Of a stretch of 64,000 bases of DNA, positions 1 to 64,000 are shown in pieces. The translations under genes were made by a program, and so were the position numbers. The notes under the pieces are model-generated. The model saw only the letters and a program-made list of their open reading frames with translations, was not told the origin of the DNA and made no database searches. The DNA comes from Chlorella sorokiniana (lineage: Eukaryota > Chlorophyta > Trebouxiophyceae > Chlorellales > Chlorellaceae): NCBI GenBank assembly GCA_025917655.1, contig CP084617.1, positions 1,240,001 through 1,304,000 of the forward strand. The letters are read 5' to 3'. The first letter of the stretch is position 1. Each line of letters opens with the position of its first letter.

Positions 1-269
1 CACGCTTGCTGCTTTTTGCGATGGGCAAGCTGGAGGAGCGCGCCACCAGGCCAAAGGCTTCGCGCTGTCTCCGTCCTCCGCGCCTGCCACAAGCGTTGTG
101 CGTGCACTGCTGAGGCCCCGCCACACATTGGGTCCAGATGTTGCTGTTGGCCCTGCGGGTGCCAGGCAGCACCAGATGAGAACTGCTGTGTAGAAAGCCA
201 AAGCATAAGACAATGAGCCACGTTGCCAACGCCTGCAGCAACCGCTTTGGCAACTTTCTGTGCAGTCAC

Positions 270-3200
270 TTATGAACTGGCTCTTCAGCATCTCTAAGGT
301 GGGCACGGCCGTGGACTGCATGTTATGCAGGGCAGTCAGGCAGGGTAGCTCTCGCAAGTTCTTGATGTCCACGTAGAAATGCGCTTCTTTGCCAGGTTCA
401 ACCCTCAGCGGAATCTAAGCAGCAGGTTCCATGCAAATACAGTCATAGAATCTGCTGTTCAGAAAACCGCGGAAAGCAGAACCTGGAACTGAGGCGCACA
501 TCAATGCGGACAGCAGGAACCTCAGAGAGCTACCCCACTTAATTGCGCTCGTACCATGCAGCCCCTAGCTCTGCCAACAAAGGAGATGATAAAGAACCGT
601 TTCCTGAGTTAGCTGACAAAGACAGCCAAAAGGTCAACGCCTTAGAGCATACATTGCATGTGTTGAAACGCTCACTGCAAACAGCTTCGCAGCACCCAAT
701 GATCCGCTTCTTGAAGGATTCACCTTATGAGGTAGGGCATGCTGCAACCCAGCAGCAACGTCGTGGGCTGCAGGGTACAAGTGGGATGCCGGGCAGGCAT
801 TTTAATTGACGCATGTCGGATACAAAGGCAGGCAGCGGCGCTCATTCCCATTTCCAACAGACGCATCAGTGCATGAGCATGCAAAATAGCCAAGATTCCA
901 TTGGCATGTTGCAGGCCAATGGCGCTGGATCCTTCGGGCAGCACTGTGAACTGCTTGCAATCAGGAGATCATCCACCTCCTACTTCTCCTCTAGCGGCTG
1001 AGGAGGTGGATGATCTTCTATGCAAGCACTTCTCAGTGCTGCCGGAACTGTCCAGCGTGTCGCAATCACAGCAAGCGGCCCAGCACATTGCATGCAAGGA
1101 GACAGCTTCCTTGCCTTGATCTTGTCATTATGGCTCGCCACCGACCCGATAAGCGGCACCGGCCCGGGAGCTTCAGCCATCTCGACTAGTGACAATTTTG
1201 GAATATTTGCCTGCAATGGTCAGACTCAGCACAATCATAACCTCTTGAGACATACTGAGGTACGCGGTGAATGCGCTGTGGCTGCTTTACCTCTTTGGCA
1301 CCAAAGCTGGCCCGCAACTTTGGAATTGTCTTGCAGGCATCCTTCCAGGAGCCGTCGTGGTCCACCTCCAGCCTCTGCAGTGGTGGGAATACGCATGCAG
1401 CATGTCGGTGAGTGGGGTGGGTAGGTTTGAGGGGGCTATGTGGTGTCTAATGGAAGAGGGAGGAGGAAGGAGGGGGGGAGGGGGGGGCATGCCGGTGGGG
1501 CGCTGCGTGCGACGGCATGTGGCGGACGTCGCCAGTCAGGGACAGAATGCGCACACAAGTACAGGCGGCAAGCCACTGTTGAACATTGCATGTCACTTCT
1601 ACAAGGCATGGTGAGGTGATTAACTCTTACCAGGCGATCACGCAGCAATTCCAGACGGTGCACGAGGTTGAAGTGGTTGTAGAGCTTGGAGCGCTTGGTG
1701 CGAATCAACGGTGCGCATAGCTGATGGCCGACCTTGATCAGCAGCAGCAACAGCTGCTCGCCCAGCTGCTTGTACGCAAACTCATCCTGCTGGAAAGGAA
1801 CAAAAACAGCTGCTGGGGAAGAGCCAGGGATGGGTGCAGCCCAGCAAGCATGCGATCATAATTTGCAGTTGAATGAATGGTAATATGCACGTAAAAAACA
1901 GATTTCAGCAACCCACCGTGAAGTTCAGCGGCATTTCCTGCAGCAGGTGGTCCAGGGCAGCCAGGGACAACTCCGCAGCGGCATTACCCCGCTTGCCAGA
2001 GAAGGTTTCTGCCAGCAGGTCGCACACCTCTATCACCGCAAGGCAGTGGCGGGAGCGCAGCAGGGCCTGCGGAAAATGGATGCAAGGAAAATTCCTTTCA
2101 CGGTGCAGCGCCAGCAATAAAGCCACAAGGGTGATCACGCACATGGGTTCTGAGCTAGCACAGCCCAAATTATGCAAAGAACAGATCATTGAAGCACACC
2201 TCCATGACGCTGATGGCCGTTGTCGCAAGGACATCCTGCTGCAGGATGGCCTCAGAATTGGCCACAACTGTTTCCAGCAGCAGCAGCGGCAGCTGGCCTG
2301 TCACGTGGCGCAGGAAATCAGGCCACCTGTTGCAGGCTCCCTTCATGATGTCCAGCACCACCTGCAAAGATGAAAGGCAAACACATTGTTGTGACCATAC
2401 AATGATTGTGGCAGCAGAATGTGGCGTTGTAGGCAGACAGCAGTACCCATGCGGCTGATTTGACGCCCGCGCCTTCAACAACAGAAATATGGTTTGGAAA
2501 GGCTTACTTTGAGCACTTCTGATGTGTATTTCTGCTGCTTTGCATCATCAAAGATGCAGACCAGATGATCGATGAGTCTGATGCTGCATGGTGAGAAGCA
2601 GGGTAGCAATATTGCCGATCGTCAGCATCGGGAACAAGGCAAGCAGGTGTATGCAGTGGTGCAGGGTACGTTGGCCTCCGCAGAGGCAGAAGCTCATTGG
2701 CGGCAACAGGCAGGAAACGAACAAGTGGCAGATGTGCAGGACGAGCCGCGACTTACACTGTCCTGTGCACGCTCATGCCCCTGTTGTTTGAGATTCCGGA
2801 GTCCTCACAAAATCCAGCAAGCGCATCGCCGCATCAAGCTGCACCTGCGGATCCTTGGAGGATAGGCCCTGCAAAGGGTGCAGGAAGTAGCAGCTGGGAA
2901 TCAGGGAAGTCATGTTGATGGATTGCGAGCAAAGTACTGTGCGGCCGCAGCAACGGCAACGGCGGCAGCAACGTTTGCCCAATCATCCTCACTAGCATTA
3001 CAGTGCTGCTCGGGCGCTTTGGGCCTGGCCCAGAGCCCACATCGGCCTGCAGGCAGATGGGGCAGGAGCCACAGCGCTGCTCAAACCTTCTGCAGCAGTT
3101 AATCTGCGTCAGCACGGAAGGACTCGGCTAGTGGCCTCGGCTAGCCAGCCGTCGTGCCCTCAAGAGGGTTGAGGGCCCAGGGTGGCATGTGAGAGCCTCA

Positions 3201-3299
3201 GCAACAGGCCTGCAGCACCAGCCCAGGCCCCCGTACCATGGGTTCACCCACCTTGCGCTTGAGCATGTCGGCGTCCTCCTGTTGGATGTCCACTTGCTG
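270..3299 (-). CDS. Unidentified helical-repeat protein, partial
   Basis: I do not recognise the family. Minus-strand exons with good splice signals are at 3255-3299, 2809-2868, 2508-2583, 2200-2361, 1917-2066, 1631-1789, 1291-1374, 1115-1210 and 270-414. Five consecutive exons (2361 down to 1115) join in one uninterrupted frame of whole-codon lengths, which strongly supports a real gene. The product is rich in leucine helices, for example LLLLLIKVGHQLCAPLIR and AVIEVCDLLAETF, resembling HEAT/ARM repeats of a large scaffold or transport protein. Later exons include IPLRVEPGKEAHFYVDIKN, a beta-like stretch. The intron after 1115 has a GC donor. The phase between 2809 and 2583 does not close, so one base may be missing or an exon boundary is wrong. 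The start (possibly in 3300-3450) and the 3' end (beyond base 1) are unknown. The region 415-1114 may hold further exons I could not settle. Confidence 0.55.
966..1016. repeat. Perfect inverted repeat, 16-base arms
   Basis: AGATCATCCACCTCCT at 966-981 is the exact reverse complement of 1001-1016, with a 19-base spacer. It lies just downstream of an exon of the helical-repeat gene, in sequence of unknown coding status. It could fold into a stable hairpin in RNA of either strand. Confidence 0.85.
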
Positions 3300-3894
3300 C
3301 AAGAGAGAGAGGGACAATGCTGTAAGGGCCCAGAAATCTGCCCTTATGCTGATCTCTCGTTATCCAGCCTGTGCTTTCTCCCCAGCGATGCTATCCTTAC
3401 AAGATTGATGCATCAGCCCTTTGCGATTCATTGAAGTGCCGGATTAATCACAGGCGCGCCCATGATGGCAGACAAAGCCAGCCAGGGCGCTGCAGCGCCC
3501 GCCGCCTGCTCGGGAGCTGCAGCGGCGGCGCCGCTAACAGTCCCGCCAGCGCACAGAGCGTCTTGCCCGGCTGCAGCGCAGAATTGAGGATGCGTCCGGC
3601 TGTGGTGATCGACAGGGGAATTGGTTGCGAGATAGTCAATAAGGATGGCATCAAGCGGGCGCTGGATTCGAAGAAAACAGGCATTCGCCCAACATCTCGT
3701 TGCACGGTGGAACCGGGAGCCCAAGCATAGAATCGTGAACATTGCAGCCATGGTCATTTCGACCCTTCAGTTGGCACATCGTAGCAGAAGGCCACAGAGT
3801 CTTGTTTCAACTCAACAGAGAAAGCAAGGCAGGACACAGGGCATGCGTCAAGGCGGGTGCTGCGGGACAGAAGCAGAAGCGTTGGCGGCCACTT

Positions 3895-5541
3895 TCAGCA
3901 GTTGCTGCTCACTAGAAAGTCGCCTCCTGCGACGTGGTTTGTGAACAGCAGCAGCAGCTGGCCAGGGTAGCCCTCCAGGGGTATGCGACCGCTGCTGCCG
4001 CTGCCGATCAGCAGCTGGGCAGGCACCACCCGGGTCCAGGCAGGCAGGGCGGGGTCGCGGGCGAGGCCTGCGGCCGCTGGCCTGCACAGCGGGGAGACGG
4101 AGGGGCACCCCAGAGGCCAGGTCAGTCTGATGAGCGCCGTGTGGAAGGATGAGTAGGAAGAGCGCGCAGGTGGGCGCACATGATTTTGCTGCAGCAGTCA
4201 CCACCCATCTGCTCTGCTGCTGGACTCCAGCCATGCCCAGCAGCAAGCCATGCATGTGAGAATTGCAGAGGCGCCAAGCTTGACGCATCAAGGCAGCGTA
4301 CAGCCACCCACCTGCGCAGCTGAGAACTAGCCTGCAGGCGTCGCCTCGCGTCGGAGCCGTCGCCCGTGTGAGCGTTGATGCCGTGGTTCCGCGCCGCCAG
4401 CATGGTACTAGCGTCGACCACCCTGGAAATGAACCAGTTGCTGGAAGGGAAGATGGAGACCATGTCCCTGCGGTGACATTCCAGCGGTGACGTTGCCAGG
4501 GGGAATGGTGGCCCTGAGGGTGGCAGGGACGTGGCAGGGGAACGAGAAGGTGGTGGTGATGGTGGTGGGCGCTTGCGCACACAAGCATGGTTGCCTGCTG
4601 GACCCCTGGGCAAGCTCAACACAACCTTGGAGCTGGGTGGCGGCCAGGTGGAGGCGTCTGGCTCCCAACTTATGCTTGGTGGAGCCACCCCCACCACCCC
4701 CATGGCAGGTGCCCTTGCCCCCAAAAAACTCCCTCCCCTCCCTCCATCGCTTCTGCCTGAGCCATACACCTGCACACTCACCTTCGTGCACGGCTCTGCT
4801 GCTGCATACTGGCGAGCATGGCACAGTTAACGTCGCCAGTGCGGCCCCAAGTCAAGCCGTGGTTCCCTAGCGTCTTTTGTGGGGGAGGGGGCGGGGGCTG
4901 TAGGGAAAGCAAGGGTCCAGTACTGTCAGCGGAACAAGCAGTTAGGGTGGCAGGCAGGCATGCCGGCTGGGTGGCAGCATCGCCGGGAAGAAGCCGTGGC
5001 CGGGCTGCGCTCGGCGGCCGCCATATCCAGCCCGAGCTCACCTTGCTGTGCAACAGCGCTGCTGCATCACCTCGTAGCAGTCGCCTGCGTACAACACAAA
5101 AGCGTGTCCATGGCTCGCGCTGCTGCGGCCTGCTGCGCGGCTTTTACGGCGGTGGCCCGGCTGAAGAAGCCGCTAAAGCGGGCATGTGCTGCCTACAACT
5201 CGCGCTGGTTGCCAAAGCTGGCATCCGCGGGGGGTGAACATGGCAGGTATGAACGACATGGGTAGGGGGTTACAGCAGAGGCACTTGCTCCTCCCCCGAG
5301 ATGCAGAATGTGGCATCCGCAGAGGAGGCAATGAACCGCCGCCGGCGGCGCTGCCGCTGTGCCGGCGGCCTGGTGGACGGTCTGAGCACCTATCGAGCGT
5401 GACTGTCATTGATCGCAGCACTTGGATCTGGATGCAGCTTGCCAGAAAAGTGGCCGACAGGAGCAGGGCCAGGGCGAGCAGCATGGCGGCAGTGAAGATA
5501 TCGTGTTGCCCGGGCCGGGCGCTGCAACATTTGTGACGCAC
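3895..5541 (-). CDS. Unidentified protein with N-terminal membrane anchor (weak model)
   Basis: Low-confidence gene. A minus-strand ORF from 5541 (alternative ATG 5484) starts with a hydrophobic stretch, MLLALALLLSATFLASC, typical of a signal peptide or anchor. Downstream minus-strand pieces with plausible splice sites follow: about 5100-5190 (ARFSGFFSRATAVKAAQQ), about 5045-5090, about 4790-4880 (NHGLTWGRTGDVNCAML) with donor at the GTGAGT near 4788, then about 4330-4476 (DMVSIFPSSNWFISRVVD), and a C-terminal piece ending at 3895 (PGQLLLLFTNHVAGGDF). The 4880 and 4476 pieces join in frame and look conserved, but I do not recognise the family. The first junctions do not close cleanly. It could be a secreted or Golgi protein; no function is claimed. 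Confidence 0.35.
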
Positions 5542-6405
5542 TATTTATTCAATGAAAAGCTGCTCGCGAGTAAGGGTTTCAAGCTGCTCTCAGGTGGGCC
5601 CCTCCTCAACGCCAACCTGGCGATGTGCAGCGGCGGTGCCGTGCAGCGCGCTTCCCATCGCACTGCGCTTCTCATTATTCCTGCAGTTGAGGATCCATGG
5701 GCAAATTTGCCAGCGATGTGTGGTTGCGCGAGTGTCCTCAACAAAGGATTACTTTTTGGATCCAGAATGACGGAAGTGGGCGGCGTCACAGATGCGGCGG
5801 CCCTGCCACGAGCAAGCTGCATGCAGGCCAGTACCTGGCGACAGTTTTCCAAATGATTGACACACCCTGCACACTGTCTTGTGATACTCAACCCATGATT
5901 GCACTCACTTGTAGAAATGCAGGGATGTTGAGTGTTTGCCAGGTTTGCGGCGGCCGCCATTCGTGCTTGCAAAGGCACCCATTCATGCCCTGCAGTACTC
6001 CTTGCGTCTCCTGGGTTCGTCGTTGAAGCTTGTCTCAAGTCCAGTGCGACAGCGAGGGTTTTATTGACCGGCAGGTTTGCTGCTTTCACGCTTGCTGGGC
6101 AGCAGCGACTCGTTACGACCGATCTCAGGTGCGCGATATATTGTGCAGCGGCTCACACGCACAGCAAGGCCTTTCAACCGCTGCTATGGAGCACCGCCCG
6201 CCGCCGCTGTGCACTTCTGTGGCGCCGCTTTCACTCTTCCCTGATACATTGCCTCGCCAGTTGCACAGTCCTTTGCAGAAACATCAGCACAGCACTTTCA
6301 AAAATATTTTTACAAACAAGCTGTGAGTATGCAGGAGCAGGCTGCCAAGCCTGGGCAGCGCGCCTTGTACGTCCGTGGTCAAACGGCACCGCGGCTGGGT
6401 GCGGC
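5542..6405. other. Intergenic region between divergent genes
   Basis: About 860 bases between the weak minus-strand gene and the DUF599 gene. It holds open plus-strand sequence in frame with the DUF599 first exon (from 5932), but that extension is cysteine-rich and unlike the family, so I treat it as 5' UTR or promoter. No other feature seen. Confidence 0.4.
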
Positions 6406-7771
6406 ATGGACTCCAGCCAGGCTGCCGACCTGGCCATCTTCCTGGTCTGCTGCGCCCTCTTCCTGGCTTACAACCTCTTCTATTTCACAGCTTCGGCCTT
6501 CACGGTACCGCTGCTGGGCAAGCGGTACGTGGTGCTGTATGCCGTCAACCGCCGCTCCCGCGCCTCATGGGTGGAGACCCTCTCCCAAGGTCTGGCAGCT
6601 GCGGCAGCCTGGCAAGCACCTGGTCAAGGCCTGTCTGTGCTTCTCCCAATCATGAGCAGCGAGAATCGTTGCTCGACAATCATCTACAAGCAGCGCTGTT
6701 AGTTCCATGCGCCGTCCCTCACCCCTCCTTCCCTGCGGTGTTTCCTGCCTCACACCCCCCGCAGACTCCAAGGAGGGCATCAACGCGGTGCAGACCATCC
6801 GCAACCAGGTGCTGGCGGTGTCGATCCTGGCCGCCGCCACAGCTCCAATGACAGCTACGCTCGTGAACGTGATGACCGACAGCGCCAAGCTGCAGCAGGT
6901 GGCCGACTTTTCAAAGGTTGACCCCATCTCAGACAAAGCACTGGTAAGAAGGGCTTTGATGTGTCTGCGGGCTGTGTATATGATGTGGGAGGAAGGGGGA
7001 GTGTTGAAGGCAGCAGGGTCGAGGTCATGCTGCCAGGCGTTGAAGCCTGACCTCTAGCCGGCCACTGTCCCCGCCGCCGTTGTGTGCAGCTGTCGCCGCA
7101 GCTGAAGCTGGGCATTGCCTTTGGTCTGCTGCTGCTGGCAGTGATGGCATACGCGCAGTCGGTGCGCCTCTCAGTGCATGTGGGTGAGTGGTTGAGTGGG
7201 TCGGGGGAGGAAGGGAAGGGGGCGGCGGCATGGTATCAGTTTGGTGGGAGGGAGGAAGAGCTCCGAAGGACATTGGCAGCTCTCGCATGGCTTGATGCTG
7301 GCGAGGCCCTCTGCCTGTGGCCCCCTGCATGTTCCCCTTCCCCTCCTCTTGCTGCCCTGGCCCGGCGCCGGCGGCACAGCGGGCTGCTTGGTCGGGGTCA
7401 GCTCTTGTCAGACTGCCGCCCCCAGCGCTGCAGGCTTCACGATGCGTGTTGTGGCGGCGGACCCGCTTGGCGAGCCGGGCCTGGCCCACCTGTCGCTCAC
7501 CCTCATGCGCCGCTCCAGCCTCTACTTTGCCATCGGCCTGCGTCTCTTCTTTGCGTTTGGGCCCTTTGTGCTCTGGGTGCTGGGCCCCACCACTTTGCTG
7601 GTGGCGTCCATCGCAGACGTGGCGGCGCAGCTGCTCTTTGACGTCGTGCCCGCAGCGGATGTGGAGGGCGGCGGCGAGCACGCGGCTGGCGACGAGGGGG
7701 CAGAGGAGGAGGGCGGCGCGGGGGGCAAGGCGCGGGTGGAGGCTGCGCCGCTGGTTGAGAGCCAGAGGTAG
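6406..7771 (+). CDS. DUF599 family membrane protein
   Basis: Exons 6406-6589, 6765-6943, 7090-7183 and 7434-7771 join in frame to 264 residues. The product matches the plant/bacterial DUF599 family (PF04654) in layout: an N-terminal membrane helix (AIFLVCCALFLAYNLFYF), then the NRRSRASWVE motif, then GINAVQTIRNQVLAVSIL leading into helix two, a third helix around LGIAFGLLLLAVMAYAQSVR, and a last helix at FFAFGPFVLWVLGPTTLLV. The tail is acidic and low in complexity. The function of the family is not known; it is an integral membrane protein. The start at 6406 puts the first helix near the N terminus as in relatives; an in-frame upstream ATG at 5932 is less likely. All four exons are in phase, without frameshift. 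The first donor (GTCTGG) is weak. The gene is convergent with PNGase. Confidence 0.85.
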
Positions 7772-7808
7772 CAGCGCAACTTGTGCTCTTGTACACTTCG
7801 AAGACTTC

Positions 7809-7813
7809 TTACA
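7809..7813 (-). terminator. Candidate TGTAA polyadenylation signal
   Basis: TTACA on the plus strand reads TGTAA on the minus strand, about 345 bases past the PNGase stop. TGTAA is the usual green-algal poly(A) signal. It lies in the gap between the convergent DUF599 and PNGase genes. Confidence 0.35.
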
Positions 7814-8158
7814 ACTAGATCTCTCCTTTAAACATTTGAAGAGCAAGAGCATGCCCACAAGGCTTTTCAAGATCATAATTGTAGAGGCAGTCAGGCCGAG
7901 GCAGATACATGAGAGGACAAATCGCTTGACCGGCTCATTGCCTGGTCGCAAACAGCGCTGCCCAGGGGTTCTCCCGCTGCCCTTCCGCCTCGCCGCCGCT
8001 GCTGGCTGGGCCGGGAGGGGGTACCGTGAGCAGTGCAGGTTCTGCATCATGCTGCGGCGGCGGTGGCTGGGGAGCCTGCTGCTGCGGATTGCTCTCTGCC
8101 TGCGGGTGGAGCTGCTCCTGTCCCCCACAGCTGTCTTGCTGCTGCTGCTGCTCCACCG

Positions 8159-11100
8159 TCAATGCAGCCAGACGATGGGCCGCCTGCTCCGCCTCGTTCG
8201 CATCCCCCGCGCTTTCCCCGCTTCTGCTTCCAGCGGTTGCCCCTGCACAGCTACCTGCACCATCTGCCCAGGCTGCTGACCCTCCACAGGCTGCGAGCGC
8301 TCCGACGCCTGTGCTTCTGAAGCCTGCCCCAGCCCATGTTCTGGCTGCTGCTCCCGCTGCTCAGGCGGCTCTCTCTGCCGGGTGTACAGCTCCAGGCAGG
8401 ACAGCTGCACAGAGTTGGCAGCCGCCGGGTCTGCCACGCTCACCACACGCAGGCGGAAACGGCGGGAGGGCGGCGCAGGGCCCGCCAGGGGCAGCTGCAG
8501 ACGCTGGTGGCGGCGAGAAAGCTGAGCGCGCGCTGTTCGTCAAGGACCGCCCATGCCTCGCGGTCTGTGGGCAGCGCAAGGGGGGCAGCAGGGGAAGGAA
8601 ATGAGCATTAGCAGCAGCAAGAGGGCAGCAGCAAAATACGCTGCTGACGAGGGCCAAAGTTGAGGCGCAGAGGATGGAGCAGAAGAGGGCGGAGACGACC
8701 CAGGTGAAAAGCCATGCCGGCAAACTGGCCAGCCTCAAGATCAAGGTGCTCCACATGCTGCCAAGCCCACCCTCATCCCATGCCTCCAGCACCACATGCC
8801 GCGGGTCGCGCTCGGGGCTGTCGTTGGCAGAGGTGAGGGCATAGGCGGCCAGAGCGACGGGAGCGCGCTCCGCGGGCAGCCTGTACTCCAGCCAGGCGTT
8901 GGGCCGGCTGCCGCCAAAATCCAGCCACTTGGTGCGCGTGCTGCCGTCAAACGCTGCCGCTGCGGTCTCGCTCGGCGCGTTTTCGCCAGACGCGCGCGCG
9001 CGCGCCGCCGCACAGGCGGGTGGGGTGGGCTGCCTGCAGATGCTGGTCTTTTGCCAGGCGGTACCGCGTGCCTGGCAGCGGTACGCCGGCAACAGCAGCA
9101 TCGCTGCCATGATGAGCAGCAGCGGCCCCGCCGCCCTCGCCCCGCGCCGCCAGCCACGCCGCGTCGCCTGTCTGGCGGGCGGGCAGGCTCAGCTGGTCCC
9201 CGCTGGCGCCTGACCGCCTGCCCCAAGCTGAGATTGGGCATCCAGCTCATCTCGCTGCTCAAGCTCGTGCCGCTCCTCGGCTGGCAGTGCGGCACGCAGG
9301 CGGGCGGTGGTGGCACGCAGGTAGCCGGCCAGCCACTCCTCGCTGACCTGGTAGCGCCTGCGATCAAACGAAGGAAACCGCGTGAACGAACAGCTCTTGT
9401 CGACATGAGGGAGAGACACAGGAGCGAGCGGCAGCTGCACTGGCCCTGCCACCCAGCTGACACCTGCTGAAGCCGCAGCCAGCAAGCGAGCAGCAGCCCT
9501 CCCTGACTCACCGTTGTCGTGCCTCCTCAAACCGCTGTGTGTACCGCCGGGTAACATCCACAACGCCGTCCCGCCCAATCGCCAAGACGTAGCCCAGCCT
9601 CTTGCCCCACCCGGCCTGTGACGGCGGCAGCAGGAGGCAGTTTGTTAACCGAAGGCCGGATTATAAGAAACCTCAAGTCAGATGCACCGCTGCCATCCCC
9701 GATCCTGCTGCCAGCTAAAATTTATTTCTGTCAGTGTGGGGCGACTTTTGAAACTGTTCACGACCATCAACTTGATTGGCCTGGCGCTGCTGCACCGCCC
9801 CCCCCACCTTCAACCCCTCTCCAAAAACGCGCCCACACTGCCACCACCTCCCCAGGCCCCACTTGCCTCGTAAAGCAGCGGCTGGTCCCAGGCAGCCTCG
9901 CAAGGGTCCAGGTGGACCCAGCGGGCCGCAGCAGCAGACCACACCTCGGTCCACACGTGGTCCCCGCCTATGTCCACTGCCAGCCGCGCGTCCAGGCCCA
10001 CCGCCCTGCTTGCATGGGATGCTAGAGTCCCTGCTGAGGCGCCGGTGTGTGTGTGTCAAGAGAAAAGGGAGAACGGCTGCTGCATACTTGCCGTTTCATG
10101 GGCCTGCTGAGTTGCCACATAGCGGAAATCCACCCGTTCGACACCTTCCAGTGCTCACATGACGGAACACGGTGGGATGGGCACCCCCTCCATACGTAGG
10201 TTCCCTCCCATCATTAAACAACCGAGCTTGCCTGCAGCAGAGCGTGAAGCAGTTGGCCCACTCGCCGCAACGTCCCCGCCTTGTCTCCAGCAGCTTCACG
10301 GGATCGTTGTATCGAGGGAATCTGGTGGTACCGCCGCACTGCACAACACAGGGCGCAGGCTGAAATGCTGGCAAGCTGCACAAGCTGCGATAACAGAGGG
10401 TGCAGCGGCGAGGCAACAGAGTGTACTTCTAACGCAGCGTGTGGAAAGTGGCATGTGGCCCATGAAGGGATTGTGAAAGCATGTCAGCCCCCCCGTCTGT
10501 ACTCATTTGCCAGCGGGTGGAACCTGCGCCCACCTGGCCACAGTGGAAGAGTTCGGTGCGTCCTGCGCCAGCTGCTGCCTCGTCGGCGGTTGGTCCCCCA
10601 CGCCGGCACCGCGGGTGACAGCGCCGCAGTGCTCGCAGGGCGGGAGTTGACCCAGGTGAAGAAGTCGCGCTTGAACCAGAGCAGCAGCTCCTGTGCCAGT
10701 GCTGCAGCCAGGGCGAGCAGCAGCGAGCGGCAGGGGGCTTTGCCCTCCATGACCTGTGGAGCGCGACGCAAACGGCAGTTCTCCGTACTGTCCCTGTGCT
10801 GACACAAGTTGCCTTCACAACCCATCCCTGCCCCCAACCCACCATCTTCTCGCGACAGCAGCGGCTGCTCGCCCATCGCGGCGCTGACACCCACAGCCTC
10901 CTCCGCCGCCGCTTCAAGCTCCGGGAGGGGCATGATACTGAGCGCCATTGCCTGCGCCAGCTCGTCCTCATAGCCCAGCACCTTGCTCAAACCCCCTCCA
11001 CCTGCGCGGTGAACTGCAAGCTGGCAGACGACGAGCCGCGCAGGCGGTGCTGCGCCGCCGCTCGCTGCTGCAGCGCCACCGCGGCGTTTTCCTGGGCCTG

Positions 11101-11214
11101 CAGGCATGGCAGAGAAATAATGCTCCAACAATCAAATTAAGCACCGAGGACTCCACAGTGAGTGATCGGTGCTTTACCCACCTGCAGGAGGCGGGCCAGC
11201 GCCTCATCATTCAT
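8159..11214 (-). CDS. PNG1: Peptide:N-glycanase (PNGase), cytosolic, plant type
   Basis: Removes N-glycans from misfolded glycoproteins exported from the ER, ahead of proteasomal degradation. Exons (minus): 11182-11214, 10843-11097, 10534-10798, 10232-10338, 9867-10005, 9512-9615, 8771-9357, 8159-8564. Order: [11 protein letters not shown] start resembling plant PNG1 near its residue 100; [15 protein letters not shown]; zinc site CEHCG and, after an intron, [18 protein letters not shown]; transglutaminase core with catalytic Cys in [12 protein letters not shown], His in [10 protein letters not shown] and Asp in HLDPCE; RRYTQRF; then a C-terminal galactose-binding-like domain ([29 protein letters not shown]) ending near LSCLELYTR. 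This is the plant architecture; an N-terminal ubiquitin-like part is not seen. Two introns have GC donors (10231, 9866). At least six frame breaks occur, most at homopolymers (10992-10996, 10642-10644, 10595-10599, 9221-9224, 8519-8521), each repaired by one added base, so I read them as sequence errors and not as a pseudogene. Confidence 0.93.
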
Positions 11215-11660
11215 AGAATGCACAATTATAGAGCTGATATGCCTACAGCAAGACCGGATGAGCCTCAAGTGTTTGTTTTCGGCGGCGAGCAATGGGCGCT
11301 TTGTGCACAAAGCGGCAATCGTGCTATATCCAGTCCAAGAGAATTTTACCATGCAGGAAATTTCGGAAAATTGGGATGATCGGGAGTCTCCCTTTCACAT
11401 TGCGCAAGTCCAGAGCCCCGCCAGATGAGCGGCGGCGCACTGCGAATGGGCAACAACCAAGGTGTTGAATGTGCTGTCAAACTTCTGCAGACAGTCAATG
11501 ATGCTGTCTTCCTTTAATCACCAACCTTTTTCTGTTTCTGCAGCTGCCAGCAAATAAGCGTGACGCCAGCGGTCTGCATGTGCAGGCTTGCCACCCTTGC
11601 GTGCTGTTTTGTTGGGGGTGTTCGGTAACCATGACCCAACGATTCGGTAAGCTCTGTGGC

Positions 11661-11665
11661 TTACA
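11661..11665 (-). terminator. TGTAA polyadenylation signal of the Trf4-like gene
   Basis: Reads TGTAA on the minus strand about 67 bases downstream of the stop at 11732, the expected distance for a green-algal mRNA 3' end. The rest of 11215-11660, up to the PNGase start, shows no gene. Confidence 0.55.
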
Positions 11666-11731
11666 TGTATTCAAACAGGAGGCAGCAGAAAACGGCAGAT
11701 GACACCATCAACAACCATTCCAGACGACAAA

Positions 11732-14700
11732 TCAGTACTGCCCTCCATACTGGCCTCCGTACTGGCCGGAGCTGCCACCGTACTGCTGTTGGCCGCCATA
11801 CTGCTGCTGCCCGCCGTACTGCTGCTGCCCACTGCCGTACTGCTGCTGCCCGCCCATGAGCATGCCCTGCTGCTGAGGCTGGGCCACCATCATCTGGGGA
11901 CCGGCGCCCTGCTGCGCCAGCATGGCGCTGCCGCCCATCTGCTGCGCTTGCTGCGCCCGCTGTGCCTGCTGCATCATCAGCATCTGCTGCTGCGCCAGCA
12001 GCACGGCCTGCTGGTCAACCACCAGCCCTCCCTGCAGCATCACCACCTGCTGCGGCTGCTGCGCCACAGACATCATGGGCTGCTGGCCGCCCAGCTGCAG
12101 GGAGGCCGCAGGAACCATCATCCCCGGCTGCTGCATCGCCACCAGCTGCGCCTGGCCCCCAGGCATCCCGCCAGACACGACGAGCCCGCTGGGCTGCGCC
12201 GCCGCCAGTCCGGGCCCCATAGGCCCCCCTGCTGCGCCGGCATGCCGCCGCCGCCCATGGGCCCACCACGGGGCCGTAGTCACCGCCGCCTTGGCCGCGG
12301 TGGCTGGCAGGGAAATCTGGCTCCCGGGGCCCAACCTGCATGCCAGGGCCGCCACCCGGGTAGGGCCCGGGCCCGCCACCGCCACGGCGGTCATACCCAG
12401 GGGCCGCATCAAAGCGGCCGCCGGGAGCGGGCGGTCCCAGCCGGGCTCGCCTCGCCACGGCCCGCCCCTGGGGCCACCAGGGCCCCTCCCCTGCGGACCG
12501 CCAGGGCCACGCCCGCCGGCATGGAAGCTACGGTCGCGTGGGGGCGTGGGCCAGCCACCCGGGGAGCCAGCGGCCCGCGCTCCCGCCCAAACGGTGGCCC
12601 GCCACCGCGCCCGCCAGCGCCAGCCGGGCCGCGGCGTGGACCTTCGTCGCGGTACCGCTTCTCCGCGCTGCCGGTCTGCGCTGCGCCGGCATCGCGCTCG
12701 CGCTTGCGGCTGTCGATGCCGGCCGGGCGCCGGCCTTGGCGGCAGCCACCGCCTTCTTGCGGCGCAGGGCGGTGTTGACGTCAAACAGGAACGGCAGGAA
12801 GCCGCCCGGGGCAGCTCGCCCTGCTTCAGCAGGAGCTCCAGCTTGGATGCGGCGTCGCCAAACGCAGCCCGGACCTGCGCAGGTGAAGCAGACAAACAAA
12901 AAGAATGAATCGTTGTGCAGGGTTGATGAGGGCCATTTGCTGCGCCTTCGAGCAGCACAGAGCCGACAGCACTGGCGCTGGCCTGCAGCGAGGCATTTTC
13001 GCCGGCTTGCCTGGTTGATGCGGTGGCTGCCAGACGCCACATCGCGCCCAGTCAAGGGATCCTCCACGCACAGCCGCACCGGCGCGCGCGTCAGCGGCGC
13101 TACACCCTCCGCGCCGCGGCGGCCTTGGCACGCGCCGCCTCGGCTGCCCGCGCCGCCAGCGCCCGCACCCGAGACCTCCTTCTTTGGCACCACGCCGCCC
13201 TGGTTCACAGACACTGCCTGGTTCTGCGGTTGATGGGCAGGCACAAGGGTTGGCAGAGTTCAGCAGGCAAACCATGAAGCAGGCAGAGGCAGTAGCGTGT
13301 GCATCAGCAGGGCAGGCAACAAGTGCCAGGGATGGCCATGGACAGGTGCTGCCCAGCATCGCACTGGAGGACGTCATGCAGGGCCATCACCCACCTCCAG
13401 GTCAAACACGCGGCCGTAGTACTTGAGAAAGCCGAGAAGAAGGTGGCCGGCGTTGGCCACCGGCAGCGACGCCTTGCGCTGCTCCTGCAGCAGGGCCACC
13501 GCCATGGAGCACAGGGCCCACGTGCTGCGAGGATGGGGGCAAGGGGTGGGGAAGGGGTGGGGAGGGGCGGGAGTTGAAAAGTTAATGACTTTGCACAGGC
13601 ATTAAGCAGCGCAAGGTCACGGGTGGCATGCGCCCATGCACGCATACAAACAAGCCCGGGGCCCTCCAACAATTGCGATGCTGTGGCGGAGGCTCGAAGA
13701 GTGGCAACCGCACGCCCGGCGCACCTCAGCCCGCCCATGGCCGCGTCGCCCAGCCGCAGCTCCTGCAGCAGCGCCCTGAGGGCGCAGCACAGCGGGCGCA
13801 GCACGGGAAACTCCTCGCAGCGCGCCTTGAGCCAGGCGGCGGCGCGGGGCCCCACGTCGCTGTTGATGCAGATGTCGAGGCGCACGCCCAGCGCGCTCTC
13901 GGCCTGCGCGTGTGGGCGGGGGGGGCGTGCTGGTTGAGCGGCGTTGCGAAGGTGTGAGACGAGCTGAACAACTATCCCAGGCCAAGGATAATTAACAGCG
14001 CCGACTCATGAAGCCCGTGGCACGTGGCTTGTGCAGGCCCGGCAGCGCAAACAGCTGTGCGGCAGAATGGACGCCCAACGCAGCAGGGCGGCAAGCAAGC
14101 GCTCACTTTGATGATGGGCACGCGGGCGTTGAAGATGATGAGGGGGCGCTTGCGCACCGCACCCTGCTCCTGCGCTCAGCGGGCGGGAGCACAGCGGGCA
14201 GCTCGTGAGCGCAGGATGAGCAGGGTGGCCGCGCACGCAGCGGGAGGACGCAGGCGCAGCCAAGGGGCCCGAAGACCATCACCATCGCAAGCCAACAGGA
14301 TCCAGCGCCCCCACCCTCCAACCCACACATACACACACACACACACACGCGGTGCCCTGACCCACCAACCTGCAGCTTGGTGCTCAGCGACTTCAGCATC
14401 GGCCCCAGCAGCTCCTTCTGCTCACTGGTGAAGCCTGCAGGAAGGGGAGGGCAGGTTGGGATGCCGCCCTTCAGCACAGCTGGCAGCGTGCACTCTTGAA
14501 GCCTGCCACGCAGCCTGACGCACAAAGACCATGCTGCCTCCTTCCCCCCTCAGGCAGCGAAGGCGTCTGACAGCTTGCGCCGCCGAGCAGAGAGCACGTG
14601 CGACTGCTGCAGAAGAGTTGCAGGAAGCTCTGTCGGGTCACCTCCGCCGCGGGCGATTGGCGTCATCAGGCCTGTGCACACGACGTCCAGGTCGGCCCCA

Positions 14701-15523
14701 GGCAGCGACACGCCGTGCACGTAAGAGCCAAAGGGCTGAACCTTGCGCCGGACGGCAGTGGGGAAGGCTGCAAAGCGGTGGACAGAGGGAGAGGCTCGGT
14801 CAGAAGGCATCTAGCATCCCCTGCCTGTTGCTGAAAGTACCATGTGCATGCACCTCGCAGCTGAAGGCATTCATGCTGCGTGCGCAATAAGGTAGTGTGA
14901 GCAGCTGCCTGAGGGTCTGGCGGCTCACCCGCGTCGCATGCCTTGGCTACGGCCTCCAGGGCCGCCTCTCGCCGCTCCCGCTCAGCGGCGGTGAGCGCAG
15001 CCTGCAGCAGGCAAGGAGGGACAGGCCAGGAACATGGAAGGGGGAAGCGGGGACGGAGGCAAAGGCTCCGCAGGGAGCAGCAGCGCTGTGGCCGCGGAGT
15101 AGCCAGGCACGGCACCCAACCTCAGCTCAACCGCTGGCCCACCTCTTCCGCAAACTGCATCAGCTCGTCGTGCAGCGCCTGCAGGTTGCGGTGCGCCGTG
15201 CTCGCAGGAGGCCGGGCGCCCTCAGGCTCTGTTGCAGCCTGCTCCCCACCATCCACCGCCCCGTCGGCTGAAGCAGGTGCACCCCCTGCATGGAGCTCAT
15301 CTCCTGGAGCATGCTGCTCCACAGCTTGCGCTGCAGCCTCATCGGCTGCTCCACTCCCAGCGATGTCAGGCTGCTCGTCAGCTGGCGCATCCGCTGCCAC
15401 AAACGCCTGCTCAACGGCGTCGCCAGCCGCTGGTGCAGGCTGGGCAACGGCGGGCGCAACCGGCCCTGCTGCCGGCTCCGGTGTTACGATGTCGATGTCA
15501 ATGTGCTCCTCAGCCTCTGCCAT
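11732..15523 (-). CDS. Non-canonical poly(A) RNA polymerase, Trf4/5 (PAPD5/7) type
   Basis: Adds short oligo(A) tails to nuclear RNAs to mark them for the exosome (TRAMP-type activity, known for the family). Exons (minus): 15143-15523, 14929-15001, 14642-14767, 14370-14434, 14107-14169, 13725-13903, 13395-13524, 13011-13223, 11732-12874; the first eight are in phase. The acidic N terminus leads to LHDELMQFAEEV. The nucleotidyltransferase core shows PFGSYVHGVSLPGADLDVV (Gly-Ser and Asp-x-Asp) and the third carboxylate in GVRLDICINSD. IIFNARVPIIK and AGHLLLGFLKYYGRVFDLE (PAP-associated domain) follow, then LCVEDPL and FLPFLFDVNTALRRKKA. The C-terminal third is disordered: RG/G-rich, then Gln/Met-rich, ending in repeated YGGQQQ and GQYGG units. 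The intron before 12874 has a GC donor (13010). Frame slips at 12805-12811 (missing G) and again in the disordered tail. Start 15523 gives MAEAEEHIDIDIV. Confidence 0.9.
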
Positions 15524-15655
15524 GCTGCAAGACTCTGCAAAGCGTCCCTTTTCCTTCAACGGATGTGGTTGGCCCAAGTTGTGACAGCTGGCCAAGCAAC
15601 CAGGCTGACAGGCTGACCAATGAGCCCCGTTTGCTTATGCGCAGGAGTCACTCTA

Positions 15656-16690
15656 TCACAGGTCGCTGGTCAGCTCCAGCCGCATCTTGTGCGCGTGGCG
15701 GCCCGGGCTGTAGTAGTCCTGCCACGCGGCGGGGGCACGGCACAGCTTGGCGGCCTCACGAAACAAACACACTTCTGCAGCCGCCACGCTGTGCATGTGG
15801 CTGAGCGGTCACAGGTGCACTGAGCCGGCGAGACGGGTGCTCAGCGGGGAGCCCAGAGCAGCGCCGCCTTGCTCCCTGCGTTGGCGCCAGCCCCGCCACC
15901 CACCTCCAAGAAACCGTCTTCACGGAAGCCCTCCCGCGGTACAGGCTCAGCGCTGGGGAGTTGTCTGCGTCCACGTGCAGGCTCACGCTGGCCACGCGGC
16001 GCTCGGTGCGAGCGGCGTGCACGGCAGAGCGCACGAGCGAGCGGGCGACGCCGCGGCGGCGCCACTCGGGCGCTACAGCGAGCTTGGAGATGTGGGCGTT
16101 GAGGCCCGCGGTGGTGAAGATGATGTAACCCACCACAGAGACCGCAGGCTGCTGCAAGCGCAACTGCTGCTGCTGCTGCCGCTGCTGGCTACAGCGCGGT
16201 AACGGCGGGGCTGATTTCTTGCCCCGAGGCGGCTCTGCGGGGACGGCCTGTGCAGACGCGTCAGCTGCCGCCGTGGCTGCAGGAGTTTCAGCGTATAGCA
16301 GGAAGGTGTTGCGCCGCTGGATTTCCTTCACCAGGAGGTCTGCGGGGCAGCCAAAACAATAGAGGAGGCAAGTGGGTGCGGCAGCGCTCTGCGTCGCTGA
16401 GGTCTGACCGCAGTCCCTGCCGTGGCGCCTAGGTTCGCCAGGCTCTCAAATCTCACCGCCCCAGTTGTCTTGCTTGCGAAAGAGCTTCTTCTCGAGCGCA
16501 AGGAGCTTCTCTAGCACGGCGTGATCACCCTTGGGCGAAAGCCGACGGATGGCGCAGGGATTGCCGACCTACAACAGTAAAATGGAAGATGATCGAGATG
16601 CGCCAGCGTTGGAAGGCGCGACGCATGCAGGCCTCGCTCTAAGCATCGCACCTCGTCAGCAGTTGCAGCGCCTGAAGCTTTCTTCACCAT
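15656..16690 (-). CDS. GNAT-family N-acetyltransferase
   Basis: Transfers an acetyl group from acetyl-CoA; the substrate cannot be told from sequence. Exons (minus): 16652-16690, 16457-16568, 15904-16339, 15656-15718, about 216 residues once one base is added. The GNAT fold is clear: strand SVVGYIIFTT, then ISKLAVAPEWRRRGVARSL, which holds the acetyl-CoA motif A (R/Q-x-x-G-x-G/A), then SLHVDADNSPALSLY and the typical ending GFREDGFLE / DYYSPGRHAHKM. A low-complexity Gln-rich insert sits between the first helices and motif A. The frame breaks at 15933-15935 (CGCGGGAGG); one extra G restores GFREDGF and makes the total length a multiple of three. It resembles plant/algal single-domain GNATs acting on protein N termini or small amines. 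The short gap to the Trf4-like start (132 bases) leaves little room for separate UTRs. Confidence 0.85.
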
Positions 16691-17379
16691 GCGCGTGATC
16701 AGCAAACGGTGCCGATCAGGGCGGCAGAGAACCTCGCGAGTGCGTACCGCAAGTGCGTACAGCGGCGGCGGCCTCCTGTGTTCCTCCATTTGCTCAGCAG
16801 AGCTGTGAATGTCTGCCAATTTCCCAGAAGTTTGGGTATTTGGCATCAGACTCATCTTCGAAATTAAAAATATGAAACCTTCCAAACCAGAACTGCTGGA
16901 ATGTCGGCCACCGTCTTGAGTGCACCATCGACGGTCCGCCCGGTCATGGACTCTTCCTGCCTCAGCTATCGCCAGCATGGGGCTTTCTGCAGTGCTTCCA
17001 GGGCGTGAGGGCGTGAAAAGGTTGGTTCCAAGCAACTCACGAACGCTGCAACTCAATGCCAGCGGCTTAGCCTCGGCGGTGCCGCCACCAGTGATGCGTT
17101 TCCCGATGCTCCTTTTGCTTTCGACAAGCCAGGCAGCAATGAGAATCTTTACACTGAAAGGCAGTGCAGTGAGCTGTGCTGGATAAACAATGGACAGAGA
17201 GCATCAGATGGGATGGACAGAAGGTTGGTAAAGAGGTTGAGGGGCTGCGGGCGCGCTGGCGGCAAAGCGGCCAGAGCAGGACATGTACACAGGGGCTACA
17301 GAGCAGGGCGTTGACAGGAGTGAGCCGCAAGTGGCGGTAAATCTACACTGCTGTTGTGTTTTCTCAGCGCAAAGCGCCG
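16691..17379. other. Intergenic region, GNAT start to MscS stop
   Basis: Upstream of the GNAT gene and downstream of the MscS-like gene, both minus strand. An open minus frame to 17056 could extend the GNAT N terminus (ATG at 16792) but has no family support. TTACA at 17149-17153 is a candidate TGTAA signal for the MscS-like gene, about 230 bases after its stop. Confidence 0.4.
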
Positions 17380-20300
17380 TCAGACGATCAGCCCCGAGCT
17401 CAGCTCTGTGTGCACCCCGCCGCCGTCGCGGTTTGCCTTCTCGGCGTAGCCAGCCGCCGTGGTCACCGCCTCCAGGCTGCGCCCCTGCGTCATGTTCTGC
17501 AGGGGGGCAGAGGATAGGGAGGTGAAGGCTTCAAATGGGGAGCGCCTTGCGGCATAGGCTGTTCCGAGCCATGTCCTGACGCAGGCAGCAGAGCGGTGCC
17601 GCCACACAATGTTCAGCTGTCACTAGAACAAATCATGGACCCCCTCCACCCCCATCTCATGACACACCCACACACCCTCTCCCTCTCTTGTCGCCCAGCA
17701 AACTCAAAACACACACACCTTGATCACGTAGTTTGTGACCTCCGCGTTGTTCACGTACACGATGCCGCCGTCCCGCGCCCGGATGATGGTGCGCATCGGC
17801 TCAATCTGAGCCACGCTGCCCTGCGGCAGCAGGTGGGGGCGCACACCAAGGGGCAGGGGTGGGGGCGGCAGGAAGGGACAGGAGATGAAGGGGCAGGGGC
17901 AGGCGCAGCCGGGCGGTTGGTGAGAGGCTGCCTGGATGATGGGCGGCGGCAGCAGCAGCGCAAAAGCGGGTGCAGGAGCAGCACTGTGCAGTACGCTGCT
18001 TTCCACCACCCCACACCTCCAATGCTGCCTTGCTCTGCCCCAGGTGCACGCACACACGCGCCACCCCGACGCACCTCCACAACCGTCATGGGGCCCGCCA
18101 GCAGCACGATGTCGTCCCCCACCTCAAACGGCCGCCCCGTGAACTGCGGCACGGACGAGCAGCGGGGGAGGTGGGTGTGGAGGGGGCCATCGAGGCGCGG
18201 TCGCAGCGCTTGCCAGGCAGCGCGCCGCCGCTGGGCCTGCGTTTGTTGCTTCGCAGACCTTCCAGCGGTCGTCTGCCGTGCGCAGCGACCGGACAGGGGG
18301 CCGGCACGGGCCAGTGGGCCACAGAAGGCAGCCACCCTTCGCCTTGGCCCGCCAGCCGTGGGCGCCAAGTGGCGGGTACTGGCAAACCCCACACGTGCCC
18401 CCTCCCCCTCCCGTCCCCCTTAGCCCCGACAGCCGGGCCAGCAGGTCTCACCAGCGCGATGGCGGAGACCACGTTGCTGAGCAGCTGCTGCGTGGCGAGG
18501 CCCACCACCACGCCGATCCCCCACCGACGCCAGCAGGGGACCAAGGTTGAGGCCTGGGTGTTGTGGGAGTGGGGTGGGGGGAGTAATGTCAAGGTGTGTG
18601 TGTGTGTGTGTGGGGGGGCTGATGCAACGAAGAGAGAGCAAGGGCACAGGGCGACGCTCGGGAGGGGACATGGGCACAACAGCTACATGCAGCCGCAGCG
18701 TGGGCGGTGGCTGGAGCGAGCCTGATCGCAAAGGGCGCTGTCTGCAGCAGGGCTGCGCAGGCGGCCGCCGCAGGGCCAGCCGGCGGCCCGGCCAGCGGGT
18801 TGGCAAGCACGCACCAAAGGCGCCCAGTGTGAAGGCCGTGGCCACCAGCAGGATGAGGAAGGTGAGCACGCCGCTGAGCGGGCGCAGCAGGGTGACCATC
18901 GTGTCGTTGCTGGCCGACCTGCGCGCACAAGCAGGGGGCGAGGAACAACGGAGGCGGTGGGAGGGCTGCGCTTCTTGCAGGTGATCGGACGGCAGGCGGG
19001 CCTGGCGGCAGCTGGCCCGGGCAGCAGCAGCGCACGCATGGCAGCAAAGATTCTGCGGCCTGGGCCTAGCAGAGCCGCGGCGCAGCGGAAGGTTGGGAGA
19101 GACAGCTGGGACGGGTGCTAAAACAAGGCACAGAGAGAGGGAGGGCGGGCGGGGCGGCGGGATGCTGGGGAAGCAGGTGCAGGGGCGCGGCAGGAAGGGA
19201 TGGGGGCGGCAGGGGCGGCAAGGGCGCAGCGGGCAGGGACAGAGGGCGGCTGGGGCGGCGCACGTGTCGCTGAGGATGGCGGTGGCCAGCCAGCCCAGGC
19301 AGCGGTTCTTAAAGTCAATCAGGGCCCAGGCCACAAACACGATGATGAGCAGCTCGGAAATGTCCTGCGAGGCGGGCGCCAGCGCGCCAGAGTTCCTGGT
19401 TACTGCATGCGTGGCATAAATACTTAATCTGGCTCCAGAACAAGCACAAGCTGAGCTCGGCGGGCGTTGAGCGCTGTTGATGCAATCCGCCGCCAGAGGG
19501 GCCCCCACCCCAGCGCCCGCCCAGCCGCCCATCCCAGCCCGCACGCAGTCACCTGCGTCAGCTGCGTGAAGTGGCGCAGCCAGCCCAGGATCTGCTCCTG
19601 GCGGCTACCGCACAGCGCCGCAAAGTCCTTCTTGAGGCGCGTGGCCGCCACCTGGGCCAGCGCCGCGCCGACGGTGGTCACGTAGGTGGCGGCGTACCAG
19701 GGGAGCAGTACCTGCGGTGCGATTTGCCAGGGGGAACGGAACGCAGTGGAAGCGGAGGCAGGAACGGGATGCGCGGCACATGCTGGCATGCGGGCGGTGC
19801 GGAGGGGCACGGAAGGGACGGCTGGAGTGGTTGGGCAAGCCGGCGCTGGAGGGTGCTGCGCAGAGCAGGCGCCAGCCTGCCTGTCCGCCGCCGCCCGGCA
19901 ACATCCGGGCCGGGCCCCAGCCCGCCGCCTTGCCTTGGCGGGCTTGAAGGCGGAGCAGAGCGCGGCGAGCGGCGCGTTGAAGCCGCTGCCGCCGGCCGAG
20001 ATGCGCTTGCCGGCCATGCGGTCGACGACGTAGAGCAGCAGGGAGCCCAGCACGGCGATGGCCACCGCGGTGCCCGCCAGCTGCGTGCAGTGTGCTATGG
20101 CGGCGTCCATCGTCTTCAGCCGCATCAGCACGTCCAGCAGCGGCACGCCCGTCGCCTGCAAGGAGGGGGCGGCCAGGCGCCGCAGCACAGGCGGTGAGAA
20201 GGCGACCAGCGGGCTGGCTACAGCCCACCAGCCGCCAGCCCAAGGATCCAGCGCAAGAGCACATCCTTTGCATTGCCTCGACAGGCTGTCGCAGCATCAA

Positions 20301-20531
20301 CCCACCTCAAACAGCCCCTCCGCCACCAGGGGCTCCACCCTGCGCGAGGCGCGCTTCGCAGCGGCGGCGGCGGCGGCGGCGGCAGGGCGAGGCACCCAGC
20401 GAGCGACCGCCTGGTCTGAGCCGATCACTACATAGGACCGAATTCTGTTGCAAGCGTGCTGCAGCGTGTGCGGTGGCGCGTCGGCTCGGCCAGGGCGTGG
20501 TGTTCCTCGCCAGTGTTCCTAGAGCGACCAT
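17380..20531 (-). CDS. MscS-like mechanosensitive channel (organellar type)
   Basis: Opens under membrane tension to release ions and protect against osmotic swelling. Exons (minus): 20306-20531, 19934-20155, 19553-19711, 19264-19364, 18815-18918, 18452-18553, 18075-18143, 17719-17820, 17380-17496. The N terminus from ATG 20531 is Arg/Ala-rich without acidic residues (MVALGTLARNTTPWPSRR), like a plastid or mitochondrial transit peptide, and includes a poly-Ala run coded by GCC repeats. Membrane helices: TAVAIAVLGSLLLYVVD, LPWYAATYVTTVGAALA, LLIIVFVAWALIDF and LTFLILLVATAFTLGAF. The pore and beta domain follow: VVVGLATQQLLSNVVSAIAL, RPFEVGDDIVLLAG, and VYVNNAEVTNYVIK. The last exon is short and lacks a long cytosolic tail. 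The intron after 19934 has a GC donor. Frame slips occur in exon 1 near the GCC run and near 18530 (G run). Divergent from RMD5. Confidence 0.88.
20360..20384 (-). repeat. GCC trinucleotide run coding poly-Ala
   Basis: About eight GCC/GGC units in the first exon of the MscS-like gene, giving a poly-Ala (or, in the shifted frame, poly-Arg) stretch in the presumed transit peptide. The reading frame changes across it, so the repeat number may be miscalled. Confidence 0.6.
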
Positions 20532-21480
20532 GTCGCTTATATCAGGCCCCTCGAATGTGCAAAAGTATGCTAAGCGATGTCGATAGGCGAAACGCAAAGA
20601 TGCGATGGGTGCAGTACCTATCAATGTATTGCTGCCGCCTGCTTTTTCCAGGACAGTGTGGCGAACACACAGAAGTGGTTGTACTGTCATTGAAGTACTT
20701 CTCTGCTTCTGTCTCCACGAATTGCCGACAGCCCATGCATTGGGAGGACAACAGGACAAGCTTGCTTCTCAACAAAGCGGAAGCGCCGTTCTATTGGTGT
20801 ACGCAGGAGACTGCCACCCATTACTCAACAGAGGGGGCCGGCCAAAGGTACCTGATAGCCGGAACACTTTGGATAATGCTGTCATCAAGTCCTGATTGAC
20901 TGTCGGTGTGCTGTCACTCCCCGTGGCGTGCGACAGGAGGGCAGCAGGTCGCGGCTCCGCCCTTTGCAGGGCATCCTCAACAAGGCGCTCGGCGACTCCG
21001 AAAGGTCCGAGATGTATGGTCGTACGATGGGTATCGTGCCGCCGACCTATTCTGCTACATCAGCGGGGAACAGGCGTGAGAAAACCGGGCCTTTCTAGCC
21101 TGGTTTACGCGCAAGTGAGCGCCGCAAAGGGCCACTGTAGCGTTTCATCAGTGTCGCTTGAAGCTCTTCTTTCATTTACGGACCCACACCAGCTCTCCCG
21201 AAGCCCCAGCCAACATACGATCGGCTGCTGCAGCCCGCGCAGCAAAGTGGGCTGCCGTCTCTAGTTTAAGCTCGGGAATTATCGTTTGAGGAGCGAGCAG
21301 TCGACACTGTGACCTCTGACGGCAGGGTCTCAAACAGGGCACTGCCGGCAGCGGCAGCGGGCTACGAGCGTCCAACGCTTGCCGGTGCCGCCGAGCCCCA
21401 CAGCTGCCAGCGGCCGCGGCAACAGCGGCATACTGTTGGCGCTGTGAGGAGGTCGGTGGGGCGGGCTGGCAGCAGCGACA
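20532..21480. other. Divergent promoter region, MscS-like / RMD5
   Basis: About 950 bases between two genes transcribed away from each other. It is less GC-rich than the surrounding exons. I see no exon, repeat or RNA gene in it; it should carry both promoters and 5' UTRs. Confidence 0.45.
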
Positions 21481-24400
21481 ATGGCTGCGGAGCAGGCGGC
21501 GGCCGCCACGGCCTTGGCCGACGTCGAGGCTGCGCTGCAAGAGGTGGACAAGGCGGCGAAGAAGCAGAGAGTGTGTGCGGCCTCCAGCGCCGATGCCGTC
21601 AGCAAGATGCTGCAGGTGAGGGCTGCTCGCACTCTTTGCACACCAATGCCCCTTCCCTCCACCGCGGCTGCTGTGCCCTGCGCGGCCCCTGCCTTGCCTT
21701 GCCGCCCTCGCTCGCTTGCGGGTGGAGGCACTCCCGGCCGGCTGCCCCTTCTGCAGGCCATCTCCGCGGCGAGGCAGCGGCTGGAGTCGGACGCCGGCGC
21801 GCAGCCAGCGGCGGTGCTGGCTGAGCTGGCAGCTGAGCTGGCGGGCGGGGAGCTGCTGCGGGCGTGACGGCAGACACCAAGGAGCTCCACGGCGCGGTCG
21901 GCAGGCTGGGCAAGGCGCGTTTGGCGCTCTGGGCGTGCTGTGCTCGCGCTGCGCTTGCCGCTGCCAGCTGGCGTCCCCCTGCCGCGGGCCTGCATGAAGC
22001 GTCGGCTCGGCCGCGCTGGGTGCCACCCGGGGGCGGTGGGCACGCTACCCTGGTAGTGGCTCCAGTTCCACCCTCGCACCACACCTCATACCCCTGCCAC
22101 CTTGTCCTGCTTCGGCCGATCTGTACCGCCTGTGTACCGCAGATAGTGGACCGCGCCTTCAGCCAGGACATAGCCAAGGCGTACCGCCCGGACCGCCCGC
22201 TGGACCCGCAGGCGCTCAACCAGGTAAGAGCGGGGGATCAGTGCGTGTGCTTGTGCGACGGTAGTGGCGGCGCGGCTGCAGGGATGCAGTGGAGGGTGTT
22301 GGGAGCTTGCTGTGCCACCTGGCGGGCCGTTTGCTCCTCGTCCGGCCTGTTGCTGGAAGGGGTCGGTGCATTTGGCGAGGCAAAACAGAGCCCACCGCGC
22401 TGCTGAGCTTCCTGCCCGCTCTCATTACATGCCGCAACCCCCCCACACACACACACACACACACACACACTCCCCCGTCCCCCTGACGCCGCCCGCCAGG
22501 TCATCGCGGCGCACCTGTTCCACGAGGGACTGTTCGAGGTGGGCCAGGCGTTTGTGGAGGAGGCGGGCGTGGCGGAGGGGGAGGCGCTGCGCCGCCCTAC
22601 GCCTCCATGCACGCGGTGCTGCGCGAGGTGAGGCCGTGGGTTGTTTGCGGTGACCTATGGGTGGGTGGGTGGGTGGGTAGATTTTGAAGGGGGATAGATG
22701 TGTGTAGGAAGGGGAGGGGCTGGGGGCCCCTCAAGGGGTGGTGCAACGGGTGGTGCAAAGATTGAGCTTGCTGCAAAGTGGATCGTGCTAGGTTGACGTC
22801 GCTAGTTGCTGATGGCCGCGTGCGCTCATACCCCTGCGGCGGTGGTGGCGGCTGCCCAAAGTCCCTGCCTCCTGACATCTCCCCCTCATCACACTCCGAC
22901 AGATACAGCGGCACAACCTGGGCCCCGCCCTGGAATGGGTGCGAGAGCACGATGCTGCGCTGCGCGGTCCCGCCGGCGAGCCGGGGCCCTTTGAGTTCTC
23001 GCTGCACCGCCTCGCCTTCCTGACCGCGCTGAAGGAGCAGGGCCAGGCTGCCGCGCTGCAGTACGCACGCCAGCACTTTGGGCGCTTTCAGAACACGCAG
23101 GTGCGGCCGAGGCTGCCCTCCGCGCTCCGTCCACGGCTCTTGTTCCTTTTCTCCTGGAGGGGCGGGTGAAAGGCTGAATGCTCAGGCTTGGTCATCAAGG
23201 CTGGCGCCCCCTCTCTGCGCCCTCACCACCTCCCCTTTTCATCGCAGATGGGGGCAATACAGCAGCTGATGGGGGCGCTGTGCTTCTCGCGGCGTGCGGC
23301 GGCGGGCCGCCCCAACCCTTACGCCTCGCTGCTGGCGGAAGACTTGTGGGGAAACCTGGGTGGGTGCTGAGGAACGCGTCGGCCTTTGTCTGTCTAGAAA
23401 GTTAGTCATTAGCCGCCTTCGTTGCTTTTTAAAGGACAGACCCGCAAGGCGGGGCACTGGCAGTGCCTGGCGTCGTTAGACGGGTGACCGGCAAGCGCAC
23501 TGCGAGCCACATCCCATTGATCAGTTGTGTTCAGCCTGTTTGACCAGTCTCCAACAGCCTGCCTCCACGCACCTCCCCCCGTGCAGCTCGCGACTTTGTG
23601 CGGCAGTGCTGCGTGCTGCTGGGCCAGGCCCAAGACTCGCCGCTGCTGGTGACGGTGGCTGCGGGCGGCGCCGCGCTGCCCACGCTGCTCAAGCTGGCCG
23701 CCGTCATCAACAACCAGGTGTGGATGCGCTTCGGTCGCTGGGGCTCGGAAGGTAGCAATCAGCTTGCTTGGGGTGTGTGGGAATGTGAGTGGGGTGTGGG
23801 GTGGGGTTGGGGGGGGGTGCGCGGCGGCGGGCATGCTTGGAGACCGCCAGCGACTGCAGTGGTGCGCTTGTATTGCGCGAGGGCCGGCTGCTCGTCCCGC
23901 GGCTCGTGTCCTGTTGGCCCGCCCTCCCTGCCTTGACCCCTGCTTGCGTGCGCGTGCCCGCCCTTCTCCCCCTGGAGCAGCTGCCGCCGGGGCGCCCTCA
24001 CGCGGGGCCGCCGCGCCTGGGCTGGCGGAGGCGGCTGCCGAGCAGCTGCCGGTGGAGATCCCGCTGGGCCGCGAGTTCGTCTTCCACTCCGTCTTCGCCT
24101 GCCCCGTGTCGCGAGACCAGGTGGGTGCTGCCGCGGCTGCTGCCGCCACAAAGGCGCACAGCAACCGGGCTGCCCGAGGCTGCCGGCCGCCGCTGCTGCT
24201 GTCGCCACAAAGGGGCACAGCAAACCGGGCTGCCCGAGGCTGCCGGGCTGCCGCCCCGGCGATGCGCAAACGCCTCTCCCTCTCAGTAACCAGGGGCTGC
24301 CTGTCTTGCGCTGTGCCACCTCTCAGTCTTGGGTGGCCAGCCAGCCCGCCGCCGTGTGCCCGCCTCCCTGTCTATGAAGTTCATTCAGCTCGCACCCCCC

Positions 24401-24589
24401 CGCCCCGCCTCTCCCCCGCAGTCCACCCCGGACAACCCGCCCCTGCTGCTGCCCTGCGGCCACTGCATCTGCAAGGCCTCCATCCTGCGCATCGCCAAGG
24501 CCCCCAACCGCTCCTTCAAGTGCCCCTACTGCCCCGCCGAGTGCACCCCCAAAGACTGCCAGCAGCTGGTGTTCCCGGACATGGAGTGA
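21481..24589 (+). CDS. RMD5/GID2 homolog, E3 ubiquitin ligase subunit of the GID/CTLH complex
   Basis: Catalytic RING partner in the GID/CTLH ligase. Exons: 21481-21615, 21757-21914, 22143-22223, 22500-22627, 22903-23100, 23248-23359, 23587-23717, 23981-24120, 24422-24589, about 417 residues. N-terminal coiled coil (ALADVEAALQEVDKAAKK), LisH (IAAHLFHEGLFEVGQAFVEE), CTLH/CRA region (HNLGPALEWVREHDAAL, FLTALKEQGQAAALQYAR, QLMGALCFS), then the degenerate RING-Gid domain with CPVSRDQ, LLLPCGHCICKASI and FKCPYCP. Length and order match plant and animal RMD5 (about 390 residues). Single-base losses restore the frame at 21860-21862, 22595-22597 and in exon 8. The donor after 21914 (GCGCGT) is unusual. 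A TGTAA signal lies 160 bases after the stop. Confidence 0.92.
22441..22470. repeat. (CA)n microsatellite in an RMD5 intron
   Basis: About 13-14 CA dinucleotides in the intron just ahead of the exon starting at 22500, merging with its pyrimidine tract. Confidence 0.9.
24137..24253 (+). repeat. Two-copy tandem duplication (~58 bases) in an RMD5 intron
   Basis: Two near-identical units, about 24137-24193 and 24195-24253, sharing GCCACAAAGG, GGCACAGCAA and CCGGGCTGCCCGAGGCTGCC. They lie wholly inside the last intron of the RMD5 gene. Confidence 0.8.
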
Positions 24590-24748
24590 CGGGCGGGGGG
24601 CAGGAGAAACTGGCGGGCATGGGCTGGCTGATGGCACGTTGGCGGCCGCGTTCTGCAGAGGAGCGTATGCTGCTCCCTGGCCCGGGCGCTGCCGGTTGTA
24701 AGCGGACTCAGCATGCCTCCCCTGCATGCAAACTGTGTACCACCAGCC

Positions 24749-24756
24749 TGTAACAT
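24749..24756 (+). terminator. TGTAA polyadenylation signal of RMD5
   Basis: TGTAA within AGCCTGTAACATG about 160 bases downstream of the RMD5 stop codon. The remaining sequence to 25298 shows no gene. Confidence 0.55.
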
Positions 24757-25298
24757 GCCGACAAGCCGCTGGGTGCGAAACGGGCACTGGCGGGGCCGCT
24801 GCAGTGGAGAGGCAAGCTGGCAACGCAGCACCATCTCCAGGTTTGTCTTTCTGCGGCGGCCTGCTTCACAGCTGAGCTGATGCCCTGGAGCAGAACCAGC
24901 CGAGGGTGGTGCCACCCATTCTGCGCCGAACCTTGCAGCAGAGGGAAAGCACTGCCCTCCCGGCTGCCAAAGCATGCGAGCTCCTTCAACATCATGACAC
25001 ACAGTCGAATCTACGCGAGCCAATCGAAGCATGGCCGACGACGCGTCTTGGAGCAGCAGTGGGCGGCGGCGGGAGCGGCTGCTGCATGTGCATGGAAAAG
25101 CGGCGGAGCACAATGAGAATTGTTTTCTTGGCTTTCGGCGCAGGATTGAACCCTGCACAAACGAGACAGAGAGCCACATTCTTTGAACCCGGTTGTTGAG
25201 GTGGACTGGCGAGGGGCTACCATCTTGATCTGAGCTTTTCGTCTGGCGACCGGCTACCGTCATTCTGTTTGTAGTCCGATTGGCTCGCCGGGGGCAAT

Positions 25299-26096
25299 AT
25301 GCAGCTTGTATTGAGGACTTCTCTCAGCCGCACCGGCAGCGTGCTGCCTGGGGCTCGGCGCACGCCCAGCTTGTTTGCAACCAGGACACAGTCAACGATT
25401 ACCAGCGCCGCTGCCGCTGGAGGCGCCAAGAAGGCCGGCCGGCCCAAGAAGGCGGCGGCGGCAGACAGCGAGGCGGCGCCGCCTGCCGCTGCCCCCGCAG
25501 CAGCTGGGGAGGAGGCTCCAAAGAAGAAGCGGGGCCGTCCTGCCAAGCCTCGCGCTACCAAGGCGGCCAAGGGTGGGCCTGCTGGCTGCGACTGGCATGG
25601 ACAGGGGTCAAGGGGTCAATGCAGCGAGGCTCTGGGCCAACGGCGGCACAGAATCTGCACCGGGCCGGTGTGAGCGCTGCGCCTTCCTTCTCACGATGCT
25701 GCATGTCACATCCCCGCGCACCGCAGCGGAGGCGCCCGTGGCAGAGGCAGACGCTGCGCCAGCTGCGGCGGAGGCGCCTGCTTCCGCGGAGCTCGAGGCC
25801 CCCGCGGCTCCTGCAGCCAAGGCAGGCCCTGCCCCGACACAGGAGGTTGCTGCGGGCCCCCACCCGCCGCATCCGCCGCGGCGGCCGCCGAGGCTCCAGC
25901 GGCTCCCAAGGCCCCTGCTGAAGAAGCGGCAGCCATGAGTGAGCCGCCGCCTGAGGCAGCAGCTGCCCCTGAGCCCACCCCGGCAGCAGCTGCCCCTGAG
26001 CCCACCCCGGCCCAGAACCCTAGCGGCGAGGTCAGGCTGGAGGCAAACGGCGGCACCATCACCATCGCCAGGACCGAGTACGTGGACAGGAGCTGA
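25299..26096 (+). CDS. AT-hook protein with organelle-type presequence
   Basis: Exons 25299-25572 and 25727-26096. The N terminus (MQLVLRTSLSRTGSVLPGAR) is rich in Arg, Ser and Leu without acidic residues, like a mitochondrial or plastid targeting peptide. Two AT-hook cores follow, KKAGRPKKAA and KKKRGRPAKPR, known to bind the minor groove of AT-rich DNA. The second exon codes a long Ala/Pro/Glu linker including a 27-base tandem duplication (repeat of AAAAPEPTP) and ends in VRLEANGGTITIARTEYVDRS, a short beta-like motif. The frame slips once in the linker near 25855-25865. I know no named family with this exact layout. A role as an organelle nucleoid or DNA-packaging protein is inference from presequence plus AT-hooks. 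Confidence 0.65.
25959..26012 (+). repeat. 27-base tandem duplication in the AT-hook gene
   Basis: The unit beginning GCAGCAGCTGCCCCTGAG is present twice in a row, keeping frame and coding AAAAPEPTP twice. Confidence 0.85.
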
Positions 26097-26470
26097 GCAG
26101 GCAGTTGCCCATTGTGGCACCCTGAGCCAGGGCAGGGCTGCGTTTGCGGCCCTGGCACCTGCCTGTGATGCTACCTGCAGATTTGAGGATGCAGTCCCTT
26201 TGAGGTGACGGCATCGGTCGGTGAGATGCACCGCATAGCGACCGCGTTCGCCAAAGTCTTGTGTGAAGCACTGCTTTTCGTGCGTGATCGTCATACTTGT
26301 AGTGATGATGTTGCTCGTTGCGGCTGAGGGCTGTCTGCCCTGCACCGCTCGCGTTTTCCTTGCCCAACAAACCCCCTGCTGTTCCTGCATGCCATCGTGC
26401 CCCAACCGGCAATCTTCCCCTTGCTGGCATTTTTTACCTGTCATCTTCCTACCTGGTGAACTTCTGCCGC

Positions 26471-26475
26471 TGTAA
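26471..26475 (+). terminator. Candidate TGTAA polyadenylation signal of the AT-hook gene
   Basis: TGTAA about 375 bases downstream of the stop, in the gap before the convergent UROS gene. Nothing else is seen in 26097-26798. Confidence 0.4.
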
Positions 26476-26798
26476 CACCGTACGCTGCCCTGCTCTGAAG
26501 GCACAGCTGCAAGTGTATACTGCCGGCATGACTGCTGCTGGCATGCAACGATCACACCCGACTAAGAAAGGTGGGACTCCCCAGGGGTGGCCCCCAGTGC
26601 TTTGCTCCAAGATGTGTCCTCGCTGCCCCACGGGAGAAGCTTGCCGCGTACAAAGTGCAACGACGCACGCGTTTTGCGTCACACAACACAGCAATCACCA
26701 TGAATAAAATTGGAAAAGAGTACACATGCAATTTGATAGGCTGTGGGTGCAGTCAGTGCGCAGGGCAGCGGAGCCAGCCCCGCCGCCTTTGGCGGCCC

Positions 26799-28679
26799 TC
26801 ACGCCGCGGGCAGCAGCTGCCGCTCCCGCAGGCAGTCCTCCACCACCGCGGCCCAGGTCTCCACCCCTGGCTCTTCGGGGTACTTGATGCGCTGCAGGCC
26901 CAGCTTCTCGGCGGCTCTCGCTGACGTGGAGCCGATGCAGGCGATGGACATGTGCCGCGTGGCCTCCTCCCCCACAATCTGGACCCACGCCCTGCAGGGT
27001 CGCCGGCGCAGGGGCCCAGAAGCGGGCGGCCAGGTGAGGAGGAGCGGCAGCGGCAGCGGCACGCTGTGAGCGGGCGGGCTGCCGAGCAGGAAGCCGCTCC
27101 GGGGGCGCAAGATTCTCGCGCAGGCCTGCCATCGTCGCTGGCATTAACACGCCCCAGCACCAGTTTGCGGCTTCGTGGCTGGCCCCTCGGCTTCGTGCCC
27201 GCAGGTGGCGGCTCTTGCGTGACGCATCCCAGCCCACCTGATGGCGGAGGGGGAGCCCACTGTGACCACCGCCGCCGCCCGCGCCGCCGCCAGCGCCTCC
27301 TCGCCCAGGGCCGCCACCGGCACTGTGTCATATGTGTTGAGGCGAAGCACCTCAAAGCCGCGCTCGGCCAGGCGAGTCTGTGGGGGCGGGAGGGGGAAGA
27401 GCGCCGCGCTGGGTATGGGACAAGGGCTACGAAACCGCGAGGCGGGATGAGCCTTGCAGGGCGCTGTGCAAGGCCCAGCCGCACCGCGCAGACCCGACGC
27501 CGAGCTTTCCTCCTACTGCGACCTTGCTGCGCGCAGCGCGTTCTGCTGCTAGCTCTGCACAGCCCTGATCCTCTGCCCGAGGAACATGCACACACGCGGC
27601 GTGCAGCGGCCGCTCTTCCTGCACACACCTGCAGCTCGGCGACGCCTCCCTCCTCGCACCTGCAGCTCGCTGGAGGCCTTGCTGGAGGCCGGGTACAGCA
27701 CGCGCCCGCTGCCGCCCTCCACAAACGGCAGCTCCGGCCCAAAATGCTCTGCGTTGGCCTGCACAGCACACGCGCAGCGCAACAGCGCGCCCTGATGAGC
27801 AGCTGCTGGCACGCCGAGCGCCGCGCTGGCGGCGCGGTGGCGGCCACAAGGCAGCAGAGTTAGGTGCAGCGTGCGCGGCAGGCTGCCGGCAAATGGGTGC
27901 ATAAGCTGCGCTCTTCCCTGCTGTTCAGCACGAAATGGGCAGTGCAGCACCCCGCTGCCTGCCACACACAAGTCCCGCTTCCTCCACCCTCAAACACCAG
28001 CCATCACCTCCCCACAAACAAACCACCACCAACGCGCACACACGCAATGCCAATTCAGGCAGACGCACCACGCTGGGCACAAAGGCGGGCTGCGGGCGCC
28101 GTCGGCAGCCGCGGCCTCAAACACGCGGCCGGTGCCCTCCCCCACCACCGCCACCCGCACGGGCGGCCGCCCGCGGCCCGCCAGCCCTCCAGGAAGACTG
28201 AGGCGGACTCGGGGGAGGTGATGCACACCCAGTCAAAGTCCTGGTGCCGCTCCGCCAGCACCTGCGGCGGCAGAGGGGGCCAGGGGCCGGGTGGGCGCCA
28301 GGTCAAGGATGAGCATCCTGAGGAGAGGAAGGCCAGCCGCGGGCTCGGCGGTGTGCTGCCTGTGTGAGCGCCGCTTCTGGCCCTGCGCGGCATGCATGCG
28401 CTGGCGCCGCTGAATTGTGTTGGACCATTTAAGCAGCACAGGAGGTACTGTGCACCTTGGGCAAGAGGTCGCGGTCGGGGCCTGCCGCCGTCTGCACCAT
28501 GGGCAGCTCCAGGCAGCTGATGCCCCGCCCCTCCAGCACCCGCCGCAGCATGCCGTTCTTGCCCTGCTCCCGCGTCAGCACCACGTGCGCTGCTGCCGAG
28601 GCCGCGACACGCATGCCAGCGGCGCGGCGTGGCAGCCGGGCAGCTGCCGCGGGCGGAGCAGGCGGGGCAGCGATGACAT
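26799..28679 (-). CDS. Uroporphyrinogen-III synthase, plastid
   Basis: Closes and inverts hydroxymethylbilane to uroporphyrinogen III in tetrapyrrole (chlorophyll/haem) synthesis. Exons (minus): 28456-28679, 28069-28261, 27660-27758, 27238-27377, 26799-26991. The start at 28679 gives a transit-like MSSLPRLLRPRQLPG; one added base after it joins VVLTREQGKNGMLRRVL, the typical HEM4 beginning, then GISCLELPMVQTA, DFDWVCITSPESASVFLEGW, VRVAVVGEGTGRVFE, GRVLYPASSKASSELQ, GFEVLRLNTYDTVPV, VTVGSPSAIRAWV and SIACIGSTSARAAEKLGL, ending at PGVETWAAVVEDCL. This is the plant UROS order throughout. Exon lengths become whole only with one added base in exon 1 and two in exon 2, consistent with missed homopolymer bases. 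Alternative start: 28733. Divergent from PDK. Confidence 0.92.
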
Positions 28680-29140
28680 CGCCGCCGCTGCTGCCCTGGC
28701 TGGTAGCCGAGGGCTTTGGGGGCGTGGGCTGCCATCGTTAATCTGCTGCTGGAGCGCACTGCTGCTGGCTGGGCGGTTAGCTGGGTTGCTACGGTGCAGG
28801 CTGCCATCCTGCTGCTAAAGGGTTGGTTTGCAGCGGCTGGATTGCTGATTTCGTTGCGCACAAGCAGGGATTGCCGCAGCAATGAACAGCATTCGCTCAG
28901 AGGCAATTGGCCTTGTTGATAATGGGATAGCGGGACTCCGACGTGGCTTCCGGCAACCCACGAAGGAAGGGCGCATAACCGCTGTTCGCGCAATGCATTG
29001 CAGTCCATTTCACTGCCTGAGCATGTTGTGACAGGGAGCTGGCCGGCTGTTCGTGCCTTCTCCCTGTCGGCGGCTGGGTGCGGGAGATGCACGCCTCCCT
29101 GCTGTCGGCAGTGACGTGCATTAGCCGCGGCACAAACAGC

Positions 29141-32100
29141 ATGCAGCTGGTGGTCCGGCCGCTGGTCAGCTTGCGGGGTTGGGCCGCACCTGCCTCCGCT
29201 GCCGCTGCTGGCGGCGCCTGGCCTGCCGCCGCCTGCGCCCACCAGCGTGGCGTGTGGAGTGAGGCTGCCCCCAAGGAGGAGGTTGCCAACCGTGATTCTT
29301 TTTACGACAACGTCGTGGAAACGTGGGCCACCAAGGTGCGAGCTACTGTGGGGACCCCAACCTGAGGCATCGCTTTGGTTGTGGCTGCCCTGATGTGCCG
29401 ACGCTGTGGACGCCGCATGCCAGCAGTGCGGTCAGTCAGCCGCACCCCCCCCCGCTTGCAGCCCGTGCGCAAGCTGACGCTGCAAAGGCTGCTCAGTTTC
29501 GGGCGAGATGCATGGTGAGGGCGTGGGTCCGCCGCGGGGCAAGCCTCCTGCCCTTCTGCCGCCGCCAGCGGCCCGCTGCTCAGCGTCCCCGTGCAGCACA
29601 GGTGCCGCGAGCCGCGTCGCCAAGGGCGCTGCCCTGCATAGGCGTTCCCAGAAGTTGTCTCGCCTGTACCGCGCTGCGTGCAGGTACGATCACAGCCGGG
29701 TGCTGGACAGCGCGCGCTTTGTGCAGCAGGAGCTGCCCAAACGCCTCGCCCGACGCCTCATGGATCTCCAGCTGCTGCCCTACATCGTGGTGAACAACCC
29801 CAACATAAAAAAGGCAAGATAACCGGGTACAATGTAGTGAGGGCTGTTCAGCTCGCGGAGAGGGGAGTGGTCAGCTGCAGCCAGTGGGGTCGGCCGATTC
29901 TTCGCTGGTCGACCACTGTTTCATGCACAGCCAGGGGGACCCCCCAATCACACGCACATAAATGCTTATTCTGCCCCGATTCCCCCGCCTTCAATTAATT
30001 CACATTCTGCCTCCCATACCATTCTGCCTCCCGTACCGCTGCCCGTACCGCCAGCAGGTGTACAACGCGTACTATCACGGCTTTGCAACGCTCAAGGAGC
30101 TGGGCCCCGTGGCCGACCTGCAGCAGAACGACGCGTTTGTGAAGCTGCTGCGGCGACTGGTGGACGAGCACTGTGAGGGGGTGCTGACGCGCTGCTGCTT
30201 GGGGGGGGGGGGCGCGCCTCCACTGTTGCATGCCGGGCAAGCATTGGCATGTACAGCGCCCGAGGTTCGGGCTATGGCAGGGCTGCCAATGAAGGGTGAG
30301 GAGCTGGCGGGCAGCAGGCCTGCTGCTCTGCGGGGCCAGCGCCTGCTGCAGGGCGTGCCTGCGCTGCACCTGACAGGCTGGCGCCACCGCCCCCGCCGCT
30401 GCAGCCCCCATGCTGGACGCGCTGGCACAGGGCATGCGGGAGGTGCGCAGCAAGCCGGTGGTGGGCGAGCAGCTGCAGGTGGGCCACTCCCTGGGGGCTG
30501 CGAGGGCCGCCGACTGCGGCAGCAGTGCGCTGCAGCTTCTGCGCGGCTGCCTTCCTCTGTCCTGCGCATGTGGTTGAGGTCATGCCTGCCACTCTGGCCG
30601 CCAGCCGCCCCTCCCTCCCAAGGCACCCCACCCTGCTCCCCGACTCACCCCACCCCACGCGCATACCACCACAACCTTCCCAACCCGCCCTTACCTGCCC
30701 CTCACACCATACCGCACGCGCACACCACCATAACCCACCCTAGCCTGCCCCTCACTCACACGCCACCACAACCAGGCCTCCCCGCATACACATGCCACAC
30801 GTGCACACCTCACCCACCCACCCACCACACTCCACCCTCGCCCCCGCAGCTGGACGGCTTCCTGGAGAACATGCTGCGGTCCCGCATCTCGCGACGAGTC
30901 ATGGCGGAGCAGCACATCAACCTCACCCACCAGCGCCCGGCTACATCGGTAAGCTCTGCACAGCGGGGTGGGTGGGTGGTGGATGTGTGTAAGGGGGAGT
31001 GGGAAAGGACCTGCAGTTTGCTCCGGGTGATCCAAAAGGTGGCTGCTGACCCTGCAGCCCTGCCGCTGTTTCCCGCCCCCGCCCACCGTCCCGCCCCAGG
31101 CATCGTGTGCACCCACCTGAACCTGGCAGACGCCGTGGACTTTGCCGCCACGCGCTGCAAGCAGGTGCGCAGCTGGCGGGAAGCCGCCGTTTTGGGCGGG
31201 CCTGGCCCGCACCGCCGTGGCCCCTTGCAGGGGGCTCGTGCCCCAGGCGGACCCCGGCTGCCCCATGGCACCGCCTCGGCCTGCCTCGCATATCTTTTGC
31301 TAGCCACGTCTCTCTCTGTTGACCCTAAGGCCCAAAGGCCCCTCACTCTTAACAAAACAACCTCACTCTTGCACGCACCCTTTTCTCCAAACCTGCCACC
31401 ACCACCTTGTACACTTCACGCTCATTGACACACCAACCGGCCACCCCTGAACATAACATACATCACACTATCTGACGCATCAATCGGCGCCCCTGAACGA
31501 CACTCAACTCAGGCCTTTGAGGAGCACTACGGCGTGGCCCCGGACGTGTTTGTGAGCGGCGACGCCTCCCTGACGCTGCCCTACATTCCCGCCCACCTGG
31601 ACTACATGCTGTGAGGCCGCGCCCCGCCGCCGCCCCCCTCCCTCGCCTGCCGCCGCTGTGCCGGCCTGCCTGCGTTGCCGTGTGCTGCGCTGTCCTCCCA
31701 TGGCTTGCCCTTTGCGGGCTTGCCCGGTCAACTGCTGGGCAGCAGTGCTTGTCACTGCGAGCCGGCTCATGGCAACAGTTCTGGCCCGCTCTTGCTGGCC
31801 GCTTGCCGGAACCGCGCACCCACACACCCCCACCCCCACACACACACACACATACATACACGCCGCCCCTCCATCGATGCAGCTACGAGCTGCTGAAGAA
31901 CTCTGCCAGGGCGGTGGTGGAGCGCCACCTGGGCGCCGCCCGCACCTCGCTGTCAGACCCAGCGGCCCACCGCCGCAACTCCCGCCTGCCCCCATCCACG
32001 TGCGCCTCTGCGGCGGCTCCCAGGACGTTACCATCAGGTGAGCGGATGGCCACGCTGCTGCGAGCGGTGTGGCGACCGGGGGCTTAGGAATCGGGAGGCT

Positions 32101-33274
32101 GCGCAGGCGTGTGTCGCTGGTGGCAGCGCCCAGGGAGGGAGGCAGTGCGTGCTTGCCGCGGCACGAGTCGTGTGCTTGCGATGGAGTGGCATTGCAGCTG
32201 AGCCGCCCCCACGCCCCGCCCAGCTGAGCCCCTTAAATGGGGAGGGGCGGGGTTGGGGGCTCTCCTGCACTTGTTCCACCCGGGACCACTCTGCCTCACC
32301 ACCCCTCAATGCCCGCGCCGCTGCCCTGCAGGCTGTCTGACCAGGGCGGCGGCATCGAGAAGGAGGACGCCGAGGCGGTGTGGCAGTTTGGGTTCACGAC
32401 GACGGGGCGGCGGCGGGGGCGCGCCACGCCGCCGCCCACGCCCAGGGCGGCGCCCCTCCTCGGAGGAGGCAGCCGTGCTGGGGCTGGGGGAGGGCCTGGG
32501 GCTGGATACGGCGCCCCGGGCGTCCTTTGGCGCCGCATGGACCGCGATGGAAGGCAGCGCGATGGGCGGCGGCATGGGGCGGTACCGCATTGCGGGTGCG
32601 CCGCTGCCGCGGCTGCCGCCGCTGCCCCCGCCCCCTTTCTTGCCACATATGCAGCCGACGCCTGCGCCCGCCTGGTGCTCAGGCAGCAAACGGGGAATGG
32701 CCCTGATGCAGTGCCGCGCCGCGGGCCCAACACTCCCTCCACCCACCCCTCCACCCCCAACCCCTGCCGCAGGTCTGGGCTTCGGCCTGCCCCTCAGCCG
32801 CCTGTACGCGCGGTACTTTGGGGGGACCTGCACCTGGTCAACATGCCGGGGTGAGGGGCGCAGAAGGGGGCCGAGAAGGGGAAGCGGGAGAAGGGGCGGA
32901 GGGGGCGCCGCCTGGCCAGTGGGGTCCAGCGGGGCCCGGGGGCGTGCCAGCAGTAGGGGGCCGCCTCCCTGGCCCCCCATCCCCCCATCCCCCATCCCCC
33001 ACCCCCAAAGAGCAGCCCTGCAACCATTCACCGCCTTTTTAGAGAACGGCAAGGGGTTGGGGGTCCCGCCCGTTCCTGTGTCATACCGCTTTGGTGGCAG
33101 CCCTTCCGCGCCGCTGCACCCTACCCCTCGCGCTGAACCGGCGCTGCGGTGGCACTTGCCCGCAGGTACGGCGTGGACTCCTTCCTCACCCTCAAGCGCC
33201 TGGAGGACGCGGAGTGGGAGGAGTCGCGCGCAGAGCTGCAGACCGGCATGCTGCACAGCGGTGTGCACACCTGA
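29141..33274 (+). CDS. PDK: Mitochondrial pyruvate dehydrogenase kinase
   Basis: Phosphorylates and switches off the E1-alpha subunit of the mitochondrial pyruvate dehydrogenase complex; a histidine-kinase-like fold acting on Ser. Exons: 29141-29335, 29462-29514, 29684-29813, 30058-30172, 30405-30478, 30850-30948, 31100-31164, 31513-31610, 31883-32037, 32332-32595, 32773-32850, 33166-33274. Presequence, then VRKLTLQRLLSFGRDAW, LPKRLARRLMDLQLLP, NAYYHGFATLKE, SRISRRVMAEQHINL and GIVCTHLNLADAV. The ATP site shows the N box YELLKNSARAVVE, G1 box LSDQGGGIEKED, and G2 box GLGFGLPLSRLYARYFGG. The end is GYGVDSFLTLKRLED. An insert with low complexity separates the G1 and G2 boxes (the lid). A GC donor follows 29813. 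One-base losses at 30936-30938, 31989-31993 and 32820-32825 each restore a conserved motif. ATGs at 29078 and 29087 are alternative starts. A branched-chain ketoacid dehydrogenase kinase is the only close alternative. Confidence 0.92.
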
Positions 33275-34123
33275 TTGCTCGCGCGCCTGGGGCGCTCGGC
33301 AGCCCCGTGACCTGGGATGCGGCATGGTGTCCTCGCTGCCGCAGCCCACCGCCCATTTTTCCACCCAATACCCAATACAACCATGCACATGCACAGATAA
33401 CCTCCGCCCCACCGACTCAGCGCGCATCTTGGTGGGCCCATTCTTGCCAACCTCCCTGCATCCAAACCCAACCGCCGCGTAGCGTTCTGCGTTAGCTACC
33501 GATTTTCTTGACGCCTGCAGCTCACCAGTACCCCAAGTTCCGTCGAATATGTTCACTGAGATGCATACAAATACGAATCCCACAACCATGCATGTGCCCA
33601 CGGCAGCCGCAGCCCAGCGGCGGCGCATTGCCCCATAGCTGCAGCACTTTCCCCTGCTCAGCAGTCCCCTTTTACCCTGTTTTCTGGCTAGTTTTGAGTT
33701 CACCTTAGCAGCATACAGCACATTAGCGTTTGCATGGCCTCTTACATGTTGAAGCAACCTTGCCTGCGGGTGCTTAACAGGAGCTGCAGCACTTACGCGC
33801 CACGTAGGCTCTCTGACCAGTACGGCGGCCCGGACAGCACAATAAATATACGGTGAAGGGGAAGAGGGAAAACTCTATGAAGGAAGCAGACGTGTCCCAT
33901 CTGTAGCACTGCCTGAAGCCACCAGCCAGCATGCTGCAGCACGGCGCCTCGTCAGAGCGGGTAGGGCGGCAGGGGCACGGTGGTGTCTCGGGAACGCGAT
34001 CGGCTATCTGCCCTCCAATTCTTGCACAGTATTTTCCGTGTTGCAGCGTCTTGCCAGCCCTGCAGCGCCGATCTCGCTGCGCTTCAATCAGGCAGGTGCT
34101 CTTGGCGCTGTCGCGTCGCCGTC
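33275..34123. other. Intergenic region, PDK to EAF6
   Basis: PDK 3' UTR and EAF6 promoter/5' UTR. It is locally AT-richer (for example AATAAATATA near 33840). No exon, repeat or RNA gene recognised. Confidence 0.45.
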
Positions 34124-34763
34124 ATGACTCGCCCAAAGGCTCCCAAGTCCAAATCACGAGGCGCCCAACCGCCACAAACAACAGCGGCGTTAGCAGCACC
34201 TGGGCACCCGACAGTGGCAGTAGGGCAGCAACAGCTCGCGGCCCATGCCCAGCAGCAGCAAGCAGCGGCCAAGAAACGGCCAGCGGAGGAAGCGGCGCTG
34301 CCCGCGGCAGGGGCCGTGCTGGCGGCGGCGGCGATGGGGGAGAAGCCCGAGGTGGACGAGTTGGAGCGCAAGCGCATGCAGGTGGCGGAGGAGCTGCGGC
34401 AAGTGGAGAAGCAGGTGTGCAGGAGTGGACTGAGCCCACTTGCGTGTCGCCCTGCGGTGCTGGCACAATGCTGTGCGTGGCATTCGTGTGTTCCCTCCTC
34501 CGCCGCTGCCGCCGTCGCCGCCTGCGGACTGCCGCCCTCTCAAGCAGCCTCCCTCGCTGCGCCTTCCGCCCACGCAGATATTTGACCTGGAAACAAACTA
34601 CTTCCAGGTTTCCTCGGCGATGGGCAACGCGGTGCGGGGCTATGAGGGCTTCCTGGGAGGCTCCAAGAAGTCGGCGGCGCCGCCGGTGCAGCCCGAGGAG
34701 CGCCTGTTCAGCTGGAGCAGCATCACGGGGCAGCTGGGGGCCAGCGGCGCGCCGCTGGAGTGA
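34124..34763 (+). CDS. EAF6: EAF6/MEAF6 homolog, histone acetyltransferase complex subunit
   Basis: Small structural subunit of NuA4 (and MOZ/MORF-type) histone acetyltransferase complexes, acting in the nucleus. Exons 34124-34414 and 34578-34763 join to 158 residues. The N-terminal half is low-complexity with a basic start (MTRPKAPKSKSRGAQ) and an Ala/Gln-rich stretch. The conserved part is a coiled coil, ELERKRMQVAEELRQVEKQ, running across the intron into IFDLETNYFQVSSAMGNAV, RGYEGFLGG and ERLFSWSSIT, which match the NuA4 subunit family (PF09340) in order: leucine coil, Q-I-x-x-x-E-x-x-Y, G-N-x-x-R-G, then R-x-F-S-x-S-S. Both exons are in phase. Convergent with the vacuolar sorting receptor. 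Confidence 0.88.
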
Positions 34764-35240
34764 GGCCTGCTGCGCTGACGGGGCCGCGCGGGCGGCTCTG
34801 TCACCGCGCAAGCGCCTGCGTCTCAAGCTGCCGTGCTTGGCGCCCACGCGCTCGGCTCGCAGCAAGCAGCAGCTCATCACACTTACTACAGCAGGCAGTT
34901 TGTTGCATTGTACAATGGTACAAAGGCAGGATAGGCAGGCAGGAACCCGGCCGCCCAGTGGGGCGGCGCATAGACAGCACAGGCAGCACCACCGACGCAC
35001 GATAGCCTTGTATTCTATTCCCGCGCCTCAGCGCTCAAGCTTATGGCATCCTTTTTTTCTAACTTCTGTCCTCCTGGATGCGCGGCTCCACAGGCGCTTT
35101 CCTGTAAACCCCAGAACAGCTGCTGCTTCCTTGCCGGCGGCCAGGCGGCTGGTGTGGGGACGCTCCACTGGTGTACCCCGGCCCAGGCTCTCACACCAGG
35201 CGGCTGGGGGTGAGCGGGGTCGGCGCATCTGTCAGCTCGG

Positions 35241-38200
35241 TCAGGGCTGGCGGGTAGGCAAACCTGCCGACGTGCAGCGCGGAGGGAGGGGAGAGCACGG
35301 CAGGCCTGAGGCCTGGCTCCCAGCAGTGCAACATGTCTCTGCTGTAGGCCAGCAGATGCCGCAATTTGGCAAGCGAGTAGATGTACTAGCGACAAGGCGC
35401 GAGCCACAGCTGCTGCTCGCCTGCGGGAAGCCCAGCCCCGGCCGCAGGCGTTCGCGGCTCGCCGCCGCCGCCGCCCTCCACGCCGCCGCCGCCGCCCGCC
35501 CGCCGCCGCGCTTGCCGTCCTGCTGCGGCAGCAGCGTCTCGCGCAGGTCGCCCTCGGCGGCGGCGGCGCCGCCGCTGAGGGGCAGGTAGTCCCGCATGAT
35601 GCTGCGGATTTCGTCCTGCATCTCGCGCCGCAGGCGCCAGCGGTACGCAAACAGTCCCCCAACTGCCGGTACAGCGGCAAGAGGGGGAGCAAGTGGGGGG
35701 GGGGGGGGCGCGGCGGTCAGCGATCAATTGTCCAAGACACTTGCAACACGTAGTAACAAACAGGGGCCTGCTGCCTTTACAGGCGTCAACCACACACGTA
35801 GCGGCCTACTCAGACCAGAGGCAGGGTCTCAGGGCAGTGAGCAGCTGCTGTGGGGCAGTGCAGCAGCGCCCACCCGACACCGCCACTACCGAGGCCACAA
35901 CAAGTATGGCGACGAGCCAGGCGGGCACACGGCTGGGGCTCAGGGAGTTGGGCAGGCACATGCCGGGGCGCCCTGCCCGCCATGCTGCAGGGGGCGGGTT
36001 GCGGGCAGCAGCACACAGGGGCTGTTTCACAATTACAGCGCACTTCACGTACAGAACAAGGGACGGCCTGCCTGATGCAAAACGCAAAACTGCCTCCTTG
36101 CGCTGCGTACGAGCACAGCAAGGCGCTGCGGCAGGCCACCTCTTAGCACGCACCAGGGTGTACCCTCGCTTGCATTCGCATCGGTAGGAGCCGGGCGTGT
36201 TGACGCAGACCTGGTCGCAGCCGGCGATGCCCAGCGCGCACTCGTCAATGTCGCTGCACTGCTTGCCGTCGCCCTCGTAGCCTGGACGATTGTGTGTAGG
36301 GAAGGGAGAGGGGGAGTAATGGGGTGATTGTGTGAGCAGTAGTGAGGGGCGAGGGTGTGGGTGGGTGCGGGGGGAACAGCATGAGTGGCACGAGGCCGTC
36401 GTGCTGGGCCTCATCTTGAAACAGCACCACCTGCCATGCATGCATAGCATTGAAATTGGCCCCACATAGCAGGCCCCCCCTTCACCTGCCGGGCAGCTGC
36501 AGATGTAGCCTCGAAAGGTGTCCACACAGGCCGACAGGCGGCCGCCCTCGCCGCCGCGCCAGCACTGGTCGCGCCCGACGCACAGTCGTCCACATTCAGG
36601 CCGCCAGTGAGGCAGATGGGGGCTCGCTGCGGTAGGGGAGGAGGGGGCGGTGGGGAGTGAGGGGGGCGGCCTGAGGAGAACGATCGTGAGAAAGTCGGGG
36701 CTGCGAGGAAGGCAAAGCTTGCATGCTGATTGTCAATGTTGAGCGTGGCTAGCGGGGTGCGGGGGCGGGAGCTGCTCTCAGCCCTGCCACCACAACGGAT
36801 GGGGTACGGACGGAAGGCTGTCCAACCTCCCGTGCTGGTGCCGCCTCACCCAAATCTAGCTCAGCGTGGGCTGCCCTCGCATCACCAGCCTGAGGGACCC
36901 CAGCACCCCACCCTGCGCCCGCTTGCCTGCCCTCTTGGAAGCCCGAGCACAGCGCGCGCAGCACGGCGGGGGCGTCAGCGCTCCGCGGTACTGGTCAGTG
37001 TTGATGGCCAGGGTGGGCAGCAGGATGACGCGCCCCCGCCCGCTGCGCTCCTCGTCGCCCTGCGCCGCCAGCTGGACCTGCCGGGGGAAAGCGAGGGGGG
37101 GGGGGCAGGGGGGTGCTTTAGCGAGATCGTGATAGCGGCGCTTTGGCCAAGAGATGGGGAGGATGCGAGAGCCCACCAGCCTGGCAGCAGCCTGGTCAGC
37201 AGAGCAGTTCGTCGTGCCAGGCGCGCAAGCTGTCCATTCGGCGGGAGCTGCCAGCCGCCCTTCTCAACAGCCCTCCAGTCAGCGGCCCCATCCCCAGCAC
37301 CGACAGCCAGCCAAGGGCAGCCACCTCGAGCACAGGGTGTGTGTGGTCGGCGTCAGCAGGGCCCATGCAGGCGTTCACAGCCGTGACGTCGATGCCGGCG
37401 GCGCGCAGCTGCTCCTCGGCGCAGCGCGTGTCGTATCGCCCGCCCGCCATCGTGCAGGCGCTGGCAAAGCCTGAAGGTGTGTGTGTGTGAAGGGGGGTGG
37501 TGTGAAATAGAGGCTCTCTCTCTGCATGTTCTCGTGGTGTTGTTGGTCCTCACCCAGGCCCCTTTGGCCCCCACAAACTTGAAAAGAAACATGGGACATG
37601 CGCGCCCCAGCGGCAGACAGGCCGGCGGCCATGTTTCTGGCAGCGCTGCCCCCGGATCCCTGCAACAGCCCCCTCTGTGTGCCTGGCCCACCTGCCGCGT
37701 AGTCCCACCAGCGCCAGGGCTCGTGCTGGGTGTCGTTGGCGGCCTGGTAGGCGCACAGGTGGCGCTTGTTCTGCTCCACCACCTGTCGAGGCGGCACAGG
37801 GCAGCGAGGGGTACAGAGGGCGACCAGGCAGCTCAGGCTCAAACGAGGCCTCCCCGTTCTACGCACCCTGGGAGCCATAGCGGAGCCTGCTCTGCCCCCA
37901 GCAGCGCAGCACGGCACAGCGCAGCTGGGAGCAGCCTTGCCACGTGCCTGCGCTCCGTTGTACTGCCCCTCGTACTGCCGCGGTACAGCGTTCACCGCGC
38001 AGTACCGCCCGTGGTGGATGCAGGTGCGGTCGCACTCGGTGCGGGGGACCAGCGGGAGCAGGCCTTGAGCATGACGTGCGGCGTGAACAGTGCAAAGCCC
38101 TCCTGCGGCGGCAGAGCGGCTGGGTGTGCGGCGCTGAGACAAGTTTCCGCGCATCAGGAAGTGAGGTGGAGGCTGTGCATGCATGGCGACTGAACGTTTG

Positions 38201-39953
38201 AAGCATGTGAGGAGAGCGGCTGCCCCTGCCAGCTGCAGTCCTCCCAGCGGCCTGCCCCAGCCACGGCACAGAACCGCCAGGCGTGGGCCTGGCAGCTTCC
38301 TTGCACCTGCTCCAGCGACTGCGCCGTCTCCCTGAAGCTGGCGAGGAAGGCGCGGGTGGAGTCGCAGGCGCGGCCGCACGCGTCCTGCGTCGTGAGCCAC
38401 AGCTCCCACTCCACCCTGAGAGAGGAGGAGGCACGTGGGGCCACGCAAGCTGTGAAGGAGAGGCGGGAGGGGTCGGGCAAGCAGAGGGATGCCTGCTCAG
38501 AGGGTGAGACTTTTGCTTGAAAGTGAACGGCCAGCAGCCATGGGAGAAGGCGGGCAGGCGGCAGCACACAGGCGGCAGAGGTGCAAGCGCGCAGGGCAGC
38601 GCGTCTGGCTGCCAGCCAGCGCAGCGCCGAGCCTGTTGTCGGGATGGGCAATGCTCTCGCTCCAATCGAGCTCCACCTCCACTCCCGGTCCCCCGCCGCT
38701 GCTTGCCCCTGCCAGCGCCGACTTCATCATGTCGCCGGTGGCCTGCGGAAGAAGGAGGGGGAGCCAGCTTCTTTGGGAAGTGAAGCAAGGCGTCGACGGC
38801 CTCATTCGCCAGGCCAGGCAGGGAAGTCTGGGAGCAGAACTCCACCGCGCCAGCCCTTGCGAGGTGGCGCACACGCCAGAAACGCGAGGGGGAAGCGACC
38901 CTGGAGCGATGGGTGCAAGCGAAGCGCGGGAAATCCTCCAGAAAGGTCTTTCCGAGCGGTGTGAAGGGGCTTGCCTTGGTGACCAGCACCACCGGGATGC
39001 CGATCTCGGGCACCAGCGCCGCGGCGTCCTTGTTGTCTTCCGGGATGGCCATCGTCAGCAGCGGCTCCTGCGAGGGCCCAGCCCGGCACATTCCTCACTC
39101 ACAAACTTGCTTGAGGGGGTGCTGAGCAGGTGAGTCGACCACTCAGAGAGGGGGACCTGTGCTGCAGGGAGCTGCCCTGGCGGCAACGCTGGTGAGTTGG
39201 GCTTGGCTGACGCGTCCTCCCTCCACAACACACATGTTATACAACCCACACCCACTAAAAGCCCCCCTTTCTCCCCAATGCGAGACCTCGGTATGGTCTG
39301 TCACAATCACGGCCTTGGCCCCCGCCCGCTGCCCGTACCGCGCCTTCTCCACAAAGAAGCAATCTGCACGCGGCGGTGGGGTGGAACGAATGGGTCAGCA
39401 CAGCGTGAGAGACACTGGCATGAGGAGATTTAAACTACAGCAGCATCCTCGGCTGCTGCCCAGCCCCTGCATCCTGTGCTGCGCCAGCGGCGCTCACCGC
39501 CGCGGTCCACCAGCAGCACTGGGGGCAGGCCGCCGGGCGCCACCGGCAGGGTGGAGTTGAACTCGGTGCAGGCCTTCGGGTTGGAAGTGTCGAAGACGAC
39601 GGAGCCGCTCAAGGTGCCGCCATACAGGGGCACACCAAACTGCTGGCAGGAAGCAGGGGGTGGTAGGTGACAAGAGCTGCAGATGCGGGGCGGCAGCCTC
39701 CGCGAGAGGTCCTTGCCGCGAATGCTGGGAGCAGAAAGTGGCATCCCCAGCAAGTGCCAACTCAAGCCTGATCCAGCGGGCTCACGTCGCCCACGGCAGT
39801 GTCAAAGGTGCCTGCAATGGAGGCGGGCTGCAGGATGCGCATGCTGCCCTTCTCCACGACGAAGGAGGCGGCGCGCGCGGCGGCCGGCGTGGCGGCGACG
39901 GCGAGCGCCAGGGCGGCGACGAGCGCGGCGGCTGCCACCACACCGTGCTGCAT
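35241..39953 (-). CDS. VSR: Vacuolar sorting receptor (BP-80/VSR type)
   Basis: Type I membrane receptor carrying soluble cargo from the Golgi/TGN to the vacuole. Exons (minus): 39786-39953, 39498-39639, 39287-39363, 38975-39067, 38633-38742, 38307-38415, 37948-38102, 37692-37782, 37325-37470, 36927-37077, 36486-36626, 36154-36281, 35874-35984, and a last exon from 35662. Signal peptide [19 protein letters not shown] domain ([54 protein letters not shown]); central Cys-rich part ([30 protein letters not shown]); EGF repeats including calcium-binding [16 protein letters not shown]; membrane helix [19 protein letters not shown]; cytosolic [15 protein letters not shown], where YLPL takes the place of the plant YMPL sorting signal. 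Four introns have GC donors. Frame slips at 36968-36972 and elsewhere. The tail past YLPL is low-complexity; its stop could be at 35386 or 35241. Confidence 0.92.
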
Positions 39954-41804
39954 GGTGGTGGGGTGATGCAGCTTCCCCAGAGGCAGCTGGTCGTGAGGTT
40001 TTGGCGCAGCCAGTGAGCGAGGAAACCCGTCCAAGGCCGCTCGCTCGTGTTGCAGTAGACCTGCCCACGTGCCTGCTCCTGATCACAGCAGCTGGTGTGC
40101 AGGCAGAGCCTGGTTGCAGGGAAGGAGGGAATCCTTTCCTCCTGACATGACAGAAGCTGGGTGAGCTGGCGTTGGCAGAGAACATCCCTGAGAGGGCCTC
40201 ATGCTGTGCTGTGCAAACTCATCAAGGGCTGATCGTACGCTTGCATGCAACGGAGGTCAGGGCAGTGCTGCAGTCGCCACGTGCACGAGGAGACTGTGAC
40301 TGTAAGCTTCACTGAACTCGCCACTGGCCCACTCGATCTCACAGACTGGCATCACGAGTCCACTTGAAGCATCGCCAGGCAGGCTGCTGCATTGCTGGCA
40401 TCCGGGAGAGCAGCAGCCACGGCCCCCGCCTCTCTGCGGCCCATCACCGCCAGACCAGCGCTTGGGACTGCCGCCTGTCAAGCAGCGCTTGCCCTCGTTC
40501 GTTTTACACGTGTATGCATCAGAAAAAAATGTGTCGTGACGTTCAAAAGGTTCCAGGTGGGCCCTTGGGGCATGCACGCATGTGTTTGTGCGTGGGTTCG
40601 CTGTGTAGGCGGGGGGGGCAAAAGTGTCGTTCGTTCATCATGAGCTTTTATGTTCAAAGGAGGCATGGCCACCATCGCTAGGCAGGCCGGGTACAGGAGC
40701 GAGCGCCGCGACGGCGCAGGCGGGCACAGAGAGACGTTGAAGCCCGATGCAAAACAGGTTGAATGCGGACAGGGAGCGAGGCGGCAACATGGGCGGCCAG
40801 GCCATGCTGTGTAGTTGCCACGACTGGGAGACACGCCGCTAGGGGCAGGGGGAAGCGGCGACAACTTGCAAACAACGGTTCAGCGCCAAAAACGCGTATA
40901 CAGGGGGAGACGGGGTTCACGAGACGGCGAGGGGGGCCGGTGCGGAAGGGGTTCATATGTTGCGCGGGTGTGCTGGCGTCGCCGAGCGCAGCAAAGCACG
41001 TCTTTGAAGAGCCAGCACACCATTTAGGTCAGAGTTTCTAAGTGGGCTGGAAAGCCAAAAATGCTGAGAGTCCAGTTTGGCAAAGGAGTTCCCAGCTGGA
41101 AGATAACTGATACAGCCAAATGCAGCAGTGAGCGGTGAGCAGTTAGCGGAGGGGAGGGGGCGTGCCCTGGAGGCGGGGTCAGCCAGCTGAAGCAATATCG
41201 GATACAGGATGGAGAAAACCGCAGAGCATTGCCGCTTCTGTTGTGGGCAGTGCTGGAGGCTGCATGTGTTGAAGGTGGAGAGGCGCTGCGCAGGCATCGA
41301 AGGCGAGCCTGGCTGGCCTGCCTGGGAGTGGCAGTGAAGGGATTCAGGCGCATGGAGGACGGGGATGGTTGCTGGCTGCAGCAGCAGTGTAGGCGCGAGC
41401 GCCAGAGGCAGCGAGCTGGCTGCGGGGGTGAGCGGTGCAGGAAGGGAGAGGGGGGGGGGGGTGGTGGGGGGCGGGGGGCAAGGTGATGGTGATGGTGATC
41501 GGCAGGAGCATGCCGGGCGCAGGAAGGGCCGATGAAACCGCCGAGGGTGCGACGAAATGAAAGCTTCAATCGTTGGAGGGCAGGGCGCCCTGTCGTCCCC
41601 GGGACCGAGGGATGCGGGGACGGAGGAGTGGTTTGGGTTGGTGTGGCACGGGCAGGCGGGGCGGGGCTGCATCAACGGCTCCGCCGCCGCCCGCGGCGTC
41701 AAGGCGGAGAGAAAATAGTGCCGACACCCGTATCGGTGCGGCGAGGTGGTGCGTGTGGGGGCGTCGGCGGGGGCGCGCGTGCGGTGGAGGGCGGCGGCGC
41801 GCCT
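39954..41804. other. Long intergenic region, VSR start to cyclin stop
   Basis: About 1.85 kb with no exon I can support. It should hold the VSR promoter and the 3' UTR of the cyclin gene. TTACA near 40503 is a possible TGTAA signal (minus) but far from the cyclin stop. A G/C-run-rich stretch lies at 41440-41480. Confidence 0.4.
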
Positions 41805-43115
41805 CTAGTCCAGCAGCCTGTGCTGGCGCAGCACCGCGGCCACGTCCCACTCCAGGCTGAACAGCAGGTCCAGCTCGAAGTCGGCCAGGGCCTGTGGGTG
41901 CACGTGGGTGGCCTGGCTCATCAAGGAGCGGTTGGGGATCTGGGTGCGCACGCCGCACAGCTTGGCCACCAGCCAGAGGGCTGCAGGGGGTGAGGGGAAG
42001 GGGGAGCGTGTGCGGGTTGAGACACATGCAGGCGGAGGCTGGTGGGCGCGGCACCACACGGCAGCGAAACGGCAAGGGCCAGGAGGCCAGGCAGGCAAGC
42101 CTGGGAAAGGTAGGAAGGCAGCGGCAGGACTGGCAGTCCGGCATCCCGGCAAGTGACCGCGCAAGCGGGGGCGCCGCACCTGCTGCCAGGTAAGCGTACA
42201 TCACTGGGTTGGCGGCATGCATGGAGGGGGCCAGGTCGGGCGAGAGGCGGTCAGCTCCCGCATCAGCGCCAGCGCGCCCAGCAGGACGCGGTCGCCCAGC
42301 TTGACCAGCGGCTGCAAGTGCACCAGGTGCTGGCGCCAGGCCTGCCGGGGTTGGGAGGGGAGGGCACAGCGGGGCCGTGTGAGCTCCAGGGAGGGATCGA
42401 GCCACGCATCAGCTGGATCAAGAGTGCGGAGGAGGAAGATAGAAACGAAAGGGCAAGCGTCGGCGGGTCGCAGCACAGGCAGCTAGGTGCTGCAGCGGGG
42501 CAGGAAAGAGGGGCGTCTGCGGAGCGGGGCAGGCTGGTCCGCCTCCCGCCCAGCGGCGGCGACGGCAGGCGCTTGACTGCAGGCTAAAAACACGTAATCC
42601 CCCAGCTAAGACCAATGCGCGCATGCTGTTGAGCCCACCTGCAGAGTGTAGAGCATGGGGGCCTCTAGGGATGCAAACAGGGATCCAGGGCTGTCCAGCA
42701 GGTAGCGGCGGGCGTCGCCGCTGTTCAGCCGCACGGGGTGGCGGGCCCCTCCGGCTCGGGCAGGCCCTGCTGGGCGGTCACATCCGAGCGCTCGCTGTCC
42801 TGGCGCTCCATTGGAGCGGGCAGGCAGGCCTGGGGCGCCTCGCAGTCGGTGCCCTGGCCAGCGCGTTCTGCCTCCATGGCCTCGTCCGTGAAGTCAGCGG
42901 TGAAGAGCTTGCGGCGTGCAGGAGCCTGCGTAAAGGCACAGAGGGACGCTGTGCATTGAGCTTCAGGGCCGTGCTGCCCCTTGCGGGCGGCGATCAGGCA
43001 CGCATGAGGGGCTGTGTCACCGCACCTTGCCCCCACGCGGCTGTCTTGGCCGCTTGCCGGGGCTCCTGACGCTGGGCAGAGGCATGGCTGAGCCGCTGCG
43101 GGTCTTGGCCACCAT
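41805..43115 (-). CDS. Cyclin-box protein
   Basis: Exons (minus): 43026-43115, 42639-42925, 42180-42341, 41805-41980, about 238 residues. The N terminus is basic (SVRSPGKRPRQPRGGK) and followed by RRKLFTADFTDEAMEAE. A single cyclin fold follows: DARRYLLDSPGSLFASL, LQPLVKLGDRVLLGALALM (helices one and two), DLAPSMHAANPVMYAYLAA, ALWLVAKLCGVRTQIPNRS and FELDLLFSLEWDVAAVLR, which match the cyclin-box pattern of small plant/algal and protist cyclins (PHO80/P-type or cyclin N-domain only). It would bind and activate a CDK. I cannot assign the subclass. Single missing bases at 42735-42738 (G run) and near 42255 restore the frame and make the total length whole. Confidence 0.78.
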
Positions 43116-43344
43116 CTGTGGCCGGAAGGGCAGGAGGCTGGCAGGCCGGGCAGCTCTATGCAGGGCCGCGAGGGCTTGAGATAAAAGAATAGTGATAGGG
43201 AAGCTTGCAGGAACAGATAAATTGACGGACGGACCGATTCCCCTGCTCTTCACATCGCCCTCTTCACTGCACCCCTCCAAAGGACCACCCCCTCACCTAC
43301 AAAGCCGATTCAGATCATGCGCAGGAACGTGAGCTGCCGGTCAG

Positions 43345-43349
43345 TTACA
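43345..43349 (-). terminator. TGTAA polyadenylation signal of the mTERF-HA gene
   Basis: Reads TGTAA on the minus strand about 145 bases past the stop at 43492, between this gene and the cyclin gene start. Confidence 0.5.
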
Positions 43350-43491
43350 ATATATTATGGTGAAGAAACAGTGGGGCTTTGAAAAATCGGCTGCGGAAGC
43401 AGTTTGGGGCAACAGGCAGGGCGGCGGCGGCAGGCGGCGGCGTGCGCGTGAAAAGGGCGCGAAGCCGCATTTATGGGCGCCACGACAGGCC

Positions 43492-46400
43492 TCACCGCCG
43501 ATTGGCCCCCACCCCCGCGCTGAGAAGACCGATGAGGGTCGCCTCGAAGCTTGTTCCGGCGCCCCTCAGCCCTGCGCCGACGCGCGACGCTGCAGCGGGG
43601 CGGCGCCGCCCGATCGCCGCCAGCTGCGTGGCCTGAGGCGGCGGCAGCCGCCCCGCCGCCGCCGCGCGGTGCTGCTCGGCCAGCCACGCCGCCAGCGGCG
43701 CCCAGCGCGCCTCCTCCTCGCGCTGCTGCCGCCAGGCGGGCGGTGGCGCGCCGGGGGCGCCGGGCAGCAGCAGGCGGCAGTGGCCGTGCTCGGCTCTGAA
43801 GGCCAGCAGCTCCCCCAGCCGGCGGTCCCACTCCTCGTCCGCCGCGCACCTCTCAAAGGCGTCCAGCCGCACCTGCAAGGCAGCCAGGGGGTGAGACGGC
43901 GGGTGAGCAGAGGGCAGAGGTGTGGCGCGGGCGGCCTGCTCGCCGCACGGGCGCTTCACGCCCGTCACAGGCAGCTGCCGCGAGCGGGGGAGCCGCAGCG
44001 CTGCCAGCTGGCGCCAGAGCCTGCGTCCCCACGGCCCCCGAGCAGCCCACAGCCACACCAACCCACCTGCAGCGCTTCTAAGGTGCGGCGGCGCGCGGCG
44101 GCAGCCAGCCCAGGGCGTGCAGCCCACGCTGGTGCTGCAGCCAGGCGGCGAGCTCGCCGCCGCGGGGGCGGCGCCGCCGCTGCGGCCAGCGCCGCACACC
44201 GCTCCTGCCACCGGGGCTCGCTCATGCTGTACACCTCTTCAGACAGGATCCAGGTGATGCCTGCGGCACGGCAGGCGGAGGCGGGGCAGCGGGGGGTGAA
44301 ACCCAAAGCGGAAGGCGAAGGGTCACTCGGGTAAGGGATACCTCACGCTGCTGCCTTCAGCCCTGGGACAGAGGAGCCCCGCTGGGGCAGGGCCAGCATG
44401 GCGACAGCCGCAGCAGCTGCAAGCGCCTGTACAGTACCACTGCAGCTGCCCAGGTCCAGACGAGCGGCATGCCGGCCGGGTGCACGGGTGCGGCAAGCCC
44501 AGCGCTCCCGCCCGCCCCTCCCAGTCTCAAGTCCCTCCCCCGGGCCCGCCATGAACCCACCCAGGAAGGCCATGTAGCGCAGCTGCGCCGTGGACAGCAT
44601 GCCGTCAGCAAAGAGCGCCTGCTGCGTCTGCACCCAGCGCGCCACCCGCAGGCGAGGGCTGCCAAGCGGCGGCTGCCGCGGCTGCGGCTGCGGCGGCGGC
44701 CCCTGCCGCTCAAACGACGCGGCCGCCGCCCGGCCCGCGCCCCCGCCCTCGTCGCCGCCGCCGCCGCCGCCGCCGCTGGTTTGCTCGCCGGCGAGGGGCG
44801 CCGCTGCGTCGGCGGCCCGCCGCCGCTGCTGCGCCGCCAGCTGCTGGCGCGTGCGGGGTCCAGCGGCACCTGGGAGCCTTGCAGCAGCGCGGCGGCGGCG
44901 TGCGCCAGCGCCTGCCACTCAAGGGGGCTGTACGGGTCCAGCTGCACCCCCCGCCAGCTGCAGCATGAGGCCCAGCTCCGCGGGCAGCACCTGCTGCCGC
45001 CAGCGCCGCTGCTGCCGCGCCAGCCAGAAGCGCAGGCCGGGCTCGGCGCGGGGTCGGCGGAGGCCCGCGCCCTCCGCGCTGCCATGTCGGCCTGCAGGCG
45101 CTGCCGCGCCGCCGCCACGGCTGCGGAGCCGCGCCGCACCCCGCCGCCGCCGCCGCCCCGGCCTCTCCCTCATCCTCGGCCTGCTCCTCCTCAACCTCCC
45201 CCGCCTCTTCTTCACCGCCCTCGCCCTCGCCCTCAGCGTCGCCGCCCTCGCCGCCCTCGCGCTCGCCGCCGCCGCCGCCGCCGCCGCGGCTGCCGCGCGG
45301 GCGGCCCATCTTGGGGCGCGCCTGGGCAAAGGGGCGGGGCTGGCGCGAGTTGTGCCGCTCGATCAGGTAGAGCAGGCGGCCGAACCAGGCCATCCAGTCC
45401 CGCTCTGCCAGGGAGCCGTCCTGCCGGGCGGCAGCGGCGCGGGAAGGCGAGCAGGCTCAGGCTCCTGCCTGGGGGCACACAGGCGCAGGGCCCCAGCCCG
45501 AGCGCTAGGATGCTCAGCCCGCGTGGCAGGCGGGAAAGACCGCCAGCAGCCGCCGGCAGCAAACGACTTGCGGGGCGGCACCCAGCAGCACCCCACCCCC
45601 CGTCCCGCCCTTCCGCCAGACCAGGCTGGCATGTGAGGCCCCCGCCACGCCCCCAGCCGCACCAACACACGGAAAAACAAGCAGTGACAGACACAGAACA
45701 CTCCTTAATGATGAACCACAAAGACACGCGCTGCCACAGCCCCCAAACCCTCCAGCCCCCCACACACAAAAACAACAACAACAAAGTTTCCCCTCACCGT
45801 CGCCTCCCACTGCATGCCCAGGGCCTCGAAGCGCGACAGCGCCTCCCCGGCAGCAGCCCGCGGGCCCGGTACTCCCGCTGCAGGGTGGTCCACAGCGCCA
45901 GCTCGCGCGCCGTGATGCCGCCCGCGCCCCCAGTCGGCGCCCAGCCACGAGAAGCGCTGCTGGTTCTCGGCGTGCCACAGCATCCAGTCCACCAGCTGCC
46001 CGGGGGGGATGGTTGGAGAAGCAACAAGAGCGGGGGCAGGGGCGGGAAGGTCGGCTCAAAGGACGGGCTCGCCGACGTGGCGTCAAAACAGTGCGCACTG
46101 CCCTACAGCCCGGCGAAATGGGAAAGAAGGCTCCGTCCCCCCCAAACTACCCACCCCACTCTGGACACCAGCAATCCACCACCCAGCACTACACAGCCAC
46201 GCGTACACGCACACGCCACCACTAAAAACACACACACACACGTACACTCTCACGCAAGCCCGCCATCGACCCCCACCTGGTCGAAGCGGTGCTCCCACTC
46301 CTCTGTCAGCTGCGCCACCTCCCCAAAGGCAAAGCCCATGGACTGGAGGATGGACAGGCGCTCGTCGCTGCAGCGGGCAGGGCGGGGGGCACGGTGCAGT

Positions 46401-48179
46401 TTTGTAATCGGTGCAGTTTTGTTAAGGGTGACGGGGTGTGTGTGGTGACAGGGGCAGGGAGCAGGAGGAGTCCAGAAGGACAGTGTGTGAGTGTGTAGCG
46501 GGGCAGCGAGGGCGGCCTGGTTGACAGCAGCGAGGGCAGTTGGGGCAGGGAGCTGGGGGCAAAAGTGGAGGGCTGGCCAGCGCTGCTGCAGCGCCGGCAG
46601 GAGCGTTTCAGGGAAGGGGGCCAGGCAGCCTGGGCTGCGCGCACCTGAGCTGCCCCGCTGCGCGCGCTATGCGCTGCCGCTTCACCCACAGACCCAGCTC
46701 CGGGTTCTCAGGCCAGTCCTGCTCGGTTCAAGGGGGCACAGGGGGTGGAATGCTTGCTTGCTTGCAACAAGACAGACGGGGCCTCGGGGGAGCAAGTGGA
46801 CACATCAGGGGCTGGCCAAGCCTGCGCCGCCTGAGGTTGCAAGCAAGGGGCGGCTCCCTTTGCCGGTGTAGGGGGCTCCTAGCTGCATGCGCGCCGCCGC
46901 AGCGCCATGGCAGCAGCAAGCGCTGGATCCCTTGTGACCCCCTCTGACCCCCTCTGACCCTCCCCCAACAAACCACTCTAAAAAGCAAGGAGCCCCGCAC
47001 CTCTGGCACGTTGCAGTGGCCGTGGCGCAGCAGGAAGGCCGCCAGCTCCACAGCCCTCCTGTCCCAGCGGTCGTTGGTGGTGGGCTTGCACAGCATGACC
47101 TCCGGGCAGCGCGCCAGGATGGCAGCGATGCCGCGGGGGCCTGCGGGTGGGGGCAGGCAGGGGAAGGAGGGGGAGGGCGTGTCGTGGAGAGGCGGCCAGG
47201 CTGCAGCGGTTGGCAGGCGGGCGGGCGGCGGCGTGTTGATGCTGCAATTCCGCAAGCGGCCAGGAGTGGGGGTGGGGCCGGAGGGGCCGAGCTGGGGGCG
47301 GCACGACTCGCCGTCCACCCGGCCGCTGCTCCCCTTTTTCACCTGTTCGTTTTCACCTGTGCACACACAAAATCACGAACATGCAACCCCCCTTGGCCAC
47401 ACACACATCCACCCCCTTGTCACACACACATCACCACCGCCACTACCGCCCCACACCCACACCTACGCACGCACACGCCCCACCACGCACGGCCGCCGCC
47501 ACCCACCAAAGGGCACCCCGCACTCGAGCTCAAGGTGCTCCACCACCAGGCGCACGTTGCGCTCCACACGTGACCGCCGCCGCCGGTCGATCAGCGAGCG
47601 GCCGCCGGGGTGACGCGCCACGCCACCGCCTGCTCGCATGAGGGGGGCACGAGGGCGGATGCAGGTGTGTGTGCGCGTGGGCAGGGGGAGGGATAGGAAG
47701 GTCCCCCTTGCAAGCTGTCGGGGTAAGAGAGCTTGCACGCGGCACACGCCAGGGCCGTTTCGCAGCACCCGCAGCATTCCGGCTTTAGACTGCCTCCAGG
47801 CCCTTGCCCCTCCACACCACCAATCACCACCACTGCTGCCACCGCTAATATTGCCACTGCTGCCACCGCGAATACTGCCACCACCGCCACCGCTGTTGCC
47901 GCCACCACAGCAGCAGCAGCAGCAGCAGCCCCCCAACCTGCGTCACCACTCGGTCCACGTCATCCGGGGGACCCCGCACTCCACCAGGTAACACTCGAGG
48001 CTGCCCTCCTGCGGCAACCAGCACAAGCAGGCACACAGCCCGGGGGTGGCAGGCATGAAACTCAAAGCTGGGAAGCGAGCAGCCGGCTAATCCCCTGCGT
48101 GGGCTGTGGAGCGGCAGCCTTGCCGACGCTGAGGGGCAGCGCAGCTGGACACATTCGAGGCTGCAGGAAGCATGACCAA

Positions 48180-48225
<46 letters not shown>

Positions 48226-48845
48226 GGGGGGGCTTGCCTTCCAAGGGTCGGGCCGCGAGTAGGCGCGCTTCTTCTTGGCCAGCGGCCGCTGCTCCACCAC
48301 TAGATGCGGCAGGATCTCCTCGCCCCACCCCTCCCCACGCCGCTCCAGCCGAAAGATGAGCTGCGTGCCAGGGGGCCCGCCCGGCTGCTGCGCTTGGCCT
48401 GCGGCGGCGGGCGGGCTGCTTGGGGCGCGCCGCTGGGATGGCCCCTCCTGCTGCGGCTGCTGTGGCTGCTGCTGCCGCTGTGGCGGCGGCGCTGGCGGCT
48501 GCGACGGGCGGCCGTCATCCGACGAGGGCGAGGCTGCCCTGGACGACTGGCGTGGCTGCTGCTGCGCTGCCAGGCGAGGGGCTGGGCATGCTGCTGGTCT
48601 GGCTGGGGTGCCTGGCTTCCGCCGCCGCTTCCGCCGCCGCTGCTGCCCGCCGCTGCCACCACCTCTGGGCTGGAGGCCTCTGGCGTGGCCACCTCTGTGC
48701 GTGACCTCCTCGCCCTGCACGGCACACCCTGTCTCGATCCTCGCCGCTGGGGCAGAAGCCCGGGCCAGGCTGCAGGCTGGTGCTGCGTCCTTCTGCTTGC
48801 GCCGGCAGCTTGCTGCGGCTGCTGCACACACAGCATCTGCTGCAT
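43492..48845 (-). CDS. mTERF-like protein fused to helicase-associated repeats
   Basis: Exons (minus): 48238-48845, 47938-48008, 47507-47629, 47001-47140, 46645-46718, 46277-46367, 45798-45995, 44561-45420, 44067-44260, 43492-43872. After a disordered Ser/Arg/Gln-rich N terminus come pieces resembling mTERF helices: VVEHLELECGVPF and PRGIAAILARCPEVMLCKP. These lead into repeated helicase-associated (HA, PF03457) units: WDRRAVELAAFLLRHGHCN, ENPELGLWVKRQRIA, SILQSMGFAFGEVAQ, LVDWMLWHAENQQRFSW, RVARWVQTQQALFADG and LGELLAFRAEHGHCRL. A Gly/Glu-rich acidic linker with an AT-hook-like GRPRG lies between (about 45100-45310). No helicase motor motif is seen. HA units are thought to bind nucleic acid; an organelle gene-expression role is inference. 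A missing base at 47966-47970 and further slips in the linker break the frame. The first intron has a GC donor after a long (GT)n tract. Start uncertain. Confidence 0.7.
48184..48222. repeat. (GT)n microsatellite in the first mTERF-HA intron
   Basis: About 19 GT units, followed by a G run. It sits a few bases from the GC donor at 48237, inside the intron. Confidence 0.92.
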
Positions 48846-49703
48846 GGCCGTTGGTTGTCAATGAATCATGCGGGAGGGTCCCAAACAACGCTGCGCGCCA
48901 CACGGCTACGCCCCTCCTTCACGGCCAGGCCTGTGCCCGGCTTGGAAAACGCCCTTGATCTACCAAGAATCTACTGGAAACAAATTGGTGGCTACAGGGC
49001 ACATTGCTCATCTTGGATGGGGTGGCTGAGCTGGTCGGGTGAGGCGTGAAGAAAAGTCTTCATTCTGTGCAAATGCGGCCTTCTTTTCACGTTCAAGCGC
49101 TCACATTCTGATCCATACATTTGTAGTCTTTCGTATAATAGCCGGCGAGCCCTCAATACACACTTTCGCAGGAGCCGCATGTTCCCCTGGACCACCCGGC
49201 CTCCACCACCTTGCCCTTATGTACCATCATAGGTCTGCGAGCTGAGTCGAGGCGATTCCATCGCCCTAGTTCATCTGTCAACCCAGCAACCTGAGCGACA
49301 CCTTGCTGTTGCATGTGGACGGCAATGGCCAACCATGCAACCATGTCCCCAAGAGGGGCCAAGGAATGGGCGCTGGAGAGCAAAATGCGGAGCATGAGAA
49401 GTTGGGGCAAGAGCTGAGAATCTGACGGGCCAGAACGGTGTGCGTGGGACGAATCATGACTGGGGAGGGCGGCAAAATGTGCAAGTACGCTCATAGTACT
49501 GATGGGGAAGGAATGGAGAGTATGTGCAGGCCGCTGGCCATCACGATTGAAAACCTGTGGCTGGTGCTCTCGTATGTACGACCAAGTGTTGGTCGCCTGG
49601 TTCACTGGCTTGTTTGGGTTTGCGTGCATGGTAGTGGGACGGCTGGCGAAGCCAGTCAACAGGCTGTGCCGTGCAGCCTGCCCCGGAGGCTGCAACATTT
49701 TGC
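48846..49703. other. Intergenic region, mTERF-HA start to FEA1-like stop
   Basis: About 860 bases, less GC-rich than the genes. It should hold the mTERF-HA promoter and the 3' UTR of the FEA1-like gene. No exon or RNA gene supported. Confidence 0.4.
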
Positions 49704-52064
49704 TCATGCCTGCACGCAAGCGCTGGTGGCGCCCAGCTCGCCCACCTCCTCAGCGGTGATGCCGTAAGCCTCGAGGGTGGCGGCCATGGCGGCCGGCACC
49801 TGCGAAAGCAACAGGGGCAAGCGGAGAAGCGGCGCTCAATGAGCGGAGCAGCTGGAATTGTGCAGCTGGCGAGGGCTGCGGCCTTCCCCTTCACCTGTAC
49901 GTGCGTCTGCGCCTCTCCCAAACCAAGCACACACACTCTCTGCCCCCTCCCCCTTTCCCCCACCCCACCCCCTTGCCTGCTCGGCGATGCCGGCAGCGGG
50001 GGCCTCAAACGCGGCCAGGATGGCGTTGGCGTCGGCGTCGGAGGAGGCGCGGGCCACCAGCGGCGCGATGGTGCGGAAGAAGGCGAGGCCCTCCGCGGCC
50101 TGGGTGGAGGGGTCGGCGGGGGTGCCGTCGGCGGCGGGGCCCTCGGCCAGGATGCCCTCCACGCGGTCGGCGTAGGTGAGGGCGGCCTGTGGGGGACGGG
50201 AAAGGGCGGGAACAGGAGGGCAGGTGAGCAGGATCGCAAAACTCACTTCAGAAAAAAACGACAAAAGACGTGCCGGCAGAACCGCAGTGGCGATGTTAAC
50301 GCGCTGCAGGCGCTTGTCGGTGTGTGTGTGAATCCCTGCTAAGACGGGTCTGCATGCGGGCGGGGCGGGGCCAGGGGCGCACCTGCGTGAAGATGATCAC
50401 AATCTGCTTCTCCAGCGCCTCCTGCGCCTCGGCAAAGGCGGCGGCGTCGCCCGCGGAGGCCGCCTCCAGCATGGCCTTGAAGGCGGCGGCGGCGGCGATG
50501 TTGGTGGGGCTGCACGCCAGGGTGCGAAGGCATGTAGGTGTGAGCGAAAAGGCTGTTCATGGGCTGCCGTGGAGCGCACAAGCGGCAGGCTGCCCCAACC
50601 AGGGCTTCACAAGCGCCGCAGGACTGCCGGGAGGCCAGGCAGCAGCACGCAGGCGGGTGCTCACGCGTCGCAGGAGCCAGAGGCGGCAGAGGGGACCAGG
50701 GTGCCGAAGGTGTTGGCGCGCTTGAAGGCGACGTCGGCGATGTTGCCGGCGGGGCAGCCGGTGCCGAACCAGATGGCGGCGGCCTCATCGACGGCGTGGG
50801 GGCGCCTGCGTGGAGGGAAGCGAGAACAAGAGCACCTATTCAGAGCAAACATGGCAGAGGAGAGGAAGAGTCTGTCTTCTGAGGAGGGGATGCCGGGACT
50901 GACAACACCCGCCGGGCCAATACATGCAGCACCCTGGTTTGATGGCGTCCCCAGAGGCAGCCCAGCCCCCTCCACCCCCCCCACCCACCCACCCGTGGCG
51001 GGGTCGATCTCGCCGGCGGCGGTCCGCTCGGCGGCGGAGTCCACCTCGTGCAGCATGTAGGCGGTCTGCAGGTTGGACTGGATGCCCTTCTTCACGACCT
51101 GCAGGGCGGACAGGAACGACGGAGGGGGAGGAGGGGAAGCAGGATGCAATCAGCAGCGGCAGGCGCGCGGCCAAGCGCACAGACGGTTGTCGAGCAGGCC
51201 CCGCTGGTGCCTGGCGGCTCAGCGCGACTGCACGCCCTTTCCCAGGAACAACGCTTTCCAAGCCACCCGCCCACCTGGCCGCGCTCGCCGTCGGCGGTGT
51301 AGGGCTCCTCGCCCTCGAGGCCAGCAGCCACAAAGGTGTTGATCCAGGCGGAGTCGTTGAAGAAAGTGGAGTACAGGCCCCAGTACGGCTCGTCGACGGC
51401 GTCGGTGGTGGCCCACGCTGCGTTTTTTTTTTGGGGGGGAGGCAGGACGGGGGTTGGACCAGGCTGGCACGGGGTTGGACGGGGCTGTCAACGCTGCAGG
51501 GCACTCGGCTAGCGCAGGCTGCTGAGCAGACCCACAGCCCAAAGCTGCGGGCTGCGGCCGCAGGCCATGCATCCCTCAGTCACAAGGCCCTCCCCCGCGC
51601 GGGCCCTGCGCGCACGCGCCCGCCGCCGCCGCCGCCCCCCCCACGGGCCCCGCCCTCGAGCTCACCCAGGAAGGTGCGGAGGCTGCCATCGCCGCGCACG
51701 GAGTTTTTGCCGTTCTCGTAAATCTCGGCGGCGGTGGTCCAGTTGCCGGCGTCGACGGCGGCGGTGATGTCGCACACGTCAATGCTTATGTCCAGGTAGC
51801 CTGCACGCACGGAGGGGAGATGGGGGCACGTGAGCCTCAGAGGTGGTGGTGGGGGTCCCCAGGCGGCAGCCAGGTGCTGGCACGACAAGTCGGCGGGCGG
51901 CGCGCGCAATGCATGGAGGTGATGGCACCCCGCAAACCCTTGCTCCCCCCCGCACCGGTGATATCGGAGGCAAAGGTGTAGTCATAGCCCGGAAGCTGGG
52001 TGCCTGTGGTATCAGCGGCCACAAGGCCGGCAAGGCATGCAAGGAGAAGGATGCGCAGCTGCAT
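49704..52064 (-). CDS. FEA1/H43-like secreted iron-assimilation protein
   Basis: Periplasmic protein induced by iron limitation or high CO2 in algae; assists ferrous iron uptake (known for Chlamydomonas FEA1 and Chlorococcum HCR1). Exons (minus): 51956-52064, 51666-51800, 51275-51417, 50993-51098, 50665-50805, 50383-50509, 49977-50186, 49704-49799, giving 355 residues with one added base. Clear signal peptide MQLRILLLACLAGLVAADT. Then GYLDISIDVCDITAAVDAG, AAEIYENGKNSVRGDGSLR, DSAWINTFVAAGLEGEEP, VVKKGIQSNLQTAYMLHEV, AIWFGTGCPAGNIADVAFK, AMLEAASAGDAAAFAEAQ and AYGITAEEVGELGATSAC. It is acidic, Ala-rich and without a membrane anchor, as expected for a secreted metal-binding protein. One frame slip at a five-G run (50798-50802). 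The intron after 49977 has a GC donor; the intron ending at 51418 carries a ten-base poly-T. Its promoter region is shared with FIP1. Confidence 0.88.
51423..51432. repeat. Poly-T/A run in a FEA1-like intron
   Basis: Ten Ts on the plus strand, directly followed by a G run. On the transcribed minus strand it is a poly-A run next to the acceptor before exon 51275-51417, unusual because acceptors are normally preceded by pyrimidines. Confidence 0.85.
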
Positions 52065-53139
52065 GTCGGCAGGAAGTGTGGTGCTGCGCAGGGGAGGGCT
52101 TTGCGAGCTGAGTGGGTGGAGTGGACGTGCAATTAGGTGATGATAATTCACGCAATTGCGCCCCTTATCGCGCACACAGCGCTGGGCGTGTGCTGCGGGA
52201 GGGCAGCGCGTGTCTCGAGTGTGCAACACAAAAAGGCGCAATTCAGAGGGTCTTCTGATCCATTGTGTCCAGATACAACGAGAATTACCATTTGTTGACG
52301 AATAGCTTCAAATTGATCGCCTCTTCCAGCACCGCCGCCATGGCCCTACTTACCGCTGAACGCCTAAACGCCTCATGCATGGATATGCTGCCTGCTTGGC
52401 ATTGCTCCCATGCAGCTTTGACACATACAGCAGCACAATCCTGAACAGCGCACTTGTTGGTGTGTATGGGCGCTGCGCAGGCAAGCAGTGGGTAGGCGCC
52501 GCGCACAGCGGAAGCTGCTGTGACATGCACGCTGCGGCAGGTGCCAGGCACGCTCTGCATCGTGACGGCGGCCATCAGGCGCGGTTTCCTGTTTGGATTG
52601 GTGCGTATGCTTGTGCTCATGACACGCGGGAAACAGAGTCGCGACAGCGTGCTGCCTGCTTCCACTATTGCCAACGATGGCAGGGGAATCACGGGATACC
52701 GGGGTTCACAAGGTGGCCTATTAGGGCTCCGCTTCATAGCACTGGGCTTTGGTAGGTGCAACAATTCCCAAGAATTGCTTGAGTTGTGACGTTCACAAAT
52801 CAGGAACATCACCATCAATGGGTGGGGCCGCTGACCTGCTGCATGCCCACTTCATGATGCCGCTTGATGGCCTGAGGCCTGCAGCGCTGTTTTACACGGC
52901 AGCGGAAGGCTTACTTCAAAGCCTTTGAATTAAGCGCAGTGCTGTGCGAGTGTAGCAAACCTGAGGGGCAAGCTCTGCGCACCTCCGCCTGTCCACGTGT
53001 GCGCCACTGGTGCGCCCGCCCCGCTGGGTTTGGCTTGGTGACTCGCCGGAAGATCTCGTGTCGCGTGTTCTGCTTTGATAGTCCATTTGTGACCAGCGCA
53101 GGCCCTAGCTCCTCTCGGGCCTGCGCAGACGGCATCACC
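52065..53139. other. Divergent promoter region, FEA1-like / FIP1
   Basis: About 1.07 kb between two genes transcribed outward. It is AT-richer than the genes. Any iron- or CO2-response element of the FEA1-like gene should be here, but I cannot point to one by eye. Confidence 0.45.
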
Positions 53140-56100
53140 ATGGCTGACGCGGAGCTTGAGGCGCTCTACGGAGCCGTGAAAGACGAGCCGACATCTGAGC
53201 AGCAATCAGCACCCCAACAGCCAGCCAAGGTGGAGGTGGCGGCAGTCGGGGATGGCGATGACTTGTTTGCGCAGCTCTATGGCGAAGCGGCTCCCGATGT
53301 TGCTGACGATGATCAGCAGCCAGGTGATGAGCTCGACAGCTGTCAATGAGGCGTGCCTAGTGCACAGCAAGTCGGCTCTTGCCCGGTTACCGCCCGCCCT
53401 GCATGCTTAAACCGCAGAAGCTACGCCAATGGACGCTCAACAGCGCTCGCCAGCCACGGGCATGCTGCCAGGTCTCGGGCGGCGCCGCCGCCAGCAGCGG
53501 CGGCAGCGCAGCCTGCTGCTGCAGCACAGGCGGACGACGAGGACGAGGACGATTTGATGATCACGTTGGATGAGAACGCCACGTCGGTTGAGCCCAGCGC
53601 CAGTCGCTACCAGTACACACGCCAGCCAGCGGCAGCCCCGGCGGGGGGCCGTCGGCGGTGGGCGCCGCGCCTGGTCAGCACGCCGATGCAGCTGAGGGTG
53701 CGGCTCCGCCGGGGCTAGGCGGGCCGCGAGGCTACGGCGGGCACAGCGCTATCGGCGGCATCCCACGCAGCGCGATCCCAGGGCTGGGCGGCGCGGCAGG
53801 GGGCTACCAGTCGCCCGCAATCCCGGGCTCGGCGGCGCGCCCCCGCGCCCGGCGGCGGCCCCTCGCAGCCTGCTGCGGCCGCTGCGGCGCTGGCGGCACC
53901 CTCCATGCGGGGGCATGCGCCCTGCGCACCAGCAGCGTCCGGGTGCGCAGCAGTGGCGCCGCGCGTTGGCTGCCATCATGTGCCAGTTTGAGCCGCTGCA
54001 CGCCTGAAGCAAGCATCCCACCTCCTTGCCTCTTGCCCCCATCTATTGACCCGCCCCAGCACTGACTAACTCTAGCCCGCCCCACACCCCGCTTGCAGCC
54101 CTGGATGCCGCCAACGCCGTGTTTCCCTCAGAATGGCAGCCGGGCAAGGGCATCAAGCTGCCCGGCCAAACGCGGGTGCGCTGCCGCTCTCCCACTTCCC
54201 ACCGTGCCTGCCCTCCTGCCTCCACCCGCCCCCGCCTCCCTGCGCCGTGCCTGTGCCTTTGCCGTGCTTTCTTCTCTTACTGTGGATGAAAACCGAAAGC
54301 CGCACCAGGCAGCGTCTGTTGCCTGGACCCCCTGCTCCGGCCAGCGCGTGACGAGCAACGGCAGCGTGCAAGGCAAAGGAAGGGGGACGCGGCGAGGGTG
54401 GAGAGGTTGCCCCCTCCGCCGCCCCGCCCACACCTCCGCTGCCTGTACTGCCTGCTGTGCCGCAGGTGTCCCCGGAGGAGTACAAGGAGTTTCTGGCGCT
54501 GGGCCACGGCGAGATCTTCAACCTGGACCTGGATGCGGTGGTGGATGCGCCCTGGAGGTGCGCCCGGTGGCTGCCCTTTTTGGGTGTGTGTGCGTGTGTG
54601 TATGTGTGTGTGTTTTGGGGGGTGAAGTGGTGGTGCGAGTGGTGGTGCAGATGGTGGCGTTGTGGTGTGGAATTGGTGGTGGTGGGGATGGAAGAGGGGG
54701 TTAAAGTGTGTGTGTGCGGTGGCGGGGGCGCAGCCGGTGCGGGCGATCGTGCGGCTTTGTGTTGGCCCGGGTTCCAAGGAGGGACGCCTGCAACCACCGA
54801 CCCCCTTCATCTGCAACTCCCAGCATCAGCGGCATCGAACGCTGCAAGTGCCCTGAAACAGAGCACACGCAACACTTCCAGCACGCGCCCCCACCCCCAC
54901 ATACACACACTTCCAGCACGCGCCCCCTCCACCACCACACTTCCAGACCACCCCCACCCCCACCCCCACCCACACACACACACACCTCACACTTCCAGCC
55001 CCCCACCCCTCAGGCCCACACACCACACTTCCGGCACGCCCCCCTTCCTCATGCGCAGGCTGCCCGGCATCGACCCCTCCGACTTCTTCAACTACGGGCA
55101 GAGCGAGGCGGGGTGGCGCCAGTACTGCGCCCGGGTGGCGCAGTTCCGCCTGCAGTACACCATGCGGGGCCAGATCCAGGTGGGCGTGTTGTAAGCGTTG
55201 TGCTGGGGTTTGTACTGGGGGATGGATGGCTGCGTGTGTGTCCATGAGCCAGATCCTGGGGGTGGAGGTGTGGATGGCTCTGAATGTGTGTTTTCGAGTG
55301 TGAGTCTGTGGTGAGAATGGCGGGCGGGTGGGCAAGCCTTTGTGATGGGAGTTCCTGCTCCGGCACGTGAGGGAGAGTGAGAGCTGCGCTGCGCTGGGCT
55401 GGGTGGGCATCGGGGCATCATCCATATGGTTCGTTCCCCTTCTGAAGACGCTGGACCAAGCGGCTGGGCGGCCGCCGCGGCGCCCGCCTACGCCGCCGGC
55501 GGCGACGAGGGCGGCGACGGCGGCACACAGACGTTGGGGGCCATGGGGGCAGAGCAGGGCCAGGGCGACGCGGCGTACGAGGCCTTTGTGACCAGCGAGC
55601 GGCCGCCGGTGCGCCGCTGCCGCTGCCGCCGCCGCCGCCGCCGCCGCTGCCGCTGCCGCCGCTGCTGCTGAGGTGGCGGCCTGCGGCAGCCCGCGGCACA
55701 AGCAGCCCCCTGCTGGGCCCTGCGGCACATGCCGGACGACAGCCATGCTGCGCGGCGAGCGTGCTGCGCGTGCTGCGCTCCAATGGCCAGCAGGCTGTGG
55801 GCCGCGCTCCTGGCCGGATGCCATGCTGCTGCTGCTGCCGTGTTGCCCTGCAGCGCACGCAATGGACGCGGCACGGCAACTCCTGGGACCACTGCATAGT
55901 GCTGGCCAATGCCGAGCTGGTGTTCGATGATGAGCGGGAGCAGGAGGGCGGCGGCGGCGGCGGCGGCAGCGGATACGGCGGCAACGGCGGCGGCGCCCGC
56001 CGCGCGGCAAGCCCCCCGCCCCCCGGGCGCCCGCCGCCGCCCAGCGCCAACGAGGCGGCGGCGCAGCTCATGCGCATGCAGGCGGTGGCCACAGCGCAGG

Positions 56101-57418
56101 CAGCGGCTGCTGCCATGGCGGCAAAGAAAGCCGCAGCCAGCAGCGGCGGCGGCGGCGACGCGGCGGCGCCGTCAGCGGGGTCAAGGCGGAGGGCGGCGGC
56201 GACGTCGAGGGCGGCGGCGCCTCCGCCGCCGCCTTCCCGACTTCTCCGGGATGATGATGCAAGGCATGGGCGGCATGGGCCTGCCGCCGGCCATGGGCGG
56301 CGGGCGGCGGCGGCCATGGGGCTCGGCTTTGGCATGCCCTTTGGGCGGCCAGGTGCGCTGGGCTGCTGCGCACGCTCTGCCGCACATGTCAGCTGCCTGC
56401 TGGCACGCCCCGCTGGCCTGCCCTGCCATGGCAGCAGGGCGGCGTCAGGGGCAAGGGCAGCGCGTGCGTGTGCGCTGCCGCCGCTGCTCGAGAGAGGGGC
56501 CTGGATGCCTGCCCCGCGCCCTCCTTTGTTCGCCCCCAGCTGACCGCTCTGCCTCTTGCTCTTGCTGCAGAGGGGGAGGACTCTCAGCAGCAGCAGCAGC
56601 AGCAGCAGCAGGGCCCACGGGACTGGGAGCAGCAGCAGCTGGGCGGCGGCGGCGCGGCGGCGAGCGCGAGGGGCGGGTGGGCGGCCTGGCGGCGGGCATG
56701 GAGATTGATGTGCCGCCGCCGGAGCGCCGCCGCGGGCCGCCGCCGCCGGGCTGGGAGGAGCGGCGGGGCGGGCCGCCGCCGCTGGGGCCTCCCCGCGACT
56801 TTGAGTTTGAGCGGGAGCGGGAGTTTGATCGGCGGGGCCCCCCTGGGCGCGGCGGCTACGGCCGGGAGTACGATCGGGAGGGGCCGCCGCCCGGGCCGCC
56901 CTTCCGGGACGACGGGCGGGGGCCGCCGGGGCCGCCCGCGCGGTACGACGATCGCATGGGCCCGCCGCACCGCGGCCGCGGCCCGCCGCCGCCCTTCCGC
57001 GACCGCTACGGCGGCCCCGGCGGTCCGCCGCCGCCCGCCTTCCGCCCAGACTACCCGCGTGCGGGGGCTGCGCTCGCGCTCGCGCTCGCCGCAGCGGCGC
57101 GCAGCCGCTCTCGGGACCGTGACAGGTGGGGCGGCTGCCGCTCTTGCCTGGTGCATGCCAGCGCCGCTGTGCACAGCTTCTGTGCGGTCGACAGGGCTGC
57201 TGAGCAGCCTGAGCGTGCCTCTCAAGGCGTGCTGCGCATTGAACTATGTGCCCCCTTGCTCATGTCGTTCCCGACCCTCCTGCCCCCCTCCCCCACACAC
57301 AAACTGCAGGCGGCGCTCGCCGCAGCGGCAGCGCTCCTGCAGCAGAGACCGGCGGCGGTCCCGCAGCAGGGACCGGCGGCGGTCGCGCAGCAGGGACAGG
57401 GGGCGCGACAGGCGGTGA
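53140..57418 (+). CDS. FIP1: FIP1-like pre-mRNA polyadenylation factor
   Basis: CPSF subunit linking poly(A) polymerase to the 3' end processing complex in the nucleus. Exons: 53140-53323, 53443-53942, 54099-54175, 54466-54557, 55059-55179, 55448-55608, 55854-56352, 56571-57125, 57310-57418. The acidic N terminus (ELEALYGAVKDE, QADDEDEDDLMITLDEN) matches Fip1 proteins. The Fip1 motif is complete: FPSEWQPGKGIKLPGQTR, PWRLPGIDPSDFFNYG and EAGWRQYCARVAQFRLQ. The long tail is low-complexity: Gly/Ala runs, poly-Gln, Pro/Arg/Asp-rich (PPPGWEERRGGPPP, RDRYGGPGG) and a final RD/RS repeat block (RRRSRSRDRRRSRSRDR), as in human FIP1L1 and plant FIPS5. Frame slips occur in the repetitive parts, as expected for long G/C runs. 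Start 53140 gives MADAELEAL. A TGTAA signal follows the stop by about 70 bases. Confidence 0.9.
57343..57393 (+). repeat. 24-base tandem repeat coding RS/RD units in FIP1
   Basis: The unit CGGCGGCGGTCGCGCAGCAG plus GGAC occurs twice with one base change, giving RRRSRSRD twice at the C terminus. Confidence 0.75.
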
Positions 57419-57487
57419 TGTGGCCGCGCCGGTTTGCCCCGCAGCACGCCTCTCGACTGCGACTGTCACTGCAACCGCACACTGCAC

Positions 57488-57492
57488 TGTAA
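57488..57492 (+). terminator. TGTAA polyadenylation signal of FIP1
   Basis: TGTAA 70 bases downstream of the FIP1 stop, in the 215-base gap before the convergent coiled-coil gene. Confidence 0.6.
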
Positions 57493-57632
57493 CGGCGGCA
57501 AAGGGCAGCAGCTTGCACATGCAAAGATGTATCAATGGAACAGCGAACATGAGCAACAGAGGATGTTGACCAGGGTTTGCTGGGAGCCCAGCCACTGACA
57601 TTCGAATGCGCTCCAGGCGCACCCTGCTGCTG

Positions 57633-58454
57633 TCAGCCTCGGCCCCTGCCGGCTCGCTGCGGCGAGCCTTGCGCCTGCAGCTGCCGCAGGTAGTCGTCGT
57701 AGCGCAGGATGGTGAAGGGGCGGGGGCGGCAGGGGGTTGGCGTCCCTGCGGGCGCCCTGCTGGCGGCCAGCGAGCGTTCCAGGTCTGCTGCCAGCTGGCG
57801 GTTGTTGCCAGCGCAGCGCGGGGCCAAACCAAACGCGGGGCCGCCCGCCGCGGCAGCGGTGGCCGACGCCAGAGAGCCCCTAGGTGGTGGATGCGTGTGC
57901 AGCGGTAGTCGATGTGGGTGGCGCCGCTGCAGCCCTGCAAGCTGCCGGGCAGGGCGGCGGCGGCCGCCGCCTCGCGCGCTCGCTGCACGCCACGACGCCG
58001 CGCCGCCGCCGTGGCCACCTGCCGCTGCTCGTAGGCGGCCGATGCGGATCGGGAGCGCTGCGCCGCCACCAGGCTGACCTGCTTCTGGCGCTGCAGCCGC
58101 TGCGCGCTCCTCCGCTGCAATGCGCTTCAGCTCTTGCTGCCGGGCGGCCAGCGCCGCTGCGTGGCGCTCCACCGCCGCCACCTCCAGCTGCTGCCGCCGC
58201 CGCTCCTTGGCTTCTTGCAGCGCAATGCGCTCTGCTTGCGTGTGGAGGGCCCGCTGCCTTGCCAGGCGCTCCTGCTGCCGCTGCTCAGCGGCAGCCAGGG
58301 CCTCCAGACGCGCCTCCTCCGCCGCACGCTGCTCCGCCTCTGCTGCCGCCCGCTGCCGCGCATCTGCCAGCTCTTTCGCAAGTATGCTCCTGTAATTCTG
58401 CAGCTGCGCTCGGGTGGCGGCTCGTTGCTGCTCCAGGGCGGCCTGGCGACTCAT
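57633..58454 (-). CDS. Coiled-coil protein of unknown function
   Basis: I do not recognise the family. ATG at 58454 (MSRQAALEQQRAATRAQLQ) opens a nearly intronless reading frame. Residues 1 to about 120 form one long charged helix rich in Arg, Glu, Gln and Ala (AEEARLEALAAAEQRQQERL, ERIALQEAKERRRQQLEVAA). A middle part reads better in a second frame (ALPGSLQGCSGATHIDYRC), and the end returns to the first frame with NRQLAADLERSLAASRAP and FTILRYDDYLRQLQAQ. The frame switches are probably missed bases in G/C runs. Helices like this occur in cytoskeletal, basal-body and flagellar proteins, but nothing specific supports that. Divergent from the AEC-MORN gene with only about 210 bases between starts. 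Confidence 0.6.
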   Translation of the reverse strand: MSRQAALEQQRAATRAQLQNYRSILAKELADARQRAAAEAEQRAAEEARLEALAAAEQRQQERLARQRALHTQAERIALQEAKERRRQQLEVAAVERHAAALAARQQELKRIAAEERAAAAAPEAGQPGGGAALPIRIGRLRAAAGGHGGGAASWRAASARGGGRRRPARQLAGLQRRHPHRLPLHTHPPPRGSLASATAAAAGGPAFGLAPRCAGNNRQLAADLERSLAASRAPAGTPTPCRPRPFTILRYDDYLRQLQAQGSPQRAGRGRG

Positions 58455-58665
58455 TGGTGCTGAGCGATGTTTGACCACGGTGAAACTGAGCTGCAGCTAT
58501 TGATCGCCGATTGAGGTTACATTGATGTATCGGTGGTATGTGTCGGACATCCAATGCAGTTCAGCTGGAGGCAACAGCCACGGATGTAGTGCTCAATGTA
58601 CTTCCCGCTCTCACATGACTCCTCCTCAGCCGCGACACGCGACACCCCCATCGTCCCACAATGCC

Positions 58666-61600
58666 ATGCAATCTACGGTAGCAGCTGTGGCCGGCGCAGT
58701 GCAGCCTTTGGCTGCCGTGGGCTTGGGGTTCTTGCTGCGGCGCACTCGGCTGTTCAGCGCCGGTGATGGCGAGGTGAGCGATCCATGCTGGGCGCAGGAC
58801 CCTTTACACGTTGTCACAGCGTCCTAACTCGCGTTGCATGCTGTGATGGCCCCCACAACCTGCCGCAGACGGCCGCCAAGTTCGCTGTCTGGATCACCCT
58901 GCCCTCGTTGATCCTCCAAAGCTTCAATGGGTGGGTGCAGCCCCGGCCGAGGCAGATGCCCAGCACCATCCCACCGCCTGCCCTGCCACCCGCACCATCC
59001 CAAACCCCACAACTGCGCCCGGCCGCTGCCTTGCAGCCTGTCACCCGCCGACATCCAGTGGCCCGTCATCCTTGTATCCCTTCTAGTCACCGCCGCCTCG
59101 GCGGCCCTCAGCTGGCTGCTCTTCCGCACGCGGCACCCAAAGGAGCGCGGGCTGCTGGCGGGCGCCGCGGGCGGCGGCGCCGCGCTGCCGCTCGCCGCCT
59201 ATCCGCTGGCCGCGGCCGCCTTTGGCGCCCCCGGCCTGCATGTCGCCCTGCTGGCGGGCGTCACAAACGCGCTGGCCACCTGGGTGCTGGGCTACCTGCT
59301 GTTCTCCACCGCGGGGGCAGCCTTCCCGGAGCGGTACGAGCACCTGGACGGCGGCACGTACCGCGGCGAGTGGCTGGGCATGCTGAAGCAGGGCTACGGC
59401 GTCTACACCTACCCCTCTGGCGCGCGCTACGAGGGTGAACCCCGCTGCAGCAGCGGTGGCCTGCCGGCTGGTTGCATGTTGTGCAGAGTGCGGCAGCGGC
59501 GGCGGCTGGCTGCTGCCCGGTGCCAGGCTGGCGAGGTGCCTTTGGGCTGCATGCACAAGGCCTCCCTGCTGCCTGCTGGTGCAGCCCTGCTTGCAGCGTT
59601 CGCGGGCGTTGTCATACCACAGACTCGAGCCTGTGGCATGCTGGCAGCTGCTGCACCCGCTGCTGCTGCGGCCCAAGTGCTGGGGGCAGCTGCTGCCGCT
59701 TTCCAACCGCCAACCCCTGCCCGGCCTCCGCGCTGGCCCCCGCTGCAGGCGAGTGGCACAACAACGCGAAGCAGGGGCGGGGGTGTACCGCTTCCCCAAG
59801 GGCGGCGTGTACGAGGGGGAGTGGCGCGGCGGGCGCATGGACGGCGTCGGGCGTGCGCACCTTGCCAGCGGCCGGGTGCAGGTGGGTGGGTGGGCAAGCA
59901 GTAAGCCGGCGACCCTGCTTGCATCTGCTAGTGTGTGCGAGTGTGTGGTGGTGGTGGGGGAAAGGGGCGGGGGAGGGGGCGGGAAGCCGGTTGCTGCATC
60001 GCATGCAGCCAGTGTGTGTGTGGGGTGGAGGGGGCGAGCGAGCTGGGGCGCCTGGGGAAGACGTCCTGATTGGTAAGACGTCCTGACGGGCGCGCTTCTG
60101 CCGTGTGGTGCCTGCACAGGCGGGCGTGTGGCGCGAGGGCAAGCTGGCGGCGGAGATGGAGGAGTGGCAGTGCGTGCTGGCGGTGGAGGGCGCCAGCGAG
60201 GCGGCGGCCGTGGCGCGCAGCGTGCAGGTCGGCGGCGGCACCGCCGCCGACGCCGCCGCGCAGCTGGCCGCCGACCCGCCCTGCTGGGCGTACGCGGCGG
60301 CGGCGGCGCTGGCGCTGGCCGGGCGCCAGCTCACGCCCACGCTGCACGCCGTGACGGCGCCCCTGGCGGCGGCGCACGCCCGCTGGCGCTGCTTGCCCTG
60401 GGCATGTCGCTGGTGGACCCTGTGCCGCCGCAGCCCCGGCAGGTGCGGTGTGGGCCTCGGCACGCGCTGAACTCAGGCCGGGCAGCTGGCTGCCGGCACA
60501 AGCTGCCTGGTTCCTGGCGCTGCCTGCGAGCGCTCCTGCGCCGAGGCAGTGCTGCTGCTGCTCTCGCCTTTGCACACTTGCATGCACGAGCGCACTTGCG
60601 CTGCAGGCAGCGCTGCTCTCGCATCCTGCGCTCGCATCATGTGCACCCCCTGCATCACCCTGCACGCGCCCGAGTCTGCCCGATGATTACGAAACGCACC
60701 GGAAGAGCAAATCTTTGTGGATGGCTGAGCTGCGGAGCGCGGCCCCGCGCCCCGCCGGCGTCTCCTGGCTCGCCCTCCCATTCCCCCCAGCCGCCCGCCC
60801 CCTGCCGCCTCCCACACTCCATCCCCACCCTCGCCGCCCGCCACCCCGCCCGCCGCCGCTCCCGCCTCCCCCTCACCACCCGCCTCCCACCCCGCCCCTC
60901 CTGCTGTTCCGCCATCCCCACCCGCCTCGCCTCCACCCCACCCTCCCCCAAGCCGCGGGTACCGCGGGGCCGTTGCGGCGGCTCAGCCGCTCGGTGACCC
61001 GAATTCTATGAAATCTGAGGGCAGACCTCGCGCACCCTGCACCACCAGCACCGCATGCGGCCTCTGCAGCAATGCCGCTGCACGCCCTGCATCCCCGCTC
61101 GCTCTCGCTGCATCTGCACAGCGCAAGTATCTTCACATCGCTCTTCTTTCTACTCCCCACCATCACACACCCACACCCACATCTAGTCGGCTGCCCCCGC
61201 TCCGCCGCCGCAGGCAGGGGCGACGTGTCCGCCGTCCTCGCACTGCGCCTGCTGCCCCCGCTGCTGGCGGCCGTGGCGGCGGCCGCCCGCGCTGCCGCGC
61301 CTGGCTGGCTGGAGCGCGGCGCAGGCGCTTGCGCTGGTGGGCCCGCTGCTGCTGTGCGGCGTGGCACCCGCACCCCCAGGTGAGCTTGCTGCGCTGCTCG
61401 AGAGCTCGGTTGAGGGCTGGCTTTGGGTGTAGCGCTGCGCGCCGGCCTTTCCAAAGTGCCGCATTCGTGTGCAGCTCTGTTTGGCGGCTGAGGCAGAACA
61501 AAGATCTGGCAAACACACCGACTGCCAACCTGCGCTGAAATTGAGGCCCTCGTCCCGCTGAGCCTGCTGAGCCATGCTGCAACCCCTCCTCTCCAATAAC

Positions 61601-62321
61601 TGCCTCTGCGCAGGTGCTGGCCAACGCGCACCGCTTCCGGCTGAACGAGAGCCTGGCCGCCGCCATCACCTGGGCAACCACCGCCTGGGGCCTGGTGCTC
61701 ATGCCACTGCTGGCGGCGGCCGCCACCGCCTCCGCGGCTGCGGGCAGCGTGCTGCCCTTCCAGCTGGCGGCGGGCGGCGCCGCGGCGGCAGCAGCGGGGG
61801 TGGCGGTTGTGGGTGCGCTGCAGGGGCAGCGGGAGACGAGGAGCAAGGTACGGATGCGGTACGACCCGGCCGCCGCTGCCGCCAAACCCGCCGCCGACAG
61901 CAGTGCGGGCGGTGCATCATCGCCCGCAGCGGCAGCGCCCGCAGCTGCGGCGGCAGCAGGGGCAGCAGGATCTGCAGCGGCGGCGGCTCCTACCCCAGAC
62001 GGACCGGAGGAGGCGCAGGGGAGCAGCAGCGGCAACGGCAGCGGCGAGCGCTCGGCAGCAGGCGGCGAGGCCGGCGATCCGCCGCAGCCACCGCCGCCGC
62101 GACGGCCTTCAGCCTTCAAGGATGTGGGGCGGGAGCAGCAGCAGCAGCGCCGCAGGCGCCCAGGCGCTGCGCAGCAGCAGGTGCAGCGGGCGGCTGCGGT
62201 GGCGGCAGCCTCGCAGCTGGCGGGCGCCGACTGTGCAGGCTGTGATGCCTGGCAGCCGCCCTGCGGGCTTTACGCCGGCGCGCCTTGTGCTCCTCTGACC
62301 AGGACTGCCAGATCCTTGTAA
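58666..62321 (+). CDS. AEC (auxin efflux carrier-like) transporter with MORN repeats in its central loop
   Basis: Exons: 58666-58773, 58869-58930, 59037-59434, 59749-59881, 60120-60442, 61214-61379, 61614-62321. Five N-terminal membrane helices match Mem_trans/AEC (PF03547): PLAAVGLGFLLRR, FAVWITLPSLILQSF, VILVSLLVTAASAALSWLLF, ALPLAAYPLAAAAFG and VALLAGVTNALATWVLGYLL. Three to four MORN units follow: GGTYRGEWLGMLKQGYGVY, GARYEGEWHNNAKQGRGVY, GGVYEGEWRGGRMDGVG and ASGRVQAGVWREGKLA. The second half of the carrier then resumes: PLALLALGMSLVDP, SAVLALRLLPPLLAAV, LALVGPLLLCGVAP, HRFRLNESLAAAITWATTAW and a last hydrophobic helix, with a disordered Ala/Gln-rich tail. The MORN block lies where PIN proteins carry their hydrophilic loop, and exon 59037-59434 codes helices and first MORN units together, so it is one gene. 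Missing bases near 59780, 60382 and 61218 restore the frame. Substrate unknown. Confidence 0.85.
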
Positions 62322-62590
62322 GGCTTCTTGTAGACTGACCAGCCATGTGCATGAGCTTGGGTGGATGTGAGGGCCATAGGACGAGTGGTTGGCGGCGTGC
62401 TGCGCTCCGCTGCTGAGGAACTTGCCCAGGCCATCATCCGTAATGGGATACATTCTTGCATTCCGCGGATCTCGCCTTTGCTGTTCTTCCCCTGCTCTGC
62501 CCCTCTACAACCCTGTAGCACAATCACTGCCTTGGGTTTCTGTGCGGCTGCGGCAGGTCATTATCGTAGCTGATTATCATCCATTTCAGC

Positions 62591-64000
62591 ATGTCTGCAG
62601 CATCAGGAGAGCAGCCAGCGGCGTCGCAGCAAGCCGCGCAGGAGCCACAGGAGTCGTCCTCCGGCAGGCAGCAGTGGCTGGGCACCACGCCCGAGCACTG
62701 CCAGCAGATGATAGACAGGTCCACGAGCCGCAACCCGATGGTCAAGTTCATGCTGGAGAAGCTGGGAGAGGTGCGATGGCGGCGCCGCTGCCCGCGGCCC
62801 CCTCCTGCCTAAAACCTCAGCCTCCTCCTGGCCGGCTGGCTCACAGGCCTCCTACTTTTCCTTCCCCACCTCGCCGCCCCTTGGTTGCTGTTCCACAGGC
62901 GGGCTGTGCCGTGGGCAAGGACTTTGTGGCGATAGAGAAGTGCGACGCGGAGGTGGGCGGCGGCTTCCGCCCGCCCGACGGCGTCGTCATCTGCCACAAC
63001 CACCTGGCCTCCCAGGCGAGCCCTGCCCGGCCTGGCTGCTTGCCTGAACATGATGCCTCCTGTGCAGCAGCCGCTTATCAGCAAGCCTTTGCCGGTGGCC
63101 ACAGCTGCCGCAGCTCCATCGCCAGAGGTGGCGGCAGCAGCCAGGGTCCCCTCACCAACCCCCATCATCTGACATCCACACTTGACCCTGCATTTCTTTA
63201 GGATAAACATCGCAATATTAATGTACACTACTACTGTCGCTTACGCTGCTTCTCTGGGGGATGCACCGCACCGGGGCTGGGCAGGGTGCTTCCTTTTGGG
63301 GGACGTCGGTGGGGAGTGCGCTCGCCGGGCGCACCTGCCCCGCCGCCCCGCTCCCCACCATCGCTCCTTTCCTCTGCTCCTGCGGCGATCCAAACGAGCA
63401 GGAGGAGATCGACCACGCGCTGACCCATGAGCTGGTGCATGCGTACGATCACTGCCGCGCGAAAAACATCGACTGGACCAACTGCCAGCACCACGCGTGC
63501 TCCGAGATCCGCGCCGCCACGCTGTCGGGTGGGCGCGGCTGTGTGTGTGTGTGTGTGTTGGGGTGGGGTGTGTTTGGGGGCCCCGCACGTGGGGCTGCTC
63601 GAGGCACGAGTGGGCGGTGTCAGCAGCGGCGGGGGCGCTGCTGCCGCTGCGATCGCGGGGGAAGGACGGCAGGTGGGCGCTGCGGCGGCGGCCGCAGGCC
63701 TGCACGGCTGGCACAGCTGCGCACCCTGCGCGGCTGCCTCCCCCTCCCCTCCCACACCGACTCTCTGCCTACCCTGCCTGCTCCCCTGGCTGGTTCCCTC
63801 CGCTGCCGCGAACCCTCTCCCCACCTGCACCACCTCCACCGCCCCACAGGCGACTGCAACTTCAAGCAGGAGCTGCTGCGGGGGCACGTGGCGCTGAGGG
63901 CCCAGTTCCAAAAGTGCGTGCGGCGGCGGGCGGAGCTGTCAGGTGGGCCGTCGGGCGCAGCGGCGGAGCGTGTGGGGCGGCAGGGGGAGGGGAGGGGGCA
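62591..64000 (+). CDS. ATP23: ATP23 metallopeptidase homolog (M76), cut by window end
   Basis: Mitochondrial intermembrane-space protease that matures ATP synthase subunit 6 in yeast and aids Fo assembly. Exons 62591-62770, 62899-63015, 63402-63528, 63850-63942, with at least one more exon past the window. N terminus [14 protein letters not shown] is low-complexity without a clear presequence, as in other ATP23 proteins that use a Cys-rich import route. Family motifs: [32 protein letters not shown], the zinc site [14 protein letters not shown] (His-Glu-x-x-His with the catalytic Glu), [33 protein letters not shown] and [12 protein letters not shown] with its conserved Cys residues. All four exons are in phase. 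The intron after 63015 has a GC donor (GCGAGC). It starts about 270 bases after the AEC-MORN stop on the same strand. Confidence 0.92.

Follow-up and report, generated by a model that had tools for sequence, protein, structure and literature searches.

The window analysed here, a stretch of 64,000 nucleotides of the Chlorella sorokiniana genome (C12:1240001-1304000; the genome searches covered 38.8 Mb in 15 contigs), contains a gene on the + strand in which an AEC-fold membrane carrier is apparently combined with a block of MORN repeats. As modelled, the gene consists of seven exons separated by six introns, all six with GT-AG boundaries, in DNA with 66% G+C across the window and 91% G+C at the third codon position (3170 training codons for codon-usage scoring). 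Directly downstream lies a gene for a Peptidase M76 (ATP23-like; window 62890-63530, +), matched in two exons without stop codons, one intron of which, near 63016, perhaps is GC-AG as judged by eye. On the opposite strand, an open frame (window 57633-58496, -) encodes an Ala/Glu/Arg-rich, coiled-coil-like protein and, also by eye, starts divergently about 200 bases from the start of the carrier. The parts of the carrier-MORN gene are as follows:

58666..58773, + strand: exon 1, start codon and helix 1
58869..58930, + strand: exon 2, helix 2 with the proline found in 28 of 28 bacterial relatives
59037..59434, + strand: exon 3, helices 3-5, half a MORN unit, then the first complete one as far as YEG
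59749..59881, + strand: exon 4, remainder of MORN unit 1, unit 2 and a degenerate unit 3; frame change near 59780
59775, + strand: alternative start of exon 4, with no frame change needed and a shortened repeat
60120..60442, + strand: exon 5, helices 6-7 preceded by an acidic linker and the end of the MORN block; frame change near 60380
61214..61379, + strand: exon 6, helix 8 and the start of helix 9; internal frame changes; the weakest part of the model
61614..61847, + strand: the supported part of exon 7, which completes helix 9 and codes for helix 10 and one more hydrophobic stretch (hydropathy)
61848..62321, + strand: alanine-rich open frame to TAA, coding doubtful; GT at 61848

Exon support and frame changes

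Codon usage clearly identifies the reading frame of exon 3 (score of 28.4 versus -51.8 and -68.0 in the other frames), of exon 5 as far as 60380 (31.1) and of the supported part of exon 7 (61614-61847; 14.3 versus -35.9 and -22.0). An independent codon-frame segmentation called portions of exon 3, of the first part of exon 5 and of exon 7 coding; it recovered fragments of the gene and none of its frame breaks. The score of exon 1 is negative (-11.0), yet it is the highest of the three frames, the profile and Pfam matches start inside this exon, at residues 15-16, and a GT donor is found at its end; exon 2 (-3.0) also scores highest in the assumed frame. Past 60380, exon 5 is ambiguous (3.2 for the frame of the protein, 4.1 and -10.7 for the others), and in exon 6 the codon score favours the assumed frame just slightly. 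Exons 6 and 7 are less well supported than the other exons because, in a six-frame profile scan of the window, exon 7 took the fourth place and exon 6 produced no match. The segment 61848-62318 scores -32.0, versus -37.4 and -33.0 in the other frames, and has a non-coding appearance, so the end of the gene at 62321 is doubtful. A sequence-only reading of this DNA had assigned the gene to 58666-62321: the order of the parts and the exact coordinates of the exon 59037-59434 stand, and the end is the one questioned here by the codon scores.

The assembled gene is not one open frame, given that the frame changes near 59780 and near 60380 and about two more times within 61214-61379. In exons 4 and 5, homology resumes in a different frame only a few bases on, which leaves no room for an intron, and the change in exon 4 is backed by codon usage, which is clear in both parts; the mismatch at the start of exon 6 would disappear with a donor at 60450 (found by eye and unscored). 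When exon 4 starts at 59775, at an acceptor that is poor by eye, the DNA can be read without edits from the ATG across MORN as far as the beginning of helix 7; in this reading, Mem_trans (via the first half) and MORN are both above the Pfam cut-off, and the second half matches the carrier profile described below with 10.5 bits (positions 152-201). If the best splice sites are used, the strict reading ends at 311 residues and lacks MORN unit 2 as well as the second half of the carrier; its product consists of helices 1-5, a single full MORN unit and a tail rich in Arg. Conceivably, splicing or a frame change could yield a five-helix MORN membrane anchor without transport, which the strict reading would fit. 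However, carrier-like sequence and codon bias have been retained in exons 5 and 7, which would be unexpected if they were unused, and we consider such a truncated anchor very unlikely.

The frame changes most likely are base errors in G/C-rich runs because the assumed frames of the exon segments contain zero stop codons and the codon bias and the MORN motifs are intact. As a yardstick, we used 112 exon matches of HSP70 and TCP-1 (19,404 bases), among which one adjacent pair showed a frame change; with two clear changes and about two more in approximately 1.4 kb of exon, the carrier gene is above this control rate, so that both error and decay are in play. If the gene is decaying, it would be a former working MORN-carrier fusion with real frame changes and, at most, a truncated product. 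Such decay is compatible with the presence of at least two unambiguous frame changes, with the loss of MORN unit 2 and the second half in the strict reading, with the loss of conserved residues of the carrier and with the failure of Pfam to detect the second half. By contrast, the absence of stop codons in the assumed frames, the strong codon bias that persists in exons 3, 5 and 7, the fit of MORN units 1 and 2 to the structural consensus, the GT-AG boundaries of six out of six introns and the existence of an HSP70 gene with similar frame changes all argue against decay, which appears possible but doubtful.

The HSP70-family gene in question, L062 (G000:C3:1270200-1273200), has frame changes in G-runs near 1270967 and near 1271080, one of them being that of the adjacent pair in the control and the other seen by eye; these could be either assembly base errors or signs of a broken copy. 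The codon-frame segmentation also flagged two changes elsewhere in the window (- strand, 12644-12860, without an intron-sized gap) and nine in eight of the 14 control loci, all unverified calls.

The carrier halves and the MORN block

The first carrier half, the MORN units and the second carrier half follow each other in this order on one strand, as had been read from the letters and as Pfam and a profile of our own jointly confirm. The spliced exons 1-3 with the start of exon 4 match Pfam Mem_trans with 32.9 bits (3.5e-8; cut-off 25.7), and the whole read-through, with X at the frame breaks, matches with 30.4 bits, the match being confined to residues 16-152; exon 3 alone (the piece 59038-59436) gives 22.0 bits for MORN, just below the cut-off of 22.5, and a weak Mem_trans match (0.013). 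Pfam found no family in the second half alone, in pieces or joined, NCBIfam found none in two proteins including the whole read-through, and a search of solved structures with the single protein returned no carrier, only MORN proteins and one chance match. Since Pfam is blind to the second half, the evidence for it comes entirely from our own profile, and the null result on the joined second half slightly lowered our confidence in the explanation preferred below and slightly raised it in decay.

This profile was made from 28 carriers of bacterial genomes with 15-24% identity to the window protein (28 of 30 loci; L050 and L051, weak partial matches, were omitted). The first half matches it with 48.7 bits (positions 13-152) and the second half, assembled from frames picked by eye with X at the breaks, with 36.0 bits (positions 151-305); we cite bits as the measure because E-values mean little in such small profile runs. 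In 1000 shuffles of each half (986 and 997 listed), the best scores were 13.5 for the first half and 5.8 for the second, and the reversed halves scored -1.7 and -8.2, respectively. The six-frame scan, which involves no choice of frame, places exon 3 first in the window (1.2e-5) and exon 5 second (0.0037), the third place going to the frame that holds exon 1, matched to the wrong half (0.1), and the fourth to exon 7 (0.14). Within exon 5, positions 151-201 (0.0037) and, weakly, 200-215 (1.1) are matched in two frames that meet at 200-201. From these sequence comparisons, we read the second half of the AEC fold as probably present and in order. Hydropathy analysis gives 13 peaks, including a weak peak in the linker and another, rich in alanine, past helix 10, and is consistent with ten helices (5+5) if the two peaks at 96-132 represent a broken helix 4.

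In the whole read-through with X at the breaks, Pfam detects MORN in three stretches (1.5e-10). PMC7725318 (section 33) defines MORN by 23-residue units with GxG, G at position 10 and YEGEW at positions 13-17; two units match this definition fully, unit 2 being read across the frame change, and the flanking ones match it partly. The block accordingly is a half unit followed by two full consensus units and a degenerate unit, so the three to four units initially counted are confirmed as MORN and are reduced to two full ones, with a half before and a degenerate one after them. Among solved structures, the block comes closest to MORN1 proteins, junctophilins and axonemal MORN proteins. A structure model of exon 3, made without an alignment, is uninformative (mean pLDDT of 63.5), showing helices, no MORN strands and a low-confidence helix in the MORN region.

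On the 28-protein profile, the two carrier halves meet at about position 152. With the window protein added, the profile found PIN8 from end to end (2e-33) as well as LYCHOS, PIN1, PIN3 and bile-acid symporters, and in PIN1 the best stretch sets in at residue 469 (profile position 162), past the PIN1 loop. Together, the meeting point and the PIN8 and PIN1 alignments put the MORN block at the position of the PIN loop, where the sequence-only reading had located it. Judged by the charges (+3 after helix 1, +2 after helix 3, -2 after helix 5), the MORN loop would mostly be expected in the cytosol, as in PIN8, the flanks of helices 1 and 3 agreeing with this topology and that of helix 5 disagreeing. 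The claim of one gene, as opposed to two merged ones, is also borne out, exon 3 encoding both helices and MORN, and exon 5 both the end of MORN and carrier sequence.

Relatives and predicted function

A family search of the same genome for the AEC fold found three other loci, on C3, C4 and C7, and a Pfam MORN search listed 10 matches, on C1, C13 and C9; these lists are incomplete inasmuch as the window gene itself escaped the family searches at their threshold. None of the listed MORN matches is near the AEC loci on C3, C4 and C7. At G000:C1:5161409-5164074, MORN units are followed by kinase-like sequence, which, by eye and by its motif, looks like a MORN-PIP kinase. In another search of this genome, with 17 candidates scored, nine of the 14 matches fell in the window gene and the other five covered the MORN part only; none of these matches represents a parent copy of the carrier elsewhere. 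The latter observations speak against an assembly chimera of a carrier gene and a MORN gene, as does the location of both junctions within exons whose frame and codon bias are continuous; no direct point favours a chimera, and we regard it as exceedingly improbable.

Beyond this genome, a plasmid search yielded 20 records, the best place of each falling in the MORN part or at its edges (query 137-250), and a search of a bacterial genome collection yielded one relative, which covers query 161-272, that is, MORN and linker. In viral contigs, the first-half query had no match in the one scan covered out of eight. Among 398 genomes from the phylum of a Thiotrichaceae MAG, at least 90 were matched; in this set, among the matches listed, none jointly covered helix 5 and helices 6-7. 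A literature search, with most subscription journals outside its scope, found no relevant paper that pairs MORN with an AEC-type carrier.

With residues numbered in the protein without MORN, G21, P48, G120, P201, G243 and P271 are retained when compared with the residues that mark the relatives. The helix-4 crossover asparagine, found in 27 of the 28 relatives, is Ala106 in the window protein, G111 (25 of 28) is an alanine as well, and the helix-9 proline (28 of 28) is aligned to alanine, with a proline one residue later, beside a frame break. The asparagine is conserved in the relatives used and is not required by Pfam PF03547. In PINs, it belongs to the crossover motif P(N/Q)x-hydrophobic and binds auxin, and the N117A replacement abolishes auxin transport by PIN8 (PMC9477730). 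On its sequence, the window protein is an AEC-fold protein and not a PIN, and auxin is doubted as its substrate, because the equivalent of PIN8 Asn117 is alanine, so that the PIN crossover motif with the auxin-binding Asn is missing. The label 'PIN-like' that had been given to the carrier finds little or no support in the strict sense, since the asparagine on which auxin transport by PIN8 depends is replaced. A 2014 review reports no PIN sequences in the genomes of unicellular Chlorophyta known at that time (PMC4844313). Transport activity of the predicted carrier is not assured.

On the whole, we think it somewhat probable that the locus contains one gene for a ten-helix AEC-fold carrier with a MORN docking or pairing module in its cytosolic loop and that the frame changes are base errors. 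The AEC fold would be a 5+5 inverted repeat with the MORN block between helices 5 and 6, and the carrier, perhaps, would work as an elevator, similarly to PIN8, with an organic anion, though not auxin, as its substrate. By docking or pairing, the MORN sheet could keep the carrier at a partner protein or a membrane site and, being attached to helices 5 and 6, could bias the elevator towards one of its states.

For the MORN block, a docking or pairing role most likely takes precedence over lipid gating because, according to PMC7725318, vesicles were not bound by TbMORN1 and MORN proteins associate in pairs, the three MORN structures doing so via their C-termini. A mechanism in which the block mainly binds anionic lipid, thereby gating or placing the carrier, is compatible with the same architecture and is favoured by the mildly basic character of the block (14 K+R versus 10 D+E, pI 9.5); moreover, a review describes phosphatidic acid and phosphoinositides as ligands recognised by the MORN domains of junctophilins (PMC9692390), and TbMORN1 interacted with single phospholipids (PMC7725318). 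However, PMC7725318 also reports that TbMORN1 showed no binding to membranes or vesicles, and two to three MORN units provide a small surface. Gating by lipid, as initially suggested, finds weak support at best, and a mainly lipid-binding block seems rather unlikely. With still lower probability, the protein could be a carrier-derived sensor, in which movement driven by the substrate would present or hide the MORN docking surface, the PIN-type asparagine being lost, in an algal parallel to LYCHOS.

A carrier with MORN inside its central loop seems to be an unusual layout. To our knowledge, the control of transport by the central loop of PIN-type carriers is still an open question. A natural relative of PINs with a folded, well-understood repeat in the loop would allow a direct test of elevator control versus placement only, and MORN repeats would gain a transporter among their known uses; the interest would be small if the gene were no more than a fusion that is decaying or private to the species.

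Comparison with known systems

Both halves of the window protein align with the bacterial AEC carriers (PF03547); these, however, have 305-349 residues and a short loop in the 28 proteins used, whereas the loop of the window protein holds MORN. Among proteins with a MORN block, junctophilins and MORN-containing PIP kinases similarly are membrane-associated but are not transporters, and junctophilins have C-terminal membrane helices (PMC9692390). LYCHOS/GPR155 is similar in that a PIN-like carrier domain is fused to further domains, cholesterol binding and mTORC1 regulation being reported for it in PMC12716839. In LYCHOS, 7TM and DEP domains follow the carrier, in contrast to the window protein with MORN inside the carrier; Pfam matched neither domain in the read-through, which ends just past helix 10.

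Canonical PIN loops are phosphorylated. PINs have the crossover Asn that is replaced by Ala in the window protein. The structures of PIN1, PIN3 and PIN8 have the AEC fold with ten helices and a loop where the insert sits, as here; in PIN8, whose topology is given in PMC9477730, this loop is disordered, with 39 residues unmodelled, whereas in the window protein the loop is occupied by MORN.
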